From Oceanidesulfovibrio marinus (GTDB lineage Bacteria > Desulfobacterota > Desulfovibrionia > Desulfovibrionales > Desulfovibrionaceae): a stretch of DNA of 64,000 nucleotides. Position 1 is the stretch's first letter; every line of letters begins with the position of its first letter. Of this stretch, positions 1-64,000 are shown in pieces. The notes beneath the pieces are model-generated. The model ran no database searches and was not told the origin of the DNA. It was given only the letters and a program-made list of their open reading frames with translations. Made by a program: the position numbers and the translations under genes. The DNA lies in contig NZ_CP039543.1 of NCBI RefSeq assembly GCF_013085545.1, positions 3,193,322-3,257,321 of the forward strand, written 5' to 3'.

Positions 1-116
1 AGGCCCAGGCTGTCCAGGGTCAGCTCGTTCTCGTCGGCCTTCTTCTCGGCCGGAGCCTCGGTAGCCTCAGCGGCGGTCTCTTCCGTCACTTCCTGCTCTT
101 TCGTTTCATCGCTCAT
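1..116 (-). CDS. Unknown protein, N-terminal fragment (runs off the left edge)
   Basis: Only the first 38 codons are inside the window. They read as a very acidic, Glu/Ala-rich leader beginning MSDETKEQEVTEE and ending near LTLDSLGL. The ATG at 116 overlaps the TGA of the upstream DUF721 gene by 4 bases, so the two are probably translationally coupled. No domain is visible in this fragment and I do not assign a function. The acidic leader may be a disordered tail in front of a folded domain outside the window. Confidence 0.6.
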   Translation of the reverse strand, partial: MSDETKEQEVTEETAAEATEAPAEKKADENELTLDSLG

Positions 117-592
117 GTGTCTTCCTCCGAATTGCGGTTTTGCTTACCGCTTTCTTGCTCTTTAAAAAATTCCACGTACTTGCGGTAGGCTTCCGCAATC
201 GTTGGATTGTCCACAAATTTGCCTGACAGGCTGCCGATCCGGGCCGGCTTCACTGGCTTTTCCCGTACGGGAATCGTCAATCGCTCGGCATCCACGCCGT
301 GCCTGTCGCCCAGGAGCTCGCCCTGTACCGTGTCGAACACGGGCTCTTCCAAAAATCCGTGCACCGCATCGAGTATGTCCGGCGCATGGAAGGTGAGCTC
401 CTGCATGGCCATGACGTCCTCGACGCCGATGCGCAGCGTGGTTTTTCGTCTGCCCAGAGGCCGGCCCAGGCTCGCGACCTCCTCGCCCACGATCTCATCC
501 CAGTGCCGCCACAGCAACACTAGGCGGAATGGCAGGTCCGCGCCAAGGCTGGCGCGGAGAAATCGCGGCAGGGTACGTCCGATTCGGTCCAT
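113..592 (-). CDS. DUF721 / DciA-like protein
   Basis: This 159-residue protein has the features of the DUF721 family. A conserved tryptophan region (HWDEIVGEEVA, residues 30-40) is followed by alternating beta strands (LRIGVEDVMAMQEL). The C-terminal third is charged and probably flexible. DUF721 proteins related to DciA act in many bacteria as loaders or partners of the replicative helicase DnaB. That role is inferred from the family, not shown here. The gene is divergent from sahR and overlaps the next minus-strand gene by 4 bases. Most other frames across this region are compositional shadows. Confidence 0.75.
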   Translation of the reverse strand: MDRIGRTLPRFLRASLGADLPFRLVLLWRHWDEIVGEEVASLGRPLGRRKTTLRIGVEDVMAMQELTFHAPDILDAVHGFLEEPVFDTVQGELLGDRHGVDAERLTIPVREKPVKPARIGSLSGKFVDNPTIAEAYRKYVEFFKEQESGKQNRNSEEDT

Positions 593-740
593 GACCGGGC
601 TCCCTCGTCATCCAAGACGCGTACGCCCAGACGAAAAGTTGTCGCTCATACCAAGATAAATGCCAAAAGGTCAAGTCGAGAGCGGCCATCCTAACAGTAT
701 TTCCCCGGCCTGACAAAGCATCCATGTTTCGGGATTCGGC

Positions 741-767
741 TTGACAGAGGGAGCCAGGGCCTATAAA
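741..767 (+). promoter_or_regulatory. Sigma-70-type promoter of the SAM-cycle operon
   Basis: A perfect -35 hexamer TTGACA lies at 741-746. A TATAAA-like -10 follows at 762-767 with 15-base spacing, or TAAATA at 764-769 with 17-base spacing. Transcription would start near 774-778, at the left edge of a perfect palindrome (775-790), which suggests repression by blocking the start site. The assignment rests on motif match and position only. Confidence 0.6.
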
Positions 768-774
768 TAGCTGC

Positions 775-790
775 ATCAAGATATCTTGAT
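775..790. promoter_or_regulatory. Putative SahR operator
   Basis: A perfect 16-bp palindrome, ATCAAGATATCTTGAT, sits just downstream of the predicted -10 and 51 bases before the sahR start. ArsR-family repressors bind AT-rich inverted repeats of this size. The gene immediately downstream is an ArsR-methyltransferase fusion, so autoregulation of the sahR-ahcY-panC-DUF502-metK operon in response to SAH is the simplest reading. I did not see a second copy of this palindrome in the window. Confidence 0.65.
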
Positions 791-841
791 TTATCGATTG
801 AGCCACCCGGAACACCACGAGAGATCTCCGCCACACGACCC

Positions 842-1759
842 ATGCTGACAGCCCTGCCCCTTTGCAAGGCGCTGGCCGACGAAACCCGGCTGCGTCTTGT
901 CCGCCTGCTTTCCGAGTACGAGCTCAACGTGAACGAGCTCGTCTCCGTGCTGGGCATGGGCCAGTCGCGCATCTCCCGCCACCTGAAGATCCTGGCCGAC
1001 AACGGCCTGGTCTCCTCGCGCCGGGACGGGCTGTGGGTCTTTTATGAGGCGGACAAGGACAGCCCGGCCATGGAGCTGGTGACCACCCTGCGCCGGATGT
1101 TTCCGGACCAGGAGGCCGAGACCGAGGACCTGAGTGCGGCGGCGCGCGCCCTGGAGGACAGAGCCCACGCCACGACGCGATTTTTCGACTCCATCTCCGA
1201 CAAGTGGGACAAGCTCTCGCGGGAGATTCTCGGCAGCCTCGACCTTTCCGGCGAGATCGAGATGCGGTTGCCGCAATGCGGCACTGCGGTGGATCTGGGC
1301 TGCGGCACCGGCCGTTTGCTGGACGTGCTCCGGCGCAAGTCGGATTACGTCATCGGCGTGGACTCCTCATCCAAGATGCTGGATGCGGCCCGCCACAGGC
1401 TCAGCGAAAACGGCAGCCACGTATCCCTGCGCCTGGGCGCTCTGGAGCACCTGCCCGTGCGCGACGGGGAAGCCGACTGCGTCGTGACCAGCCTGGTGTT
1501 CCACCACCTGAGCGAGCCGCGCAAAGGCGTGGCCGAAGCGTCGCGCGTCCTCAAGAAGGACGGCGTCTTCATTCTCGCAGATTTTGCCAAACACCAGCGG
1601 GAGACCATGCGTTCACGCTACGGCGACCGCTGGCTTGGATTCGAGCACGAGGAGATGGACTCCTGGCTCGACACGTATGGATTTGATGTGGAGGAATCGG
1701 CCGAGTTCCCGGTGAACGAAGGCCTGTTCGTCCGCTTGTTGAAAACACGCAAACGCTGA
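842..1759 (+). CDS. sahR: SahR-like ArsR regulator fused to a methyltransferase domain
   Basis: This 305-residue protein has an N-terminal winged helix of ArsR type (residues about 5-75, with [16 protein letters not shown] as the recognition region). It is followed by a class I SAM-dependent methyltransferase fold (motif [10 protein letters not shown] at 151-159, acidic loop IGVDSS near 171-176). The same two-domain architecture is known for SahR, the S-adenosylhomocysteine-responsive regulator of methionine and SAM-cycle genes in Desulfovibrio and other Proteobacteria. In that family the methyltransferase-like domain is thought to sense SAH. The gene lies 17 bases upstream of ahcY and behind a perfect palindrome, which supports the assignment. 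Ligand and target range are inferred. A true methyltransferase with an ArsR domain is the alternative. Confidence 0.8.
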
Positions 1760-1776
1760 AGCGCATTGGAGGAAGC

Positions 1777-3210
1777 ATGCTGAAGTCGACAGCCCCCGAA
1801 CTCGACCTGAGCCTCGACCACAAAGTCGCGGACATCTCCCAGGCCGCCTGGGGACGCAAGGAAATGCAGCTTTCCGAAAACGAGATGCCCGGTCTCATGG
1901 AGCTTCGCAAGAAGTACGGGCCGCAAAAGCCCCTCAAGGGCCTCAAGGTGACCGGCAGCCTGCATATGACCATCCAGACCGCCATGCTCATCGAGACGCT
2001 CTACGAGCTCGGCGCGGACATCCGCTGGGCATCGTGCAACATCTTCTCCACCCAGGACCACGCCGCGGCCGCCATTGCCGAGGCCGGCTCCGCCAAGGTC
2101 TTTGCCTGGAAGGGGGAGAGCCTGGAGGAGTACTGGTGGTGCACCGAGATGGCCCTGACCTGGCCCGACGGCTCCGGCCCGGACCTGATCGTGGATGACG
2201 GCGGCGACGCCACCCTGCTCATCCACCAGGGCGTCAAGGTGGAGAAGGACCCGTCCCTTCTGGACAAGTCGTACGACGTCAAAGAGTTCCAGATGATCAT
2301 GGACCGCCTGGCCAAGAGCTACGAGACGGACAAGACCCGCTGGCAGCGCGTGGCCGAGAAGATCCGCGGCGTTTCCGAGGAAACAACCACCGGCGTGCAC
2401 CGTCTCTACCAGATGGCCAAGGAAGGCTCCCTGCTCTTCCCGGCCATCAACGTGAACGACTCCGTGACCAAGTCCAAGTTCGACAACCTGTACGGCTGCC
2501 GCGAGTCCCTGGCCGACGGCATCAAGCGCGCCACGGACGTGATGGTGGCCGGCAAGGTGGTCGTGGTTGTGGGCTACGGCGACGTGGGCAAGGGCTGCGC
2601 CCAGTCCATGCGCGGCTTCGGCGCCCGCGTGCTGGTTACCGAGATCGACCCCATCTGCGCCCTGCAGGCCGCCATGGAAGGCTTCGAAGTGACCACCATG
2701 GACGAGGCCACCCCCCTGGGCGACATCTTCGTCACCTGCACCGGCAACTACCACGTGGTGACCGGCGCGCACATGGAGAAGATGAAGGACGAGGCCATCC
2801 TCTGCAACATCGGCCACTTCGACAGCGAGATCGAGATGGTCTACCTGGAGAAGAACCCCAAGTGCACCCGCGACGAGATCAAGCCGCAGGTGGACAAATG
2901 GACTCTGGAGTCCGGCCGCTCCATCATCGTGCTTGCCGAGGGACGCCTTGTGAACCTGGGCTGCGCCACCGGCCACCCCAGCTTCGTGATGAGCGCCAGC
3001 TTCACCAACCAGGTGCTCGCGCAGCTGGAGCTGGCCGCCAAGGACCACAAGAACGAGGTCTTTGTGCTGCCCAAGAAGCTGGATGAAGAGGTCGCCGGGC
3101 TGCACCTGGCGCGCCTGGGCGTCAAGCTGGAGAAGCTCAGCCAGGAGCAGGCCGACTACATCGGCGTGCCAGTGGAAGGTCCCTTCAAACCGGACCACTA
3201 CCGCTATTAG
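1777..3210 (+). CDS. ahcY: Adenosylhomocysteinase (SAH hydrolase)
   Basis: AhcY splits S-adenosylhomocysteine reversibly into homocysteine and adenosine, using tightly bound NAD, and so removes the product inhibitor of methyltransferases. The 477-residue protein is full length. It shows the substrate-site stretch [13 protein letters not shown] (residues 88-100), the NAD-binding loop GYGDVGKG (266-273) and the typical C-terminal PDHYRY, which reaches the active site of the neighbouring subunit. It also carries the insertion of about 40 residues, around [10 protein letters not shown], found in the long bacterial and plant-like form. A GGAGG site precedes the ATG. Its position between a SahR-like regulator and downstream metK ties it to SAM recycling. 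Confidence 0.97.
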
Positions 3211-3244
3211 GAAATCCGGACGCTCCCGGAACCATGGAGACATT

Positions 3245-3267
3245 CCCGGCGCCTGTCCGGCGCCGGG
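3245..3267 (+). other. Hairpin between ahcY and panC
   Basis: A perfect 9-bp stem (CCCGGCGCC / GGCGCCGGG) with a 5-base loop lies 34 bases after the ahcY stop. No T-run follows, so it is a weak candidate for an intrinsic terminator. It could instead protect the 3' end of the sahR-ahcY message or lower downstream expression. Confidence 0.5.
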
Positions 3268-3345
3268 TCCGCTCTCTGGACAACGAACCTCCAGCACGTG
3301 TAGAGGCTAACGCTTCACTCGAAATTCTCACCCCGGACAAACGCC

Positions 3346-4218
3346 ATGGAAATTGTAACCAACCCATACGATCTGCAGACCCGCGCCAGTGAATGGCGCT
3401 GCTCCGGTCTGCGCACCGCCCTCGTGCCCACCATGGGTTACTTGCACGAAGGGCACCTTACGCTGATAGACCATGGCCGAAAGAACGCCGACAGGCTCAT
3501 GGTGAGCCTGTTCGTAAACCCGACCCAGTTCGGTCCCGGTGAAGACCTCGACACGTATCCCCGCGACGCCGAGCGCGACGAAGCGCTCGCCCGCGAGCAC
3601 GGCGTGGACGTTCTGTTCACCCCCACGCGCGATTCGATGTACGCACCCGACCACGCCACCTGGGTGGAGGTGCCGAGCCTGGCCGCAGGTCTCTGCGGCG
3701 TCAGCCGGCCCACCTTCTTCCGCGGCGTGGCCACCGTGGTGACCAAGCTGCTTATCCTCGCCATGCCGAACATCGCCATGTTCGGCGAGAAGGACTACCA
3801 GCAGCTCACCCTGATCAAGCGTATGGTCCGCGACCTGATGTTGCCCACCGAGATCGTGGGCATGCCCATCGTGCGCGAGGCCGACGGCCTGGCCTTGAGC
3901 TCGCGCAACGCCTACCTCACCGAAGCAGAACGCGCCCAGGCGCCCCAGCTGTACAAGGGGCTTGCCGCGGCGCAGGATGTGGTGGCCGGAGGCGAGCGCG
4001 ACATAGCCGCGGTCAGACAGTATGTCGAATCGTATTACGCCAAGAATCTCCCTTTGGGAGAGCTGGATTATCTGGAGTTCGTTGACCCCGAGAGCCTTGT
4101 CCCCATGACACGCGCCGATGGCCCCTGCCGGGTCGCCGTTGCGCTACGTCTTGGAAAGGCGCGGCTCATCGACAACCTGCGTATCGATCCGCCCAGCGGG
4201 CGCGAGTCTGAGAAGTGA
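3346..4218 (+). CDS. panC: Pantothenate synthetase
   Basis: PanC joins pantoate and beta-alanine with ATP to make pantothenate, the precursor of coenzyme A, in the cytoplasm. The 290-residue length is normal. The nucleotidyltransferase HxGH-type motif is at residues 29-37 (PTMGYLHEGH), GEKDYQQL at 147-154, and the KMSKS-equivalent LSSRN at 184-188. The gene follows ahcY after a 135-base gap containing a hairpin and overlaps the DUF502 gene by 4 bases (GTGA). No panB is in the window. The window does hold coaBC (42128), the next-but-one step toward CoA, but the two are not linked. Confidence 0.95.
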   Translation: MEIVTNPYDLQTRASEWRCSGLRTALVPTMGYLHEGHLTLIDHGRKNADRLMVSLFVNPTQFGPGEDLDTYPRDAERDEALAREHGVDVLFTPTRDSMYAPDHATWVEVPSLAAGLCGVSRPTFFRGVATVVTKLLILAMPNIAMFGEKDYQQLTLIKRMVRDLMLPTEIVGMPIVREADGLALSSRNAYLTEAERAQAPQLYKGLAAAQDVVAGGERDIAAVRQYVESYYAKNLPLGELDYLEFVDPESLVPMTRADGPCRVAVALRLGKARLIDNLRIDPPSGRESEK

Positions 4219-4931
4219 AATCTATACTAAGACGTTTTTTCCAGCGGCTTGTCGCCGAGATGAAATCCGCCTTCAAGGTGAACATCGTCGCCGGCATCCT
4301 TGTTCTCGTACCCCTCGTGGCGACGATCTTCTTTCTCAGATTGTTCGTCACCTGGGTGGACCGCATCTGGAACGTTCTCCCGCCGGCATGGCGGCCGGAC
4401 GAGCTCCTGCCGTTCCATATCCCGGGTCTGGGCCTTGTGCTGCTGCTCATGGTCCTGTTCCTCAGCGGTTTCCTTGTACGGAACTTCATCGGCCGCAAGC
4501 TTCTCGAGTTCTGGGAGTGGTTCCTCTCCAAGATCCCCTTCGTGAGCTGGATCTACATTGCCGTGAAGCAGCTTCTGGAAACCATCACCATAACTTCTTC
4601 CAAGGAGTTCAAGCGTGTGGTTCTCCTGGAGTACCCCCGCCGCGGGCTGTACGCCCTGGCATATGTCACGGGGGTGGCCACCGGCGAGGTCCAGCATAAG
4701 ACCGAGCAGAAATGCATCAACGTGTTTCTGCCTTCCACGCCGAACCCGACTACCGGTTTCTACCTCATCGTGCCCGAGGATGACGTCATCCCTCTGGACA
4801 TGAGCGTGGAAGAATCGTTCAAGCTCCTCATGTCCGGCGGCATTCTCAGCCCGGAGCAACAGAGGAAAAGCAAAATGAATGGAGCCCTGAAAATGCCTGG
4901 GCTCAAGAAATCCAGGGAGAAGACCACATGA
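4215..4931 (+). CDS. DUF502 membrane protein
   Basis: This 238-residue protein has two membrane segments (about residues 22-45 and 70-92). A soluble region containing the family hallmarks [16 protein letters not shown] and a glycine/proline-rich [14 protein letters not shown] follows. DUF502 proteins are widespread inner-membrane proteins of unknown biochemical role. The GTG start used here overlaps the panC stop. An ATG at 4260 would give a shorter protein and cannot be excluded. The stop overlaps the metK ATG by 4 bases, so expression is probably coupled to metK. The positively charged tail (residues about 215-238) looks disordered. Confidence 0.85.
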
Positions 4932-6097
4932 TACCGAACAAGGGAAAGTACCACTTTACTTCCGAGTCCGTTACCGAAGGCCATCCCGATAAAGTGGCCG
5001 ATCAGATATCCGACGCCATCCTCGACGTTATTCTGAGCCAGGACAAGAACGCCCGCGTGGCCTGCGAGACCCTCGTGACCACCGGCCTGGCCTTCATTGC
5101 CGGCGAGATCACCACCACCGGCTACGCCGATTTCCCCTCCGTGGTCCGCGAGACCATCAAGGATATCGGCTACAACCACTCGGACATGGGCTTTGACTGG
5201 GAGACCTGCTCGGTCATCTCGTCCATCGACAAGCAGAGCGCCGACATCGCCCAGGGCGTTGACCGCGACGACCCCGAGAGCCAGGGCGCCGGCGACCAGG
5301 GCATGATGTTCGGCTTTGCCAGCGACGAGACCGAGACCTTCATGCCTGCGCCCATCTACTGGTCGCACAAGCTCTCCCGGCGCCTGGCCTACGTGCGCAA
5401 GGAAGGCATCCTCGACTTCCTCCGTCCCGACGGCAAGACCGAGGTCTCCTTCCTCTATGAGGACGGCGTGCCCAAGAAGATCGACACCGTTGTCGTGGCC
5501 ACGCAGCACTCCGAGAACGTGACCCACTCGGACCTCGTGGACGCCGTGCGCGAGGAGGTCATCAACAAGACCATCCCCGGCGAGTACCTCGACAAGGATA
5601 CCCGCATCTTCATCAACACCACCGGACGCTTTGTCATCGGCGGTCCCATGGGCGACTGCGGTCTGACCGGCCGCAAGATCATCCAGGACACCTACGGCGG
5701 CATGGGCAACCACGGTGGCGGCGCCTTCTCCGGCAAGGACCCGTCCAAGGTGGACCGCTCCGCCGCCTACATGGCGCGTTACGTAGCCAAGAACGTGGTG
5801 GCCGCCGGCCTGGCGCCCCGCTGCGAAGTGCAGATCGCCTACGTCATCGGCGTGGCCGAGCCTGTCTCCGTGCTGGTTACCTCCATGGGTAGCAGCGAGC
5901 TGCCGGACGAGCTGCTGACCAAAGCCGTAAACGAGGTCTTCGACCTCCGGCCCTTCTACATCACCAAGCGCCTCGATCTGCTCCGCCCCATCTACAAGAA
6001 GACCGCCTGCTACGGCCACTTCGGCCGCACCAACCCGGACTTCACCTGGGAACGGACCGACGCTGTGGACGATCTCCGTACGGCCGCCAAGGTCTAA
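4928..6097 (+). CDS. metK: S-adenosylmethionine synthetase
   Basis: MetK makes SAM from methionine and ATP, releasing phosphate and pyrophosphate. The 389-residue protein has the metal- and ATP-binding N-terminal motif EGHPDK (17-22), the methionine-binding hexapeptide GAGDQG (120-125) and the glycine-rich phosphate loop [16 protein letters not shown] (263-278). It closes an operon that starts with a SAH-sensing type regulator and ahcY, so SAH removal and SAM synthesis appear co-regulated. The ATG overlaps the DUF502 stop (ATGA). A hairpin terminator lies about 75 bases downstream. Confidence 0.97.
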
Positions 6098-6134
6098 GGC
6101 GGCGTCTGCTGCAAGACCAGACAATGTGACTCTT

Positions 6135-6158
6135 GCGGGGGGAGGAACCGCTCCCCGC
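6135..6158 (+). other. GC-rich hairpin after metK
   Basis: GCGGGG at 6135-6140 pairs with CCCCGC at 6153-6158 around an A/G-rich loop. It precedes a second, stronger hairpin. It may be part of a compound terminator between the convergent metK and mqnA genes. Confidence 0.4.
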
Positions 6159-6170
6159 TTCCCCATGCAC

Positions 6171-6203
6171 AAGGCCGCGCCCTCTTCGGAAGACGCGGCC
6201 TTT
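6171..6203 (+). terminator. Terminator of the SAM-cycle operon
   Basis: AAGGCCGCG (6171-6179) pairs perfectly with CGCGGCCTT (6194-6202). The stem is closed by an A-rich left flank and followed by a short T-rich run (TTTGTGTTG). It lies between convergent metK and mqnA. The T-run is only on the plus side, so it probably serves metK. Confidence 0.7.
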
Positions 6204-6335
6204 GTGTTGTGCAATCTCGCGGGCTTCCTTGCGGGATGTGCCCACGGTAATTTAGGGGGATGCCGTTCCGTGCATTGCTCCCCTGACAGAGAGCTTGCGG
6301 GACAACGTCTCTCAGAGCCCAACTCCCCTACGTCC

Positions 6336-7208
6336 TTAGATATCGATAAACTCCAACGCAGGAGCCGAGTCGATGATGCCGTGGCGGGCAAGCGCAGCGT
6401 AGAAGGCGCGCAGCCCGTCGAGCTCCTCGGGGCCGAGGTCGTAGACCAGGCCGGCGAAGTAATCGGTGAGCTCGTCCACGGTCATGCCGGTGGTTTGGGA
6501 GACGGCAGGCAGCAGGCTGGGCAGCTTGGCCACGCCGGCGCGTTTGCTGGCAAGGAGAGCGCGTGCCGCGGCGCGAAGCTGCGCCGGCTGCTCCTGGAAG
6601 GTTTTGCGGGACACACCCCAGAGCCCGAAGATGAAGGGCAAGCCAGTCCACTCCCGCCAGGCCTCGCCCAGGTCCAGTCGGACCGGATAGTCCGGGTGGC
6701 GGCGCAGAGTCAGGGCCTCGTCGCCAATGCAGAGGATGGCCTGGGGCCGCTCGCCGGACTCTAGAATCGCAGTCGCGTTTCCCGTGGTATACCGCAATGA
6801 ATCGAGGCCGTAGTGATCGGCCAGGAGCATGCGCAGAAGCGTGGCCGAGGTGTGCGTCTGGGCGCTGACGAGGATGCCCCCCCCGTTGAGCTCCTTGATG
6901 GGCTTGCGTGAGAGCAGAAGCACGGACTGCACTGGTCCACGGCTGCCAATGCCCAGATCCGGGATGAGCAGATACTGCTCGTGCCGGCGACCATACTCCA
7001 CAGAGGACATGGACGAGATGGGTAGCTCGCCAGCGGCCATGCGGTCGTTGAGGTAAGATGGCGGTCCGCTTACGATCTCAAAGTCGAGATCGCCCAGAAC
7101 GTCGGGATCGCCGGACTCGATGGGTTCGTAGATGGGCAGGACGTTGAGGTAGCCTATCCGCCCAAGCTTCATGGATATTTTCGTGTGCTGCTCAGTCGAT
7201 GCGCTCAT
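6336..7208 (-). CDS. mqnA: Chorismate dehydratase (futalosine pathway)
   Basis: MqnA converts chorismate to 3-(1-carboxyvinyl)oxybenzoate, the first committed step of menaquinone synthesis by the futalosine route. The 290-residue protein has the family N-terminus KLGRIGYLNVLPIY, the SSVEYGRR segment and the VSAQTHTSATLLRMLL region typical of this periplasmic-binding-protein-like fold. The ATG at 7208 overlaps the mqnC stop by 4 bases. An internal ATG (MKLGRI, 7172) is closer to the start used in some homologues. It is the last gene of the tetR-mqnE-mqnC-mqnA run. Confidence 0.9.
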   Translation of the reverse strand: MSASTEQHTKISMKLGRIGYLNVLPIYEPIESGDPDVLGDLDFEIVSGPPSYLNDRMAAGELPISSMSSVEYGRRHEQYLLIPDLGIGSRGPVQSVLLLSRKPIKELNGGGILVSAQTHTSATLLRMLLADHYGLDSLRYTTGNATAILESGERPQAILCIGDEALTLRRHPDYPVRLDLGEAWREWTGLPFIFGLWGVSRKTFQEQPAQLRAAARALLASKRAGVAKLPSLLPAVSQTTGMTVDELTDYFAGLVYDLGPEELDGLRAFYAALARHGIIDSAPALEFIDI

Positions 7209-8353
7209 TGTTTGTCCTCGGCATCGTCGTCGCGCAGGGTGTAGTCCATGCGCCGGCGGCGCGGTGTGAATCCGGCCTCGCGGATGAGGCGGCGGATATC
7301 GTTTTCAGGCAAGGAGAAGCTGACGCCCGTGGCCGCGACCACGTTTTCCTCGATCATGGTGGAGCCGAAGTCGTTGGCCCCGCCGAGCAGGGCGAGCTGC
7401 GCGATCTGCGGTCCCATGGTCACCCAGGAGGCCTGGATGTTCGGCACGTTGTCCAGCACGATGCGCGAGAGCGCGAGCACCCGCATGTAGCTGCAGCTTG
7501 TGGGCGGGCGGCGGGCCGCGCCGTTCTCGTCCTTGGCCAGGGCCGTGTTGTGCGGCTGGAAGCCCCAGGGGATGAACGCGGTGAAGCCGCCGGTCTCGTC
7601 CTGGAGATCGCGCACGGCCAGCATGTGGTCGATACGCTCGGCGCGCGTTTCCACATGGCCGAACATCATGGTGGCGGTTGTCTTGAGCCCCTGTTGATGC
7701 GCCTCGCGCATTACGCCGAGCCATGCCCCGGCCGAGCACTTGTTGGGGGCGACGTGCTTGCGCACGCGGTCCACCAGAATCTCGGCGCCGCCGCCCGGAA
7801 TGGAGGCCAGGCCGGCCTCGTGCAGCCGGCGGATGACCTCGGCCACCTCCATGCCGTACAGCTCGGAGAAGTAGACGATCTCCGGCGGGGAGAAGGCGTG
7901 GATGTGGATGGTCGGGAAGGTGTCCCGGATGTGGCGCAGCATGTCCTCGTAAAAGGAAAATGGCAGCTCCGGATGGTGACCGCCTTGCATGAGGATCTGC
8001 GAGCCGCCCAGGGCCACGGTCTCCGCCACCTTGCGTTCCAGCTCTTCCGTGGAAAGAACGTAGCCGCGCGCATCGCCGGGCGCGGCAAAGAACGCACAGA
8101 ACTTGCAGCCGCAGCTGCAGATGTTGGAGTAATTGATGTTGCGGTCCACAACATACGTAACCCGGGCCACGCCGTTTTCCACATCGCCGCGCTGCTCGGC
8201 CTTGCGCATGCGAACGGCGTGGGCAAGGCGCATGAGGGTATGCAGATCAGCCTCGTAGGCCAGGAGCAGGGCCTCGTCCTTGCCGATGCGCTGCCCGTCG
8301 AGAACAGCGTCGGCCACGGAGCGGACGGCGTCCGGAAGGGTTGCGATCAGCAC
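7205..8353 (-). CDS. mqnC: Cyclic dehypoxanthinyl futalosine synthase (radical SAM)
   Basis: MqnC cyclises dehypoxanthine futalosine, using a radical SAM mechanism, in menaquinone synthesis. The 382-residue protein has the CxxxCxxC cluster motif at C79, C83 and C86 (NICSCGCKFCAFF), then GGHHPELPF and SIPGGGAEILVDRVR, as in the family. I place the start at a GTG (8353) because a good AAGGAG site lies 8 bases upstream and the homologous region begins there. The reading frame stays open upstream through mqnE, but that part reads as low-quality shadow protein. It overlaps mqnE by 7 bases and mqnA by 4. Confidence 0.92.
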   Translation of the reverse strand: MLIATLPDAVRSVADAVLDGQRIGKDEALLLAYEADLHTLMRLAHAVRMRKAEQRGDVENGVARVTYVVDRNINYSNICSCGCKFCAFFAAPGDARGYVLSTEELERKVAETVALGGSQILMQGGHHPELPFSFYEDMLRHIRDTFPTIHIHAFSPPEIVYFSELYGMEVAEVIRRLHEAGLASIPGGGAEILVDRVRKHVAPNKCSAGAWLGVMREAHQQGLKTTATMMFGHVETRAERIDHMLAVRDLQDETGGFTAFIPWGFQPHNTALAKDENGAARRPPTSCSYMRVLALSRIVLDNVPNIQASWVTMGPQIAQLALLGGANDFGSTMIEENVVAATGVSFSLPENDIRRLIREAGFTPRRRRMDYTLRDDDAEDKQ

Positions 8354-9471
8354 GGCGATTCTCCTTGCGGTTCGGTGTTCTTGGGCCGGAAAAGGGCGTC
8401 CCGCTCCACTGGGGTAAAGCCGCAGTCGCAGGCCATGGCCACAATGCCCTCCGGCGTCAGGGCCTGCTCGCTGGAGGCGCCGGCCATATGGCCGATTTTC
8501 TCCTCCACCACGGTGCCGTCGAAGTCGTCCGCTCCGTAGTGCAGTGCCGTGAGCGCCAGTTTGACCCCGAGCATGACCCAGTAGGACTTGATGTGCGGGA
8601 TGTTGTCGAGCATGAGCCGGGAGATGGCGAGGGTCCGCAGGATATCCGGGGCCGAGACGCCGGCGAATCCTTCCGGCAGCTCCAGCGCGCTGTTCTTGAT
8701 GAGAAACGGCAGGAGGATGAAGCAGATGAAGCCGTTCGTCTCGTCCTGCAGCCGGCGCAGCTTGTCCAGATGGTCCAGCCGGTGCTCCACGCTTTCCACG
8801 TGGCCGAAAAGCATGGTGCAGTTGGTGCGGATGCCCATGGAGTGCGCCTCCTTGGAGATGCGCAGCCACTCGTCGCCGCTCACCTTTTCCGGGCAGATGC
8901 GCGCACGAACATCCGGGTCGAAGATCTCGGCGCCGCCGCCGGGCATCATCTCCTGGCCGGCAGCGCTCAACCGCTCCAGTACCTCGCGGGTGGAGATGGA
9001 CTCCAGCTTGGCGAAATGCTCGATCTCCACGGGTGTGAAGGCCTTGATGCTCGTGTTGGGCAGCTTCTTGTGCAGGGTGCGCAGGGCTGTCTCGAAGAAG
9101 TCGAGGCCCAGCTCCGGGTGGCAGCCGCCCACGATGTGCAGCTCGGTGATGTCTCCTGCCGAGGTCGCCTTGTCCACGATCTCGTCCAGGTTCAGGGTAA
9201 AGCCGCCCTCCTCGCCCACGCGGCGGTGGAACGCGCAGAAACGGCAGTCGTTGGCGCAGACGTTGGTGTAGTTGACGTGGCGGTTGCGGACCCAGGTAAC
9301 GCGCATGCCGTGGCGCTGCATCCGCACATAATGGGCCAGAGCGGCCACGGAGGAGAGATCCGGGCATTCGAAGAGCCGCCGGCCGTCCTCGATGGTCAGG
9401 CGCTCGCTCGCCTGCACTTTTTCCCGGATGTCGTCTATTCCGAGGGCCTCGTAGAATCGGGGGTTCAGCAT
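8347..9471 (-). CDS. mqnE: Aminofutalosine synthase (radical SAM)
   Basis: MqnE joins 3-(1-carboxyvinyl)oxybenzoate to SAM, making aminofutalosine. The 374-residue protein carries CxxxCxxC at C72, C76 and C79 (NVCANDCRFCAFHRR), GGCHPELGLDFF and MMPGGGAEIFDPDVR. The likely start is the ATG at 9471 (MLNPRFYEALGI). An upstream ATG at 9519 would run 55 bases into tetR and adds residues with no family resemblance. It overlaps the tetR stop by 7 bases. MqnE and MqnC are paralogous radical SAM enzymes and lie side by side here. Confidence 0.92.
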   Translation of the reverse strand: MLNPRFYEALGIDDIREKVQASERLTIEDGRRLFECPDLSSVAALAHYVRMQRHGMRVTWVRNRHVNYTNVCANDCRFCAFHRRVGEEGGFTLNLDEIVDKATSAGDITELHIVGGCHPELGLDFFETALRTLHKKLPNTSIKAFTPVEIEHFAKLESISTREVLERLSAAGQEMMPGGGAEIFDPDVRARICPEKVSGDEWLRISKEAHSMGIRTNCTMLFGHVESVEHRLDHLDKLRRLQDETNGFICFILLPFLIKNSALELPEGFAGVSAPDILRTLAISRLMLDNIPHIKSYWVMLGVKLALTALHYGADDFDGTVVEEKIGHMAGASSEQALTPEGIVAMACDCGFTPVERDALFRPKNTEPQGESPC

Positions 9472-10133
9472 GGTGCGATCAAACCTCGCTCGATGCAGGA
9501 CACCAGGGCGTCGATGCACGCGTCCAGCCGGGCGTCGTCGTGCAGGCCGAAGCCGGTGTCCATATAGGGTAAGGTGCGCGCCTGGAAGAATCGATCCATA
9601 AGCGCGTCCAGAAAGAAGACGGCCGCTTCCATATCCACATCCGGCCGCAGCTCGCCGCGGGCCTTGGCGTCCTCCACCAGGGAGCGCCAGTATTTCGTGG
9701 ACAGGCTGCGGACTCGTGACAGCAGTGTTTCGCGTAACGGAAAAGACTCCTGAAAGAGCATGCGCGTGTACAGGCGGTAGACCTCGGGGTGCGCTTCCAG
9801 AAAAGCGCTGACGGTCAGGAGCGCTTCGCGGATGCGCTGGCCCAGAGGCTCATCGCGGGTAGCGTCGCGTACGGAGCGCAAAGGCTCGGCAAACTGCCCG
9901 GCCACACGGTCGAATACGTAGTGGAAGAGGCGCTCCTTGTTGCCGAAGTACTGGAAGAGCGAGCCCTTGGCGATGCCCAGAGCGCGCGCGATGCGGTTGG
10001 AGCTGGCGCTGCCGAAGCCGTGCGCCGAGAACTCGTCCAGCGCGGCCTGGTAGACGCGTTGCTGCTTTTCCTCCGGCAAATTGAGAAACGTGGCTGAAGC
10101 CGGGGCGTCAGTATTTTGATGGATGGATTCCAT
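9465..10133 (-). CDS. TetR-family regulator of the menaquinone cluster
   Basis: This 222-residue protein has a TetR-type helix-turn-helix at about residues 45-64 (NRIARALGIAKGSLFQYFGNKE), preceded by the usual helix 1 (YQAALDEFSAHGFGSAS). The C-terminal all-helical domain would bind an effector and dimerise. It is the first gene of a minus-strand operon with mqnE, mqnC and mqnA. It is divergent from mqnD across a strong palindrome (10191-10210), so it most likely controls itself and both arms of the pathway. The ligand cannot be read from sequence. The subfamily resembles regulators of lipid or quinone metabolism only in general features. Confidence 0.85.
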   Translation of the reverse strand: MESIHQNTDAPASATFLNLPEEKQQRVYQAALDEFSAHGFGSASSNRIARALGIAKGSLFQYFGNKERLFHYVFDRVAGQFAEPLRSVRDATRDEPLGQRIREALLTVSAFLEAHPEVYRLYTRMLFQESFPLRETLLSRVRSLSTKYWRSLVEDAKARGELRPDVDMEAAVFFLDALMDRFFQARTLPYMDTGFGLHDDARLDACIDALVSCIERGLIAPC

Positions 10134-10190
10134 GATCTTTACGGCAGCTCACTTGGGGAGCATGGTTGCGTGAAACAGCGGTTTGTATCA

Positions 10191-10210
10191 GAATGACCAC
10201 CTGGTCATTC
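10191..10210. promoter_or_regulatory. Putative TetR operator between tetR-mqnECA and mqnD
   Basis: A 9-2-9 inverted repeat, GAATGACCA-cc-TGGTCATTC, lies 58 bases before the tetR start and 75 bases before the mqnD start. Both the size and the TGACC/GGTCA core are typical of TetR-family operators. Its location in the divergent intergenic region would let one repressor control both transcription units. Confidence 0.7.
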
Positions 10211-10284
10211 AGGGCGTTTGTAGGACTCATCCCGGATGCTGTCAATCCGGGTTCCACCTTTTTCCTTTGGCATCGGATACGACA

Positions 10285-11145
10285 ATGAAGCTGCGACTCG
10301 GCATATCCCCCTGTCCCAACGATACATTCATCTTCCACGGCCTGCTGCATCCGGAGGCGCAACCCGAGATGACGCCGCCCCCGTATACCTTCGACACCAC
10401 CTATGCCGATGTGGAGGAGCTGAACCGCATGGCCCTGGCCAGCGAGCCGGACGTGTGCAAGGTCTCGGCCCATGCCGCGGCCTTCATGCTGGACGAGTAC
10501 GTGGTGCTGCGCTGCGGCGGCGCGCTGGGCTACGGCTGCGGCCCGCTTCTGCTGGCTCAGCAGAACGTTTCCATCGAGGACATCTGGGCCGGCCCCATCG
10601 CCATCCCCGGCCGCATGACCACAGCCGCGCTTCTTCTGGAGCTCTGCGGCCGCAGCAAAGGGCTGGGCCCATCAACAGAGGCGAATCGGCCGGTCATGCT
10701 CTACTCGGAGATCATGGGCGCGGTGGAGCGCGGCGAGATTCCCGCCGGCGTTATCATCCACGAGGGCCGCTTTACTTTTCAGGAGCATGGCCTGACCAAG
10801 GTGCAGGACCTGGGCGCGTGGTGGGAAGAGGCCAAGGGGCTGCCCATCCCCTTGGGCGTCATCGTGATGCGTCGGATTCTTGGCCGGGAAGCACATGTGG
10901 CCATGGAGCAGGCCCTGCGCAAAAGCCTGGCCGCCGGCCTGGCCCACCCGGAACGCGCTAGCGAGTTCATCGCCGGCTACGCCCAGGAGCTGGACCCCCG
11001 CGTCATCGGCCAGCACGTGCAGACCTTTGTCAACAACTTCAGCATGGAGCTGGGTTCCGAAGGCGAAGCCTGCGTGCGGACATTCCTCAACGGCGCCCGC
11101 GACGTGCAGGACCGCGCGCCTGTGACGGCGATTTTTCCGGAGTAA
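10285..11145 (+). CDS. mqnD: 1,4-dihydroxy-6-naphthoate synthase
   Basis: MqnD converts cyclic dehypoxanthinyl futalosine to 1,4-dihydroxy-6-naphthoate, the ring precursor of menaquinone. The 286-residue protein starts with the family signature LRLGISPCPNDTFIFHGLL. It continues with VEELNRMAL, KVSAHA and a GVIIHEGRFTF segment. The frame is open upstream to 10183, but that part crosses the operator and shows no similarity, so I use the ATG at 10285. Transcription is divergent from tetR-mqnE-mqnC-mqnA. Futalosine hydrolase (mqnB) is not found in the window. Confidence 0.9.
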   Translation: MKLRLGISPCPNDTFIFHGLLHPEAQPEMTPPPYTFDTTYADVEELNRMALASEPDVCKVSAHAAAFMLDEYVVLRCGGALGYGCGPLLLAQQNVSIEDIWAGPIAIPGRMTTAALLLELCGRSKGLGPSTEANRPVMLYSEIMGAVERGEIPAGVIIHEGRFTFQEHGLTKVQDLGAWWEEAKGLPIPLGVIVMRRILGREAHVAMEQALRKSLAAGLAHPERASEFIAGYAQELDPRVIGQHVQTFVNNFSMELGSEGEACVRTFLNGARDVQDRAPVTAIFPE

Positions 11146-11167
11146 AGAAGGCGAGAAGAACCCCGGC

Positions 11168-11222
11168 GTTGGGGGACGCCGTCCCCCAACAAGCCCCCTG
11201 CAAGGGGACCACAGTCCCCTTG
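11168..11222. repeat. Two GC-rich hairpins between convergent mqnD and pepA
   Basis: GTTGGGGGAC / GTCCCCCAAC (11168-11177 and 11181-11190) forms a perfect 10-bp stem with a 3-base loop. CAAGGGGAC / GTCCCCTTG (11201-11209 and 11214-11222) forms a 9-bp stem with a 4-base loop. They sit directly after mqnD and could act as a terminator. Their build resembles the compound hairpin elements at 11305 and 14010. Confidence 0.65.
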
Positions 11223-11304
11223 ATCCTTATTCTAAGGACCAGAATTTTTACGGTCGGTTCGCGTCGCGCACCGGTCCGAATCTCCTGTCCTGGAGAATCG
11301 TAGG

Positions 11305-11370
11305 CCCCAGAAAGTTGGGTCCAGGGAGCTAAGCTCCCTGGCGGGGTGCGCGAGGGGCAGAGCCCCTCGC
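11305..11370 (-). repeat. Dispersed double-hairpin element, copy 1
   Basis: Read on the minus strand, this stretch has a GAGGGGC-tct-GCCCCTC type hairpin (stem 11350-11358 with 11362-11370). A linker ACCCCG and a CCAGGGAGC..GCTCCCTGG hairpin (11321-11330 with 11332-11341) follow, ending in a CTGGGG tail. The same order of elements occurs on the plus strand at 14010-14069. Both copies lie between the 3' ends of convergent genes, which suggests a bidirectional terminator or a mobile intergenic repeat. Confidence 0.75.
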
Positions 11371-11395
11371 ACCACACATCGAATATATCAGGCGA

Positions 11396-12988
11396 TCACG
11401 ACTGCCAGCGCAGAACGAGCTGGACAAGAGTGCGCACGCCAAAGCCGGTGCCGCCTTCGGGGCACAGGGGCGTAGCCTTTTCGGCCCAGGCCGGGCCGGC
11501 GATATCCAGGTGCGCCCACGGCGTATCCGGATCCACGAACTTCTCCAGGAACTTGGCGGCATGGATGGCGCCGCCTTCGCGCGGGCCCACGTTCTTGATA
11601 TCGGCGATCTCGCTCTTAAGCACGTCGGCGTAGGAATCCCACAGAGGCATAGGCCAGAAAGGCTCGCCAATGGCCAGGCTGAGCTCGCGGATGGTCTCTT
11701 CCAGGGCCTCATTCTCCGTGAACACGGCGGCCGTACCGTAGCCCAGGGCCACGACGCAGGCCCCGGTTAAGGTGGCGAGGTCGATGATCGCGGCCGGGTC
11801 ATAGCGCTTGGCGTAGGCCAGGGCGTCGCAGAGCAGCAGACGACCCTCGGCGTCGGTGTTGAGGATTTCCACGGTGAGGCCGGAGAGGCTGGTGACCACA
11901 TCGCCGGGGCGGGTGGCCTTGCCGTCGGGCATGTTGTCCGCACAGGGCATCAGACCCACGATGCGCCGCGGCAGCTTGAGCTCGCCCAGGGCGCGGAACA
12001 GACCGAGCACGGCAGCCGCGCCGGACATATCATCCTTCATGGTGGCCATGCTGTTGGACGGCTTGAGCGAAAGGCCGCCGGAGTCGTAGGTCACGCCTTT
12101 GCCCACAAAGACCAGGGGCGCGTCCTCGGCGTGGCCCTCGGGAGTGTGCTCCAGCACGATGAACCGTGCCGCCTCCGGGTTGCCGCGAAACACGGCGGCG
12201 TACGCGCCCATGCCGAGGTCGACGCAGTCCTGGGCGTCGAGCACGCGGCAGGAGTACCCATAGGCATCGGCCAGGGCCTGTGCTGCGTCGGCCATGGCGG
12301 CCGGGGTGATATGGTTGGGCGGCCCGTTCACCAGATCGCGCGCAAACGTAATACCAAGGGCCGTAGCCTCCGCGCGCAAGGCGGCCTGCTCCAGCTCCGG
12401 CGCAGGAGACTCCTGCAAAAACAGACTGATAGTAGACGGATCGGGCGGCGTGGGATCCTTTTCCGTCTTGTGTTTACGATACGTATACAATCCGCAATAC
12501 ATTCCGTATGCGAGCTCTTCGAGCGCCCATGCTTCCGGAAGCGTGGCAAGGGGATAGCGCAATGTCAGGTACTCGGCCAGCGTCTCCAGGGCAGCGCCGG
12601 GAATGGCTACGGAGTCGCAGCGCAGCTCCCGCGCCTTGCGCAACGCCACGGCGCCTGCCTCGCGCAGGCGTTGGGGGCCCGCATCGGGTTGCGCCGTATG
12701 ATCCGCGCGCTTGCCAAGCCCCAGGATAAGAACACGCCGTATGGGGGCGTTGCCAGGGGCGTGGAGCACGCACACATCCAGGGATGTGCCGCGGCAGTCC
12801 AGCAGACCGGTATGCTCGGCCAGCCAGGGCGCGGCTTTCAGAGTGCGGGCGGTGAGGCCCGGGAAGCGGGCGAAAAGCTCGGGCCCGAGGCTTTCGGCGG
12901 CATGCTCGTCATCAGGCTCAAAGGCGAACAGGAGCAAGGCGTCGGTTTCCCAACGGGTAGATTCCAGGGGGGTGAGTTCTATGGGCAT
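11396..12988 (-). CDS. pepA: Cytosol (leucyl) aminopeptidase, M17 family
   Basis: M17 aminopeptidases remove N-terminal residues from peptides using two metal ions and act as hexamers in the cytoplasm. The 530-residue protein has an N-terminal macro-like domain and a C-terminal catalytic domain. The latter shows GKGVTYDSGG (296-305), MKDDMSGA (317-324) and the family signature NTDAEGRL (377-384), which supply metal ligands and catalytic residues. A GGAGG site lies just upstream of the ATG. The gene stands alone, convergent with mqnD and divergent from the next gene. Confidence 0.95.
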   Translation of the reverse strand: MPIELTPLESTRWETDALLLFAFEPDDEHAAESLGPELFARFPGLTARTLKAAPWLAEHTGLLDCRGTSLDVCVLHAPGNAPIRRVLILGLGKRADHTAQPDAGPQRLREAGAVALRKARELRCDSVAIPGAALETLAEYLTLRYPLATLPEAWALEELAYGMYCGLYTYRKHKTEKDPTPPDPSTISLFLQESPAPELEQAALRAEATALGITFARDLVNGPPNHITPAAMADAAQALADAYGYSCRVLDAQDCVDLGMGAYAAVFRGNPEAARFIVLEHTPEGHAEDAPLVFVGKGVTYDSGGLSLKPSNSMATMKDDMSGAAAVLGLFRALGELKLPRRIVGLMPCADNMPDGKATRPGDVVTSLSGLTVEILNTDAEGRLLLCDALAYAKRYDPAAIIDLATLTGACVVALGYGTAAVFTENEALEETIRELSLAIGEPFWPMPLWDSYADVLKSEIADIKNVGPREGGAIHAAKFLEKFVDPDTPWAHLDIAGPAWAEKATPLCPEGGTGFGVRTLVQLVLRWQS

Positions 12989-13137
12989 TGGTCCTCCGGG
13001 TGTTGTTCGGAGCTATCATATCTACGTCGCGCACCGCATTCGTGCAACCCTGATCGCGGAATCACAAAGAATAACCCGGAACACTAAAGCCTTGCGCACA
13101 TCTGCCGATCCAAAGGGTAATCCAGCGAGGATTTCCC

Positions 13138-13986
13138 ATGCAGATCGACGGTACGACAACTTCCCTGTTCCAGTCCTTTTCGGGCTACGGCGCCGCATCC
13201 GGCCAAGGCTTCACCCTGTCCGGCAGCTCCCGCCGCGCATCGGACGCCAGCGATGCGTTCGGCCTGGACATGGCGCGCCGGCTTCAAGACTCTCCTAACG
13301 CCGCGACGAAAAGCGCGCCCAGCGACGCCGCAGCTTCTGAGCAGACCGATGCAGGCACCCAAACCGAGCAACCGGACGCGTCCCGCCTGGGGAGCGCCCT
13401 GGCGCAGACGGCGGAGTTCATCCGTGGCAAATTCGGCGACGACGCCGCCACAGCCGCCATGGGCATCATCTACAAGAGCGTGGGCGACGGTCCGTTGTCC
13501 GAAGAGAACCTGGGCAAGGGCCTGCTCAACGTGGTGCGCATGGTGGACAAGAACTACGGGTTCGCCGCCGGCGACACGCTCATGGGACAGCTCAACGGCG
13601 AGCTGAACAACGCCCTTAACGATTATTTCGACAACGGCTTCCAGGAAACGTTCTTCGCCGTCACGCCCGAGGTGAGCCAGAACATGGCCTCCGCCCTCAA
13701 CGCGGCCAATCTGGGCGGCAGTCTGGACGACGTGGACCTGCCCTCGCTCATCGACATGCTGCGCGACAGCCTGGCAGAGGGCGGCGCCCTTACCGACGAG
13801 ACCGTGACCACTCTGGAGCAGGCCGAGCTCGACCCCACCACTCTGACGCCGGATCGCCTCCAGCGCCTCATCGCCCAGGCCGTGCCCGAAGAAAGCGGCG
13901 CCGCCGCTCCCTCGGCCTACGACATGGCTGCCGCAGCCCAGTACGCCGCCCCACAGGCGGGCATGCTGCTCAATCAGATGATTTAA
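13138..13986 (+). CDS. Unknown protein, alanine/aspartate-rich
   Basis: I do not recognise this 282-residue protein. It has no signal peptide or membrane segment. Residues 1-85 are Ser/Ala/Thr-rich and probably disordered. Residues about 86-180 look globular (EFIRGKFGDDAATAAMGIIYKSVGDGPLSEENLGKGLLNVVRMVDKNYG). A helical, acidic tail ending in GMLLNQMI follows. A GAGGA site precedes the ATG. Codon use is like that of the neighbours, so it looks like a resident gene. The composition recalls secreted or surface-appendage-related proteins of this lineage, but that is only an impression. It is followed by a hairpin element. Confidence 0.75.
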   Translation: MQIDGTTTSLFQSFSGYGAASGQGFTLSGSSRRASDASDAFGLDMARRLQDSPNAATKSAPSDAAASEQTDAGTQTEQPDASRLGSALAQTAEFIRGKFGDDAATAAMGIIYKSVGDGPLSEENLGKGLLNVVRMVDKNYGFAAGDTLMGQLNGELNNALNDYFDNGFQETFFAVTPEVSQNMASALNAANLGGSLDDVDLPSLIDMLRDSLAEGGALTDETVTTLEQAELDPTTLTPDRLQRLIAQAVPEESGAAAPSAYDMAAAAQYAAPQAGMLLNQMI

Positions 13987-14009
13987 GCACCAGTTCTCTG
14001 TTTCATGAT

Positions 14010-14069
14010 AAGGGGCTCTGCCCCTTGAACCCCGCCAGGGAGCATTGCTCCCTGGACCCTATTCTGGGG
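14010..14069 (+). repeat. Dispersed double-hairpin element, copy 2
   Basis: AAGGGGC-tct-GCCCCTT (14010-14026) is followed by AACCCCG and CCAGGGAGC-att-GCTCCCTGG (14035-14055), then ACCC and a CTGGGG tail. It matches the element at 11305-11370 in inverted orientation. The spacing between the two hairpins differs by a few bases. It separates the convergent genes at 13138 and 14120. Confidence 0.75.
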
Positions 14070-14119
14070 TCCAGAGGGATAGTATTCCCCCAGCCGCCGG
14101 AGGCATAGCCGTGCCTCCC

Positions 14120-15319
14120 TCAGCGAACAGTATCCACCTGCTTCACCCGGCCGCCGCGGCCCACGGCGTAGGCCTTGATGCCCCAGTACATGCGGCGCGC
14201 GGTCCACGTGCGCAGGTAGCACCATGCCGAGAGCACGAGGGTGGCCAGCCCGGCCAGGAGCCAGGGCTTGAGGGGCGGCCGCTCCGGGATGAGGTCGCGC
14301 GTGCTGGCGAGGAGCACGGCGCCGACGGCGAGGTAGACGATGCCGGCCAGCCCGGCCCAGAGCGGAGCGCAGCCAAGCACGGCGGCGAGGAGAAGTCCAA
14401 CGGCGAGGAACGGCGGCAACGCCAGCAGCAGAAAGCCGAGGCCCGCGGCGATCCACGTGCCTGGCATGCAGAAGCGCAGGTAGAGGATCTGGCGCGTGAG
14501 CCACGCGGTCCAGAAGGAGAAGGTCGTGCCTGCGGCCGGGGAAACCAGGCAGGCGCGCGAGGCGTTGACAATGGGGAACCCCAGCATCTGGGCAAGCACG
14601 GTAAGCGAGACGTCGTCCACGATGTTGGTGCGCCAGAGCGCGTCCACGCCGTACTGGTGGTAGGCGCGGCGGGTGATGGCCATGGCCCCGCCCCACGCCT
14701 GAGAGAGCATGGGGATGCCCTGCATGAGGTGGAGCCCCAGCACGGCAAAGGCGTACATGAGCGTGGGCAGCTTCGAATCCTGCGGCGCAACGCGGTGGTA
14801 GCCGGTCACGGCAAAGGCCTCGGCCTTGACCAGGGGGGCGACGAGCTCGCGCAGGTGGCCCTGTGGTGCAATGTGCGTGGAGTCGCTGAAGGCGAGCACC
14901 TCGGGTGGCGAGTCCATGCTCTCCAGCAGGGCGATGCCGGCAAGCTGGTTGTGCAGCTTCTGGGCGTTGGTCTCGGCCTCGCCGGCAACCACGTGGTGCA
15001 CGTTGGTCAGCTCGGCGGCAAAGTCTTTGGCGATGCGCGTGGCCGGGTCGCTCGCATCGGCTGTCACCAGAGCGACGGTGAGGTCCGGGTAGTCCTGGTC
15101 CAGCAGTGTGGCCACGGCCTGGCGCATGGTGGGCCTGTCGCCGTGCATGGGGATGATGAGGCCGGCGCTGGGCCATTTCCCCTGCAGGCTGGCAAAGGCC
15201 GGATGGTCGGCCGGACGCGGCCCCTGGTTGGCCATGCGGATATGCGGGCGCCCCAGCAGGGCGATGGCTCCCAACAGGAGCAGGGCAAGAACGAGAATAC
15301 AGACGAGAAAGATGCTCAT
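14120..15319 (-). CDS. Family 2/21 membrane glycosyltransferase
   Basis: This 399-residue protein has one N-terminal membrane helix (about residues 3-24), a cytoplasmic GT-A domain and three or four C-terminal membrane helices (about 270-375). Conserved acidic motifs are seen at TADASDPA, FSDSTH and VDDVSLT, followed by an RQILYLR segment like the (Q/R)xxRW region. This layout resembles ceramide glucosyltransferase-like enzymes (GT21) and the hopanoid-associated HpnI. The donor and acceptor are unknown, and no hopanoid genes are nearby. It is convergent with the unknown gene at 13138, and the nearest upstream plus-strand gene is fliJ. Confidence 0.8.
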   Translation of the reverse strand: MSIFLVCILVLALLLLGAIALLGRPHIRMANQGPRPADHPAFASLQGKWPSAGLIIPMHGDRPTMRQAVATLLDQDYPDLTVALVTADASDPATRIAKDFAAELTNVHHVVAGEAETNAQKLHNQLAGIALLESMDSPPEVLAFSDSTHIAPQGHLRELVAPLVKAEAFAVTGYHRVAPQDSKLPTLMYAFAVLGLHLMQGIPMLSQAWGGAMAITRRAYHQYGVDALWRTNIVDDVSLTVLAQMLGFPIVNASRACLVSPAAGTTFSFWTAWLTRQILYLRFCMPGTWIAAGLGFLLLALPPFLAVGLLLAAVLGCAPLWAGLAGIVYLAVGAVLLASTRDLIPERPPLKPWLLAGLATLVLSAWCYLRTWTARRMYWGIKAYAVGRGGRVKQVDTVR

Positions 15320-15612
15320 GGTTCGTTTGGCGGATCGTGGTCTGTGGAACGGAGTCGAACTCTTGGCGGTCGCAGCCGCCGGACTCTCGTGCAGGTACAG
15401 GGAAACGCCGCCGCTGACAACGTATGGTTGCCGATTTTCCCCGCAATTGATCCGCGATCCGGCGCACCCACATCGGTTTTAAGCGTTGCTCCGAAGCGCT
15501 TCCGCTGCGTTTGGCAATACCCGGCAGCAGGATCTTGGAGGGCCGCGGCCTTCTTCGGCCCGCAATTTGCTTTGATGCCATGCAATTGCCGAAGGAACAG
15601 CGGACCATTGCC

Positions 15613-16053
15613 ATGACACGACCCTTTACATTTGCCTTGCAGCGCGTCCTTGATTATCGCGGACAGCTTGAGGAACAGGCCAAAATGGCTCTGGCCAAGG
15701 CGCAGCACGCCTACACCAAACAGGTGGAGCTTGTGCAGGAAATGCGCGATGCCCTGGAGCGGCACGAGGAGTCCTTGTACGACAACGAGCCCAGCCCGCA
15801 AGAGATGTGGCTGTGGCGCAACTACAAGGCACGGCTCGTGCAAGAGCTCCAGGAAGCGGACCGCAGGCTGCTGGAGCTGGCCCAGATGGTAAACCGCTGT
15901 CGGCGCGAGGCCGTGTTCCGCTCCAAGGATCGTAAGCTCCTGGAAAAACTAAAGACTAAGCAGAAGATACGCCATGACGAGGAAGAAGAACTCCGTGAGC
16001 AAAAGGAATTCGACGAAGCGGCCACGCTTCGTTACCGGCCTCAAGATCTCTAA
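15613..16053 (+). CDS. fliJ: Flagellar FliJ-like export chaperone
   Basis: This 146-residue protein is almost entirely an antiparallel coiled coil and begins with the typical FliJ N-terminus (RPFTFALQRVLDYR). FliJ is the central stalk-like subunit of the flagellar export ATPase and helps recycle chaperones. The start at 15613 fits the family. Earlier in-frame ATGs add a non-homologous leader. It overlaps the next gene by 80 bases in another frame. The MotE-like partner downstream supports a flagellar role. FliI and FliH are not in the window. Confidence 0.85.
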   Translation: MTRPFTFALQRVLDYRGQLEEQAKMALAKAQHAYTKQVELVQEMRDALERHEESLYDNEPSPQEMWLWRNYKARLVQELQEADRRLLELAQMVNRCRREAVFRSKDRKLLEKLKTKQKIRHDEEEELREQKEFDEAATLRYRPQDL

Positions 16054-16729
16054 ACTCTTGACGCTCATCCTGCTGACCGTCTTCATCAAGGTCATGATTA
16101 TGGCGGCTATGGTCGTGGATGTGCCCATGGTCAACCTGGATCACGCGGTGCAGTATGCTTCGCTCATGGTTCAGGGCAAGGCCTCCTTGTGCGAGGAGGT
16201 TCCGGCCGACCAGCGCGTGGAAGGCGGGGGCCAGAAGTGGGTCAAAGGCTGCATCACCCGCGACTCCCTTTTTGCCAGCTATGCCTACGCGGCCACGCCG
16301 GCGTTTGCACAGACAGCCCCCACCTCGACCGGCAACGCCACCCAGGCGGCGGCTGAAGCGCCGGACCGCAAGGCGCTCATGGAAAAGCAGGCCCAGCTGG
16401 AGCAGAAGGAGCTGCAGCTCAAGCAGTTGGAGCAGGATCTGGACGCCAAGCTCAAACGTATGCAAGAGTTGGAGGCCAAGCTCGCCCGGATGCTGGAAGA
16501 CGCCAACAAGGTCAGCGACCAGAAGCTGCGCCACCTCATCGACGTGTACTCGAACATGAAGGCCAAGCAGGCCGCCCAGGTCCTGCAGACTCTGGACGAA
16601 AGCATCGCGGTCAAGATTTTGGCAGGCATGCGCGGACGCCAGGCCGGCGAGATTCTCACCTACGTGGAGGCCAAGAAAGCGGCGCGACTGTCCGAAAAGC
16701 TGACCCGCATGCAGGGAACTTTCCAATAA
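15974..16729 (+). CDS. MotE-like / MgtE N-domain flagellar protein
   Basis: This 251-residue protein has a basic N-terminus, one membrane helix (about residues 26-49), a variable periplasmic linker, a strong coiled coil (about 130-175) and a helical domain. The helical domain resembles the MgtE N-terminal/FliG-middle-like fold (VYSNMKAKQAAQVLQTLDESIAVKILAGMRGRQAGEIL). MotE-family proteins act in the periplasm with stator components. Similar genes follow fliJ in several deltaproteobacteria. The gene overlaps fliJ by 80 bases, which suggests co-translation. The exact flagellar role is inferred. Confidence 0.75.
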   Translation: MTRKKNSVSKRNSTKRPRFVTGLKISKLLTLILLTVFIKVMIMAAMVVDVPMVNLDHAVQYASLMVQGKASLCEEVPADQRVEGGGQKWVKGCITRDSLFASYAYAATPAFAQTAPTSTGNATQAAAEAPDRKALMEKQAQLEQKELQLKQLEQDLDAKLKRMQELEAKLARMLEDANKVSDQKLRHLIDVYSNMKAKQAAQVLQTLDESIAVKILAGMRGRQAGEILTYVEAKKAARLSEKLTRMQGTFQ

Positions 16730-16750
16730 ATCGCCGAACAGGCAAAACGC

Positions 16751-17563
16751 GTGGAACGACTCAAGCTGACACTGGCCTACACAGGCAAGCGCTTTCAGGG
16801 CTGGCAGATTCAGGAGCGCGTGCCCGGCGCAGGCACCGGCACCAACCCCCGCACGGTTCAGGGCGTTGTGGAGGAAGCCTTTGCAACCATCCTGGGCGGT
16901 CCGGAGCACATGCCCCGCGTGCACGGCGCCAGCCGTACGGACTCCGGGGTCCACGCCGTGGGCCAGGTGGCGCATGTGGACGTACCGGAGCGCGCCAAAC
17001 CCATGGACTGGCAGCTCGCACTGAACGGCGTGCTCCCCCGCGACGTCAGCGTTGTACGCGTGGAGCACGTGGACGACGAGTTCCACGCCCGCTTCTACTC
17101 CAAACGCAAAATCTACACATACGGGCTGTGGCTCTCGCGGCGCTTCGTGCTGCCGCACCGCCGGGGCTTTGTCTGGATGGTGGACAGCCTGGACAGGGAC
17201 GCCATGCTGGAAGCCGCCGCCCTGCTGACAGGCAAGCATGACTTTGCCGCCTTCACCAACGTGGGCAGCGTGACCAAGACGACCGTGCGCGAGGTCCTGG
17301 GCATCGAGCCGGTTGCCTGCATCCAGGCCGGCCACGTGCCCGGCGCGCCGGAATGGCCGGAGGAGACTTGGCGGTTCGAGGCCACCGGATTCCTCAAGCA
17401 GATGGTGCGCAACCTGATGGGCTGCCTCGTGGCCGTGGGCCGGGGCAAGCTGCGCCCGGCAGACGTCCAACACATCCTGGACGGCAAGGATCGCACCCGG
17501 GCTCCCATGACCGCGCCGGCACAGGGTCTCACATTACAACGCATCTTCTATCCGGACGATTGA
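16751..17563 (+). CDS. truA: tRNA pseudouridine synthase A
   Basis: TruA makes pseudouridine at positions 38-40 of tRNA anticodon arms. The 270-residue protein starts at a GTG, 21 bases after the previous gene, and has the catalytic aspartate D64 in GASRTDSGVHA. It then has KIYTYGLW and FLKQMVRNLMGCL. Between GWQIQ and RTVQG there is an extra loop of roughly ten residues (ERVPGAGTGTNP) that I do not expect in the compact bacterial enzymes. Otherwise it is complete. Confidence 0.95.
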   Translation: MERLKLTLAYTGKRFQGWQIQERVPGAGTGTNPRTVQGVVEEAFATILGGPEHMPRVHGASRTDSGVHAVGQVAHVDVPERAKPMDWQLALNGVLPRDVSVVRVEHVDDEFHARFYSKRKIYTYGLWLSRRFVLPHRRGFVWMVDSLDRDAMLEAAALLTGKHDFAAFTNVGSVTKTTVREVLGIEPVACIQAGHVPGAPEWPEETWRFEATGFLKQMVRNLMGCLVAVGRGKLRPADVQHILDGKDRTRAPMTAPAQGLTLQRIFYPDD

Positions 17564-17704
17564 TCCGCAAGGGCTCTTCTGCCCTGCCCCGCACATCCTG
17601 GCGCTCGCAGCCGCCACGGCATCATCGGAGCGGCTCCTGCGTTTGAGCTTATCGATACCTAGTAGATTTGAGGGCAGCGCCCCTCGTAGCCTAGTCCTAC
17701 AGAG

Positions 17705-20668
17705 CTACCACTCGACAGGCAGGCGGACGGTCTGCTTGGCTTTGTTGGTAAAAAGAAGGTAGCCGTGCTCGCGGCCGTGGAGGTAGAGGTCGCGGGTGAG
17801 CTCGACGTCTTTGGTGCAGTATTCGATGATCTCGTCAAGGCGGCCTTCCTTCCACCAGGCCAGGGCCTGGAGGCCGTCGGCGGTTTTCTGCGCGTCCAGA
17901 GTGGCGGCGCCGAGGGCGTCGAGGGAGAGCCGGTAGCCGAGCCGGCGGCGCACCTCCTGGAGCATGTCCAGGGTGGGCAGGGAGTGGAGATCGAGCCCAC
18001 CGGCGTAGGGGCCGAGCACCGCGTAGTCGAAGCGCAGGATGTTGAAGCCGATGATGAGGTCGAGCTCCTGGAGCCGGTCGAACATGGCGGGCAGCTCGTC
18101 CTCGCGGTAGGCGACGTACTCGTCCGTGTCCGAGTAGTAGACCACGCAGCAGGAGACGCGCATGTCCTTGGCTTTGTGCCAGCCGCCCACCTCCTGGGCT
18201 GAAAGCTGCGTTTCCACGTCTAAAACAGCGTACCGTAATTGCGCTTTGGGAATGTCCGCTGTGACGGCGACGCCGTCGATAGAGGTCTCTTCCTTCTGGT
18301 CCGGCAGTTGCGGCAAATATTGCGGTCCAATCTCTGGCGGCGGTGCATCCTGAAGCGCGCCGAGCAGAAACAGGGCCGCGGCCTTGTCGATGGGTCGGTT
18401 GCCGGAGCCGCACTTGGGCGAGTGCACGCAGGACGGGCAGCCCAGATCGCACGGGCAGGAGGCGACGACGTCCAGGGTCCGCTCCATGAGCTCCTCGGCC
18501 TTGGCGAATGCCAGCCGCGTGAGGCCCACGCCGCCGGGTGCAGCGTCGTACACGAACACGGCCGGCAACCCCACCTGCGGGTGCATGGGCGTGGAGATGC
18601 CGCCCAGGTCGTTGCGGTCCGTCATGACGATGAGGGGCAGGATGCCGATCATCGCGTGCTCCAGAGCATGAATGCCGCCCATGAAGTGGTAGAACTGATC
18701 TTCGGCAAGCCGCTGCACGGACGTGGGAATTTCGATCCAGACCCCTTCCGTTTCAAAGACCATAGGCGGCAGGTCCAGGGGCACGATGGTCATGAGCGTG
18801 CCGCCCTTCACCTTGCGTTTCTCGTACCCCGTAACAAACTCCGTAACCCGCAGCTTGCCCCGGAAGATGCGCGTTCCCCAGACCTTCCCGTAGTCGTAGA
18901 CTTCGAGTATTTCGGTATTTTTTGAGCCGCGCACACGAGTGTAATAGTCCACGCGAGCCGGTGTAACGGTTACGGTTCGCGCACCGAGATCCAGCTCCTT
19001 GACCAGATAGGTCTTGCCGCGATGCAGGTACACGGCCCCTTTGTGGGTCTCGCGGAAGGCGCGGTGCTCATCCACCAAGCCCACGGACTTGCCGTCCGGC
19101 AGCGCTTCGATGCGGTAGGAGGCCCCGGCCCCGCGCAGGTCCACCTCCCGATGCGGTTGCTTGCGGCGGGAGAGGATGCGGTCGCCTTCTTTGGAGCGCA
19201 GCAGCCGCCCCTCGGCCTCCATGGCCGCGGCCACCTGTCGCACCTCGGGCACCTGCAGCCAGGGCTCGCCCTCGGTTAGGGGCAACTCGGCCGCGGCGCA
19301 GTCCAGGTGCCGGGCCAGCAGGACCTCGTTGTACGGGTTGAGCACGGCCGATTCGGGCGGCCGCTCGAAGAAGTCCTCGGGGTGGCGCATGAAATATTGA
19401 TCCAGGGCGTCTTCCTGAGCCACCAGGACCACGGCCGACTCCTTGAGGCTGCGGCCCACGCGGCCGCCGCGCTGCAGGGTGGACATGATGGTGCCCGGAT
19501 AGCCCACGAGAATGCACAGGTCGAGGGCGCCGATGTCGATGCCCAGCTCCAGGGCCGAGGTGGAAATAACCGCAAGCAGCTCGCCGGAGGTCATGCGCGC
19601 CTCGATCTCGCGCCGCTCCTCGGGCAAAAAGCCCGCGCGGTAGGCGCTGATGCGATCCTTGTACGGGCCGGCCTTGTCCTGCGCCCAGAGAGAGACGAGC
19701 TCCGTGAGCTTGCGCGACTGGCAATAGACGATGGTGCGCAGGTTGCGGGCCAGGGCGGACTTCAGGAGCATGATCGCGGCGTGGGCCGCGCCCTCCAACG
19801 GGTCCAGAAATACGAAGTGGCGTTTCCCTTGCGGTGCGCCGGATTCCGTAATGGTCGCGACATCGTGGCCGGTCAGGCTCTGAGCCAGCTCCCCGGGGTT
19901 GGCCACCGTGGCGGAGCAGAAGATGAAGGTGGGCGATGCCCCGAACCGCGCGGCCACGCGATTCAGCCGGCGGAAGACCTGCGCCATGTGCGAGCCCATC
20001 ACCCCGCGGTAGGTGTGCACCTCATCCACCACCACAAAGGAGAGCCCGGCCAGGAAGGTGGACCACTTCTCGTGATACGGCAGCAGCGCCAGGTGCAGCA
20101 TCTCCGGGTTGGTGAGCAGCGCATGCGGCGGGTTCTCGCGTATCTTGCGGCGCGCGTAGTCGCTCACGTCGCCGTCGTAGATGGCGGCGCGCGGGCGGGC
20201 CGACTCCGGCCAGCTGGAGGTCAACTCGTTGAAGGCCTTGAGCTGGTCCTGGGCCAGGGCCTTGAGCGGGAACATGTACAGGGCGCGGGCGTCCGGATCG
20301 TGGAGAAAGCGCTCCAGCACCGGCAGGTTGTAGACCAGGGTCTTGCCGCTGGCCGTGGGCGTGGCCACCACCACATGGCGGCCGGCGCGGATCAGGTCCG
20401 TGGCGTGCACCTGGTGGGCGTAGAGCGCGGGTATGGAGCGCGCTGCGAGCAGGTTCTCCACGGCGCGAGGCCACGGCCGCACCGGCTGGGCGAACTCGGG
20501 CTCCCGGCCAGAGAGGATGCGGTGGTAAACCACCTGGGAGCCGAGCCGCGGCGAAGACTTGAGGGCGTCCACATACTCGTCCACAGAGCCGCTGGGCAGT
20601 TCGTCCTGCGGATCGCCGGCACCGAGGAGCGGCGCCATGACCTGGTCAAGTATTCGTCGTCCGGCCAT
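17705..20668 (-). CDS. MrfA-like DEAD/DEAH helicase fused to an MrfB-like 3'-5' exonuclease domain
   Basis: The 987-residue protein has three parts. A superfamily 2 helicase core shows Walker A ATPTASGKT (102-110), DEVH (215-218), FCSATVANP and the motif VI stretch QRGGRVGR. A DUF1998/MZB zinc-binding domain has cysteines at about 738, 740, 744, 747 and 753 (CPCDLGCPSC..CGSGN). A C-terminal RNase H-fold exonuclease domain (811-987) shows DxE (D817, E819), a second aspartate (GFNILRFD, D881) and YxxxD (Y950, D954). In Bacillus subtilis, MrfA (YprA) and MrfB (YprB) are separate proteins that act together in mitomycin C repair. Here both activities sit in one chain. The gene lies 3 bases after a two-component regulator gene. 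Confidence 0.88.
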   Translation of the reverse strand: MAGRRILDQVMAPLLGAGDPQDELPSGSVDEYVDALKSSPRLGSQVVYHRILSGREPEFAQPVRPWPRAVENLLAARSIPALYAHQVHATDLIRAGRHVVVATPTASGKTLVYNLPVLERFLHDPDARALYMFPLKALAQDQLKAFNELTSSWPESARPRAAIYDGDVSDYARRKIRENPPHALLTNPEMLHLALLPYHEKWSTFLAGLSFVVVDEVHTYRGVMGSHMAQVFRRLNRVAARFGASPTFIFCSATVANPGELAQSLTGHDVATITESGAPQGKRHFVFLDPLEGAAHAAIMLLKSALARNLRTIVYCQSRKLTELVSLWAQDKAGPYKDRISAYRAGFLPEERREIEARMTSGELLAVISTSALELGIDIGALDLCILVGYPGTIMSTLQRGGRVGRSLKESAVVLVAQEDALDQYFMRHPEDFFERPPESAVLNPYNEVLLARHLDCAAAELPLTEGEPWLQVPEVRQVAAAMEAEGRLLRSKEGDRILSRRKQPHREVDLRGAGASYRIEALPDGKSVGLVDEHRAFRETHKGAVYLHRGKTYLVKELDLGARTVTVTPARVDYYTRVRGSKNTEILEVYDYGKVWGTRIFRGKLRVTEFVTGYEKRKVKGGTLMTIVPLDLPPMVFETEGVWIEIPTSVQRLAEDQFYHFMGGIHALEHAMIGILPLIVMTDRNDLGGISTPMHPQVGLPAVFVYDAAPGGVGLTRLAFAKAEELMERTLDVVASCPCDLGCPSCVHSPKCGSGNRPIDKAAALFLLGALQDAPPPEIGPQYLPQLPDQKEETSIDGVAVTADIPKAQLRYAVLDVETQLSAQEVGGWHKAKDMRVSCCVVYYSDTDEYVAYREDELPAMFDRLQELDLIIGFNILRFDYAVLGPYAGGLDLHSLPTLDMLQEVRRRLGYRLSLDALGAATLDAQKTADGLQALAWWKEGRLDEIIEYCTKDVELTRDLYLHGREHGYLLFTNKAKQTVRLPVEW

Positions 20669-20671
20669 GTC

Positions 20672-22048
20672 TTACGGATGGGCCGAGATCTTGTACTTTT
20701 TGAGCTTATACTGGAGCAGGCTCTTGGAAACGCCCAGGAGCTCCGCGGCCTTGACCTGGACAAAGTCGCTGCGGACCAGGGCGCGGCGCACCAGGGCGGC
20801 CTCGATCTTCTCCAGAGTGTCGGACAGGTCGAGCTTGACCGGCAGCAGGTCCACGGCGGATTTGAACTGCGCTTCCTCGTCCTTGATCTCGGGCGGCAGG
20901 TCGTCCACGCCGATGGTGTCGGAGCCGGCGAGCACCATGCAGCGCTCCACCACGTTCTCCAGCTGGCGCACGTTGCCGGGCCACTCGTAGCCCATAAGGT
21001 AACCCACGGCCTCCGGAGAGAAGACCTTGGGCTCGATCTCGTTCTCCTTGGCGTATTTCTGGGCAAAGTGGGCGGCCAGCAGTGGAATGTCCTCGCGCCG
21101 TTCCCGCAGGGCGGGCATCTCGATCTGGATGACGTTGAGGCGGTAGTACAGATCCTCGCGGAACGTGCCGTTCTTCACGGCCTCGGGCAGGTCCTTGTTG
21201 GTGGCGGCCACCAGGCGGATGTCCACGCTGATCTGCTCGGTGCCGCCCACGCGCTCGAAGCTGCGCTCCTGGAGCACGCGCAGGAGCTTGACCTGCATGT
21301 CCTGGGAGAGCTCGCCGATCTCGTCGAGAAAGAGCGTGCCGCCGTGGGCCAGCTCGAACCGGCCGCGCTTTCGCGCCACGGCCCCGGTGAAGGAGCCCTT
21401 CTCGTGGCCGAAGAGCTCGCTCTCCAGCACGCCTGGGTTGAGCGCGGCGCAGTTGACCGAGATGAACGGCCCGCTATCGCGCGTCGAGGAGAAGTGGATA
21501 GCCTTGGCTACCAGCTCCTTGCCCGTGCCGGACTCGCCCGTGATGAGCACCGTGGCCTTGGAGGGGCCGGCGCGGTCGATCATGGCCAGGACGGTCTGCA
21601 TGACCTTGGAGTTGCCGATGATCTGGTGCTTGCCGTAGCGCAGGCTCAGGCTTTCCTGCAGCACGCGGTACTGGCGCTGGGTCTCGGCCATCTGCGAAGC
21701 CTTGCGTACGGAGAGCAGCAGCTCCTCGTTGGCGAAGGGCTTGGTGATGTAGTCGAAGGCGCCCAGCTTCATGGCCTCCACGGCGCCTTCGATGGAGCCG
21801 TACGCGGTCATGATCATCACCGGGATGTAGGGGAAGTTCTTTTTGATGTGGTCGAGCACCTGCTGCCCGGTGAGCTTGGGCATCTTCATGTCGGTGATGA
21901 CCACGTCCACCTCGGACTCATCGAGATAGGCGAGAGCGGTCTCGGGGTCGGAGAGCGCAGTGACGGAGTACCCCTCCTCACTCAGCAGCGCTTCGAGGAT
22001 GAGCACGTAGTTGGGTTCGTCGTCGAGACAAAGGATATGCGTAGACAT
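20672..22048 (-). CDS. NtrC-family sigma-54-dependent response regulator
   Basis: This 458-residue protein has a receiver domain (phosphoacceptor D53 in VVITDMKMP) and an AAA+ sigma-54 activator domain. The latter has Walker A GESGTGKE (170-177), a GSFTGA loop (217-222, a conservative variant of GAFTGA that contacts sigma-54) and a GGTLFLDEIGEL Walker B. The C-terminal Fis-type helix-turn-helix (about 430-450) would bind upstream enhancers. The sensor kinase gene lies 19 bases upstream and the helicase gene 3 bases downstream. The signal and targets are unknown, and I found no convincing sigma-54 promoter in the window. Confidence 0.93.
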   Translation of the reverse strand: MSTHILCLDDEPNYVLILEALLSEEGYSVTALSDPETALAYLDESEVDVVITDMKMPKLTGQQVLDHIKKNFPYIPVMIMTAYGSIEGAVEAMKLGAFDYITKPFANEELLLSVRKASQMAETQRQYRVLQESLSLRYGKHQIIGNSKVMQTVLAMIDRAGPSKATVLITGESGTGKELVAKAIHFSSTRDSGPFISVNCAALNPGVLESELFGHEKGSFTGAVARKRGRFELAHGGTLFLDEIGELSQDMQVKLLRVLQERSFERVGGTEQISVDIRLVAATNKDLPEAVKNGTFREDLYYRLNVIQIEMPALRERREDIPLLAAHFAQKYAKENEIEPKVFSPEAVGYLMGYEWPGNVRQLENVVERCMVLAGSDTIGVDDLPPEIKDEEAQFKSAVDLLPVKLDLSDTLEKIEAALVRRALVRSDFVQVKAAELLGVSKSLLQYKLKKYKISAHP

Positions 22049-22067
22049 ATGGTGCGTACTAGCTGGT

Positions 22068-23549
22068 TCAGGCCAGGGGCAGGCGGATCTGGACGTGGGC
22101 GCCGCCTTCGGGCCCGTTCGCCAGGATGAGTGCGCCGCCGTGGCTTTCCACGATGTTCTTGAGGATGGTCAACCCGAGCCCCGTGCCGTTGTCCTTGGTG
22201 GTGAAGAACGGGTCAGTGAGCTTGTCCAGGGAGTCCTCGTCAAAGCCTGGCCCCGTATCCGTGAAGGCGATGTTGAGCTGGCCTTCATTCTTTTCGGCAT
22301 GGACGTAGATGGTGCCGGGTCCTTCCATGGCCTGCATGGCGTTGGTCAGGATGTTGTAGAAGGCGCGGTACAACAGGTCCTTGTCTCCGCTCACCATCAG
22401 GCTTCCCGGCTCCAGGTGGTAGTCCTTCTTGACCTCCACCTTGTTCTTCTCGCACTCGGGCTCCAAAAACACAAGCGCCTGTTCGAGGAGCTTGCCCACG
22501 TCCACAGGCTCGCGCTTGCTCTCCCTGGGCCGGGCGTAGTCCAGGAAGTCGTTCACCGTCTGGGAGAGCCGCTTGGACTCGTCATAGATGGCTTTGAGCA
22601 TGCGCGCCTGGAGGTCTTCCTTCGAGCTCGTCTTCTTGAGCAGAAGCTCGGCGCTGGAGCGGATGATGCCCAGGGGGTTGCGGATCTCATGGGCGATGCC
22701 GGCCACCATCCGGCCCATGGAGGCGAGCTTCTCGCTCTGGTGCAGCTCGCGCTCCAGGCGGTTGCGCTCCTTGATGCGCTCTGCGTTGGCGCGGTCCACC
22801 TTGCGGATAATCGCAAGCAGCATAAGAAAAAGACCAAGGGAGCTTAGCAAAGACGCCGCAATGATAACGCGCTGGAACCGCAAAACAGTCGTATAGTCAC
22901 CGGAGATGTCCTGGCGTAGCTCCAGCACTCCGATAAGCGGACCGCGCTTGCGCTCCGGGCCCACCAGGTCGTCCTCCATGCGCAGAGGGTACACGGTGCG
23001 CAGCACCACGGAGTCGTCCTCCACGTCCAGCATGAAAATGCCCCACCACTTGGAGATGGTAGAGTGTATCTCGAAGCTCTTGTCCAGCGACTTGATGCTC
23101 CGCTGCACCTTGTCGTCGGCCATCTCCTTGTTGCCCACCTCCTTGCGGTCTATGGAGTAGCTCACCGCGCCTTCCAGATCGTAGATACGCAGCGAACGGA
23201 TGTTCAGGCCGCGGGTGGAGGACTCGATGGTGCGCTCCAGCCTGTCGTACTGCGCCTCCTGCGAAAGCTCGATGGAACCGAAGCCAATGAGCGTAGGCAG
23301 AATGAACCGCCGGTAGATCTGGTGGTTCAGGTTTTCGGCCACCAGGGTGGCGAACTGCTCCTGCTTGTCGAGCAGTGTCTGGCGCGCGGAGTTGGCGATG
23401 ACCACGGAAAGCACGAGCCCCGTGGCCAGGATGAGCACGAGCGAGGAGATCGAGAGGATCTTCGTGAATCCAAACGTTGTGCTAAAGGAGTCGCCCGGGT
23501 CGGTGTGGTTCGTGTTGTTCTGCATGGGGCCTGGCGGACGCTTCGGCAT
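22068..23549 (-). CDS. Membrane sensor histidine kinase (NtrB/ZraS-like)
   Basis: This 493-residue kinase has membrane helices at about 30-52 and 228-248 enclosing a periplasmic sensor domain of about 175 residues. A short coiled linker, the phosphoacceptor His287 (GIAHEIRNPLG) and a HATPase domain (NILTNAMQAM, DTGPGFDE, GTGLGLTI) follow. No PAS domain is obvious. It should phosphorylate the adjacent NtrC-type regulator. Neither possible start (ATG 23549 or 23525) has a good ribosome site. A hairpin at 23559-23585 sits directly upstream of the first. Confidence 0.9.
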   Translation of the reverse strand: MPKRPPGPMQNNTNHTDPGDSFSTTFGFTKILSISSLVLILATGLVLSVVIANSARQTLLDKQEQFATLVAENLNHQIYRRFILPTLIGFGSIELSQEAQYDRLERTIESSTRGLNIRSLRIYDLEGAVSYSIDRKEVGNKEMADDKVQRSIKSLDKSFEIHSTISKWWGIFMLDVEDDSVVLRTVYPLRMEDDLVGPERKRGPLIGVLELRQDISGDYTTVLRFQRVIIAASLLSSLGLFLMLLAIIRKVDRANAERIKERNRLERELHQSEKLASMGRMVAGIAHEIRNPLGIIRSSAELLLKKTSSKEDLQARMLKAIYDESKRLSQTVNDFLDYARPRESKREPVDVGKLLEQALVFLEPECEKNKVEVKKDYHLEPGSLMVSGDKDLLYRAFYNILTNAMQAMEGPGTIYVHAEKNEGQLNIAFTDTGPGFDEDSLDKLTDPFFTTKDNGTGLGLTILKNIVESHGGALILANGPEGGAHVQIRLPLA

Positions 23550-23558
23550 GAATCAGGA

Positions 23559-23585
23559 AGGCCCGGCGTGTCCGCCTCCGGGCCT
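23559..23585 (-). terminator. Hairpin between aspC and the kinase gene
   Basis: AGGCCCGG (23559-23566) pairs with CCGGGCCT (23578-23585) around an 11-base loop. On the minus strand it lies 63 bases after the aminotransferase stop and ends 9 bases before the kinase ATG. No T-run is present, so it could be a weak terminator or a structure that limits read-through or translation of the kinase. Confidence 0.45.
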
Positions 23586-23648
23586 CCCATGGCAATCAAA
23601 ATTTCCCGAGACGATACGGGAACATTCTGAAGAGTTCCAGCACCCGGT

Positions 23649-24824
23649 TCAGGACAGGCCAAGCGCTTTGGCGATGCGATCCAGCGCGTCGCTCATCACG
23701 GCGTCGTCCAAGGCGTAGGAAATCCGGATGCAGCGGTCCTCGCCGAAAGCCGCGCCGGGAACCGTGGCCACGCCAGCCTCCTCCAGCAGCGAGGTGCACA
23801 TGGTGGTGGAGTCGGGCCGTTTAGCGTCGTACAGCGCCGAGACGTCCGGGAACACGTAAAACGCACCGTCCGGCTTGGGGCATGTCACGCCGGACCAGCC
23901 GTTCAACCGCTCCAGCAGCAGGTCCCTGCGCCGCATGAACACGTCGCGCATGGTCTTGAGCTCATCCAGCGGGCCGGTGAGCGCGGCGATGGCCGCCTTC
24001 TGGGCGATAACGTTGACGTTCGACGTGGACTGGCTCTGGATCTTGCTCATCGCCTTGATCATGTCCTCGTGCGTCAGACAGTAGCCCACGCGCCAGCCGG
24101 TCATGCAGAAGGACTTGGACAGCCCGTTCAGCACGGCCACCTGCTCCGGGGCCTTCTCCCACCACGGCGCCACGGAGGCGTGCTCTGCAGGGGGATACAC
24201 CAACTGGTCGTAGATCTCGTCGGAGATAACGAAGAGCCCCTTCTCCAGAACGAGCTCCATGATCGCGTCCAATTCCTCGCGGGAGTAGGTGGCTCCCGTG
24301 GGGTTGGACGGCGAGCTGATGATGATTGCCCGGGTCTTGTCGGTTATCGCGGCTTTGATATCCTCCACCTGGGCCTTGAACCCATTCTCCGACGTGGTGG
24401 GCACCGCAACGGTGACGCCCTGGGCCAGCTGGATCATGGCCGGGTAGGACACCCAGTACGGCGCAGGCACCAGAACCTCGTCGCCCGGATCCAGCAGACA
24501 CTGGAAGAGGTTGAAGAGCGCCTGCTTGCCGCCGTTGGTGACAATGGTATGCTTGCCCTCGGCGCTGACGCCGGTGGTTTTGTTGAAGTAGCCGGCCACG
24601 GCCTCGCGCACTTCCGGGAGCCCGGGGACCTGGGTATACCGGGCGTAGCCTTCATCGATCGCCTTTTTTGCGGCGGTGCGGATGTGCTCCGGCGTGGGGA
24701 AGTCGGTTTCGCCCACCGAGAGGCTGATGATTTCCTTACCCTGGGCCCGGAGCTCCATGGCCTTGGACGATACGGCCAGTGTTGCTGACGGCTTGATTTC
24801 CTGGAGACGCTTTGCAATACGCAT
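23649..24824 (-). CDS. aspC: Class I aminotransferase (aspartate aminotransferase type)
   Basis: This 391-residue PLP enzyme of fold type I is of the aspartate aminotransferase Ib kind, moving amino groups between aspartate and 2-oxoglutarate. It has SVGETDFPTP near the N-terminus, the N-P-T-G stretch SSPSNPTGATYS (170-181), the SDEIYDQLVY PLP-contact region and the lysine that binds PLP, K237 (LNGLSKSFCMTGWRVGY). The C-terminal arginine region DRCIRISYA contacts the substrate carboxylate. Side activities such as prephenate or aromatic transamination are possible in this subgroup. It heads the minus-strand run with the two-component genes, separated from them by a hairpin. Confidence 0.88.
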   Translation of the reverse strand: MRIAKRLQEIKPSATLAVSSKAMELRAQGKEIISLSVGETDFPTPEHIRTAAKKAIDEGYARYTQVPGLPEVREAVAGYFNKTTGVSAEGKHTIVTNGGKQALFNLFQCLLDPGDEVLVPAPYWVSYPAMIQLAQGVTVAVPTTSENGFKAQVEDIKAAITDKTRAIIISSPSNPTGATYSREELDAIMELVLEKGLFVISDEIYDQLVYPPAEHASVAPWWEKAPEQVAVLNGLSKSFCMTGWRVGYCLTHEDMIKAMSKIQSQSTSNVNVIAQKAAIAALTGPLDELKTMRDVFMRRRDLLLERLNGWSGVTCPKPDGAFYVFPDVSALYDAKRPDSTTMCTSLLEEAGVATVPGAAFGEDRCIRISYALDDAVMSDALDRIAKALGLS

Positions 24825-25000
24825 GAATCCACCTCGAATGATATGGATGCCTTTTTATAGTATGTTTTCGTGTCCTCGTGGCCTTCCCGGCCCCATACCC
24901 CTTCGAGCTTTCACACGCCAGTATTTTTATTGATGAATACCCGCACCTTTTTGTCTGGCCGCTGCCCGCGTCCGGCCGCATTCGTTCAGGAGCCCATCCC

Positions 25001-25747
25001 ATGTCTCCCCCAAAGCGTCCTGTAATTCCTCATCCACCGGGGACGTTCCAGGCGCGGCTCGTTTCGCGTGAAAAAAGGTTTACCATTCACGCCCTCGACA
25101 ACGCAGGCCGGCCCTTCTGCGCGCACACCAACAACTCCGGCTCCATGCTCGGCCTCATCCGCGACGGCATGCCCGCCCTTTTTTCCCCTGCCGCCAACCC
25201 CAAGCGCAAGCTGCCCTACACCCTGGAGGCCGTGCAGCTGGACGGCATGTGGGTCGGCGTGAACACATCCACGCCCAACCGCATGCTCGCGGCCATCATG
25301 CGCTCGGCCGACATGCGGCAGGAGCTGGATCTCTCCGGCTACGAAACCTTTGCCGCCGAGAAACGGTCCGGGGACTCGCGCTTCGACGGCCGACTCGACG
25401 GCCCGAACCTGCCGACCTGCTGGCTGGAAGCCAAGAATGTGACGCTGGTGGAAGAAGAGGTGGCCTACTTTCCGGACGCGGCCACAGAGCGCGGCCGCAA
25501 GCACCTGGCCGAGCTCGCCGCCCTGGCCGTCGCCGGCATGCGCGCCGGCATTCTCTGCCTGGTGCAACGCAGCGACGGCGCCTGCTTCGCGCCGGCCGAC
25601 TTTATCGACCCGCAGTTCGCCGACGTCTTCTACCAGGCCATGGCCGCCGGCGTGGAGGTCTGGCCATACGTCGCCCGCGTGGATGAAACCGGCGTGGTTC
25701 TGGAGCACTGCCTGCCCGTTGCTCCGCAGGAGCGGTGCGAAAAATGA
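25001..25747 (+). CDS. sfsA: SfsA family protein
   Basis: SfsA proteins were named for sugar-fermentation stimulation in E. coli. They have an OB-like N-terminal part and a nuclease-like C-terminal part, but their biochemical role is unsettled. The 248-residue protein shows the family landmarks AHTNNSGSMLGLI, RKLPYTLE, VGVNTSTPNRM, WLEAKNVTLVEE and AGILCLVQRSD. The start at 25001 is chosen because CAGGAG lies 9 bases upstream. An open frame continues to 24878 but adds non-homologous sequence. It is divergent from aspC. Confidence 0.93.
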   Translation: MSPPKRPVIPHPPGTFQARLVSREKRFTIHALDNAGRPFCAHTNNSGSMLGLIRDGMPALFSPAANPKRKLPYTLEAVQLDGMWVGVNTSTPNRMLAAIMRSADMRQELDLSGYETFAAEKRSGDSRFDGRLDGPNLPTCWLEAKNVTLVEEEVAYFPDAATERGRKHLAELAALAVAGMRAGILCLVQRSDGACFAPADFIDPQFADVFYQAMAAGVEVWPYVARVDETGVVLEHCLPVAPQERCEK

Positions 25748-25766
25748 TTTGTGAAAGGCTTGTGCT

Positions 25767-25803
25767 GGGGGAATAACCTTTCTGGTAGAAAGGTTATTCC
25801 CCC
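25767..25803 (+). terminator. Perfect 15-bp hairpin after sfsA
   Basis: GGGGGAATAACCTTT (25767-25781) pairs base for base with AAAGGTTATTCCCCC (25789-25803) around a 7-base loop. It lies between the convergent sfsA and the small gene at 25916. No T-run follows on either strand. Such hairpins with a GACCCCC flank recur in Desulfovibrio-type intergenic regions as I remember them. It may be a bidirectional transcription stop or a dispersed repeat. Confidence 0.7.
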
Positions 25804-25915
25804 GACCCCCTTTCCAAAGACTTTCAACTAGAAATAATTTGAATGCGGGCAGGGATTACCTCCTGACGGTGCAGCCCAAATAGCTGCCCCTCAATAATCT
25901 ACGAAAAAGAAAGGA

Positions 25916-26191
25916 TTACTCCTTGGTCGAGCCCTCCACCTCATCCTTGTCCAGGTGTTTCAGCAGGCCGTAGCGAGCCCTGGCCTGGAGTACGATGCGC
26001 GCCACCTTGCGGCCCAGGTCGTCCCGCCGTGCATCGAGCAATGCCTTGGACGCCGCATCGTCCCCCTGTGCCTTGAGCAGGCTGGCTGATTCCAGATCGC
26101 GCAAATAGCCCTCGCACTCATGCACCAGCCGGGTCAGATCGAGCTCTTCCAGCTCCGCAGGAACACGTACAGACTTGACTTTCTTGGCCAT
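25916..26191 (-). CDS. Small unknown protein, charged and helical
   Basis: I do not recognise this 91-residue protein. It has a basic start (MAKKVKSVRVPAELEE), a helical acidic middle (LTRLVHECEGYLRDLESASLLKAQ) and an arginine-rich segment (DARRDDLGRKVARIVLQARARYG). It is probably cytoplasmic. A good GGGAGG site lies 9 bases before the ATG, which supports a real gene. It is divergent from era and convergent with sfsA. Confidence 0.7.
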   Translation of the reverse strand: MAKKVKSVRVPAELEELDLTRLVHECEGYLRDLESASLLKAQGDDAASKALLDARRDDLGRKVARIVLQARARYGLLKHLDKDEVEGSTKE

Positions 26192-26319
26192 CCCCGTACC
26201 TCCCTGTTCCTGTTTTCATATCGTTTACCATGCGTTTACACAAGCGCAGCTCACGATTCCCGGGTATTCTTTGCCTTTGGGCCTTGACTAACCGAGATTG
26301 CTGAGACACTTCCCGTCAG

Positions 26320-27375
26320 ATGAACGACGATACTTACCCCAACGACGAATATTCTGAGGACGAGGACGGCTTCTCGCCGGACGATCTGGAGTTCGACCCG
26401 GAGAACTTCGATCCCGAGGCCCTGCCCGGCCGCGAGATCGCCATGCCTCTGGACATCGAGGTGCCCGAGGGCTTTCGCGCCGGCTGGGTCGCCCTGCTCG
26501 GACCGCCCAACGCCGGCAAGTCCACCCTGCTCAACGCCCTGGTGGGCCAGAAGGTGGCCATCGTCACCTCCAAGCCGCAGACCACGCGCACCCAGGTGAC
26601 GGGCATCCTGTCCCGCGAGATGGAGCAGCTCGTGTTCTTCGACACGCCCGGGCTGCACAACCGCGGCGGCAAGATGAACCGCGCCCTGCTCCAGTCCGCC
26701 TGGCAGGCTCTCTCCGGCGCGGACGTGGTGGTGCTGGTACTGGACATGGCCTTTGCCGCCAGCCGCACCGCCGCCTTCATGGACGAGGTGCGCGACCTGG
26801 CCGAACCCCTGTTGGAGTCCGACAGGCCTTTGCTCCTGGCCCTGAACAAGGTGGACATCGTCAAGCCCAAGGACGCCCTGCTGCCGATCATGGAAGAGCT
26901 TGCCGATGCGTTCCCCGGCGCATCGCTCTACCCCATCTCGGCCTTGCGCACCGAGGGGCTGCCCCCGCTGCTGGACGGCATGATCGAGCACCTGCCGGAA
27001 TCGCCGCCGCTCTTCCCGCCGGACCAGGTTTCTACGGCGCCCATGCGCTTCATGGCCTCGGAGCTGCTGCGCGAGAAGTTGTTCGACGCCACGCGGCAGG
27101 AGGTGCCGTACTCTCTGGCCGTGGACATCGAAGAGTGGTTCGAGGACCCGGACACGGGCCGCATCTCCATCAGCGCCGTGGTCTACGTGGCGCGGCAGGC
27201 GCACAAGCGCATCGTGATCGGAAAGGACGGCCGCGTACTGAAGGAGGCCGCCACCAAGACCCGGCACGAGCTCATGGACATGCTCGGCAGGAAAGTCCAC
27301 CTGGAGGTCTGGGTGAAGGTGAAGGAGAACTGGCCCGAGAACCCGGCCATGCTGCGCCAGCTCGGCTTGGGTTAG
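26320..27375 (+). CDS. era: GTPase Era with an acidic N-terminal extension
   Basis: Era is a ribosome-assembly GTPase that binds the 3' end of 16S rRNA through its KH domain. The 351-residue protein has G1 GPPNAGKST (61-69), the switch region PQTTRTQVTGIL, G3 DTPG (108-111), G4 NKVD (176-179) and a C-terminal KH domain with IVIGKDGRVLKEA. The family is usually about 300 residues. The extra 50 or so N-terminal residues here are strongly acidic (MNDDTYPNDEYSEDED) and probably disordered. No internal start replaces this leader with a better ribosome site, though an ATG at residue 42 exists. Confidence 0.95.
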   Translation: MNDDTYPNDEYSEDEDGFSPDDLEFDPENFDPEALPGREIAMPLDIEVPEGFRAGWVALLGPPNAGKSTLLNALVGQKVAIVTSKPQTTRTQVTGILSREMEQLVFFDTPGLHNRGGKMNRALLQSAWQALSGADVVVLVLDMAFAASRTAAFMDEVRDLAEPLLESDRPLLLALNKVDIVKPKDALLPIMEELADAFPGASLYPISALRTEGLPPLLDGMIEHLPESPPLFPPDQVSTAPMRFMASELLREKLFDATRQEVPYSLAVDIEEWFEDPDTGRISISAVVYVARQAHKRIVIGKDGRVLKEAATKTRHELMDMLGRKVHLEVWVKVKENWPENPAMLRQLGLG

Positions 27376-27410
27376 TCGTTGAACATCTTCAGCTGGCTGC
27401 GTTGCTATAC

Positions 27411-27458
27411 AAAGCTCAAACCCTGGCGCATCTTATGAATGCGTCAACCTTGAGCTTT
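27411..27458 (+). terminator. Terminator of era, possibly a dispersed repeat
   Basis: AAAGCTCAA (27411-27419) pairs with TTGAGCTTT (27450-27458). An inner GCGCAT/ATGCGT arm extends the hairpin, and TTTTCC follows. This is a good intrinsic terminator 36 bases after era. The flanks GGCTGCGTTGC and CTGCGCCTTGCC recall a repeat I remember between genes in Desulfovibrio genomes. Confidence 0.7.
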
Positions 27459-27703
27459 TCCTGCGCCTTGCCCGCGTGATTTTTGATCAGCCTGCAGTGA
27501 GAGGACTTTTCTAAAGCTTCCTGGACAACGCCATCACAAGGCGGTCTGCGTCTTCCCCGCCGGCCGCCTTGTACCCTGCCCGCCTCGCTGCTATGTTTCC
27601 ACGCAGTTGATGGCCCTCATATCTTTTCCCGCTACTCCCGGAATGTAGCCGATCGACGCATTCCCGGTAGGGTATCACCTCGTTTTCGATCACCTCCAAA
27701 AAT
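27459..27703. other. Non-coding stretch between era and yggS
   Basis: Together with the era terminator this makes a gene-free gap of about 330 bases. I see no open frame with a ribosome site, no tRNA and no convincing sigma-70, sigma-28 or sigma-54 promoter. The promoter of the yggS-motA-flagellar operon is presumably here. The only notable detail is a C/T-rich run just before yggS. Confidence 0.5.
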
Positions 27704-28405
27704 ATGGCACACGAGTGCGCACCAATCGAAGCGAATCTCGCGCACGTCCGCGAGAGTGTTGCCTCGGCCTGCATTCGGGCCGGGCGTTCCATGGAAGACG
27801 TCGCGATCATCGCCATCGCCAAGAAGCATCCCGCCGAGGCGGTCCGCCGCGCCATTGCCGCGATGCAGCTCGACATAGGCGAGTCCTATGTTCAGGAGGC
27901 TTTGGCCAAGCAGGAAGAAATAGCCGATCCGCGTGTGCGCTGGCACTTTGTGGGCGGTCTGCAAAGCCGGAAAGCCAAGGAAATCGTGGGCCGGTTCCAC
28001 CTGCTCCACTCTCTCGACTCCGAGAAGCTGGCCCACAAGTTGCATAATGCGGCAGTGGATCAAGGTGTTACCCAGTCCGTGCTCATTCAGGTAAACGTCG
28101 GCCGCGAAGAACAGAAGTCCGGCGTCATGGAAGAGAAGCTCCCGGAGCTGGCCGAGGCCGTTCTCGGCATGCCGGAGCTGTCGCTGCAGGGGCTTATGTG
28201 CCTGCCGCCCTTCTTTGACGATCCTGACGGCGCGCAGCCCTTTTTCGCCAAGCTGCGAAAATTACGTGACGATCTGGAACGTCGCCTGGGCGTCACGCTA
28301 CCGACGCTATCAATGGGCATGACCGGGGACTTTCAACAAGCAATCGCTGAAGGCGCAACGTGCGTCCGCATCGGCACGGCTATTTTCGGCCCCCGAGAGT
28401 ATTGA
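27704..28405 (+). CDS. yggS: PLP homeostasis protein (YggS/PLPBP family)
   Basis: This 233-residue, single-domain TIM-barrel protein of the PLPBP family binds pyridoxal phosphate without known catalysis and buffers the PLP pool. The PLP lysine lies in IIAIAKKHPAEAV. The family landmarks IGESYVQEAL, WHFVGGLQSRKAK, HSLDSEKLA and SMGMTGDFQQAIAEGATCVRIGTAIFG are all present. It starts the flagellar operon: motA begins 10 bases after its stop, with its own GAGG site. Linkage of yggS to motility genes is, as I recall, also seen in Desulfovibrio vulgaris. Confidence 0.92.
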   Translation: MAHECAPIEANLAHVRESVASACIRAGRSMEDVAIIAIAKKHPAEAVRRAIAAMQLDIGESYVQEALAKQEEIADPRVRWHFVGGLQSRKAKEIVGRFHLLHSLDSEKLAHKLHNAAVDQGVTQSVLIQVNVGREEQKSGVMEEKLPELAEAVLGMPELSLQGLMCLPPFFDDPDGAQPFFAKLRKLRDDLERRLGVTLPTLSMGMTGDFQQAIAEGATCVRIGTAIFGPREY

Positions 28406-28415
28406 GGAGCGTTCA

Positions 28416-29177
28416 ATGGATCTGGCCACAATCATCGGCATCATTCTGTCCTTCGGGCTGGTGATCTCATCCATTGTTTTCAATGGCAGCATCCTTATTT
28501 TCATCTCCGTGCCATCGCTGCTCATCGTGGTCGGGGGAACCATCGGCGCCACGCTGGTCAACTATCCGTTGCGCAGCGTGCTCGGCGTTATGGGCGTGAT
28601 CAAGCACACCTTCATGTCCAAAGTCGAATCGCCCTCCCAGATCATCGAGCAGTTCATGGAGTACGCCAACCGCGCCCGCCGCGAAGGCATCCTTTCCCTG
28701 GAGCCGATCATCAAGGATATTGAGGACCTGTACCTGAAGAAAGGGTTGCAGCTCACTGTGGACGGTCTGGAGCCCCAGGCCATCCAGGAGATTCTGGAAA
28801 AGGAAATCACCTACCTCGAAGGCCGCCACGAGACCGGCGCCGAGATTCTCTCCACCTTCGGAGCATACGCTCCGGCCATGGGCATGATCGGCACCGTCAT
28901 CGGCCTCATCCTGATGCTCCAGACCATGGACGACCCTTCCACCATCGGCCCGTCCATGGCCGTGGCGCTCATCACCACGTTCTACGGCGCCGTCTTCGCC
29001 AACTTGGTCTTCCTGCCCATGGCCGGCAAGCTCAAGCAGCGCAGCAAGGACGAGGTCGTGATCAAGGAAATGGTCATGGAAGGCATCCTCGCCATCTCCA
29101 AGGGCGAGAACCCGCGCATCATCGAGGAAAAGCTGACCAGCTTCCTGCCGCCCAAGGACAGGCGCAAGGAAACCTAG
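28416..29177 (+). CDS. motA: Flagellar stator protein MotA
   Basis: MotA forms the pentameric ring of the stator that couples ion flow to torque. The 253-residue protein has four membrane helices (about 1-20, 28-50, 145-170 and 178-205). It has the cytoplasmic charged region between helices 2 and 3 and the conserved proline region GAYAPAMGMIGTVIGLI. The length and the VVGGTIGATLVNYP segment fit the MotA/PomA family. Two different motB genes follow directly. Confidence 0.94.
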   Translation: MDLATIIGIILSFGLVISSIVFNGSILIFISVPSLLIVVGGTIGATLVNYPLRSVLGVMGVIKHTFMSKVESPSQIIEQFMEYANRARREGILSLEPIIKDIEDLYLKKGLQLTVDGLEPQAIQEILEKEITYLEGRHETGAEILSTFGAYAPAMGMIGTVIGLILMLQTMDDPSTIGPSMAVALITTFYGAVFANLVFLPMAGKLKQRSKDEVVIKEMVMEGILAISKGENPRIIEEKLTSFLPPKDRRKET

Positions 29178-29195
29178 CAGGGACGGAGCCGCCTC

Positions 29196-30041
29196 GTGGC
29201 ACGCAAAGAGAAGAAACAGAAGGAAGAAGAAGGCTCGACCTGGCTCATCACGTTCTCGGACATGATGACCCTGATGCTGACCTTTTTCGTGCTTCTGGTC
29301 TCCATGTCGGTCATCGATGAGCGACGCAAGCTCGTGGTGCTCGGCTCCATCCTGGGCACCTTCGGCATTGGCCAGCAGGGCTTCGATCCCCGCTCCGTGG
29401 ACAACCGCCGGCTGACCATGGAACCCGGCCCCCTGGAGCTGGATAGCGCCGACGACTTGGAGCCCCTCAAGGACATGCTCTGGGAGGATTTCGAGGACGA
29501 TATCGATTTCCAGCACAACAAGTATGTGGAAATCCTCTCCATCAACGACGACGTGCTCTTCGAACCAGGTTCTACCCATCTTTCGACAAAGGGCAAGCAT
29601 GTCCTGGACCGGATGCTGCCCGCGCTCCTGGACATCGACTTTCCACTGCTGCTGGCCGGCCACACCTCTATCCGCCGCGAGGAAGAGGCGAGCTACGACA
29701 TCACCCTGAGCGACGACTCGACCCTGGACTTCTCCTGGAAGCTCTCTTTCCACCGCGTCATGAGCATGTACAAGTATCTGCTCTCGCGCGGCATGGACCC
29801 CGAGAAGCTCTTTGTGGAGGCCTTCGGCCGGTTCAAGCCCAGGGACAGCAACGACACTCCGGAGGGCCGCAAGGCCAACCGCCGTGTGGACATCGTGTTG
29901 GACCGCCGCAACGAGCACTGGATCAGCATGCTGCGCAAGTACGGCCGAGGCGAGAAGGACGACGGCAACGTCTTCATCTACAAGGATTTCCGTTTCAACG
30001 TGAGCCGCCCCGGCGACAACAACCAGACGGAGGTCCCCTGA
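29196..30041 (+). CDS. motB: MotB-type stator protein, first copy
   Basis: This 281-residue protein begins at a GTG and has one membrane helix with the ion-carrying aspartate D22 (ITFSDMMTLMLTFFVLL), a plug/linker, and an OmpA-like peptidoglycan-binding domain (about 130-245, with GHTS and EGRKANRRVDIVL). A long acidic linker and an extra C-terminal tail (about 250-281) set it apart from the second copy. It anchors MotA to the cell wall. The next gene starts one base after its stop. Confidence 0.9.
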   Translation: MARKEKKQKEEEGSTWLITFSDMMTLMLTFFVLLVSMSVIDERRKLVVLGSILGTFGIGQQGFDPRSVDNRRLTMEPGPLELDSADDLEPLKDMLWEDFEDDIDFQHNKYVEILSINDDVLFEPGSTHLSTKGKHVLDRMLPALLDIDFPLLLAGHTSIRREEEASYDITLSDDSTLDFSWKLSFHRVMSMYKYLLSRGMDPEKLFVEAFGRFKPRDSNDTPEGRKANRRVDIVLDRRNEHWISMLRKYGRGEKDDGNVFIYKDFRFNVSRPGDNNQTEVP

Positions 30042-30042
30042 G

Positions 30043-30789
30043 ATGGCCCGCAAGCGCAAGAAAAGCTCGGGCGGCGGGGGCGATCCGTCATGGCTCATCA
30101 CCTTCTCCGACCTGACCACCCTGCTGCTCACGTTCTTCGTGCTGCTGTTGTCCATGTCGTCCATGGACCACACCATTCTCACGAAGGTGAACGTCTTTAC
30201 TCAGAATCTGGGCTTCATCTCGCCGCAGTCGGCCGGACGCGTACCGCAAAAAATCCAGCTGCTCCTCGATCTTCTGGAGGAGCCGTTTTCAGTCGTGGAA
30301 AAGCCCAACCGGATCAAGGATCTGCTCTTTCCGGACTACGTGCTGCCGCCGGACATGAACCGCTCCACGGTGTTCGAGAACATCCAGGTGCTGGAGCGAC
30401 CGGAGGGCCTGGCCCTGGTGCTTTCCGACAAGCTTCTGTTCGCGCCGGCCAGCTCGGAGTTGACCGACGACGCGCGGCAGCTCCTGCAGCAGCTCACGGA
30501 GCTTATTCTGTTCATGACCGCGGACATCAACGTGGCCGGTCACACGGCCGGCGGGGCCGACCTCTGGAATCCGGTTGAACAGAAACCTATCGACCCGTAT
30601 GATCTTTCAATGGACAGGGCCATGGCCGTACTCGCCTACTTCGTGCATAACGGCGTGCCCCAGAAGCGCTTCTCCATTTCGGGCTACGGCCCCAACTCGC
30701 CGTACGATGCGGCCCCGGGGGAAGAGCCGGTGCCCGACCGCCGTGTGGAGATCATGCTCAAGACCAAACCTTTCCTGGGCGGATACTGA
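30043..30789 (+). CDS. MotB-type stator protein, second copy
   Basis: This 248-residue MotB/OmpA-domain protein has the transmembrane aspartate D23 (ITFSDLTTLLLTFFVLLLSM) and an OmpA-like C-terminal domain (about 120-240). GHTAGG and PVPDRRVEIMLKTK match the ligand-binding loops of peptidoglycan-binding proteins. It is clearly diverged from the preceding MotB, with a different linker and no C-terminal tail. Because both keep the ion-binding aspartate, either homodimers or a heterodimer could sit in one MotA pentamer. Confidence 0.88.
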   Translation: MARKRKKSSGGGGDPSWLITFSDLTTLLLTFFVLLLSMSSMDHTILTKVNVFTQNLGFISPQSAGRVPQKIQLLLDLLEEPFSVVEKPNRIKDLLFPDYVLPPDMNRSTVFENIQVLERPEGLALVLSDKLLFAPASSELTDDARQLLQQLTELILFMTADINVAGHTAGGADLWNPVEQKPIDPYDLSMDRAMAVLAYFVHNGVPQKRFSISGYGPNSPYDAAPGEEPVPDRRVEIMLKTKPFLGGY

Positions 30790-30821
30790 TCCATCGCCCC
30801 TGAACGCCAAGGAGTCGACAC

Positions 30822-31325
30822 GTGCCAGACGCTATTGAAGGCGGGGAAGCCCCCCCGAAAAAAAAGAAATCCATGCTGAAGTGGATTCTGCTCCTCGTGC
30901 TGCTTCTCGTCCTTGGTGGCGGCGGCTACTTTGCCTATACCAAGTTCATCGCCGGCAAAAAGGACACGTCCGCACAGGAGGAGAACGCCACACAGGCGCA
31001 GGAGCAGGCCGCTCCATCCGGCGACTCCCAGGTCGTCTCGCTGCAGCCGTTCCTGGTGAACCTTGCCGATCCGCTGGGCAGACGGTATCTCAAGCTCACT
31101 CTGGACGTGGAAGTAAACAGCAAGGACGCCACGGAGCAGTTGACCAAGAACGAGCCCAAGGTGCGCGACGCGCTCATCATGCTGCTTTCCAGCAAGACCT
31201 TCTCGGATCTTTCCTCCATGGAAAGCAAGATCCTGCTCAAGAAGGAGATTGTGGAGCGGCTGAACCTCGTTCTCGGCGGCCCCAAGGTAGAGCAGGTCTA
31301 TTTCACCGAAATGGTTATCCAATAA
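30822..31325 (+). CDS. fliL: Flagellar basal-body protein FliL
   Basis: FliL surrounds or supports the stator and increases torque. This 167-residue protein starts at a GTG behind AAGGAG. It has a lysine-rich cytoplasmic end (KKKKS), one membrane helix (about 18-40), a short Gln/Ala-rich linker and the periplasmic stomatin-like domain (LQPFLVNLADPLGRRYLKLTLDVEV). Its position between motB and fliN is as expected. Confidence 0.92.
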   Translation: MPDAIEGGEAPPKKKKSMLKWILLLVLLLVLGGGGYFAYTKFIAGKKDTSAQEENATQAQEQAAPSGDSQVVSLQPFLVNLADPLGRRYLKLTLDVEVNSKDATEQLTKNEPKVRDALIMLLSSKTFSDLSSMESKILLKKEIVERLNLVLGGPKVEQVYFTEMVIQ

Positions 31326-31337
31326 CGAGAGGTTGTT

Positions 31338-31928
31338 ATGGCTGACGAAGATCAAGAAAAATTGGCAGCCGAATGGGCCGCAGCGCTCGCCGAGCAGGAC
31401 TCCGAGGACATCCCCGAGGATTTCGGCGAGGATCTCGGCACGGAGCAGGCCGCCCAGGACACAGGAGGCGGCGGCGTGGAGTCGCCGGGCTCCGACGTGA
31501 GCGAGGACGAAGCCCTTGCTGACGAGTGGGCCAAGGCTCTTGCGGAAGATGAAAGCGCGCAGCTCTCCAAGAAAAAGACCGAGCAGCAATCGCTTTCCAA
31601 TCAGGCTTCCACTGCTCAGTTCAAAGATTTGACAGAAGAGGCCAAGAGCCCCCGAACGGACGGCACCAAGCACGAACTCGACTTCATTCTGGACATCCCC
31701 CTCGACGTTTCCGCCGAGCTGGGACGCACCAGGCTGCTCATCAACGAGCTGTTGCAGCTTGGCCAGGGATCTGTCGTGGAGCTCAACAAGCTCGCCGGCG
31801 AACCGCTCGAAATCTACGTCAACGGCAAGCTCGTGGCCCGCGGCGAGGCCGTGGTCATCAACGAGAAGTTCGGCGTCCGGCTGACGGACATCATCAGCCC
31901 CATCGAGCGGGTCAAGCAGCTTGGCTAG
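31338..31928 (+). CDS. fliN: Flagellar switch protein FliN with duplicated N-terminal motif
   Basis: FliN forms the lower ring of the flagellar C-ring and docks the export apparatus through FliH. The C-terminal SpoA domain (about 113-195, LDIPLDVSAELGRTRLLINELL through ITDIISP-like VRLTDIISP) is standard. The N-terminal 110 residues are long, acidic and flexible. They hold two copies of the same helix: LAAEWAAALAEQDSED (9-24) and LADEWAKALAEDESAQ (60-75). Most FliN proteins have one such segment or none. FliM is not in the window. Confidence 0.92.
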   Translation: MADEDQEKLAAEWAAALAEQDSEDIPEDFGEDLGTEQAAQDTGGGGVESPGSDVSEDEALADEWAKALAEDESAQLSKKKTEQQSLSNQASTAQFKDLTEEAKSPRTDGTKHELDFILDIPLDVSAELGRTRLLINELLQLGQGSVVELNKLAGEPLEIYVNGKLVARGEAVVINEKFGVRLTDIISPIERVKQLG

Positions 31929-32856
31929 GCGCGGCTATTCGCAGTGGCACACGGCCGGGTACGAACGCACGTCCTGTGCGGCGCTTCATTGCGCTCTCGT
32001 TCCGGCCCTTGCGCTGCTCCTCGTGCTGACGTGGTCCTGCGTAGCGCCGCGTCCGGCCCTGGCGCAGACCGGCAACGCCACCGCAACCGCGTCCATTGCC
32101 GAAAAGATCGCAGCACAGGCCGAGTCCGCAAACAAGACAGCTGCTGAATCCGCCGCACAGGCGGCATCCGCCAACGAGACGAGCGGGGAGGCGGCCCAGG
32201 CCAGCATTCCTGCCGCAGACAATGCATCCCAAGCGGCTCCTGCCGAAGCCACGGCCGCCGGCGAGACCGAGGCCGCCCGCCAGAACGCCCCTGCCGGCGT
32301 TTCCGGTAATGGGTCGGAAGAGAGCGAGGCCGTCAACACGACCGCGACGCAGTCGCAGGCCGTGGGCAAGACCGAGTCGCGCGGCGCTGTCGAGCCATCC
32401 AAATCCGCTTCCGAATCTGCATCCAAACCCGCGTCCGAGCCAGGTGCCGGAAAACCGGCGGCCGAAGCCGAAAAGAAGGAGCCCCCCCTGCCCGGTTCCA
32501 CCCTGGGATGGTCCGGTTACTTCCAGGCCATCGGCTCCATTTTCCTCATTCTCGCCGTGCTCGGCGGTGGCTTCTATCTGCTCAAACGCTTTGGACCCCG
32601 CGCAGTTGGAGGTGGCGTCTTCGGCCGGGGAACCCTTCAGCTCGAAGCGCAACTTCCTCTGGGACCTCGACGTTCCGTCGCAGTGGTCCGGTTCTTGAAT
32701 AAGCGGCTGGTGTTGGGAGTCACGGACTCCAACATCACTTTGCTTACCGAGACGGAGACCGATGATGACGACGAGGTTCCTGAACATACTCCATCCACTC
32801 AAAGCGGCACTGCTTTCTCGAAAATGCTGGCCAAAGCTCGTAGTTCCCGCTCTTAG
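31921..32856 (+). CDS. fliO: Flagellar biosynthesis protein FliO
   Basis: FliO helps assemble the FliP-FliQ-FliR export gate. This 311-residue protein has an apparent signal sequence (about residues 18-48, ending ALAQ) and then a very Ala/Ser/Glu/Asn-rich low-complexity stretch (about 50-190). A membrane helix (about 200-222) and a small cytoplasmic beta domain (RGTLQLEAQLPLGPRRSVAVVRFLNKRLVLGVTDSNITLL) that is typical of FliO follow. The start is uncertain: the TTG at 31921 overlaps fliN by 8 bases, and no ATG is available before the signal sequence. It overlaps fliP by 95 bases. Confidence 0.82.
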   Translation: MARRGYSQWHTAGYERTSCAALHCALVPALALLLVLTWSCVAPRPALAQTGNATATASIAEKIAAQAESANKTAAESAAQAASANETSGEAAQASIPAADNASQAAPAEATAAGETEAARQNAPAGVSGNGSEESEAVNTTATQSQAVGKTESRGAVEPSKSASESASKPASEPGAGKPAAEAEKKEPPLPGSTLGWSGYFQAIGSIFLILAVLGGGFYLLKRFGPRAVGGGVFGRGTLQLEAQLPLGPRRSVAVVRFLNKRLVLGVTDSNITLLTETETDDDDEVPEHTPSTQSGTAFSKMLAKARSSRS

Positions 32857-33589
32857 CCTGCTTTTCATCCTGCTGCTGCCGCACCTTGGCCACGCCGCCG
32901 AGGACATTGTCATGCCGGACCTGCAGCTCCGGCTTTCCGGCGGGGCCACGGAGCCCGAGAAGATCTCCGTCCTCCTCGAAATCCTCTTCCTGCTCACGGT
33001 CCTCTCCCTGGCTCCGGCCATCATGCTCACGGTGACCTCGTTCACCAGGATCATCATCGTCTTCCACTTCCTGCGGCAGGCCCTGGGCACGCAACAGCTC
33101 CCGCCCAGCCAGGTGCTCGCCAGCCTCGCCATTTTCATGACCATCGCCATCATGATGCCGGTGGGCACGCGGATAAACGACGAGGCCCTGCAGCCGTACC
33201 TCAACGAGGAGATCGGCTTTACCGACGCGCTGAACAAGGCGCAGGTGCCCCTGCGCGAGTTCATGTTCAAGCACACCCGCGAGAAGGACCTCTCCATTTT
33301 CTATTCGATCACCAAGATGGATCGGCCGGAGTCCAAGGAGGACGTTCCGACCATCATGCTGGCCGCCGGCTACGTCATCAGCGAGCTCAAGACGGGCTTC
33401 ACCATCGGCTTCCTCATCTACATTCCCTTCCTCGTGCTGGACATGGTGGTCGCGTCCATCCTGCTCTCCATGGGCATGATGATGCTGCCGCCGGTGATGG
33501 TCTCGCTGCCCTTCAAGATTCTGCTGTTCGTGATGATCGACGGGTGGGGCCTGCTCACGGGATCTCTGGTGAACAGTTTTCTATCATGA
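32762..33589 (+). CDS. fliP: Flagellar export-gate protein FliP
   Basis: FliP is the main subunit of the type III export gate in the flagellar membrane. The 275-residue protein has a cleavable signal sequence (about 1-44, ending GHA) and four membrane helices. The family motifs SFTRIIIVFHFLRQALGTQQLPP, FMTIAIMMPVG and LVLDMVVASILLSMGMMMLPP are present. GGAGACC precedes a double ATG. The 95-base overlap with fliO suggests translational coupling. FliR, FlhB and FlhA are not in the window. Confidence 0.95.
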   Translation: MMTTRFLNILHPLKAALLSRKCWPKLVVPALSLLFILLLPHLGHAAEDIVMPDLQLRLSGGATEPEKISVLLEILFLLTVLSLAPAIMLTVTSFTRIIIVFHFLRQALGTQQLPPSQVLASLAIFMTIAIMMPVGTRINDEALQPYLNEEIGFTDALNKAQVPLREFMFKHTREKDLSIFYSITKMDRPESKEDVPTIMLAAGYVISELKTGFTIGFLIYIPFLVLDMVVASILLSMGMMMLPPVMVSLPFKILLFVMIDGWGLLTGSLVNSFLS

Positions 33590-33608
33590 CCGGAAAAGGA
33601 CCAGGATT

Positions 33609-33878
33609 ATGACCCAGGATTTCGTCATTGGCTTTGCCAGGCAGGCCATCGAGCTGGCGCTCATGGTTTCCATGCCCATGCTGCTGGTCGGTCTGGTGGT
33701 GGGCGTTGTCGTCTCCATTCTCCAGGCCGCCACCCAGGTTCAGGAAATGACCTTGACCTTCATCCCCAAGATCGTCTCCACTTTCCTCGCACTGCTCATC
33801 GCCTTCCCCTGGATTCTGGACAAGCTCATCACCTTTGCGCAGGACATCATCATCAACATTCCCAACTATATACGATAG
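33609..33878 (+). CDS. fliQ: Flagellar export-gate protein FliQ
   Basis: This 89-residue protein has two membrane helices (about 15-40 and 52-75) separated by QAATQVQEMTLTFIPK, the hallmark of FliQ. It packs around FliP and FliR in the export gate. It is the last flagellar gene of the block. The convergent rlmB stop is only 15 bases away, so no separate terminator fits between them. Confidence 0.95.
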   Translation: MTQDFVIGFARQAIELALMVSMPMLLVGLVVGVVVSILQAATQVQEMTLTFIPKIVSTFLALLIAFPWILDKLITFAQDIIINIPNYIR

Positions 33879-33893
33879 CAGCCCTGGCAGGGA

Positions 33894-34670
33894 TCACCCT
33901 TTGGACGTACGAGTGATCGCATGCATCCGACCCACGACCAGCGCACCGGTCTGAGCCACGTTGAGAGAGTCCGCCTTTCTGGCAAACGGGATTTCGTAGA
34001 TGGCGTCGCACGCCTTGGCAACGCCCGGACGCAGCCCCTTCTCCTCGTTGCCGAGCACGAACACGGCCGGAAAGGCCGGGTCGGCATCAAAGAGGTCCAA
34101 GGCGCCCTCCCCGCGTGCCAGACCGTACACGAACAGCCCCATCTCCTTGGCCGTCTCCAGGGTCTGCGACAGGTTGACGCACCGCCCTACAGGCAGATCA
34201 AGCAACGTGCCCGCCGAGGATTTGACGGCGCCTGCGCCCAGGGCCGCGGAGTTGTGCTTGGTCACCAGAATGCCGGCTCCGCCCATGGCGTAGAGCGTTC
34301 TGGCCAGCGCACCCACGTTGTGCGGGTCCTGCACCTGGTCCAGGGCCACGGCCATGCGCAAGGGCGCGTCGCCCACGCTCTGCAGAAACTCCTTCACATC
34401 CATGAATCCGGACATGAAGACACGGGCGATAACGCCCTGATGGTTGCCCGGATAGAGTGCGTCCAGCTTGTTTCTCGGAACCAGCACGTACCGTACGGAG
34501 CGCTGCCTGCACTGGTACAGAAGCGGCGCCAACTCCTTTGTGCTTTTATCCTTCTGCACAAGCACTTGCTCGATGCGCTCCGGATGCTGTTTCACGTACT
34601 CGTGGACAGGTTTCCGGCCAGGAACCAGGCCTTCTTCCGGGCTGGTTTTCTGAGTATGTTTCACGGCCAT
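33894..34670 (-). CDS. rlmB: 23S rRNA 2'-O-methyltransferase RlmB (SpoU/TrmH family)
   Basis: RlmB-type enzymes methylate the 2'-OH of a 23S rRNA guanosine. The 258-residue protein has an N-terminal substrate-binding part (GRKPVHEYVKQ) and the SPOUT knot motifs LDQVQDPHNVGALART, VLGNEEKGLRPGVAKACD and IPFARKADSLNVAQTGALVV. The start at 34670 has AAGGAT 8 bases upstream. A longer open frame to 34706 lacks support. A related tRNA methyltransferase role is possible for this family. The gene is convergent with fliQ and divergent from mltD. Confidence 0.9.
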   Translation of the reverse strand: MAVKHTQKTSPEEGLVPGRKPVHEYVKQHPERIEQVLVQKDKSTKELAPLLYQCRQRSVRYVLVPRNKLDALYPGNHQGVIARVFMSGFMDVKEFLQSVGDAPLRMAVALDQVQDPHNVGALARTLYAMGGAGILVTKHNSAALGAGAVKSSAGTLLDLPVGRCVNLSQTLETAKEMGLFVYGLARGEGALDLFDADPAFPAVFVLGNEEKGLRPGVAKACDAIYEIPFARKADSLNVAQTGALVVGRMHAITRTSKG

Positions 34671-34789
34671 GCGTATCCTTTTTACAGCATTGTAACTACT
34701 GTACAATTGCTTTGTTACATGGTAGTAGATGCGCGCGTCGCATTGAAAACTATGGACAGATGCACCAGATGCGTGCTTTTTCGCACGAC

Positions 34790-34818
34790 TTGCGGATACT
34801 TGTCCATGCAGTTATGAC
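34790..34818 (+). promoter_or_regulatory. Candidate promoter of mltD
   Basis: TTGCGG at 34790-34795 and TATGAC at 34813-34818 are spaced by 17 bases, 87 bases before the mltD start. Each hexamer matches four of six consensus bases. The assignment is weak and rests on spacing and location. Confidence 0.35.
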
Positions 34819-34905
34819 TCAACCGACGCCTTCGGTACGTGTCTGTTTTCCAACTCCGCGACCGAGATATGGTGTTCTTACCCCGCCATAAGGAGCGTTT
34901 TTATC

Positions 34906-36546
34906 ATGACCCGCCAAGTTATTTGCCGCATCAGCCAAAAGCGCGGCTTCGCCCCCTGGATACATCCCCGTTCCGTCCTTCTCCCTCTTCTTCTCGGTAC
35001 TCTGCTCGTCCTCTCCGCCTGCGCCGCCAAACAGGATATGAACGTGGCCGATGCTCCGGCCATAGAACCCTATCCAACCCACGGCATAGAAGGGCTTGAG
35101 GACTTTGACCAGGACCTGGAAGCGGCCGGACCGGAGAACGTGGACCTCACCCAGGAGGAAAAGATCGCCATCCTCTCCGAGGGCGAGATCAAGCATCCTG
35201 AAACGCCCGAGGCGCGGCTGCTCATAACCCGGCAGTTCCTGTTCCTCAACCGGGAGCGCCGCGGCACCATCGTCACCTGGATGGACCGCGCCGAGCTCTA
35301 TCTGCCGGCGGCCAAGGACTACTTCCGCAGCCGCGGCCTGCCCACAGAGCTTGCCTACCTGCCCTTTATCGAGTCCGGCTACAACCCCCTGGCCAAGTCC
35401 CACGCCGGGGCTGCTGGCTCCTGGCAGTTCATCCGCTCCACCGGCCGCAAGTTCGGCCTTTCATGCGACAAATACATGGACGAGCGGCTCGACGTCTTCA
35501 AGGCCACCAAGGCCGCGGCCGACTACCTGAGCTTCCTGCACGGCACGTTCAACGACTGGACCCTGGCCCTGGCCGCCTACAACGCCGGCGAAGGCCGCGT
35601 GGGCCGGCTTGTCCAGGCCACCGGCGCCAAGAACTTCTTCGACATAGCCGCCGTGAACGACACTCTCCCGGCCAGTGACCGTCTGCGCGAGGAGACCATG
35701 CACTATGTCCCCCGCTTCCTGGCCATGGTCAAGATCCTCAACAACCACACGGCCCTGGGCTACGACCCCATGATGGACCGCTCCCTGGACTGCAAGCCCG
35801 TGGTCGCCAAGTCCGACCTCGACCTGGAGTCCCTGGCCAAAGGCTCCGGCCTCTCCTGGAGCGAGTTCAAGAAGCTCAATCCCGCCCTCATCTCCGACCA
35901 GACCCCGCCGGACCGCGTCTGCACCGTGTACGTGCCCGGCCAGAAGGCCCAGGCCTGCAGCGCCTATCTTGGCGGCAAGCCTGTGCTGGCCAGCGCCGTG
36001 AAGTACACCAGATACACGGTCCGCAGGGGCGACACCTACTCGCAGATTGCTTCCCGCTATCCCATCAGCACGCGCGAACTCATGCGCATCAACAAGACCC
36101 GTTCCGCGCGCCTGCGCATAGGCCAGAAGCTCTGGGTGCCGCGCACCAAGGGCTCCCACACCGCGGTGGCCTCCAACGACTCCGACAACAAGGTTACTAC
36201 GGGCAGCGGCGGCACCTATCGCGTGCAGCATCGCGACACGCTCTACTCCCTGTCGCGCCACTTCGGCGTGCCGGTCAAGACTTTGATGGCCGCCAACAAC
36301 CTGAAGTCGGCCCGTTCGTTGCGCGCCGGCCAGGAGATCGTGATTCCCGGCCAGGCCAAGAAAGAGCACGCCACCCGCGTAGCCACCAACTCGTCCGGCT
36401 CAACCTACACCGTGTCTTCCGGAGACACCATCTGGTCCATTGCACGGCGCTTCAAGCTCTCGCCCAAGGACCTGCTCGCCTGGAACAATCTGGACCGCAG
36501 CTCCACGCTCATGCCCGGAGACTCCATCCAGCTTACATCCGATTGA
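34906..36546 (+). CDS. mltD: Membrane-bound lytic transglycosylase D with three LysM domains
   Basis: MltD-type enzymes cut peptidoglycan with formation of 1,6-anhydro-muramyl ends. The 546-residue protein has a lipoprotein signal (LLVLSAC, lipidated C39), a transglycosylase domain with catalytic Glu156 (LPFIESGYNPLAKSHAGAAGSWQFI) and LALAAYNAGEGRV. Three LysM peptidoglycan-binding repeats follow (about 368-410, 440-484 and 502-546). AAGGAG lies 13 bases before the ATG. A good terminator follows. In Desulfovibrio I recall the same neighbour next to rlmB and fliQ. Confidence 0.94.
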   Translation: MTRQVICRISQKRGFAPWIHPRSVLLPLLLGTLLVLSACAAKQDMNVADAPAIEPYPTHGIEGLEDFDQDLEAAGPENVDLTQEEKIAILSEGEIKHPETPEARLLITRQFLFLNRERRGTIVTWMDRAELYLPAAKDYFRSRGLPTELAYLPFIESGYNPLAKSHAGAAGSWQFIRSTGRKFGLSCDKYMDERLDVFKATKAAADYLSFLHGTFNDWTLALAAYNAGEGRVGRLVQATGAKNFFDIAAVNDTLPASDRLREETMHYVPRFLAMVKILNNHTALGYDPMMDRSLDCKPVVAKSDLDLESLAKGSGLSWSEFKKLNPALISDQTPPDRVCTVYVPGQKAQACSAYLGGKPVLASAVKYTRYTVRRGDTYSQIASRYPISTRELMRINKTRSARLRIGQKLWVPRTKGSHTAVASNDSDNKVTTGSGGTYRVQHRDTLYSLSRHFGVPVKTLMAANNLKSARSLRAGQEIVIPGQAKKEHATRVATNSSGSTYTVSSGDTIWSIARRFKLSPKDLLAWNNLDRSSTLMPGDSIQLTSD

Positions 36547-36572
36547 TTCATCCCGACTTCCAGACACAATAA

Positions 36573-36606
36573 AAGGCCGCCGGATTTCCGACGGCCCTTT
36601 GTTTTT
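36573..36606 (+). terminator. Terminator of mltD
   Basis: An AAAA-flanked stem GGCCGCCGG / CCGACGGCC (one mismatch) with a 4-base loop is followed by TTTGTTTTT. This is a classic intrinsic terminator, 29 bases after the mltD stop. The A-run on the left gives it some use for the opposite strand, where aroE converges. Confidence 0.85.
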
Positions 36607-36667
36607 ACTCTCAGTAGTGCGCCGCACTAACGCCGCGCTGGTCAAACCACGGATTCTGCCGGCCGGA

Positions 36668-37507
36668 TCAACCGCGAAGCTGCTCCAGAAGCAGGGTCCG
36701 GGCCAGGTCCGCGGGGAAGCTCTGCCCTGTCCACAGTCTGAACTGGGCAAGGCCCTGGTGGACGAACATGTTGAGGCCGTCCACCACCGCGCAGCCGGCG
36801 TCGCGCGCCTCACGCAGGAAGCGAGTGCGCAACGGGTTGTACACGATGTCATAGGCCGTGCACTCCGCCGGAAACGCCTCGGCCGGCCACGGCGTATCCT
36901 CGACGTGGTCTCCGCTCATGCCCAAAGATGTCGTGTTCACGAGCAGGGCCGCCGGGCTCTTGGTGCGTGCTTCCCAATCCACGACATCCACGCCGAAGTC
37001 GGCGGCCAGAGCCTCCGCCTTGCTCCGTGTACGATTCGTAATACGAATGTCCGGGATGCCCAGATGTTGTAGCGCGGTAAGGGCGGCGCGGGCTGCGCCG
37101 CCGGCTCCCAGCACCATGGCTGAGTCGAACGCCTTGCCCATGGCCTCCAGCGGAGCCAGGAAGCCGTCTACATCCGTGTTCTCGCCCAACAGCTTGGTGC
37201 CATGCCAGTGCAGGGTGTTCACGGCGCCCACCTTGCGCGCACGCTCGCTCACGCCGTCCAGATACTCCATCACCGCCACCTTGTGCGGGATGGTCACGGA
37301 CAGGCCGGCGATCGGCAGCAGGCGCACGGCGTCCATCATCCGGCCCAGGTCGTCCGGGGCCACGTCCCAGGCCATGTAGACCCATGGCAGGTCCGCGCGT
37401 TGCAGCGCCCAGTTGTGCAGCGCCGGGCCCATGCTGTGGCGCACCGGGTGCCCGATGAGCCCGCACACCCGTTCCGGAACAAGAACGTCACCATCGTCTT
37501 TGGGCAT
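36668..37507 (-). CDS. aroE: Shikimate dehydrogenase
   Basis: AroE reduces 3-dehydroshikimate to shikimate with NADPH. The 279-residue protein has the substrate-binding HSMGPALHN (24-32), catalytic K76 (VTIPHKVAVM) and D112 (ENTDVDGF). It then has the nucleotide-binding GAGGAARAAL (134-143) followed by ITNRTRSKA, which suits NADP. It is the last gene of the oxidoreductase operon, 15 bases after the gamma subunit gene. Chorismate made by this pathway feeds mqnA. Confidence 0.95.
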   Translation of the reverse strand: MPKDDGDVLVPERVCGLIGHPVRHSMGPALHNWALQRADLPWVYMAWDVAPDDLGRMMDAVRLLPIAGLSVTIPHKVAVMEYLDGVSERARKVGAVNTLHWHGTKLLGENTDVDGFLAPLEAMGKAFDSAMVLGAGGAARAALTALQHLGIPDIRITNRTRSKAEALAADFGVDVVDWEARTKSPAALLVNTTSLGMSGDHVEDTPWPAEAFPAECTAYDIVYNPLRTRFLREARDAGCAVVDGLNMFVHQGLAQFRLWTGQSFPADLARTLLLEQLRG

Positions 37508-37522
37508 TGTAAATGCCTCCTA

Positions 37523-38086
37523 TTACGCCGTCTCCATCTGCCTGGCCGCATGCTCGGCGCCGGCGGCCAGTGCATCAGCGTTCTTGGGAATCAGGTGCGC
37601 GTAATGCTTGGCAATGACCTTCTCCAGACTTTTCTGCACCGCCTCCAGAGGCAGCACGCCTGTGGCTTGGGTATACGCGCCCAGGGCCACCATATTGGCC
37701 ATGCGCAGGTTGCCGATCTTGTCCGCGATGTCGTTGCACGGCACGAACACCGGCTTGGTGCGCATTCTGTCGGCCAGATCCTCGTCAATGAGCGAGGAGT
37801 TGATAACTACAACGCCGTTGTCCTGGACCATGGGTTGGAACTTATCCAGGGAAGGCCGGTTCATGATGATCAGGCTCTTGGGCCGGCGGATCAGCGGCGA
37901 GCCGATCTCATCCTCGGAGATTACCACGGTGCAGTTGGCTGTGCCGCCGCGCATCTCCGGGCCGTAGACCGGCATATACGTCACGTTCTTGCCCGCTCCC
38001 ATGGCGGCGTAGGCCAAGAGATTGCCGATGAGCATGACGCCCTGGCCGCCGAAGCCGGCTATGATCACGTCCTGATAAAGGCTCAT
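37523..38086 (-). CDS. 2-oxoacid:ferredoxin oxidoreductase, gamma subunit
   Basis: This 187-residue protein matches the gamma domain of 2-oxoacid:ferredoxin oxidoreductases. It begins QDVIIAGFGGQGVMLIGNLLAYAAM and has TYMPVYGPEMRGGTANCTVVISEDEIGSP. The gamma part helps hold the complex together and contacts CoA. It is encoded separately here, as in the four-subunit enzymes of archaea and strict anaerobes. The gene lies 9 bases after the beta subunit gene. Confidence 0.9.
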   Translation of the reverse strand: MSLYQDVIIAGFGGQGVMLIGNLLAYAAMGAGKNVTYMPVYGPEMRGGTANCTVVISEDEIGSPLIRRPKSLIIMNRPSLDKFQPMVQDNGVVVINSSLIDEDLADRMRTKPVFVPCNDIADKIGNLRMANMVALGAYTQATGVLPLEAVQKSLEKVIAKHYAHLIPKNADALAAGAEHAARQMETA

Positions 38087-38095
38087 GGCTGCTCC

Positions 38096-38848
38096 TTATT
38101 CGAAGTCCTTGTAGGTTCCGAGGGGGAAGTAGGGAATCATCTCCTTCTCCACCCGCTCGTTGGCCGCCACCGGGGTCATGCGCCAGTTGGTGGGGCAGGC
38201 CGAAAGCAGCTCCACAAAGCCGAAGCCGTGCCCTTCCGTCTGGCAGCGGAAGGCCTTCATGATCGCGCGCTTGGCGCTCACGATGTTCTTCATATTGTTG
38301 GTGGCTACCCGCGCGGAGAAAGCCGTGCCGCCCAGAGAGGCCATCAGCTCGGCCATCTTCATGGGCGAACCTTCCCTGTCCTCGCAGCGGCCGCCGGGGC
38401 AGGTGGTGGTCTTCTGGCCGATCATGGTGGTCGGGGCCATCTGGCCGCCGGTCATGCCGTACACCGTGTTGTTCACGAACACGATGGAGACCTTCTCGCC
38501 GCGGTTGGCGCAGTGCACGGACTCGGCAAGGCCGATGGACGCGAGGTCGCCATCGCCCTGGTAAGAGAAGACGAACTTGTCGGGCCGGGCGCGCTTCACG
38601 CCGGTGACCACTGCAGGCGCGCGGCCGTGCGGCGCCTCGATGGTGTCCATGTCGATGTAGTTGTAGATGAAGACCGAGCAGCCGATGGAGCTGACGCAGA
38701 TGGTCTCGTCCACCAGGCCGAGCTCGCTCAGGCACTCCGCCACCAGTCGATGCGCGATGCCGTGATGGCAGCCGGGGCAGTAGTGGCTGCCGCGGTCGAC
38801 AATATTCTCGGGAAGGACAAAGGCTTCTTTTTCAAGCACTTCAGCCAT
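38096..38848 (-). CDS. 2-oxoacid:ferredoxin oxidoreductase, beta (TPP) subunit
   Basis: This 250-residue subunit binds thiamine pyrophosphate and one iron-sulfur cluster. Visible features are CPGCHHG (24-30), a further cysteine in SSIGCSVF, the TPP/Mg motif GDGDLASIG..NN (98 to 127), and EGHGFGFVELLSACPTNW near the C-terminus. The ATG at 38848 follows a GGAGGG site and overlaps no gene. A longer open frame to 39325 is a shadow of the alpha gene. With alpha, gamma and the ferredoxin subunit it would convert a 2-oxoacid and CoA to acyl-CoA, CO2 and reduced ferredoxin. Confidence 0.92.
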   Translation of the reverse strand: MAEVLEKEAFVLPENIVDRGSHYCPGCHHGIAHRLVAECLSELGLVDETICVSSIGCSVFIYNYIDMDTIEAPHGRAPAVVTGVKRARPDKFVFSYQGDGDLASIGLAESVHCANRGEKVSIVFVNNTVYGMTGGQMAPTTMIGQKTTTCPGGRCEDREGSPMKMAELMASLGGTAFSARVATNNMKNIVSAKRAIMKAFRCQTEGHGFGFVELLSACPTNWRMTPVAANERVEKEMIPYFPLGTYKDFE

Positions 38849-38850
38849 GG

Positions 38851-39939
38851 CTACTTGCCCTCCAAAACGTTGAGGATGGGTTCCACGAAGTCCTCGGGGC
38901 TCGGCAGATCGCCGGGCATGCAGCCGAAGAACGCGGAGTCGGCGTGGTGACGTACGGCCAGCCGCACGTCGTCGACCATCTGGCCCGTGTTGTGCTCGAT
39001 GGTCAGGAAGCGCTTGCCCTGTGCGGCCAGCGCGTCGATCTGCTTCGTGGGGAAGGGGAACAGGGTGATGGGCCGGAACAGGCCGACCTTGTGGCCCTTT
39101 GCGCGCAGGTTGCGCACCGTGGACTTGACGATGCGGCCGATGGAGCCGAAGGCCGCGACGATCAGCTCGGCGTCGTCGCAGAGGAACTCCTCGGCGCGGG
39201 CGTCCTGCTCCATGGACTCGTGCTTGGCCACGAGCATCCTGTTGTGGGTCGCCAGGGCGCCCTCCTCCAGATACAAGGATTTGAGCAGCCGCGCCGGGCG
39301 TTCGCCCTTGCCTTCCAGGCGCCACTCGGCGCCCTCGGTGTCGTCGTGATAGAGCGGATCACCGGCAGCCGGCGTCCACGTGGTCACGGGCTCCTTCATC
39401 TGGCCGAGGATCGCATCGCCCAGCACCATGACCGGGTTGCGGTACTTGAAAGCTAGGTGGAACGCCTCGATCATGAAATCATATGCTTCCTGGCAGGTGG
39501 CCGGCGCGAGCACAAAAAGGCGATAGTCGCCGTGGCCGCCGCCCTTGACCGCCTGGAAGTAGTCGCCCTGGGAAGGACCGATATCGCCCAGGCCGGGGCC
39601 GCCGCGCACCATGTTCACGATGACGCCGGGCAGCTGCGAGCCGGCCATGTAGGAGATGGCCTCCTGCATGAGGGATATGCCCGGGCTGGACGACGAGGTG
39701 AACGCGCGCACGCCGCACGAAGCCGCGCCCAGCAGCATGTTGGCCGCCGCCACCTCGCTTTCCGCCTGGACGAACTGGCCGCCGGCGGCCGGGATGAGCG
39801 AGGAGAGCAGCTCCGGAATGTCGTTCTGCGGCGTGATGGGATAGCCGAAGTAGCAACGGCAACCGGCGGCCAGGGCGCCGTGCGCCACGGCCTCGTTGCC
39901 TTTGATGAATATACGTTCGCCGTCTCGCGCGGAGCTCAT
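38851..39939 (-). CDS. 2-oxoacid:ferredoxin oxidoreductase, alpha subunit
   Basis: This 362-residue subunit has the pyrimidine-binding domain of the TPP site (KGNEAVAHGALAAGCRCYFGYPITPQ), SSSPGISLMQEAISYMAG, and a domain II-like C-terminal part (VAAFGSIGRIVKS, GLFRPITLFPFP). The separate short alpha with separate gamma and ferredoxin subunits fits 2-oxoglutarate (Kor/Oor) or branched-chain (Vor) enzymes better than indolepyruvate or fused pyruvate enzymes. Sequence alone does not settle the substrate. The start overlaps the ferredoxin stop (ATGA). Confidence 0.9.
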   Translation of the reverse strand: MSSARDGERIFIKGNEAVAHGALAAGCRCYFGYPITPQNDIPELLSSLIPAAGGQFVQAESEVAAANMLLGAASCGVRAFTSSSSPGISLMQEAISYMAGSQLPGVIVNMVRGGPGLGDIGPSQGDYFQAVKGGGHGDYRLFVLAPATCQEAYDFMIEAFHLAFKYRNPVMVLGDAILGQMKEPVTTWTPAAGDPLYHDDTEGAEWRLEGKGERPARLLKSLYLEEGALATHNRMLVAKHESMEQDARAEEFLCDDAELIVAAFGSIGRIVKSTVRNLRAKGHKVGLFRPITLFPFPTKQIDALAAQGKRFLTIEHNTGQMVDDVRLAVRHHADSAFFGCMPGDLPSPEDFVEPILNVLEGK

Positions 39940-40184
39940 TGTCCTGCCTCCTTGGATTCGGCTTTCGCCTTGGGCTTGACCGGCTTGTAGACCCGGATTG
40001 CGTAATCCGGACAGATCATGGCGCAAGCTGTGCAACCCGTGCACGATTCCTCGTCCACGACCTCCACGACCTTGTACCCCTGCTGGTTGAAGCGATCGGA
40101 CTGCGCCAGGACATCCTTGGGGCAGACCGTGGTGCAGAGCATACAACCCTTGCACCGTTCATCGAGTATGGTCACGCGGGCCAT
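39936..40184 (-). CDS. Ferredoxin-type (delta) subunit of the 2-oxoacid oxidoreductase
   Basis: This 82-residue protein has two 4Fe-4S motifs: C11, C14, C17, C21 (CKGCMLCTTVC) and C48, C51, C54, C58 (CTGCTACAMIC). A lysine-rich tail follows. It passes electrons from the beta subunit to free ferredoxin. The ATG at 40184 has a GGAGG site 6 bases upstream. It is the first gene of the operon ferredoxin-alpha-beta-gamma-aroE. Confidence 0.92.
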   Translation of the reverse strand: MARVTILDERCKGCMLCTTVCPKDVLAQSDRFNQQGYKVVEVVDEESCTGCTACAMICPDYAIRVYKPVKPKAKAESKEAGQ

Positions 40185-40298
40185 GCTACCTCCATGCATT
40201 GGTCGTTGATTCCCAATTCTTACGGGGCCGCAACATTACGTTAAAAACACTCATGCGGCAAAGTTTTTCATATCTGCACGCCTATCCATCCGGTTTTG

Positions 40299-41375
40299 TT
40301 ACAGAATAAGCATAGCGTCGCCATAGGAGAAAAAACGGTACCCGCTGTCGCGGGCATGCGCATAGGCGCGTTGCATAAACTCCCTTCCGGCAAGCGCGCT
40401 CACCAGGATGAACAGCGATGATTTGGGCAGGTGAAAGTTTGTAAACAAACCGTCCGCCACCATGGGTGTGTACGGCGGCTTGATGAAGATGTCTATCCAA
40501 CCCCTGAACGGCGCGATATCGCCGGTGGCGGCGTAGGCCCCCTCCAGTGTGCGCAGGCTGGTGGTGCCCACAGGGATAACCGGCCGGCCCTGTTCCTTGG
40601 CCCGACGAATCTGCTCGGCCGTCTCGGCCGTGAGCTCGGCGAACTCGGCGTGCATCACATGCTCGCGGATATCCTGCGCCCGCACCGGGCTGAAGGTGCC
40701 GTAGCCCACGTACAGGCTTACCGTGGCGATCTCGATGCCCGCATCCTCCAGGCTGGCGCGGATGCCGGCGTCAAAATGCAGACCGGCCGTAGGCGCGGCC
40801 ACGGACCCGGCCTTCTCCGCCCTGGCGAACTCGGTCTGGTAGCGCCGGCTGTCCGAGTCCTCCGGAGCGCGACCCAGATACGGCGGCAGCGGCATCTCCC
40901 CATTCTCTTCCAGTCTGGCCGCCAGATCGCCCTGCCACTCCATGGTTACATGGCTTCGGCCGAACTCGCCCTTCTCGCCCATGACCATGGCCACGCCCGT
41001 GCCCAGCGGGATGCGCTCGCCAGGCTTGGGACCCTTGCTGGACTTCACCAGCCCTTCGACGTCCGCGGCCGACCAGCCGTCATGGATAGCGCGCACGTCC
41101 ATGCACGGAATGGGCGTGAGCAGCAGGAACTCCACCTTGCCGCCGGTATCCCGCCGGCCGTGCAAACGCGCCGGCACCACGCGGGTATCGTTGACCACCA
41201 GCAGTGCGCCCTTGGGCAGCAGCGAGGCCACGTCTTTCGTTTGCTCATCTGTAAGGACTTTGCTCGCGCGGTCCACAACCAATAAACGCGATGCGCTTCG
41301 TTCTGCCGTGGGGTGCGTGGCTATGCACTCCTGGGGCAGCTCGAAATCGTACGCATCCAAATCAAACTCGTTCAT
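40299..41375 (-). CDS. queA: S-adenosylmethionine:tRNA ribosyltransferase-isomerase
   Basis: QueA moves and rearranges the ribose of SAM onto preQ1 in tRNA, giving epoxyqueuosine. The 358-residue protein has the family landmarks FDLDAYDFELPQECIATHP, LVVNDTRVVPARL, AAPTAGLHFD, YVGYGTFSPVR and NFHLPKSSLFILVSALAGRE. The start at 41375 is preferred over an upstream in-frame codon because GGAG lies upstream and homologues begin there. It draws on the SAM pool made by metK in this window, though no regulatory link is visible. Confidence 0.95.
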   Translation of the reverse strand: MNEFDLDAYDFELPQECIATHPTAERSASRLLVVDRASKVLTDEQTKDVASLLPKGALLVVNDTRVVPARLHGRRDTGGKVEFLLLTPIPCMDVRAIHDGWSAADVEGLVKSSKGPKPGERIPLGTGVAMVMGEKGEFGRSHVTMEWQGDLAARLEENGEMPLPPYLGRAPEDSDSRRYQTEFARAEKAGSVAAPTAGLHFDAGIRASLEDAGIEIATVSLYVGYGTFSPVRAQDIREHVMHAEFAELTAETAEQIRRAKEQGRPVIPVGTTSLRTLEGAYAATGDIAPFRGWIDIFIKPPYTPMVADGLFTNFHLPKSSLFILVSALAGREFMQRAYAHARDSGYRFFSYGDAMLIL

Positions 41376-41493
41376 TTGTCTCGAAACTCCAGATTCCCAA
41401 ACCTGATACAAATCATATATAATCGCCAAATTAACATTGATTCATTGAAGCCGTTTTCAGACTCCGCTTAAGCATCTGCCCTGTGTCAGAGTG

Positions 41494-41522
41494 TTGCCAA
41501 CCAGCGTTGTCCATACTATATA
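41494..41522 (+). promoter_or_regulatory. Candidate promoter of the lipoprotein-coaBC unit
   Basis: TTGCCA (41494-41499) and TATATA (41517-41522) are spaced by 17 bases and lie 71 bases before the lipoprotein start. It is in the divergent region shared with queA. Confidence 0.5.
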
Positions 41523-41592
41523 GTCCAAAAATCAAACGCTTTTCTCGTGCGCATGCGTCGTTTTCATGCCCGCAGATTCCATGGAGGTCTTC

Positions 41593-42114
41593 ATGAACCA
41601 TCGCCATTTCGGACCATTGCTCGTCGCGTTGCTCGCCGGTCTGCTTCTCTCCCTGCCGGCTTGCTCGTATTTCCAGAAATCCGGCTCGTCCTCTACTACT
41701 AGCGAACCTTCCGAGGTGGCTCCCCAGCCGCAGACCATGGATAACTACTACGATTTCGACGACATTCCGGTCCCGCAGGAGATGTCGCTCCAGGGCGACG
41801 AATCCTTTATCCTGGAAACGCCCACCGAACGCAGCGGCGTCATGGTTTTCAAGGGCAAGGTCGAGATCCAGTCGCTGCGCAACTACTACATCAACAACAT
41901 GGCCCGCGAAAACTGGACCATGCGCAGCGCCATCAAGAGCTCCCGGACCATCCTGGTCTTCGAGAAGCCGGGCCGCTACTGCATAGTCACCATGACCGAC
42001 GGTCAGTTCTCCACGCAGATGGAAATCTGGGTTACGCCCCGCGCCAACGGCTACTCCGACCCCATGGGCTCCCCGTCGTCCTCGTCCTTTTCCGAGCAGC
42101 CCCTGACCCCGTAA
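41593..42114 (+). CDS. Putative lipoprotein of unknown function
   Basis: This 173-residue protein has a lipoprotein signal with lipidated C24 (LLLSLPAC) and a Ser/Thr-rich spacer. A compact domain (about 65-150) with DIPVPQEMSLQ, GVMVFKGKVEIQSLRNYYINNMARENW and RTILVFEKPGRYCIVTM follows, and the tail is Ser/Pro-rich. The domain reads like a small alpha-beta envelope module, but I cannot name a family with confidence. The ATG at 41593 follows GGAGG. An upstream ATG at 41566 is unlikely. coaBC begins 13 bases after its stop. Confidence 0.8.
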   Translation: MNHRHFGPLLVALLAGLLLSLPACSYFQKSGSSSTTSEPSEVAPQPQTMDNYYDFDDIPVPQEMSLQGDESFILETPTERSGVMVFKGKVEIQSLRNYYINNMARENWTMRSAIKSSRTILVFEKPGRYCIVTMTDGQFSTQMEIWVTPRANGYSDPMGSPSSSSFSEQPLTP

Positions 42115-42127
42115 CGGCGCGACTATC

Positions 42128-43336
42128 GTGGACAGCCATCTCACTTTCACCGGTTTCCGTGACCGCCGCATCCACCTGGGCGTGACCGGAAGCATAGCCG
42201 CCTTCAAAGCGCTTGATCTGCTGCGTGACTGGAAGCGCGCCGGAATCCAGGTGGGCGCGAGCCTGACCGAGAGCGCGCAGGAGTTCGTCACGCCCCTGTC
42301 CATGCAGGCCCTGGGCGCCGACCCCGTCGATACGAAGCTCTTCCCCGCGGGCGACAACGTCTACGCGCACCTCGCCCCCGGGCAGGGAGCCCATTGCTAC
42401 GCCATAGCGCCGGCAACCGCAAACATCCTGGCCAAGCTGGCTTACGGCCTGGCTGATGATGTGGTGAGCTGCCAGGTCCTGGCTCATCCCGGTCCCATCA
42501 TCGTCGCACCGGCCATGAACCCCAACATGTGGCTGAACCCGGCGGTGCAGGAGAATTGGCAGAAGCTCCAGGAGCGCTTCATGATCTGCCTGGCGCCCGA
42601 CAGTGGGGAGGTCGCCTGCGGCGACATGGGCACGGGCCGGCTTGCCCGGCACGAGCTCATCTTCCTGCACGGCCTCAAGGCATTGAGCCCGCAGGACCTT
42701 TCCGGCACGCGCGTCCTTGTCACGCTGGGGCCCACGCGGGAGTACTTCGACCCTGTCCGCTTCTGGTCCAACCCGTCCTCCGGCACCATGGGCGCGTCCA
42801 TTGCCGTGGCCGCCTGGCTGCGCGGCGCGGATGTCACGGCCATCTGCGGCCCTGTATCCCTGTGGCTGCCGCCGGGCATCCACCGCATCTCCGTGACCTC
42901 TGCCGTCGAGATGCACGAGGCCGCAACGGACATTTGGCCCAGCGCCGACGTGGCCGTCTGTACGGCCGCCGTGGCTGACTTCGCCCCCAAACCATACGGC
43001 GAGACGAAGTTCAAGAAGACCGGTGAGCCATTGCAGGTGGAGTTCTCCGCCAATCCGGACATTATAGCCGCGTTGTCCAACACCCGGCACGTACGGCAGC
43101 GCATTATCGGCTTTGCGGCCGAAACCGGTGACCTGGCCCAGCTTGCGCGTGAGAAGCGCGAGCGCAAGGGCATGGACATTATCGTGGCCAACCATGTTCT
43201 GACGCCCGGGGCAGGCTTTGCCGCGCCCACCAATGAGGTCACCGTCATCGATGCCAACGGCCGCGAGGAAAGCTGGCCCACGCTTCCGAAAACAGAGGTT
43301 GCCTGGAGGCTGCTCGATTGGCTTTCTCTTCTCTGA
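42128..43336 (+). CDS. coaBC: Bifunctional phosphopantothenoylcysteine decarboxylase/synthetase
   Basis: CoaBC adds cysteine to 4-phosphopantothenate and decarboxylates the product in coenzyme A synthesis. The 402-residue protein begins at a GTG. The flavin-dependent decarboxylase half shows GVTGSIAAFKA (18-28), H81, the PAMNPNMW motif (128-135) and the cysteine C164 in GEVACGDMGTGR. The synthetase half shows GPTREYFDPVRFWSNPSSGTMG and the lysine motif TKFKKTGEP. Product of panC-type pathways earlier in the window would feed it after phosphorylation. Confidence 0.95.
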   Translation: MDSHLTFTGFRDRRIHLGVTGSIAAFKALDLLRDWKRAGIQVGASLTESAQEFVTPLSMQALGADPVDTKLFPAGDNVYAHLAPGQGAHCYAIAPATANILAKLAYGLADDVVSCQVLAHPGPIIVAPAMNPNMWLNPAVQENWQKLQERFMICLAPDSGEVACGDMGTGRLARHELIFLHGLKALSPQDLSGTRVLVTLGPTREYFDPVRFWSNPSSGTMGASIAVAAWLRGADVTAICGPVSLWLPPGIHRISVTSAVEMHEAATDIWPSADVAVCTAAVADFAPKPYGETKFKKTGEPLQVEFSANPDIIAALSNTRHVRQRIIGFAAETGDLAQLAREKRERKGMDIIVANHVLTPGAGFAAPTNEVTVIDANGREESWPTLPKTEVAWRLLDWLSLL

Positions 43337-44127
43337 CCCTTGCCGAGCGCTACCGCACCTGGCACGACGCCGGCCTGGAGTACCTGCTCCGACCCGAGTG
43401 CGCGCCTGCGTCAGAGCTTCAGCCAGAGCCCGGCCGAGGGGCTGAATCCGCACCTTCTCCGGCTTCGAGCAGCGGCCTGGATGCCCAGTCGCACAGCTCG
43501 CAGAATATTGCGGTGAACGATACGGTTGCAGATCAACCGCAGTATACAACCAACCGAGCTTCTTCAACTCAAGATTCTTGTTCGGCATCACCGCAGGCAT
43601 CTACACAATCACAACCGCAGCCTGCCCCTCATCCCAATACGCCCCCTGCCTCCGGCTCTGCATCGGCCTCCGGCCAGGCGTGGCCCCACCCCTGGGACTG
43701 CTATGCCGAGAAGCTTCCTGCCTCGCCCCAGTGCATTTGGACCTATTGGGAGCTCGGCCTGGACATGGCCGGCAAGTCGTCCGGACACCGCCGGACCATT
43801 CTGCAGAAGCTGCGGCTCAAGGTGAACATGCCTTCCGGCGCCGTGGCCTTCTGGCCGGCTGCCGCCCTGCAGGGCGATCAACTCGTGTACGACGAGACGC
43901 AGTTCCTCCGCGGCCTTGCACAGGCAGGCGTCTCCACTGTGCTCTGCTTCGGACCGGAGCTTTTCGGACGACTGTTCCCCGGCGAGGTCTATGCCCCTTC
44001 ACCTCGAGAGTACCACGGCTACACGTTCCACTTTTTGCCACCGCTGCGCGAGAGCCTTGTGGAGGACCGCGACGCCCTCAACGCTCTGATCCAGCGCGTT
44101 CGTTACGCCTTACGCATTGAATCCTGA
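43318..44127 (+). CDS. Unknown protein with Ser/Gln/Pro-rich linker
   Basis: I do not recognise this 269-residue protein. A short N-terminal helix region (LTLAERYRTWHDAGLEYLLRPE, about 6-27) is followed by a long low-complexity stretch rich in Ser, Gln, Pro and Ala (about 28-120). A globular domain (about 120-269) containing WTYWELGLDM, RRTILQKLRLKV and YHGYTFHFLPPLRE follows. The TTG start overlaps coaBC by 19 bases. It may be translated by coupling. The linker region reads less like neighbouring coding DNA, but the frame is intact. Confidence 0.65.
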   Translation: MAFSSLTLAERYRTWHDAGLEYLLRPECAPASELQPEPGRGAESAPSPASSSGLDAQSHSSQNIAVNDTVADQPQYTTNRASSTQDSCSASPQASTQSQPQPAPHPNTPPASGSASASGQAWPHPWDCYAEKLPASPQCIWTYWELGLDMAGKSSGHRRTILQKLRLKVNMPSGAVAFWPAAALQGDQLVYDETQFLRGLAQAGVSTVLCFGPELFGRLFPGEVYAPSPREYHGYTFHFLPPLRESLVEDRDALNALIQRVRYALRIES

Positions 44128-44144
44128 GCCGTATTTGCTATACT
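44117..44144 (+). promoter_or_regulatory. Candidate promoter of nfeD-slipin
   Basis: TTGAAT (44117-44122) and TATACT (44139-44144) are spaced by 16 bases, 41 bases before the nfeD start. The -35 begins inside the last codons of the preceding gene. Confidence 0.55.
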
Positions 44145-44184
44145 GAAGCCCCTTCCACCATCGAACATAGCTCGGGGCTCCAGC

Positions 44185-45522
44185 ATGGCCAACTGCAGTC
44201 ACGCCGCCTTCAAAAAATGCTTCTGGTGCGCTTCGCTACTCGGCATGTGCGTGTTGCTGCTCGCTTGGGCAAACGCCTCCACCGCTGCTAACCAAACCAT
44301 ATCGCAGACTCGCGTCCTCTACGTCGAGCTCGACGGCGGCATCAGCCCCATCCAGGCCGATCTCTTTGATCAGGCCATCGAAACCGCCAGAGACGACAAC
44401 TACGAGCTGATTCTGGTGCGTCTGGACACGCCTGGCGGTCTGGTAAGCTCCACCCGGACGATGATCAAGTGCATGCTCGGCTCGCCGGTGCCTTTCCTGG
44501 TCTGGGTAGGACCGGCCGGAGCCCATGCCGCCAGCGCCGGCGTCTTTATCGTGGCCGCATCCGATCTCGCCGGCATGAGCCCGCAGTCCACTATCGGCGC
44601 CGCCTCACCTGTTTCCATGAGCGGCGGCGACATCAACGGCACCATGGCGCGCAAGGTCCAGAACGACATACTCAGCCTGCTGCGCAGCCTGGCCCGGCGC
44701 AAGGACCGCAATTACGAGTGGTACGCCAAGGCTGTCGAGGAGGCGGACTCCATCACGGCCACGGAAGCGGTGATGGACCACGTCGTGGAGATTCTGGCCG
44801 ACAGCCCTCTGGACTTCCTGCAACAGGCTGGAGCGCGCGGAATCAGCACTAATCAAGGCGATCTCCGCTTTACCGCCGAGTCTATCGACCTCATTCCATA
44901 CGAACCCGGCTTCCGCTACTCATTCCTTGCCTGGCTCTTGCATCCGCAAATTGCCTACTTCCTTTTTCTCGGCGGCATCGCCGGCCTGTTCTTCGAGGTC
45001 TCGCACCCAGGCGCTGTCTTCCCCGGCGTGGTGGGCGGCCTTTTCCTGCTGTTGGCGCTCTATGCGTTGTCCATCCTGCCAACCAACGCTGCCGGCATTC
45101 TGCTCATCCTTTTCTCGCTCATCCTGCTTGTGCTCGAAGTCTTCATAACGAGTTACGGACTGCTGAGCATCGCCGCCCTCCTCAGCCTGTTTATCGGCTC
45201 CACAATCCTCTTCAAGGAGGGCACGGGCTTTGTTTTGCCCCTTTCCTCCATCCTGACCACCGTACTGCTGCTGGCTGGCTTTGTAAGCGTGGTGCTGTAC
45301 CTGGTGGGCAAGGCACAGCTCAGAAAACCACGCCAGGGGGACAAGGTGCTTATCGGCACCGCCGCCACTGTGCGGTCCTGGAACGGAGCACAAGGCAAGG
45401 TCTTCCTGCGCGGCGAGATATGGAACGCCGTCTCCAAGGAGCCCATATTCGTCTCAACTGGTGATATTGTTCAGATTATACGCGTGGATGGCCTCACGCT
45501 CACTGTCGAACCGAAGCCATAG
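44185..45522 (+). CDS. NfeD-type membrane protein with ClpP-like serine protease domain
   Basis: The 445-residue protein is of the long NfeD1b type. It has a signal sequence (about 15-35), a ClpP-class protease domain with nucleophile Ser117 (GAHAASAGVFI) and the ELDGGISPIQ and LDTPGG strands. Four to six membrane helices (about 235-375) and a C-terminal OB-fold domain (GTAATVRSWNGAQGKVFLRGEIW) follow. Partners of this kind cleave or anchor stomatin-like proteins in membrane microdomains. A slipin gene follows 9 bases downstream, which is the usual pairing. Confidence 0.9.
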   Translation: MANCSHAAFKKCFWCASLLGMCVLLLAWANASTAANQTISQTRVLYVELDGGISPIQADLFDQAIETARDDNYELILVRLDTPGGLVSSTRTMIKCMLGSPVPFLVWVGPAGAHAASAGVFIVAASDLAGMSPQSTIGAASPVSMSGGDINGTMARKVQNDILSLLRSLARRKDRNYEWYAKAVEEADSITATEAVMDHVVEILADSPLDFLQQAGARGISTNQGDLRFTAESIDLIPYEPGFRYSFLAWLLHPQIAYFLFLGGIAGLFFEVSHPGAVFPGVVGGLFLLLALYALSILPTNAAGILLILFSLILLVLEVFITSYGLLSIAALLSLFIGSTILFKEGTGFVLPLSSILTTVLLLAGFVSVVLYLVGKAQLRKPRQGDKVLIGTAATVRSWNGAQGKVFLRGEIWNAVSKEPIFVSTGDIVQIIRVDGLTLTVEPKP

Positions 45523-45531
45523 GAGTCCGTC

Positions 45532-46275
45532 ATGCCTTTTTCAGGTGTCGGCATCATCATTGCCATCGTCGTGCTGTTCCTTGTCGCTGCGCTCAAGATC
45601 CTTCGAGAGTATGAACGCGGCGTCGTCTTCCGGTTGGGACGCGTTATCGGCGCGAAAGGTCCCGGGCTCATCATCCTGATTCCCATCATCGACCGTATGG
45701 TGAAGACCAGCCTGCGCGTGCTTGTGCTCGACGTGCCCAATCAGGACGTCATCACCTACGATAACGTCTCCATCAAGGTGAATGCGGTCGTCTACTTCCG
45801 GGTGATCGATCCGGTGAAAGCCATTATAGAGGTCGAGGACTTCCTCTACGCCACGTCGCAGCTTGCCCAGACCACCCTGCGTTCAGTCTGCGGCGGTGTG
45901 GAGCTTGATACGATCCTTGCCCATCGCGACAAGATCAACAATGAGATCCAGACCATTCTGGACGAACAAACCGATCCGTGGGGCATCAAGGTCATCAGCG
46001 TTGAGGTCAAACACATCGACCTGCCGCAGGAAATGCAGCGCGCCATGGCCCGGCAGGCCGAGGCGGAACGCGACCGCCGCGCCAAGGTCATCAACGCCGA
46101 AGGCGAGTTCCAGGCGTCCAAGCGGCTTTCCGAGGCGGCCGAGATTATCTCCGCCCATCCCCAGGCGTTGCAGTTGCGATACCTGCAAACCCTGGTCGAG
46201 ATGAGCTCCGAGGGCAGCACCACCATTATTCCGCTACCACTCGACCTGCTCAGCCTGGTAAAAAAACCGGAATAG
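45532..46275 (+). CDS. Slipin / stomatin-like membrane protein
   Basis: This 247-residue SPFH protein has one N-terminal membrane hairpin (about 5-25) and the slipin core ([51 protein letters not shown]). A coiled-coil region ([27 protein letters not shown]) and a hydrophobic end ([14 protein letters not shown]) follow. It forms ring-like oligomers at the membrane and is the likely target of the upstream NfeD protease. A terminator follows. Confidence 0.92.
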
Positions 46276-46293
46276 ATCTTTTTCTTTCTTTGG

Positions 46294-46350
46294 AACGGGC
46301 GGTTTGCGACATTTGCGACCGCCCGTTACTTTCTTTCTTTACTTTTTTTT
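46294..46350 (+). terminator. Terminator after nfeD-slipin
   Basis: AACGGGCGGT (46294-46303) pairs perfectly with ACCGCCCGTT (46318-46327). A long T-rich tract (46329-46352) follows. The sequence TTTGCGAC occurs twice in and around the loop. This is the strongest intrinsic terminator in the window. Confidence 0.9.
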
Positions 46351-46415
46351 TCTAAAAACTCTGGTGTCTGCTGTACGTATATTTATCCCACACGCTTTTT
46401 CCCAAAGGATAGGCC

Positions 46416-47426
46416 ATGCGCATTCTCGTCACCGGCGCCGCCGGTTTCATCGGCTACCACGTCTGCGAATACTTTCTGCGTGAAGGCGCCGAAGTGGTCG
46501 GCATAGATAACCTCAACGATTACTACGATGTCGCCTTGAAGCAGGCCCGTCTCGAACGCCTCGCTCTCTACGATTCCTTTATCTTTCGCAAAATCGACAT
46601 GGCCAACGGTGGTGATGTGCTCGCCCTGTTCCAGGAGTTTTCGTTTACCCATGTCATAAACCTCGCTGCCCAGGCCGGCGTACGCCACAGCATCACCCAT
46701 CCGGAGGACTATGTTCGCTCCAACCTGGATGGCTTTTTCTACATTCTGGAAGGCTGCCGCAACTCCAAGGAGCTGAAACATCTCGTATTCGCCTCGTCCA
46801 GCTCGGTCTATGGGCTGAACACGCTCATGCCGTACAGCGTGCGCCACAATGTGGACCACCCCATCAGCCTGTACGCGGCGTCCAAGAAATCCAACGAGCT
46901 GATGGCGCACACGTACAGCTACCTGTACGGCATTCCTTCCACCGGGCTTCGTTTCTTTACGGTGTACGGACCGTGGGGCCGGCCGGATATGGCTATTTTT
47001 CTCTTTGTGGACAAGATATTACGTGGCGATCCCATCGACGTTTTCAACCACGGCAAGATGCGCCGCGACTTTACGTATATCGATGACATTGTGGAGGGTG
47101 TGGCCCGGGTCACCAAAAAGCCGGCAACGCCCAACCCGGATTGGAACGGCCGGAGCCCCGATCCTGCTTCCAGCCCTGCGCCGTTCAAGATTTTCAACAT
47201 CGGCAACAACAACAGCGTCAGCCTGGAAGATTTCATCGCAACCATCGAAGAATGTCTTGGCATGCAGGCGCAAAAGAACTATCTGCCGCTGCAGCCAGGC
47301 GATGTTCCCGAGACGTATGCGGACATTGATGATTTGTTCAACCATGTCGGCTTCCGGCCGCATACGGACTTGACCCTCGGGGTCTCGAATTTTGTTTCGT
47401 GGTTTCGAGAATACTACGGCAAATAA
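46416..47426 (+). CDS. NAD-dependent nucleotide-sugar epimerase (UDP-glucuronate 4-epimerase-like)
   Basis: This 336-residue short-chain dehydrogenase-type protein has the NAD-binding TGAAGFIG (6-13), catalytic S in SSSSVYG (127-133) and Y153/K157 (YAASKK). It also has LNDYYDVALKQARL and GVRHSITHPEDYVRSN, which are typical of UDP-glucuronate 4-epimerases. The substrate is inferred. Products would go into surface polysaccharide or LPS. It stands alone between a terminator and the par region. AAGGATAG lies upstream of the ATG. Confidence 0.88.
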   Translation: MRILVTGAAGFIGYHVCEYFLREGAEVVGIDNLNDYYDVALKQARLERLALYDSFIFRKIDMANGGDVLALFQEFSFTHVINLAAQAGVRHSITHPEDYVRSNLDGFFYILEGCRNSKELKHLVFASSSSVYGLNTLMPYSVRHNVDHPISLYAASKKSNELMAHTYSYLYGIPSTGLRFFTVYGPWGRPDMAIFLFVDKILRGDPIDVFNHGKMRRDFTYIDDIVEGVARVTKKPATPNPDWNGRSPDPASSPAPFKIFNIGNNNSVSLEDFIATIEECLGMQAQKNYLPLQPGDVPETYADIDDLFNHVGFRPHTDLTLGVSNFVSWFREYYGK

Positions 47427-47513
47427 GCCCCGGCAGTTGACACGTCTATCAACCATCAACTAGCTAGTGAATGTACGAACAGCCCTACGATTTCATTCCG
47501 GAGATCCGCTCGT

Positions 47514-47804
47514 ATGAATTTCAAGCAAGTTAAAGTTTTGATGGATCAATGCTTTCAGAGCATTGAAGAAAGCGCCAAGTCCGGCGAGATGCCCTCTTTG
47601 GACGACGTGAACGAGTTTATCCGCCTTGTGAAGCGGATGTCGACATTTACGAGGGAAGACTGGGCGGACGATTTTGAAGACTTCAACTACATGGCGAACC
47701 AACTTCACCACGCAGTCAACAAGGGCGAGCTGGGCAACGCCATACAGATCGTCGAATCCCTGAACGATGCGCAGACCTACTGCCATCAGTCGCACAGGTA
47801 CTGA
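47514..47804 (+). CDS. Small conserved-looking acidic protein upstream of parA
   Basis: I cannot assign a function to this 96-residue, mostly helical protein (FKQVKVLMDQCFQSIEESAKSGEMPSLDDVNEFIRLVKRM). It has no membrane segment or signal. GGAG lies 12 bases before the ATG and the codon use is ordinary, so it is likely real. It ends 12 bases before a parS site and 48 bases before the parA start, which suggests a place in the par transcription unit. I have an impression that similar small proteins occur near parA in deltaproteobacteria. Confidence 0.75.
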   Translation: MNFKQVKVLMDQCFQSIEESAKSGEMPSLDDVNEFIRLVKRMSTFTREDWADDFEDFNYMANQLHHAVNKGELGNAIQIVESLNDAQTYCHQSHRY

Positions 47805-47816
47805 TCTGCACACCCA

Positions 47817-47832
47817 TGTTTCATGTGAAACA
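47817..47832. promoter_or_regulatory. parS site 1 (ParB-binding)
   Basis: TGTTTCATGTGAAACA differs by one base from the bacterial chromosomal parS consensus TGTTTCACGTGAAACA. It lies 20 bases upstream of the parA start, so ParB bound here could also affect parA expression. Confidence 0.85.
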
Positions 47833-47852
47833 TGACAACGAGGGAGGCCTCT

Positions 47853-48632
47853 GTGGCGCGTAAAATTGTTGTAGCAAACCAAAAAGGCGGAGTGGGCAAG
47901 ACCACGTCCTCTGTCAATCTTGCCGCTTCGCTTGCCGTGATGGAAAAAAAAGTTCTCGTAATCGACTGCGATCCGCAGGCCAATGCCAGCAGCGGACTCG
48001 GTGTCGATGGCGATAACGCGCCGCTCTCACTCTACTCGGTATTCTTTGAGCCGGACAAGGCGTCTGAAGCTGTTATGGAAACATCCTCGCCGTTTGTTTG
48101 GCTCATTCCCGCCTCGCAGGACCTCGTCGGTGCGGAGATCGAACTCATCGACAAAATAGGCCGCGAGTACTTTCTGCAGGACGTTCTCCGGAGCATCGAG
48201 GATGAGTACGATTTCATCATCCTCGACTGCCCCCCTTCCCTGGGCCTGCTGACATTGAATGCCTTGTGCGCCGCGCGGGAGCTGCTCATACCGCTCCAGT
48301 GCGAGTACTACGCCCTGGAAGGCATCGCCAAGCTGCTTAACACCTACGAACAGGTCCGCGCACGACTGAACCCGAGACTCACCATCCTCGGCGTGCTGCT
48401 CACCATGTACGATGTGCGTAACAAGCTCTCGCGGCAGGTGAAAAAGGAAGTGCGGAAATGCTTCCCGGACAAGATGTTCGAGACGATCATTCCCAGGAAC
48501 GTCCGGCTTTCCGAAGCCCCCAGCTACGGAATGACCATCCTTTCGTACGATATCAAATCAAAAGGCGCCGAGGCGTACCTCTCCCTGGCCAAGGAAGTGG
48601 TAACGCGCAAGGCGCCCGCGATTGCAGCGTGA
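47853..48632 (+). CDS. parA: Chromosome-partitioning ATPase ParA (Soj)
   Basis: This 259-residue P-loop ATPase has the deviant Walker A KGGVGKT (11-17), DCDPQANASSGLG and the Walker B-like IILDCPPSLGLLTLNAL. It dimerises with ATP on the nucleoid and moves ParB-parS complexes. I choose the GTG at 47853 because GGGAGG lies 7 bases upstream and homologues begin at MARKIVVANQKGG. An ATG at 47832 overlaps the parS site. A convergent small gene separates it from parB. Confidence 0.93.
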   Translation: MARKIVVANQKGGVGKTTSSVNLAASLAVMEKKVLVIDCDPQANASSGLGVDGDNAPLSLYSVFFEPDKASEAVMETSSPFVWLIPASQDLVGAEIELIDKIGREYFLQDVLRSIEDEYDFIILDCPPSLGLLTLNALCAARELLIPLQCEYYALEGIAKLLNTYEQVRARLNPRLTILGVLLTMYDVRNKLSRQVKKEVRKCFPDKMFETIIPRNVRLSEAPSYGMTILSYDIKSKGAEAYLSLAKEVVTRKAPAIAA

Positions 48633-48638
48633 GGACGG

Positions 48639-49058
48639 TTACGGCTTAACTTTGGCAGGCGCGTACGGATGGCACTCGAATCGATAATGATCCTTGAAGT
48701 GACGTTTGATCACACGCGCACGGCAGTTCATGCATTGGAAGTTCACCAGCCCGCCAAGATTCGCCGCCTTGAGCCGGAACGTTTTCCCTTCCGGCTTGGT
48801 CCAATCCTCGGTTGTATTGCCGCACGCTTCGCACTCTACACGCGTATCCGGCGGATACTGGAAGTCCCAGTAATCCAGCAACATTTTCCAGTCGCCAATG
48901 GGTTCGGGAGCTTCCGATTCCTGCGCCTCGTCCTGCTTGTCCAGGAGCGGCTGTATCACGGACTTCGCTTCTTCCCAAAACTCCGGGCTCAGAAGCACAC
49001 CGAGGAATTGTTTTTTTTCATCATATAACTTGGTCAACGGAGTCGTCTTTGTGTTCAT
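48639..49058 (-). CDS. Zinc-ribbon-like unknown protein between parA and parB
   Basis: This 139-residue protein is encoded opposite to parA and parB. It has two CxxC pairs, C76/C79 (VECEACGNT) and C109/C112 (NFQCMNCRARV), which would form a zinc ribbon, and a further Cys/His near the C-terminus (FECHPY). The N-terminal half is helical and acidic. GGAG lies before the ATG at 49058. An upstream ATG at 49094 is less likely. The stop is 6 bases from the parA stop. The function is unknown. A nucleic-acid or protein-binding role is possible. Confidence 0.75.
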   Translation of the reverse strand: MNTKTTPLTKLYDEKKQFLGVLLSPEFWEEAKSVIQPLLDKQDEAQESEAPEPIGDWKMLLDYWDFQYPPDTRVECEACGNTTEDWTKPEGKTFRLKAANLGGLVNFQCMNCRARVIKRHFKDHYRFECHPYAPAKVKP

Positions 49059-49129
49059 GAAAGTCTCCGGTTTATGTTCACTGATGTCTGACAAGTAGTC
49101 TTTCGACTTCGTCTGTCAAGGAGCACCGT

Positions 49130-50041
49130 ATGGCTCATACTTCACGTGGCCTCGGCAAAGGACTGGATGCCCTGCTCAAAGGTTTCAACGAGCAACCCAC
49201 TGATGTCGAGGTTAAAACTATTCCTGTCGCTTCCATTGTTCCGAACCCGTTCCAGCCGCGCAAGGAGTTCTCCGAGGAAGCGCTTGCAGAGCTTGCAGAA
49301 TCCATCCGTAACCAGGGCGTTCTGCAGCCTATACTGGTGCGAACCGCACCGGACTCCAGCCCCGGACACTTCGAGCTCGTGGCCGGCGAACGCCGTCTGC
49401 GTGCAGCCAAGATGGCCGGCCTTCAGGACATTCCCTGCCTTGTCCGCGAGCTTGATGACGAGCAGAGCCTGACCATAGCCATTGTGGAGAACCTCCAGCG
49501 GGAGGATCTGAACATCATCGAAGAGGCGCTCGGACTCAAGCAGCTCCAGGACAGGCTCAATCTGTCGCAAGAAGACCTTGCGCGCAAGGTTGGAAAAAGC
49601 CGCCCTGCCGTGGCGAACACGCTCCGGCTCCTTCAGCTGCCGGACCACATCATCAACCTTGTGATGGAAGGCCAGGTCAGCGGCGGCCATGCCCGCTCAC
49701 TGCTTGGCGTCACGGATAGCGACAGCCAGGAGGCGTTGCTGGCCTGGATTCTCGAGTACGGCGTCTCTGTTCGCCAGGTGGAAGAAGCCGTCTCCTATTG
49801 GAAGGAGAACGGCGAGCTGCCCAGTCTGGACGGCGGCGGCCATGCCCCTGCCCGCAAGAAGAAAAAGCCCATGAAAGCAGCAGAAACACCGCGAGAGCTG
49901 CACTCCTACGCCAGCCGTATCTCAGAGGAATACCAGTTCAAAGTCTCCATATCCGGTTCGGAGGACACCGGCCGTATCTCCATTCGTTACTCCAGCCGTG
50001 ACCAGCTCGATATCTTCCTGAAAAAACTTGGAGTATCCTGA
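49130..50041 (+). CDS. parB: Chromosome-partitioning protein ParB (Spo0J)
   Basis: This 303-residue CTP-dependent clamp protein binds parS and loads around it. It has the ParA-interacting N-terminus (RGLGKGLDALL), a nuclease-like CTP-binding domain with GERRLRAA and ENLQREDLNIIEEA, and a helix-turn-helix (LSQEDLARKVGKSRPAVANTLRLLQLP). A basic linker (ARKKKKP) and a dimerisation domain at the C-terminus follow. Its stop shares a base with the ATG of the next gene. Two parS-like sites flank the region. Confidence 0.95.
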   Translation: MAHTSRGLGKGLDALLKGFNEQPTDVEVKTIPVASIVPNPFQPRKEFSEEALAELAESIRNQGVLQPILVRTAPDSSPGHFELVAGERRLRAAKMAGLQDIPCLVRELDDEQSLTIAIVENLQREDLNIIEEALGLKQLQDRLNLSQEDLARKVGKSRPAVANTLRLLQLPDHIINLVMEGQVSGGHARSLLGVTDSDSQEALLAWILEYGVSVRQVEEAVSYWKENGELPSLDGGGHAPARKKKKPMKAAETPRELHSYASRISEEYQFKVSISGSEDTGRISIRYSSRDQLDIFLKKLGVS

Positions 50042-51093
50042 TGTCTCGCAAAAACGTCGATCGTGATGCTCTTATCGCGTCTCTGGGCAGCCTCAACGGG
50101 AGTCAGGTTCTCGTGGTCGGCGATCTCATGCTCGATCACTACCTGGTGGGCAACGTGGAGCGCATCTCTCCCGAGGCTCCGGTCCCTGTTGTTACTGTCA
50201 AATCCGAACATCTGCTCCTGGGCGGCGCCGGCAACGTGGCGCTTAATATCGCGCGTCTCGGCGGCGATCCCTACCTTATCGGGGTGACCGGTTCTGATGA
50301 CAACGCCGAGAACCTGCGCCAGCTTGTGGCCATGGAGGAGCTTGAAGGCAGCCTTGTCAGCGTGGACGACCGCCCTACCACCATCAAGACGCGTATCATT
50401 GCTCAGAACCAGCAGGTGGCCCGTGTGGACAAGGAGATATCCAAACCGCTGACCCTCGAGCAGACCAGGGGCGTGCTCAACGCCATCGCCGAGATCATCG
50501 ACGAGTTCGAGGTCATCGTTCTTTCGGATTACGGCAAGGGCCTCGTGACCATGGAGTTCATGGACGCCTTCCGCGCGCTGGTGCTGGCGCAGGATCGCCC
50601 TCCCAAGGTCCTTGTCGATCCCAAGCTCAAGAACTTCAACCTTTACAAAGGCGCCTACTGCGTTACTCCCAACTCCAAGGAAGCTCTGGAGGCAGCCCAC
50701 AGGCTGCAGTTCGAAAGCCGTGTGGATGTTCTCCGCACCGGCGCATCCATCTTCCGCCAGCTTGCCTGCGAGCACGTGCTTATCACCCTGGGCCCCAACG
50801 GCATGGCGCTGTTTGACACGCCCTCGGAGGTCTTCCACTTCCCAACCGTGGCAAAGCGTGTGTTCGATGTGACAGGCGCAGGCGATACCGTGATCGCGAC
50901 GCTGGGCGTCAGCCTCGCGGCCGGGCACGATCTGCTCACCGCAGCCTTGCTGGCCAACTACGCCGCCGGCAACGTCATCGGCGAGGTCGGCACGGCAACC
51001 ACCACGCAGGAAGCGCTGATCAACGCCATCCGCTACGGCCATGCACCGGAGATTGTTACCTGGCTGAGCGAGAAGGAAGGCGCTTCGTCATGA
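50041..51093 (+). CDS. D-glycero-beta-D-manno-heptose-7-phosphate kinase (RfaE1/HldA type)
   Basis: This 350-residue PfkB-family kinase starts GDLMLDHYLVGNVERISPEAPVPVV and shows LGGAGNVALNIARLG and the catalytic VTGAGDTV (278-285, D282). It phosphorylates heptose-7-phosphate for LPS inner-core synthesis. The adenylyltransferase half found in fused HldE is missing, so a separate hldC/rfaE2 gene should exist elsewhere. The start overlaps parB by one base and the stop overlaps the next gene by 4 (ATGA). Confidence 0.9.
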   Translation: MSRKNVDRDALIASLGSLNGSQVLVVGDLMLDHYLVGNVERISPEAPVPVVTVKSEHLLLGGAGNVALNIARLGGDPYLIGVTGSDDNAENLRQLVAMEELEGSLVSVDDRPTTIKTRIIAQNQQVARVDKEISKPLTLEQTRGVLNAIAEIIDEFEVIVLSDYGKGLVTMEFMDAFRALVLAQDRPPKVLVDPKLKNFNLYKGAYCVTPNSKEALEAAHRLQFESRVDVLRTGASIFRQLACEHVLITLGPNGMALFDTPSEVFHFPTVAKRVFDVTGAGDTVIATLGVSLAAGHDLLTAALLANYAAGNVIGEVGTATTTQEALINAIRYGHAPEIVTWLSEKEGASS

Positions 51094-52370
51094 CCCGGGC
51101 TTCGACTCCTCACGACTATACACGCGCCGACAGGCTCAAGGGCCTGATTGAGGCGAACACTGCCCTTGCGCATATCGAGTCTCTTGAGGAGTTGCTGCCC
51201 ACCCTGCTCCGCCTGGCACAGGACGTCACCTGCGCCGAAGGCGCCTCCATCCTGCTCTACAAGCCGGAAAAAGGCGTGCTGGAGTTTACCCTGGCCCTCA
51301 ACGACTCCCAGGACACGGCGCGCGAGCTCATGCAGAGTGGTATGGAGTTCAAGCTGGGCCAGGGAATCGCCGGCGTTGTGGCCGAAACGCGCAAGCCGCT
51401 AATCATCGACAACGCCTACCGCGACGATCGCTTTTTCAAGCAGTCGGATACAACATCCGGCTTTACCACCCGCTCCCTGATCTGCGTGCCTATTACCAAC
51501 AAAGACGATCTCCTAGGCGTGGTGCAGGTGGTGAACGCCAAGAACCGGGATAACTTTGATCAGGATGACCTGGACGTGCTGCAGAGCTTTGCCGACCTGG
51601 CCGCTGTGGCTCTGCTCCGTGCGCAGATGCTGGAGGCCATGCTGCGCGAGGAACGCCTGCGCGCACAGCTCGATGTGGCCGCCAGTATCCAGGAAAACTT
51701 CCTGCCGCGCCTGCCGGACCTGGGTGCAAATACCGGCATCTGGGCCAAGACCAGACCGGCCATCCATGTAGGCGGAGATTTCTACGACTGCGTGCCCATG
51801 GAGGACGGCAGCTTCATTCTCGCCGTGGTCGATGTCTCGGGCAAGGGGCTTCCCGCGGCCCTTGTCGCCACATCCTTGTGGACGCATCTCAGGACTATCT
51901 GCTCACGTGTGGATGCACCCCAGGATATTCTCTCGCAACTCAATATGCGCATGATAGACGTATTCCACGGCGAGCTGTTCGCAACCATCGCCCTGGCCAG
52001 ATTCTGGCCCGATAGCGGAAACGTCATAATGTCTTCCGGCGGGCACCTCCCGCCCATATATGTTGATGGTACAGGCCTGCGCGAGATCGAAGGGCTGAGA
52101 GGTCTCCCCATCGGCATCGAGGAGGACACGAGCTTTACCAAGGTGGCCGTTACCCTTGGTGCTGAATCATCGCTGGTCTTTGTCACGGATGGCGTAACAG
52201 AAGCCAGGCAGACGGACGGTTCGTTCTTTGGATCGAATCGGCTTCATGAATCGCTGCGCTGCATGGGGAGCTGTCCTCGCGGGCACGCTGTCATGACCCA
52301 CATCGAGGAGTGGGCATGCGATGGAACGCAGAATGACGACGTGACGGTGCTGGAGATTTGGCGACGGTAA
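51090..52370 (+). CDS. GAF-domain PP2C serine phosphatase (RsbU/SpoIIE type)
   Basis: This 426-residue protein has an N-terminal GAF sensor domain (about 28-180), a short coiled linker and a C-terminal PP2C phosphatase domain. The metal ligands are in VGGDFYD (D230, D233), VDVSGKGLPAAL (D248), FVTDGVTEA and NDDVTVLEI. Phosphatases of this type reactivate phosphorylated STAS anti-sigma-factor antagonists in partner switching. A STAS gene follows 37 bases downstream, with a parS site between them. No HPK-like anti-sigma kinase is in the window. Confidence 0.9.
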   Translation: MTRASTPHDYTRADRLKGLIEANTALAHIESLEELLPTLLRLAQDVTCAEGASILLYKPEKGVLEFTLALNDSQDTARELMQSGMEFKLGQGIAGVVAETRKPLIIDNAYRDDRFFKQSDTTSGFTTRSLICVPITNKDDLLGVVQVVNAKNRDNFDQDDLDVLQSFADLAAVALLRAQMLEAMLREERLRAQLDVAASIQENFLPRLPDLGANTGIWAKTRPAIHVGGDFYDCVPMEDGSFILAVVDVSGKGLPAALVATSLWTHLRTICSRVDAPQDILSQLNMRMIDVFHGELFATIALARFWPDSGNVIMSSGGHLPPIYVDGTGLREIEGLRGLPIGIEEDTSFTKVAVTLGAESSLVFVTDGVTEARQTDGSFFGSNRLHESLRCMGSCPRGHAVMTHIEEWACDGTQNDDVTVLEIWRR

Positions 52371-52386
52371 TGTTTCCCGTGAAACA
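52371..52386. promoter_or_regulatory. parS site 2 (ParB-binding)
   Basis: TGTTTCCCGTGAAACA has one mismatch to the parS consensus TGTTTCACGTGAAACA. It starts immediately after the stop codon of the PP2C gene and lies 21 bases before the STAS gene, about 4.5 kb from parS site 1. Confidence 0.8.
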
Positions 52387-52407
52387 TTTTTAGAGGAGAA
52401 CTCGGAA

Positions 52408-52722
52408 ATGTCGGCAGAGGGCAAAGAGATCTGGAACCTGGAAGTGGACAAGAGCGGTGTCATCTGGATCATTGGCGAGATCGACTACACGATCGCGTCT
52501 AAGCTCAGAAAAGAGCTCTTTCCCCGCCTGGAAGCCACCAGCGATGATGTTGCCTTCAACCTGAGCCGGCTTACCTACCTCGACAGCTCCGGTCTTGCCC
52601 TGCTTATCGAGATCAACAGGAAGCTCCACGAAAAAGGCAGGAAGATGATCATCTCAGAGATTACTCCGGATGTGAAAAAAGTTTTCGACCTGACCCAGGT
52701 AGCGAGGCTGTTCGGCGTATGA
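52408..52722 (+). CDS. STAS-domain protein (anti-sigma antagonist / MlaB type)
   Basis: This 104-residue single STAS domain has VIWIIGEIDYTIASKLRKELFPRL and the LDSSGLALL loop with S60, which aligns with the phosphorylated serine of SpoIIAA. MlaB, the STAS partner of the MlaF ATPase in E. coli, lacks a regulatory phospho-serine of this kind. This gene therefore could be either a partner-switch antagonist or an MlaB that is controlled by phosphorylation. It overlaps mlaE by 4 bases, favouring a transporter role. GAGGAG lies 10 bases upstream. Confidence 0.85.
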   Translation: MSAEGKEIWNLEVDKSGVIWIIGEIDYTIASKLRKELFPRLEATSDDVAFNLSRLTYLDSSGLALLIEINRKLHEKGRKMIISEITPDVKKVFDLTQVARLFGV

Positions 52723-53477
52723 CCCGCATACGAGAGGAGCTGCACACACTTTCCTGGCTCATCAACTGCCTGCTCAAGAGCACGCCGCGACTGCTGACCC
52801 AGAAGAAACGGTTCTACCTGTGGCAGGTGTGGCGAAATATGGCGCAGGTGGGTGCGGGCTCCATCGCCATCGTCACCATCATCGCCTTCTGCGTCGGCGT
52901 CATCCTCGCCCTGCACGCCGCCAATCAGCTGGAACGGTTTGGTGCGACCAGCTATGTGGCCAACCTTGTCGGCGTCATCATCATCAGCGAGCTGGGCCCC
53001 CTCCTCACCGCCGTGGTCATTACTGGCAGATCCGGAGCCGCCTTCACGGCCGAAATCGCCACCATGCAGATATCGGAAGAGATCGACGCGCTCAACGTCA
53101 TCGGTATCGACCCTGTTCTCTTTCTCGTGGTGCCGAAGCTTCTGGCCATGATCATCATGCTGCCTGTGCTCACCGTCTGGGCCGACTTCGTGGGCATCAA
53201 CTCCGGCATGCTCTACTCCGGCACCTTCCTCAGCATCAGCTACAAAACCTATTTTGCGCAGACAGCGAGCTTCCTGCGGTTCAGCGATCTCACCGCTGGT
53301 CTGGTCAAAAGCCTGGGCTTCGGTCTGGCCATTACCATTATCTGCTGCTGGCAGGGATTCCTGGCAAAAGAAGGCGCTGCCGATGTGGGCCGACGGACCA
53401 CCAAGTCCGTGGTCCAATCCATCTTCATCATCATCCTTCTCGACCTCTACTTCACGACCCTGAGCTATGCCTTCTGA
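52719..53477 (+). CDS. mlaE: MlaE-type lipid ABC transporter permease
   Basis: This 252-residue membrane protein of the MlaE/YrbE family has five or so helices, including GSIAIVTIIAFCVGVILAL, and the family motif ELGPLLTAVVITGRSGAAFTAEIATMQISEEIDAL. It forms the membrane core for lipid transport between the membranes. It overlaps the STAS gene by 4 bases and mlaF by 11. MlaA and MlaC were not found. Confidence 0.94.
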   Translation: MTRIREELHTLSWLINCLLKSTPRLLTQKKRFYLWQVWRNMAQVGAGSIAIVTIIAFCVGVILALHAANQLERFGATSYVANLVGVIIISELGPLLTAVVITGRSGAAFTAEIATMQISEEIDALNVIGIDPVLFLVVPKLLAMIIMLPVLTVWADFVGINSGMLYSGTFLSISYKTYFAQTASFLRFSDLTAGLVKSLGFGLAITIICCWQGFLAKEGAADVGRRTTKSVVQSIFIIILLDLYFTTLSYAF

Positions 53478-54261
53478 AGAAACCACCACATATCTCAACC
53501 GGGCGCCGGACATTGTTCTGGACAATCTCAAGCTCGGCTACGGCGATAACATCGTGCTCGAGCACGTGGATGTTGTTCTGCCTGCCAGCAAGATCTCGGT
53601 CATCCTCGGCGGCTCCGGCGGTGGCAAGTCCACCCTGCTCCGCCATATCCTGGGGCTGGAGCACCCCATGCGCGGCCGGATCATGATCAACGACAGAAAC
53701 ATCTTCGATCTGGACGAGAAACAGGGGCACGATCTCCGCGGCGAGATGGGCGTGCTTTTTCAGAACGGCGCCCTGCTCGGCTCGCTCACCCTGGGCGAGA
53801 ACGTGGCCCTGCCGCTCCGCGAGCATACGGAGCTGGATGAGGAAACCATAGAGACCCTGGTCCGGATCAAGCTCAATCTGGTTGGGCTGGACAAGTTCAT
53901 GGACTACTACCCCAGCCAGCTTTCCGGAGGCATGCGCAAACGCGCCGGCCTGGCCCGGGCCCTTGTGCTCGATCCGAACATCCTCCTGTGCGATGAGCCG
54001 ACCTCCGGGCTTGATCCCATTACGGCCGCAGAGCTGGACCAGCTGATCCTCGATTTGCACGATACATTCAATATGACTATTGTCGTTGTAACCCATGACC
54101 TGGACAGCCTGTTCGCCATCGCCGATTTCGTGGTAATGCTGCACAATGGCAACGTGCTTTTTCAGGGAGGGCTCGACGCGCTGAAAAAATCCAAACACGA
54201 GTTCATCAAACAGTTCCTGGGGCGGGAACCGGGCGAGCGGCATTCGCCTGATTTCCTGTGA
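53467..54261 (+). CDS. mlaF: MlaF-type lipid ABC transporter ATPase
   Basis: This 264-residue ATPase has Walker A GGSGGGKST (48-56), signature YPSQLSGGMRKRAGLARAL, Walker B ILLCDEPTSGLDP and the H-loop VVTHDLD. The LSGGM variant of the signature is typical of MlaF/Mkl-type ATPases. It would pair with MlaE and bind the STAS protein encoded upstream. An extended C-terminal end (EFIKQFLGREPGERH) could contact a second subunit, as in E. coli MlaF. Confidence 0.94.
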   Translation: MPSEETTTYLNRAPDIVLDNLKLGYGDNIVLEHVDVVLPASKISVILGGSGGGKSTLLRHILGLEHPMRGRIMINDRNIFDLDEKQGHDLRGEMGVLFQNGALLGSLTLGENVALPLREHTELDEETIETLVRIKLNLVGLDKFMDYYPSQLSGGMRKRAGLARALVLDPNILLCDEPTSGLDPITAAELDQLILDLHDTFNMTIVVVTHDLDSLFAIADFVVMLHNGNVLFQGGLDALKKSKHEFIKQFLGREPGERHSPDFL

Positions 54262-54294
54262 TACTCTTCTGCACAGCTGGTCGGGGTCCTGCGC

Positions 54295-55215
54295 ATGCAA
54301 TCGAAAAAGCAGTCCACATACGACTTCCTCAAGGCGCTCTTCACCATTGTCCTCGGGCTTATCATCCTGGGCAGCTTCGTCGTCGCCCTCGGCGGCTACT
54401 GGTTCTGGGAAAATCTTGATACCTACTACGCCCGGTTCGACAATATCCGCGATCTCGATACGGGCCGCACCGTAAAGTATGAGGGCCTGAGCGTAGGCAA
54501 GGTCACGGAGATACGCGTGGACTCCGAGCATCCGGAAATCATCGTGGTGGGCTTCGGTATCCAGAAGGATTTTACGCTGTACCAAGGGACAAAGGCCTCC
54601 ATCACGCAGAAAGGCCTTGTGGGTGACAACTACCTGCTGCTGACCCTGAACGGCGATGCCGGAGGAAAGCTCGAACCTGGTGCAACCTTGCCCACAAAGG
54701 CCACGCCCACGCTCAATGAGCTCGGCGCGACCATCGGCGAGTTCATCGAAGAAATACGTCCCAAATTCAACCGCGTGGCGGACGGTCTGGAGCGATTGGT
54801 CTCCGAGCAGAACACGGAGAACGTGCGCGAGGTGCTGTTCAAGGCGGATCGGCTGATGAACCAGGGGAACGAGCTCATCACCATGCTGCGCACCGAGTTC
54901 CAAGGCGTCGGCCCGGAGGCCAAGAGCACCCTGAAGGTCGCCTCCAACACCCTGGACAAGGGCGGCGTGGTTCTGGACAACGTCGACAAAAATTTCGCCC
55001 TGCTCTCCCGTGATCTCCGCGCCCAGATCGAATCCGTCAGCGACTCGATCAACACACTGAGCGGGCAACTGCAGCAAAGCCTCAATGTGGATCAACCGAA
55101 ACTGGAACGTCTGCTGGACGAGGTCTACGCCATGGCTCGCGACATCCGCATGCTGTCCCGATCCCTGCGCGAGCGCCCCTATGAAGTGATCTACCCACCG
55201 AAGCCCAAACCCTGA
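54295..55215 (+). CDS. mlaD: MlaD-type MCE-domain protein
   Basis: This 306-residue protein has one membrane helix (about 15-36), one MCE domain (about 40-125, ending near PGATLPTKATPTL) and a long periplasmic helical tail (about 130-290, EFIEEIRPKFNRVADGLERL onward). It ends in a proline-rich tip. MCE proteins form hexameric rings with a lipid tunnel. The long tail could bridge toward the outer membrane. The gene order STAS-mlaE-mlaF-mlaD is unlike E. coli mlaFEDCB, but the set is the same apart from MlaC. Confidence 0.92.
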   Translation: MQSKKQSTYDFLKALFTIVLGLIILGSFVVALGGYWFWENLDTYYARFDNIRDLDTGRTVKYEGLSVGKVTEIRVDSEHPEIIVVGFGIQKDFTLYQGTKASITQKGLVGDNYLLLTLNGDAGGKLEPGATLPTKATPTLNELGATIGEFIEEIRPKFNRVADGLERLVSEQNTENVREVLFKADRLMNQGNELITMLRTEFQGVGPEAKSTLKVASNTLDKGGVVLDNVDKNFALLSRDLRAQIESVSDSINTLSGQLQQSLNVDQPKLERLLDEVYAMARDIRMLSRSLRERPYEVIYPPKPKP

Positions 55216-55219
55216 GCCG

Positions 55220-55888
55220 GTGCCCAAGACTATGACACAGCACAATCGTTCTGCCCGCCAGATGACCACTCGCCAGCTTCCGTGCGCTCGCCGTCCCGTC
55301 ATGGGCGTACTCCTTCTTGCCACGCTGGCCCTCATGCTCTCTTCCTGCGGCACGCCGAACCAGCGCTACCTGCTGCAGCTTGCTCCACCGGAATGCGCGG
55401 ACGGCGGTCACACTCTGGAAGACCCGGTGCTGATGCTCGACGACTTCACCACCCTGCCCGGCATGGATCGCACCGCTGTGTTCATTGCCCAGGACAACGT
55501 CATCCAGCCTTCGACTGTCTGGTACTGGGAGGGCAACCCGGCGGAGATCATGACCCAGGCCGTGAGCGACCGTCTTGAATGCGCCGGGCCGTATCGCGTC
55601 TCCTGGCCCTACTTCGGCGAGCTTGAGCACGCCGCCGTACTGCGCGGCCGTGTCCGTGAGTTCCAGCTGGTGAATACCAGCCTGCCCGAGTTCCGAATCC
55701 GACTGTCCGTGGAGCTGTGGGGGCCACGCCACACGCGCATGCTCGCCATCAATACGTTCACGGCCAGCGAGCCTGTCGACGCCATCACTCCCCAGGCCAC
55801 GGCCAGTGCTGCGAGCAAGGCTGTGTCCAAGGCAACCTTGGCCATCAGTGAATGGCTGGACGCCAACCGCGGACTGGTCACGCCATAA
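55220..55888 (+). CDS. ABC-transport auxiliary lipoprotein (PqiC-like)
   Basis: This 222-residue protein has a lipoprotein signal with C43 (LMLSSCG). Its domain resembles the PqiC/YmbA-type auxiliary lipoproteins found next to MCE operons (RYLLQLAPPE, LMLDDFTTLPGMDRTAVFIAQ, YWEGNPAEIMTQAVSDRL). The start is a GTG at 55220, but the ATG at 55232 or 55262 would also leave a good signal. It sits 4 bases after mlaD and may take the place of MlaC or an outer-membrane partner. Confidence 0.82.
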   Translation: MPKTMTQHNRSARQMTTRQLPCARRPVMGVLLLATLALMLSSCGTPNQRYLLQLAPPECADGGHTLEDPVLMLDDFTTLPGMDRTAVFIAQDNVIQPSTVWYWEGNPAEIMTQAVSDRLECAGPYRVSWPYFGELEHAAVLRGRVREFQLVNTSLPEFRIRLSVELWGPRHTRMLAINTFTASEPVDAITPQATASAASKAVSKATLAISEWLDANRGLVTP

Positions 55889-55921
55889 CGCCGTACGAGA
55901 CGTTCCCGGAAGGAAGCAGCA

Positions 55922-56332
55922 ATGTCAGAGTCAGTTTGGTGGATCCTGGAAAAGGTCGCCGAAGACAAGATTCAGCGCGCCATCGATGAAGGCCAGTTCG
56001 AAAAGCTGCCCGGCATGGGCAAGCCCTTGGAGATGGAGGACACCTCCTGGGTGCCGGAAGAGCTGCGCATGGCCTACAAGATTCTGAAGAACTCAGGCCA
56101 TGTCCCCAAAGAGGTGGAGGAGCGCAAAGAGCTCAATAATCTGGTGGAGGCGCTGGAGAACTGCGAAGACGAGCAGGAGCGGTACCGCCAGATGCGCAAG
56201 CTCAACGCTATGGTCACGCGCGTCAATGCGTCGCGCGCCACGCCCGTCCGAGTGGATGTGGAAGACGCCTACTACGAGAAGATCGTGGAGCGGGTTCGAC
56301 TGTACGGCAAGCGACCCGACAAGGACCGCTGA
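55922..56332 (+). CDS. DUF1992 (DnaJ-homologue C28-like) protein
   Basis: This 136-residue protein belongs to the DUF1992 family, seen from EDKIQRAIDEGQFEKLPGMGKPLEMEDTSWVPEELRMAYKILKNSG. The family's role is unknown. Eukaryotic members carry a J-domain, which is absent here. The C-terminal half is a charged helix bundle. GGAAGGAAG lies upstream of the ATG. It is 24 bases from the convergent rsmB stop. Confidence 0.88.
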   Translation: MSESVWWILEKVAEDKIQRAIDEGQFEKLPGMGKPLEMEDTSWVPEELRMAYKILKNSGHVPKEVEERKELNNLVEALENCEDEQERYRQMRKLNAMVTRVNASRATPVRVDVEDAYYEKIVERVRLYGKRPDKDR

Positions 56333-56356
56333 GAAGATCGTACAGTTACCAAATAA

Positions 56357-57724
56357 TTATCGGACCGCGCGTAGCGACGCGGCGTAGAATCGTTCCTTCA
56401 GCACATCGGAGTTTGCGGTCCGGAATTCCCCTAGCTGCTCGAAACGTCCATTTCGCTCCAGAAAGCCGGAAATGGTCCTCTCGTTCTCCAAAGGGTCAAT
56501 CGTACACGTCAGGTACAAAAGCTTGCTCCCACGGCTGAGAAGGGCTGCTGTGGCGTCGAGGATTTCTGCCTGCATTTTCCGCAGGTTGGCAAGGTCATGC
56601 GGCTTGAGACGCCACGCTAGGTCCGGACGGCGGCTCATCACCCCCAATCCGCTGCATGGAGCGTCGATGAGAATGGTCTGCGGATGTCTGCCGGTCTCAT
56701 TCCGTGAGACAAGAGGCACATGTCTGGCGTCGGCTCGAAAAATGGGCGGCACTTTCAGATTGAGCCGAGCGCACTCGACTGGGATGCCGGAGAGCCGTCT
56801 CGCATTGAAATCGCTCGCCCAGATTTCTTCGTCCCATCGCTCCATGTAGAGCAAAGTCTTACCGCCGCGCCCAGCGCAGCAGTCCAGAATGGGTCCGGTC
56901 CATGTCTCCGGCTTGAGCGCGAGCAACGCCTCCTGTGAGGCCAGGCTCTGACGTGAAACGCGACCCTCCCTGATCCACTCGCCCAGCTCCGACGCTTCCG
57001 GTCCGGAACCGGCCGCAAAGGCCACGCCACTGGCGCAATGCGCGACAACGCCGTCCATGGAGATAAGCTGGTCGAGCGAGGCACCGCCCTGCCCTGCACT
57101 GACTGATCTTGGATTAGCGCGCAGGCCAAGGGGTGGCTGGCTGAGCCGCTCCTGGAACACCGTGTGGGCAAGCTCAGGAACGGCCTTGCGCACATGGGTG
57201 AAGAGCCATTGCGGCACGCCGTACCAGGCAGCCATGCCGGCGTCGCGATCCGTCGCCGCATCCAGATAGAAATCTCGCTCCGCAATCTCGTCTCGCATGC
57301 GATCCAACCCGCGCAGCACCCCGTTGGCCACTTTGGCCAGCTTGGGGGACTCGGCCTTCACCGCATCCACAGCCCAGTTCACCGTGGCGTAGGCCGGCAC
57401 GCGCTCCAGAAAGAGCAGCTCGTAGGTTGCAAGAAGCAGGATGCGCATTACGCCCTGCGGTATGGAGCCGGGTCTGGCCAGCCGGTGGTGCAGCAGGAAG
57501 TTGAGCCGGCCCAGATAGCGGAACACGCCGTACACGGACTCCGTGGCCAGGCCCACATCGCGTGGATCAAGTGATGCCCCGTGCCTGGCAATGGCGCTGT
57601 CCAATGCCTCCTGCAGCGGCAGATGATGCTGCAAGCTGCTGCGCAGCACTTCAAGCGCCAGGCGCCGCGCCGGAGGCACAGCCCGCGCACGCGGCTTGCT
57701 GGAACGTCTGGGGTTCGATCCCAT
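56357..57724 (-). CDS. rsmB: 16S rRNA m5C967 methyltransferase
   Basis: RsmB has an N-terminal NusB-like domain (about 15-150) and a C-terminal SAM-dependent methyltransferase domain. The 455-residue protein shows motif I DCCAGRGGKT (281-290), the motif IV cysteine C357 (DAPCSGLGVMSRRPD) and the catalytic C407 (YLTCTID), so the two-cysteine mechanism is intact. I use the ATG at 57724 rather than an upstream TTG. It begins 5 bases after the DUF116 stop and is the last gene of the hisS-aspS-def-fmt-DUF116-rsmB run. Confidence 0.92.
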   Translation of the reverse strand: MGSNPRRSSKPRARAVPPARRLALEVLRSSLQHHLPLQEALDSAIARHGASLDPRDVGLATESVYGVFRYLGRLNFLLHHRLARPGSIPQGVMRILLLATYELLFLERVPAYATVNWAVDAVKAESPKLAKVANGVLRGLDRMRDEIAERDFYLDAATDRDAGMAAWYGVPQWLFTHVRKAVPELAHTVFQERLSQPPLGLRANPRSVSAGQGGASLDQLISMDGVVAHCASGVAFAAGSGPEASELGEWIREGRVSRQSLASQEALLALKPETWTGPILDCCAGRGGKTLLYMERWDEEIWASDFNARRLSGIPVECARLNLKVPPIFRADARHVPLVSRNETGRHPQTILIDAPCSGLGVMSRRPDLAWRLKPHDLANLRKMQAEILDATAALLSRGSKLLYLTCTIDPLENERTISGFLERNGRFEQLGEFRTANSDVLKERFYAASLRAVR

Positions 57725-57729
57725 ACTTA

Positions 57730-58590
57730 TCAATTCTGGATAGCGGCGTGGTGCGAGGAAGGAGCTGCAGTATCAGCGACTGCGCTCTGCACACAGCATG
57801 AGATTGGCGGCGATTGCAGGAAGAGGCACAAGGCGGCCTCTACGGCGCTGCGCTGCACCGTCGTGTCCAGGCACGGCCCGTTTGGACGCTCGTTGAGGAT
57901 GCCGTACACCGGGATGGGATAGGTGTCCTGAATGCCGCTGGACAGATCGCGCTCGCAGGCCACGGCAATGATCAGCTTGGGCCGGGCCTGCACCACAATG
58001 CGCCGGGCAATGGTGCCGCCGGTAGCGATGGCCAGATGGACGCCGAACTCGTCGCGGATCTCCAGCAAGCTTTTGATAGGGCACTTGCCGCAGCGTTTGC
58101 AGTTGTCGATGTCGTACGTCAGGCGCATGTCGCAGCGGCTGGACTGCAGGCAATGCGGCATGAGAAGCAGAATTCTGTCGGCCGGATAGCGCACATTCTC
58201 GGCCCGCACCAGCTCGTTGTTCACCTTGATAAAGGAGTTGCGCACATCCTCCTTGGAGATACCCACGAGCCGGCCGAGCAGAGTCATGAGGGGCAGGAAA
58301 AATTTGATGGTCAGGCCGCGCATGCGCTGCGAAAAGAGCACGGGCCGGCCAAGAAAGATGTTCGCCAGCAAGGACAACCACGCCCACAGCGTGAACAGAA
58401 TGGCGGCGCAGAAGATGACGCCGAAGATGGTGGGGGCTGCCGGATGGAGCGAGCGGAAACCAACGTACGGAACAATCCACAGCAGAATGCAGACGATAAT
58501 GACCACGAGACTCGTGGCGGAGATGAGACCGATGAAGAGCCGCTTGCGCGTAACTCTTTCCGGTTGGATTTCGTGTAGGTTCTGGTTCAT
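57730..58590 (-). CDS. DUF116 membrane protein with cysteine cluster
   Basis: This 286-residue protein has two membrane helices (about 17-40 and 52-78). A cytoplasmic domain follows with cysteines C147, C153, C164, C167 and C170 (MPHCLQSSRC..CKRCGKC), which could bind an iron-sulfur cluster. DUF116 proteins are of unknown function and are common next to fmt and rsmB in anaerobes. A GTG at 58611 is an alternative start. The C-terminal Cys-containing tail (ISCCVQS) is less conserved-looking. Confidence 0.85.
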   Translation of the reverse strand: MNQNLHEIQPERVTRKRLFIGLISATSLVVIIVCILLWIVPYVGFRSLHPAAPTIFGVIFCAAILFTLWAWLSLLANIFLGRPVLFSQRMRGLTIKFFLPLMTLLGRLVGISKEDVRNSFIKVNNELVRAENVRYPADRILLLMPHCLQSSRCDMRLTYDIDNCKRCGKCPIKSLLEIRDEFGVHLAIATGGTIARRIVVQARPKLIIAVACERDLSSGIQDTYPIPVYGILNERPNGPCLDTTVQRSAVEAALCLFLQSPPISCCVQSAVADTAAPSSHHAAIQN

Positions 58591-58695
58591 GAGGAGTTCG
58601 AACCACTGCACAAAAGAGGGAAAAAACTGGTTGAATTCCCTCCTTACTAACTCAAATCAGCTCCGATGTGTAGGGTCACCGGAGCCTGGTCATAG

Positions 58696-59649
58696 CTATG
58701 GATTGGGTGCCGGGCAGCGGTTGAGATAGCCATTGCAGAAGGCCCGGGCGTCCATGAGACAGCGGCCTTCCGGGCAGAGGTTCGGCGTGAGGTAGAGCCG
58801 GTCCGCGCAGGCCACGGCCAGGTGGCCGTCCACCATGCCGACGATGGTGCCGGGCTCGACATGATCTTCGTTGAGCGGCCCCACCTTGCCCGGCTGCACG
58901 GTCAGTCGCAGGGGATTTTCTGGATCAAGGCCGCCCCACATGAAGAATGCGCCGGGCCAGGGGTGGACGCCCCGGATGCGGTTGTGCACGTCCAGAGCGG
59001 GCTGGCGCCAATCGATCTCGCCATCCGCCTTGGTCAGCTTGGCTGCGTAGGTGGCCTTGGATTCTTCCTGCGGGATTGCGGTCAAGCCGCCGGATTCGAG
59101 CTTGGACAGGGTCTCCAGCATGAGCTGCCCGCCCATCTTCGCCAGCTCGTCGTGGATGGTCGCGGCCGTGTCGTCAATGCCGATGCCCAAGGCGCGCTGC
59201 AACAGGATGTCGCCCGTGTCCATGCCGGCGTTCATCTGCATGATGGTCATGCCCGTGACAGGCTCGCCGTCGATGATTGCGCGCTGGATGGGCGCGGCGC
59301 CGCGGTACTTGGGCAGAAGGGAGGCGTGGGCGTTGAGGCAGCCGTAGCGCGGCACGTCCAGCACGGCCTGCGGCAAAATGAGGCCGTAGGCGGCAACAAC
59401 GCAGACATCGGGCCGGAGCGTGGAGAGCTCGGTTATGGCGATGGGCTTCTTGAAGTTAACGGGCTGATACACGGGCAGACGCCGGGCCATGGCGAGATTC
59501 TTCACCGCGGAAAAGCGAACCTTCTTGCCCCGTCCGGCCGGCCGGTCCGGCTGAGTGTACACGCCAACGACTTCGCCGCCTTCGAACGTAAGCAATGCTT
59601 CAAGAATCGTGGCCGCAAAATCCGGCGTACCCATGAATACAATACGCAC
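58696..59649 (-). CDS. fmt: Methionyl-tRNA formyltransferase
   Basis: Fmt formylates initiator Met-tRNA with 10-formyl-tetrahydrofolate. The 317-residue protein has MRIVFMGTPDFAATIL, the catalytic region N106/H108 (LNAHASLLPKYRGAAPIQ) and D144 (AGMDTGD), and a C-terminal OB-like tRNA-binding domain. The stop is 3 to 4 bases before def reads in, so fmt and def lie together as is usual. Confidence 0.95.
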   Translation of the reverse strand: MRIVFMGTPDFAATILEALLTFEGGEVVGVYTQPDRPAGRGKKVRFSAVKNLAMARRLPVYQPVNFKKPIAITELSTLRPDVCVVAAYGLILPQAVLDVPRYGCLNAHASLLPKYRGAAPIQRAIIDGEPVTGMTIMQMNAGMDTGDILLQRALGIGIDDTAATIHDELAKMGGQLMLETLSKLESGGLTAIPQEESKATYAAKLTKADGEIDWRQPALDVHNRIRGVHPWPGAFFMWGGLDPENPLRLTVQPGKVGPLNEDHVEPGTIVGMVDGHLAVACADRLYLTPNLCPEGRCLMDARAFCNGYLNRCPAPNP

Positions 59650-59652
59650 CAG

Positions 59653-60171
59653 TTATTCTCCCTCAACCTGCCGGCGCTTTTCGCGCTTCTTGACCTTCTT
59701 GTCGTACAGCGATTTCTTGAGCCGTCCCACCCTGTTGAGCAGCAAGGTGCCCTCCAGGTGGTCGATCTCGTGTTGCAGGCATATCGCCAGCAGACCCTCG
59801 GCGTCGATAGCGATCTCGTTGCCGTCCAGGTCCAGCCCGCGGACGTGCACCTTTTCGGAACGGTCGATCATGCCTCGGAACAGCGGCAGGGACAGACACC
59901 CCTCCTCGCTCTCAACCTCACCCTCGCAGGAAACAATGGTGGGATTGATGAGGGTGATGAGCTCCTCGCGCTTCTCCGGGCCGGTTATGTCCACCACAAT
60001 CATACGGATGGACTCGCCCACCTGGGGCGCGGCAAGGCCAACGCCGTCATTCATGTACATGCAGTCGGCCATGTCCCTGGCCAGCTGCACGAGCTCGGGT
60101 GTGATTTCCTCGATGGTCTGCGCAGTCTGCGAAAGCACCGGGTGAGGATATGTGCAAATTTCCAAAGTCAT
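59653..60171 (-). CDS. def: Peptide deformylase
   Basis: Def removes the N-terminal formyl group from new proteins. The 172-residue metalloenzyme has motif 1 GVGLAAPQ (43-50), motif 2 EGCLSLP with metal ligand C92 (90-96), and motif 3 QHEIDHLEG (133-141) with two histidine ligands. The start at 60171 is chosen for its GGAAGAG site and for homology (TLEICTYPHPVL). Three in-frame starts lie upstream. A lysine/arginine-rich C-terminal tail is visible. Confidence 0.96.
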   Translation of the reverse strand: MTLEICTYPHPVLSQTAQTIEEITPELVQLARDMADCMYMNDGVGLAAPQVGESIRMIVVDITGPEKREELITLINPTIVSCEGEVESEEGCLSLPLFRGMIDRSEKVHVRGLDLDGNEIAIDAEGLLAICLQHEIDHLEGTLLLNRVGRLKKSLYDKKVKKREKRRQVEGE

Positions 60172-60267
60172 GATCTCTTCCATCGGTCTCGTGTTGATCG
60201 GATTCACCTAAAATAAACACGGTGAATAGGAACGTGAAGGGCCGATGTGCCTCTTGTCTTCAAATAG

Positions 60268-62109
60268 CTACTTTTCTTCCTTGGCCTGCTCGCGCAGACG
60301 GATATGAAGCTCGCGAAGCTGCTTGGCCGAAACACGGCTGGGCGCCTCGGTCATCAGGCAGGTGGCCTTCTGCGTCTTGGGGAAGGCAATGACGTCGCGG
60401 ATGGAGCTGGCCTTGGCCAACAGCATCACGAGGCGGTCCAGACCAAAGGCGATGCCGCCGTGGGGCGGCGCACCGTACTCCAGGGCGTCCAGCAGGAAGC
60501 CGAAGCGCAGGCGCGCTTCCTCCGGGTCCATGCCCAGGGCGTTGAGCATCTCCATCTGCGCCTGGGGCGTGTGGTTGCGGATGGAGCCGCCGCCGACCTC
60601 GTAGCCGTTGATGACCAGGTCGTAGGCGCGGGCCTTGGCGTTCTCGGGATCGGAAAGGATCTTGTCCTTGGAAGCTTCCTGCGCCGAGGTAAAGGGGTGG
60701 TGCCGCGCCACAAAGCGCTTGTCCTCTTCGTCGTACTCGAAAAGCGGGAAGTCCGTGACCCAGGTGAGAGAGAAAACGGAGTGGTCGATAAGCTCGAAGC
60801 GCTCGCCCAGCTTGAGACGCAACGCGCCGAGAGCGGCGTTGACCATCTCCGAAGCGCCGGCCTGGAAGAAGACGATGTCGCCGGGCTGCATGCCCAGGCG
60901 CTCCTTGAGGCCCTCCTTCTCAGCATCGCTCAGGAACTTGGCGAACGGAGACTGCCAGCCGTCCTCCTTGACCTTGATCCAGGCCAGGCCCTGGGCGCCG
61001 TAGATCTTCACAAACTCGGTGTAGTCGTCGATCTCCTTGCGGGTCAGCTCCATGCCGCCGGGCACGCGCAGGCCCTTGACCAGCTCGGCCTGGCCGAAAA
61101 CGCGGAACTCGGAGCCGCGGACAACGTCGGTCACGTCGGTGAGGAAGAGTTCGAAACGGGTGTCCGGCTTGTCGACACCATAGAGCTCCATGGCGCGGTC
61201 GTAGGTCATGCGCGGGAAGGGACGCTGCAGCGTGACGTCCAGGGTCTCGGCGAACATGCGCTCCACCAGACCCTCGGCCAGCTCCATGACGCGCTCCTCG
61301 TCCACAAAGCTCATCTCGATGTCGATCTGCGTGAACTCGGGCTGGCGGTCTGCGCGCAAGTCCTCGTCGCGGAAACAGCGCACGATCTGGTAGTAGCGGT
61401 CCATACCGGCGACCATGCAGAGCTGCTTGAACAGCTGCGGCGACTGCGGCAGGGCGAAGAACTCACCGGGGTTCACGCGGCTGGGCACCAGGAAGTCGCG
61501 TGCGCCTTCCGGCGTGGACTTGGTCAGCACGGGCGTCTCGATCTCCAGGAAGCCCTGCTCGTCCAGGAAGTTGCGCGTGGCCTGGGAAGCACGGTGCCGC
61601 AGTTGGAAGTTCTTGGCCATGGAGGGCCGGCGCAGGTCCAGATAGCGGTACGTGAGGCGCAGGTTCTCGTTGATGTCCACACGGTCCTCGATGAGGAACG
61701 GCGTGGTCTTGGCCGTGTTCAGGAGCTTCCAGTCCGTAACCACAACCTCGATCTCGCCGGTGGGCAGGTTCGGGTTGACCATGCCGTCGGGCCGTTCGCG
61801 AACCCGGCCCTTGATGGCCAGCACGTACTCGGTGCGCAGAATGTGCGCGCTTTCGTGAGCGTCGGAATTTTCCTCCGGGCTGAACACAATCTGGGTCAGG
61901 CCGCGGCGGTCGCGCAGGTCCACAAAAATGAGGCCGCCGTGGTCGCGGCGGAACTGCACCCAGCCCACCAGGCAGACCTCGTCGCCCACGTTGGCCTTGC
62001 GCATGGCCTCGTTGGTGTGGGTGCGCTGCCAGTCGCCCAGCGGGACAATATACTTGGCGTGCTCGCGCTGAATATCGGCGGATTGCTCGAAAGATTGCTC
62101 GTCGGTCAT
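60268..62109 (-). CDS. aspS: Aspartyl-tRNA synthetase
   Basis: The 613-residue class IIb synthetase has an N-terminal OB anticodon-binding domain ([23 protein letters not shown]) and a catalytic domain with the bacterial insertion. It shows [40 protein letters not shown] split over motifs 1-2 and the motif 3 [19 protein letters not shown] lies upstream of the ATG. Whether it also charges tRNA-Asn (non-discriminating) cannot be told here. It follows hisS by 12 bases. Confidence 0.97.
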
Positions 62110-62121
62110 GAAATATCGCTC

Positions 62122-63381
62122 CTAGCGAAGAAAGTCGGCGAGGGCGTCCAGGTCGGACTCGCTCGTCACTGAAAAATCGTTCTGATCACCGGAGTCCAGG
62201 TTCTTGACCTGAACCACGTCGCGGGCGATCTCGTCCGGCCCCATGAGCAGGCAGAAACGAGAGCGCAGCCGGTTGGCCTGTCGCATCATGGCCTTCACGC
62301 TCTTGGGCGTAGGGCTCATCTCGGCGATTACGCCACGGGCGCGCATAGCCTGAAGAATAAGGAATCCGCGCGCCATCCCGGCCTCGTCGAGAATGGCGAG
62401 GTAAGCGTCCGGCCTGGGAGCCTCCTCTTCCGGAAGAAGCAGCAGCAGACGCTCCATGCCGCAGGCAAAACCGATGCCCGGCTGGTCCGGACCGCCCAGG
62501 TCGCGGATGAGGCCGTCGTAACGGCCGCCGCCGGCCACAGCGGATTGGGAGCCGATCTCGCCGGAGGTGACCTCGAAGGTGGTGCGGTTGTAGTAGTCCA
62601 GGCCGCGCACCAGCCGCTTGTTCACGGTGTAGGGAATCTCGATGGCATCGAGGTGGGCCAGCACCTGGCCGAAGTGGTCGGAGCACTCTTCGCACACGGA
62701 GTCCACCAGGGCCGGGGCATCGTCCACCAGCGCCTTGCAGCCGGGAACCTTGCAGTCCAGCACGCGCAGGGGGTTGGTGGATTTGCGGCGCAGGCAGTCC
62801 TCGCACCAGCCGTCCTCGGGCACGGAGTCCAGATACGCCTTGAGCGCCTCATTGTAGGCGGGACGGCACTCGCGGCAGCCCAGGGTGTTTATCTCCAGGG
62901 AAAGATTGGGAATCCTGATGCTGGAGAGGAACTGCCAAAGCATGGCCACCACCTCGGCGTCCACAGCCGGCTCGGTCAGCCCCAGGCACTCGGCGTTGAT
63001 CTGGTGGAACTGGCGCATGCGGCCCTTCTGCGGCCGCTCGTAGCGGAACATGGGGCCGAAGGTGAACAGCTTGGAGTACGGCTCGCGCGTGGCCAGGCCG
63101 GATTCGATGTACGAGCGCATGACGCCGGCCGTGGCTTCCGGCCGGAGCGTCAGGGAGCGGTCCTTGCGGTCAGGAAATGTATACATCTCCTTCTTGACCA
63201 CGTCGGTCTCCTCGCCGATGGAACGGGCGAAAAGTTCGGTCTTCTCCAGCACCGGCGTGCGCAGCTCGCGGTATCCGTAGCGGGAAAAGACGTCGCGCGC
63301 CGCGTTCTCCATAAAGGTGAACGCTTCGCTCTCCGGCGGAAAATAGTCGGCAAAGCCCTTGATTCGGGTGATCTTGCTCAT
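62122..63381 (-). CDS. hisS: Histidyl-tRNA synthetase
   Basis: The 419-residue class IIa synthetase has motif 1 RTPVLEKTELF, motif 2 FRYERPQKGRMRQFHQ, the histidine-specific RGLDYYNRTTFEVT and GGGRYDGL, and motif 3 near GIGFACGMERLLLLL. The C-terminal anticodon domain follows. An insert with several cysteines (CEDCLRRKSTN..CKVPGCKALV..CEECSDHF, about 185-230) could bind zinc. Such a cysteine-containing insertion is found in a subset of bacterial HisRS. It heads the translation operon. Confidence 0.96.
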   Translation of the reverse strand: MSKITRIKGFADYFPPESEAFTFMENAARDVFSRYGYRELRTPVLEKTELFARSIGEETDVVKKEMYTFPDRKDRSLTLRPEATAGVMRSYIESGLATREPYSKLFTFGPMFRYERPQKGRMRQFHQINAECLGLTEPAVDAEVVAMLWQFLSSIRIPNLSLEINTLGCRECRPAYNEALKAYLDSVPEDGWCEDCLRRKSTNPLRVLDCKVPGCKALVDDAPALVDSVCEECSDHFGQVLAHLDAIEIPYTVNKRLVRGLDYYNRTTFEVTSGEIGSQSAVAGGGRYDGLIRDLGGPDQPGIGFACGMERLLLLLPEEEAPRPDAYLAILDEAGMARGFLILQAMRARGVIAEMSPTPKSVKAMMRQANRLRSRFCLLMGPDEIARDVVQVKNLDSGDQNDFSVTSESDLDALADFLR

Positions 63382-63490
63382 TGGTCCAAATTATGAGTGC
63401 AGGCGCGAAACGCGCAGGAAAAAGTGAAAAGAAAGTTTGCGTAAACCAATGATTGGCGATTGTCAAAGCAGCAGGCGCAACGTTGCTGCA

Positions 63491-64000
63491 TCAGGCGGCG
63501 GGGCCGGCGGATTTCGCGCTGAACGACAACAGGGGCGTGAGCGGCGGATCGTCGAGAAGATCAAGCCGCACGGCGGCGAAGCTGCCCAGACTGTTGGGCA
63601 GGATGCCGTTCAGCCTGGTCCAGGGAAAGGCGCTGCGCCATGTGGCCGGCGGCCCGAAAAGGCAGGAGCCGCGCTGCATGGTTCTGCTGCCGGCTGCATT
63701 GTACAGCATACTCCGCACCGTGCACGAATCCAGCCAACGCACATCGCCAAGCGTTGTATGCGAAGACTTGCCGTCAGGCTTGTTTTTAGCGAACCGCTTT
63801 TTCCGCAAGACCTCAAGATGATACAAAGAATAGCGGTTCAGATAGGCCACGAGGATACCCTTGCGAGCCACGCGAACCGCCTCGCGGAGCACTGCTTCCG
63901 GATCGTCGGCCAGCTCCAGCAGCGTGATGACCAGCACGAAGTCGAAGTCGTTGTCTCCAAAGGGCAGATGCTCGGCATTGCCCACGTGGAGATCGGTGTG
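63491..64000 (-). CDS. SAM-dependent methyltransferase, C-terminal fragment (runs off the right edge)
   Basis: About 169 residues are visible, and the N-terminus lies beyond the window. The fragment begins in a class I methyltransferase fold after motif I (HTDLHVGNAEHLPFGDNDFDFVLVITLLELADDPEAVLREAVRVARKG, corresponding to motifs II-III of UbiE/COQ5-like proteins). It then has a long basic insert and a proline-rich end. The substrate is unknown. It is about 110 bases upstream-side of hisS on the same strand. Confidence 0.8.
   Translation of the reverse strand, partial: HTDLHVGNAEHLPFGDNDFDFVLVITLLELADDPEAVLREAVRVARKGILVAYLNRYSLYHLEVLRKKRFAKNKPDGKSSHTTLGDVRWLDSCTVRSMLYNAAGSRTMQRGSCLFGPPATWRSAFPWTRLNGILPNSLGSFAAVRLDLLDDPPLTPLLSFSAKSAGPAA

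Follow-up and report, generated by a model that had tools for sequence, protein, structure and literature searches.

A single gene in a 64,000-nucleotide stretch of DNA (the window) from a bacterium related to sulfate reducers raises two questions. Does it encode a natural fusion of a helicase with an exonuclease, and are the two parts the Bacillus subtilis proteins MrfA (YprA) and MrfB (YprB) in one chain or a different pairing? An earlier note on this DNA read positions 17705-20668 as an MrfA-like helicase joined to an MrfB-like exonuclease. The span is correct, and the gene sits on the minus strand, with its ATG at 20668, its stop at 17705, and 987 codons. As that note proposed, a helicase of the YprA/MrfA family and a DnaQ-fold exonuclease form one natural chain, an arrangement common among the relatives of the host; the designation "MrfB-like" proves too strong.

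Domain architecture

The order of domains, an SF2 helicase, a cysteine-rich MZB zinc domain, and a DnaQ-fold exonuclease, is borne out by Pfam and by the relatives of the protein (Table 1). The first RecA-like domain carries the Walker A motif ATPTASGKT, starting at aa 102, and the DEVH motif, starting at aa 215. Motif VI, QRGGRVGR, starts at aa 399 in the second, and most helicase motif residues are invariant in an alignment of 17 full-length rows. The linker segment aligned to aa 763-811 ranges from 35 to 128 residues among the aligned rows. Judged by its sequence, the exonuclease half carries the complete DEDDy motif set (D-x-E, D, and Y-x3-D). The residues named previously (D817, E819, D881, Y950, and D954) are found where they had been placed and are kept in every one of the 29 relatives. 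A structure prediction, suggested as a way to see how the domains are arranged, gave the exonuclease domain alone a pLDDT of 95.5, whereas the full-length model (pLDDT 82.5, pTM 0.71) does not fix the mutual orientation of the domains.

TABLE 1 Features of the fused gene and its upstream context, in window coordinates
Feature	Position	Strand	Basis or remark
Fused helicase-exonuclease gene, 987 aa	17705..20668	-	One frame, no internal stop
RecA-like domain 1 (DEAD, aa 83-255)	19904..20422	-	Pfam
RecA-like domain 2 (Helicase_C, aa 303-405)	19454..19762	-	Pfam
Winged helix (WHD_HRQ1, aa 443-513)	19130..19342	-	Pfam, 36 bits (cutoff 27)
MZB/DUF1998 zinc domain (aa 668-747)	18428..18667	-	Pfam, 79.4 bits (cutoff 24.2)
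Cysteines C738, C740, C744, C747, C753	18410..18457	-	Five of five kept in 29/29 relatives
Linker, flexible part (aa 791-809)	18242..18298	-	Model pLDDT < 50
DEDDy exonuclease domain (aa 812-987)	17708..18235	-	RNase_H_2, phrog_403, model, fold matches
Exo I motif D817-x-E819	18212..18220	-	Kept in 29/29 relatives
Exo II D881, within GFNxxRFDY	18026..18028	-	Kept in 29/29 relatives
Exo III Y950-C-x-x-D954, tyrosine type	17807..17821	-	Kept in 29/29 relatives
NtrC-type (sigma-54) response regulator (context)	20672..22048	-	3 nt upstream of fused gene
Histidine kinase upstream of regulator (context)	22068..23549	-	Neighbor annotation

Conservation of the fusion

The window's own loci (L001 and L039) were excluded before one-frame arrangements were counted. 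Both halves lie in one frame in all 29 relatives L002 to L030, which are the best-matching loci of a 59-genome search (the window itself, L001, provides a 30th row), in 28 of 29 further loci of the phylum, and in 76 of 80 loci from named genomes. The latter are the best 80 of 531 relatives, with titles of the Desulfovibrio or Desulfobacter type or the unplaced "Deltaproteobacteria" and "Proteobacteria." Three of the four misses among them are frames that run off the contig (L081, L094, and L097), and at L128 the halves are in different frames. The fused form is also carried by a Nitratidesulfovibrio relative (L080). Some match was found in 56 of the 59 genomes, several of these being distant helicases only; both halves share one open frame in 46 of the 58 related genomes that remain when the window's own is set aside.

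In a sample of 297 genomes of the phylum, the exonuclease profile matches 95, of which 85 have strong matches; the 10 with weak or fragment matches only were left out of the latter figure. Of the strong-match genomes, 80 have the exonuclease in the same open frame as a full helicase, as judged by equal open-frame length in the exonuclease and helicase searches. The two occupy separate contigs in G350. G106, G262, and G309 have a fragmented helicase, the second half of which shares its frame with the exonuclease. G285, the sole genome of its kind in the sample, has the exonuclease alone, with no helicase of this type found.

Compared with the same-genus locus L002, dN/dS is 0.071 for the helicase, 0.096 for the linker, and 0.075 for the exonuclease, low values that indicate purifying selection acting on the two halves within a single frame. 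Compared with the more distant L003, the respective values are 0.35, 0.77, and 0.37, with much synonymous change. The earlier note had named a frameshift joining two genes as the finding that would overturn it. With 29 of 29 relatives fused, the catalytic residues intact, and both halves under purifying selection, the fusion is natural and a frameshift or assembly artifact is ruled out, as is a rare oddity by the fused state of nearly all strong-match genomes of the phylum. The one-chain helicase-exonuclease is a confirmed observation.

A natural fusion could serve merely to co-express an exonuclease that acts independently, e.g., on RNA or short DNA. The variable length of the linker and its low-confidence stretch would fit such a role, as would the existence of solo copies: the exonuclease is present with no match to a helicase of this type in G285, G019, and G030 (the last genome 64% complete), suggesting that it may act alone. 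However, the single frame seen in 80 of 85 strong-match genomes, with the solo-only state confined to G285 in the phylum sample, makes this explanation improbable.

Genomic neighborhood

The gene for an NtrC-type response regulator immediately upstream is likely in the same operon as the fused gene. In a survey that covered 0.7 to 1.6 kb upstream of each locus and left out L033 to L062, the regulator is the immediate same-strand neighbor in 16 of the 29 relatives; two more have it at distances of 690 and 1196 nt. At the named-genome loci, it accompanies a few of the Desulfovibrio type and is mostly absent from those named Desulfobacterales. Downstream, truA is placed tail to tail with the fused gene.

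These surroundings bear on the idea that the protein is an anti-phage defense helicase-nuclease, as in the YprA branches of DISARM, Druantia, and ARMADA, and not a repair enzyme. YprA helicases do recur in defense systems, according to the available part of PMC12458937, and members of the exonuclease family occur on viral contigs. Nevertheless, the fused gene is kept widely across families, and the four neighbors compared with Pfam are the two-component pair, an aminotransferase, and truA, with no other defense-type gene among them. The PADLOC matches listed (25 of 51) cover helicase stretches only. A primary role in defense is accordingly given little credence.

The helicase

The best solved relative of the helicase is B. 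subtilis YprA/MrfA (PDB ID 6znp; E value of 2.7e-150 over aa 56-750), with which it shares the SF2 core and the zinc domain. It has the features that define the YprA/MrfA family, namely, DEAD and Helicase_C domains with SF2 motifs and an MZB/DUF1998 domain with its cysteines, and scores 724.7 bits with TIGR03817 (DECH_helic), below the curated cutoff of 874.1. In contrast to the fused protein, MrfA is a chain without an exonuclease and falls in a different clade. A 70-row tree, built by a quick method, contains a fully supported split between the fused helicases and the B. subtilis MrfA side, which holds 27 helicases with an MrfB-type neighbor and 6 without one. Constraining the fused rows to group with B. 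subtilis MrfA carries a penalty of 268 log units and is rejected by the AU test with a P value of 7.8e-35, which flatters the result because the tested group was chosen with the tree already in view. A single clade of fused helicases is not rejected in the 70 rows (P value of 0.5), several fused rows of which have an odd amino acid composition. In a more careful 36-row tree, the fused helicases form one group with support of 92/92, just below the program's mark for strong support; the Tsukamurella and Gloeobacter rows of this tree have long branches and an unsure placement. Phylogeny thus assigns the helicase and B. subtilis MrfA to different YprA clades.

In the 70-row tree, the fused helicases are joined by seven that lack an exonuclease; the five of these included in the 36-row tree are placed beside the fused clade there. 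This placement is compatible both with loss of the exonuclease and with a pre-fusion state, either of which these proteins may represent. Close unfused kin are found at L155 to L159, L198, and L163, none of them with an MrfB-type gene in the sequence covered (1.1 kb downstream for L163). The helicases of L153 and L154 fall on the fused side of the 70-row tree and on the MrfA side of the 36-row tree. The listed rows show one full-length helicase of this type per genome (126 rows from 126 genomes), at most three candidates having been scored in each genome.

The exonuclease

The C-terminal domain matches an exonuclease family, as had been predicted. RNase_H_2 (Pfam ID PF13482) scores 20.7 bits in the whole protein, below its cutoff of 22, and 25.9 bits, above it, when the C-terminal piece is searched alone; operonic MrfB-type genes score 99 to 134 bits. 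All 30 fused-exonuclease rows match both RNase_H_2 (best E value of 1.7e-10) and phrog_403, "DNA polymerase exonuclease subunit" (best E value of 5.5e-16), which rules out a chance domain match. The window's domain scores 57.1 bits with phrog_403, whereas one of six operonic MrfB-type proteins has no match to it and the other five score 19 to 36 bits. Among the matches listed, the nearest solved folds to the exonuclease model are the exonuclease regions of family B polymerases (Z score of 15.2, rmsd of 3.5, 167 residues). The absence of MrfB (PDB ID 8un9) from the 50 matches listed of either fold search shows nothing either way. T7 polymerase appears in a profile search of the exonuclease with a nonsignificant E value of 0.094. 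Designed TPR proteins, found in a phmmer search of the exonuclease piece against the PDB (best E value of 1.1e-7), were taken for chance matches, since one 22-residue stretch is matched repeatedly at 4 to 6 bits each.

Comparison with MrfB accounts for the partial standing of the "MrfB-like" label: the DnaQ fold and RNase_H_2 hold, and the class does not. MrfB shares with the fused domain the DnaQ/RNase H fold class, the RNase_H_2 family, and the 3'-5' exonuclease class. However, as described in the accessible text of PMC11194089, B. subtilis MrfB is a DEDDh enzyme with a TPR part and an N-terminal insertion, encoded by a separate gene, whereas the fused domain is DEDDy, spans about 176 residues, and reaches the protein end. 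The tyrosine of Exo III occupies, in 29 of 29 relatives, the position four before the last Asp at which a DEDDh enzyme has His. No Pfam TPR is found in the fused protein; among seven MrfB-type genes scanned, two have a TPR above the Pfam cutoff. In an hhalign comparison, the fused exonuclease matches a set of 24 MrfB cores, picked by the HN..D pattern and so DEDDh by construction, with a probability of 13% and an E value of 5e-4 (0.06% for an unrelated control); motifs I and II line up and the last motif does not. By counting of residues, not structural alignment, the position of the MrfB wedge residue Leu113, six beyond the first Asp, is taken by Ser823.

Against the profile of the fused exonucleases, four solo proteins from viral contigs score 76 to 87 bits and a cyanobacterial plasmid protein scores 51, versus -1.5 to 16 bits for six MrfB-type proteins. 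The MrfB profile gives 19 and 16 bits for two of the viral-contig proteins and less than 5 for the remaining two. The mobile-element searches gave remote relatives only (1 plasmid record, 8 phage records, and 4 viral contigs). The fused exonuclease thus looks closer to the phage proteins named "DNA polymerase exonuclease subunit" than to MrfB. The phrog_403 subunits and the family B proofreading domains resemble it in sequence, fold, and tyrosine-type active site but, unlike it, have no zinc domain-bearing helicase attached to them. Since the fused domain passes RNase_H_2 and weak cross-matches connect MrfB-type proteins with phrog_403 and viral proteins with the MrfB profile, the fused exonuclease and MrfB may have a distant common descent.

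Unfused helicases and stand-alone exonucleases

In the phylum sample, an MrfB-type gene adjoins 29 of 45 unfused full-length helicases; six of the 29 were used to build the search profile and match by construction. A 30th neighbor flagged by the scan, at L167, was dropped: it lies on the opposite strand, lacks the motif, and reaches 28.7 bits from three weak pieces. HN..D, the DEDDh mark, is readable as a text pattern, without alignment, in 28 of the 29 genes, the last being cut by a contig end. The exonuclease gene lies upstream of the helicase in L153 and L154 and downstream in the others; in L160, L161, and L166, the MrfB-type domain follows the end of the helicase, as part of an overlapping frame of greater length. 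Among the 16 unfused helicases without such a neighbor, those of L162, L169, and L188 lie at most 0.2 kb from the end of the sequence.

Solo exonucleases of the fused type are encoded at L173 (6609-7268), L175 (6667-7236), and L176 (2715-3320), in genomes in which no such helicase was found (one of them 64% complete). L174 (5367-5930) is an extra solo copy in a genome that also carries the fused one. The window's own genome encodes a stand-alone MrfB-type RNase_H_2 exonuclease (L031, 1369-2298; contig 1 near 3760870), which matches the 24 MrfB cores with an hhalign probability of 97.8% but scores 25 bits against the whole MrfB profile. It has a tyrosine in the last motif (YN..D) and, by eye, a helix-hairpin-helix-like N terminus. 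The gene is divergent from one whose protein contains MCGRFG and is presumably of the SRAP/YedK type. The L031 protein might be a partner of the helicase. On the haloarchaeal plasmids L208 (1948-5927) and L209 (1783-5810), a large "RNase H-like" gene is found just upstream of a YprA-type helicase; its last motif is YC..D, and it is close to neither the fused nor the MrfB profile.

A true mrfA-mrfB fusion would require that an ancestral MrfB lost its TPR part and changed its His to Tyr on joining the helicase; the product would perform the mitomycin adduct repair of MrfAB. The shared fold class and the Pfam family, matched by the isolated piece, are in line with this scenario, as are the mention by Bell et al. 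(PMC12458937, in the part available) of YprA helicases fused to MrfB homologues and the statement in the accessible portion of PMC11194089 that MrfB is structurally nearest to DEDDy polymerase domains. It is nonetheless unlikely: the exonuclease appears distant from MrfB by profile and closer to the exonuclease subunits of phages, the helicase falls in another clade, and the MrfB-type gene stays separate beside 29 of the 45 unfused helicases. The DEDDy active site, the lack of a TPR, the profile distance from MrfB, the phrog_403 match, the helicase clade, and the operonic MrfB genes elsewhere argue for a separate pairing. The fused protein is therefore, with reasonable though not high confidence, a single-chain DNA repair machine in which a YprA helicase bears a tethered DEDDy 3'-5' exonuclease, in parallel to the pairing of MrfA with MrfB.

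Proposed mechanism

The activities of the two halves and their direction are predicted by analogy with MrfA, MrfB, and DEDD enzymes. MrfA is a 3'-5' helicase, according to the text available of PMC12458937, and MrfB is a 3'-5' exonuclease, as stated in the accessible part of PMC11194089. A YprA-family helicase probably tracks single strands 3' to 5' and, in the fused protein, would open up or strip the DNA where it is damaged or nicked. The flexibly tethered C-terminal exonuclease would then remove the freed 3' strand: as the helicase runs along its strand, the exonuclease might shorten the 3' end left behind or clear the displaced strand. Family B polymerase exonuclease domains depend on their hairpin (PMC11194089, same portion), and an exonuclease without a wedge may rely on the helicase for single-stranded ends. 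Direct coupling of unwinding and degradation in one chain is the obvious reading and is predicted here, with a putative role in the repair of bulky or cross-linked DNA. The source of the exonuclease may have been a small stand-alone family similar to polymerase proofreading domains, with members on viral contigs.

Relation to known systems and significance

WRN, a RecQ helicase with an N-terminal DEDD exonuclease, likewise joins a 3'-5' helicase to a DEDD exonuclease in one chain; it is a different fusion, and the likeness is in function only. The general architecture of the protein described here is already known from the preprint of Bell et al. (2025), one clause of which mentions fusions of YprA helicases to MrfB homologues (PMC12458937, in the part accessible). 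The same part does not name the lineage or the exonuclease class of these fusions, nor does it contrast them with operonic forms. A literature search whose coverage took in few subscription papers returned nothing that describes such fusions in this lineage, assigns the exonuclease to the DEDDy class, or contrasts it with operonic MrfB.

Calling the C-terminal domain MrfB could mislead, because this family of helicases seems to have acquired a different exonuclease partner from one lineage to the next. The one-chain enzyme fixes the two activities at 1:1, so direct measurement of how unwinding is coupled to strand removal should be easier than with the two-protein MrfAB. More tentatively, YprA helicases may have gained a DEDD exonuclease partner on three or more separate occasions: DEDDh MrfB encoded by a downstream gene, the product of an upstream gene (L153, L154, and the haloarchaeal plasmids), and a C-terminal DEDDy domain from a phage proofreading-type family, part of a single chain across much of Desulfobacterota. 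Such repeated pairing, if true, would mean that this repair route operates by unwinding and 3'-5' degradation as one functional unit.
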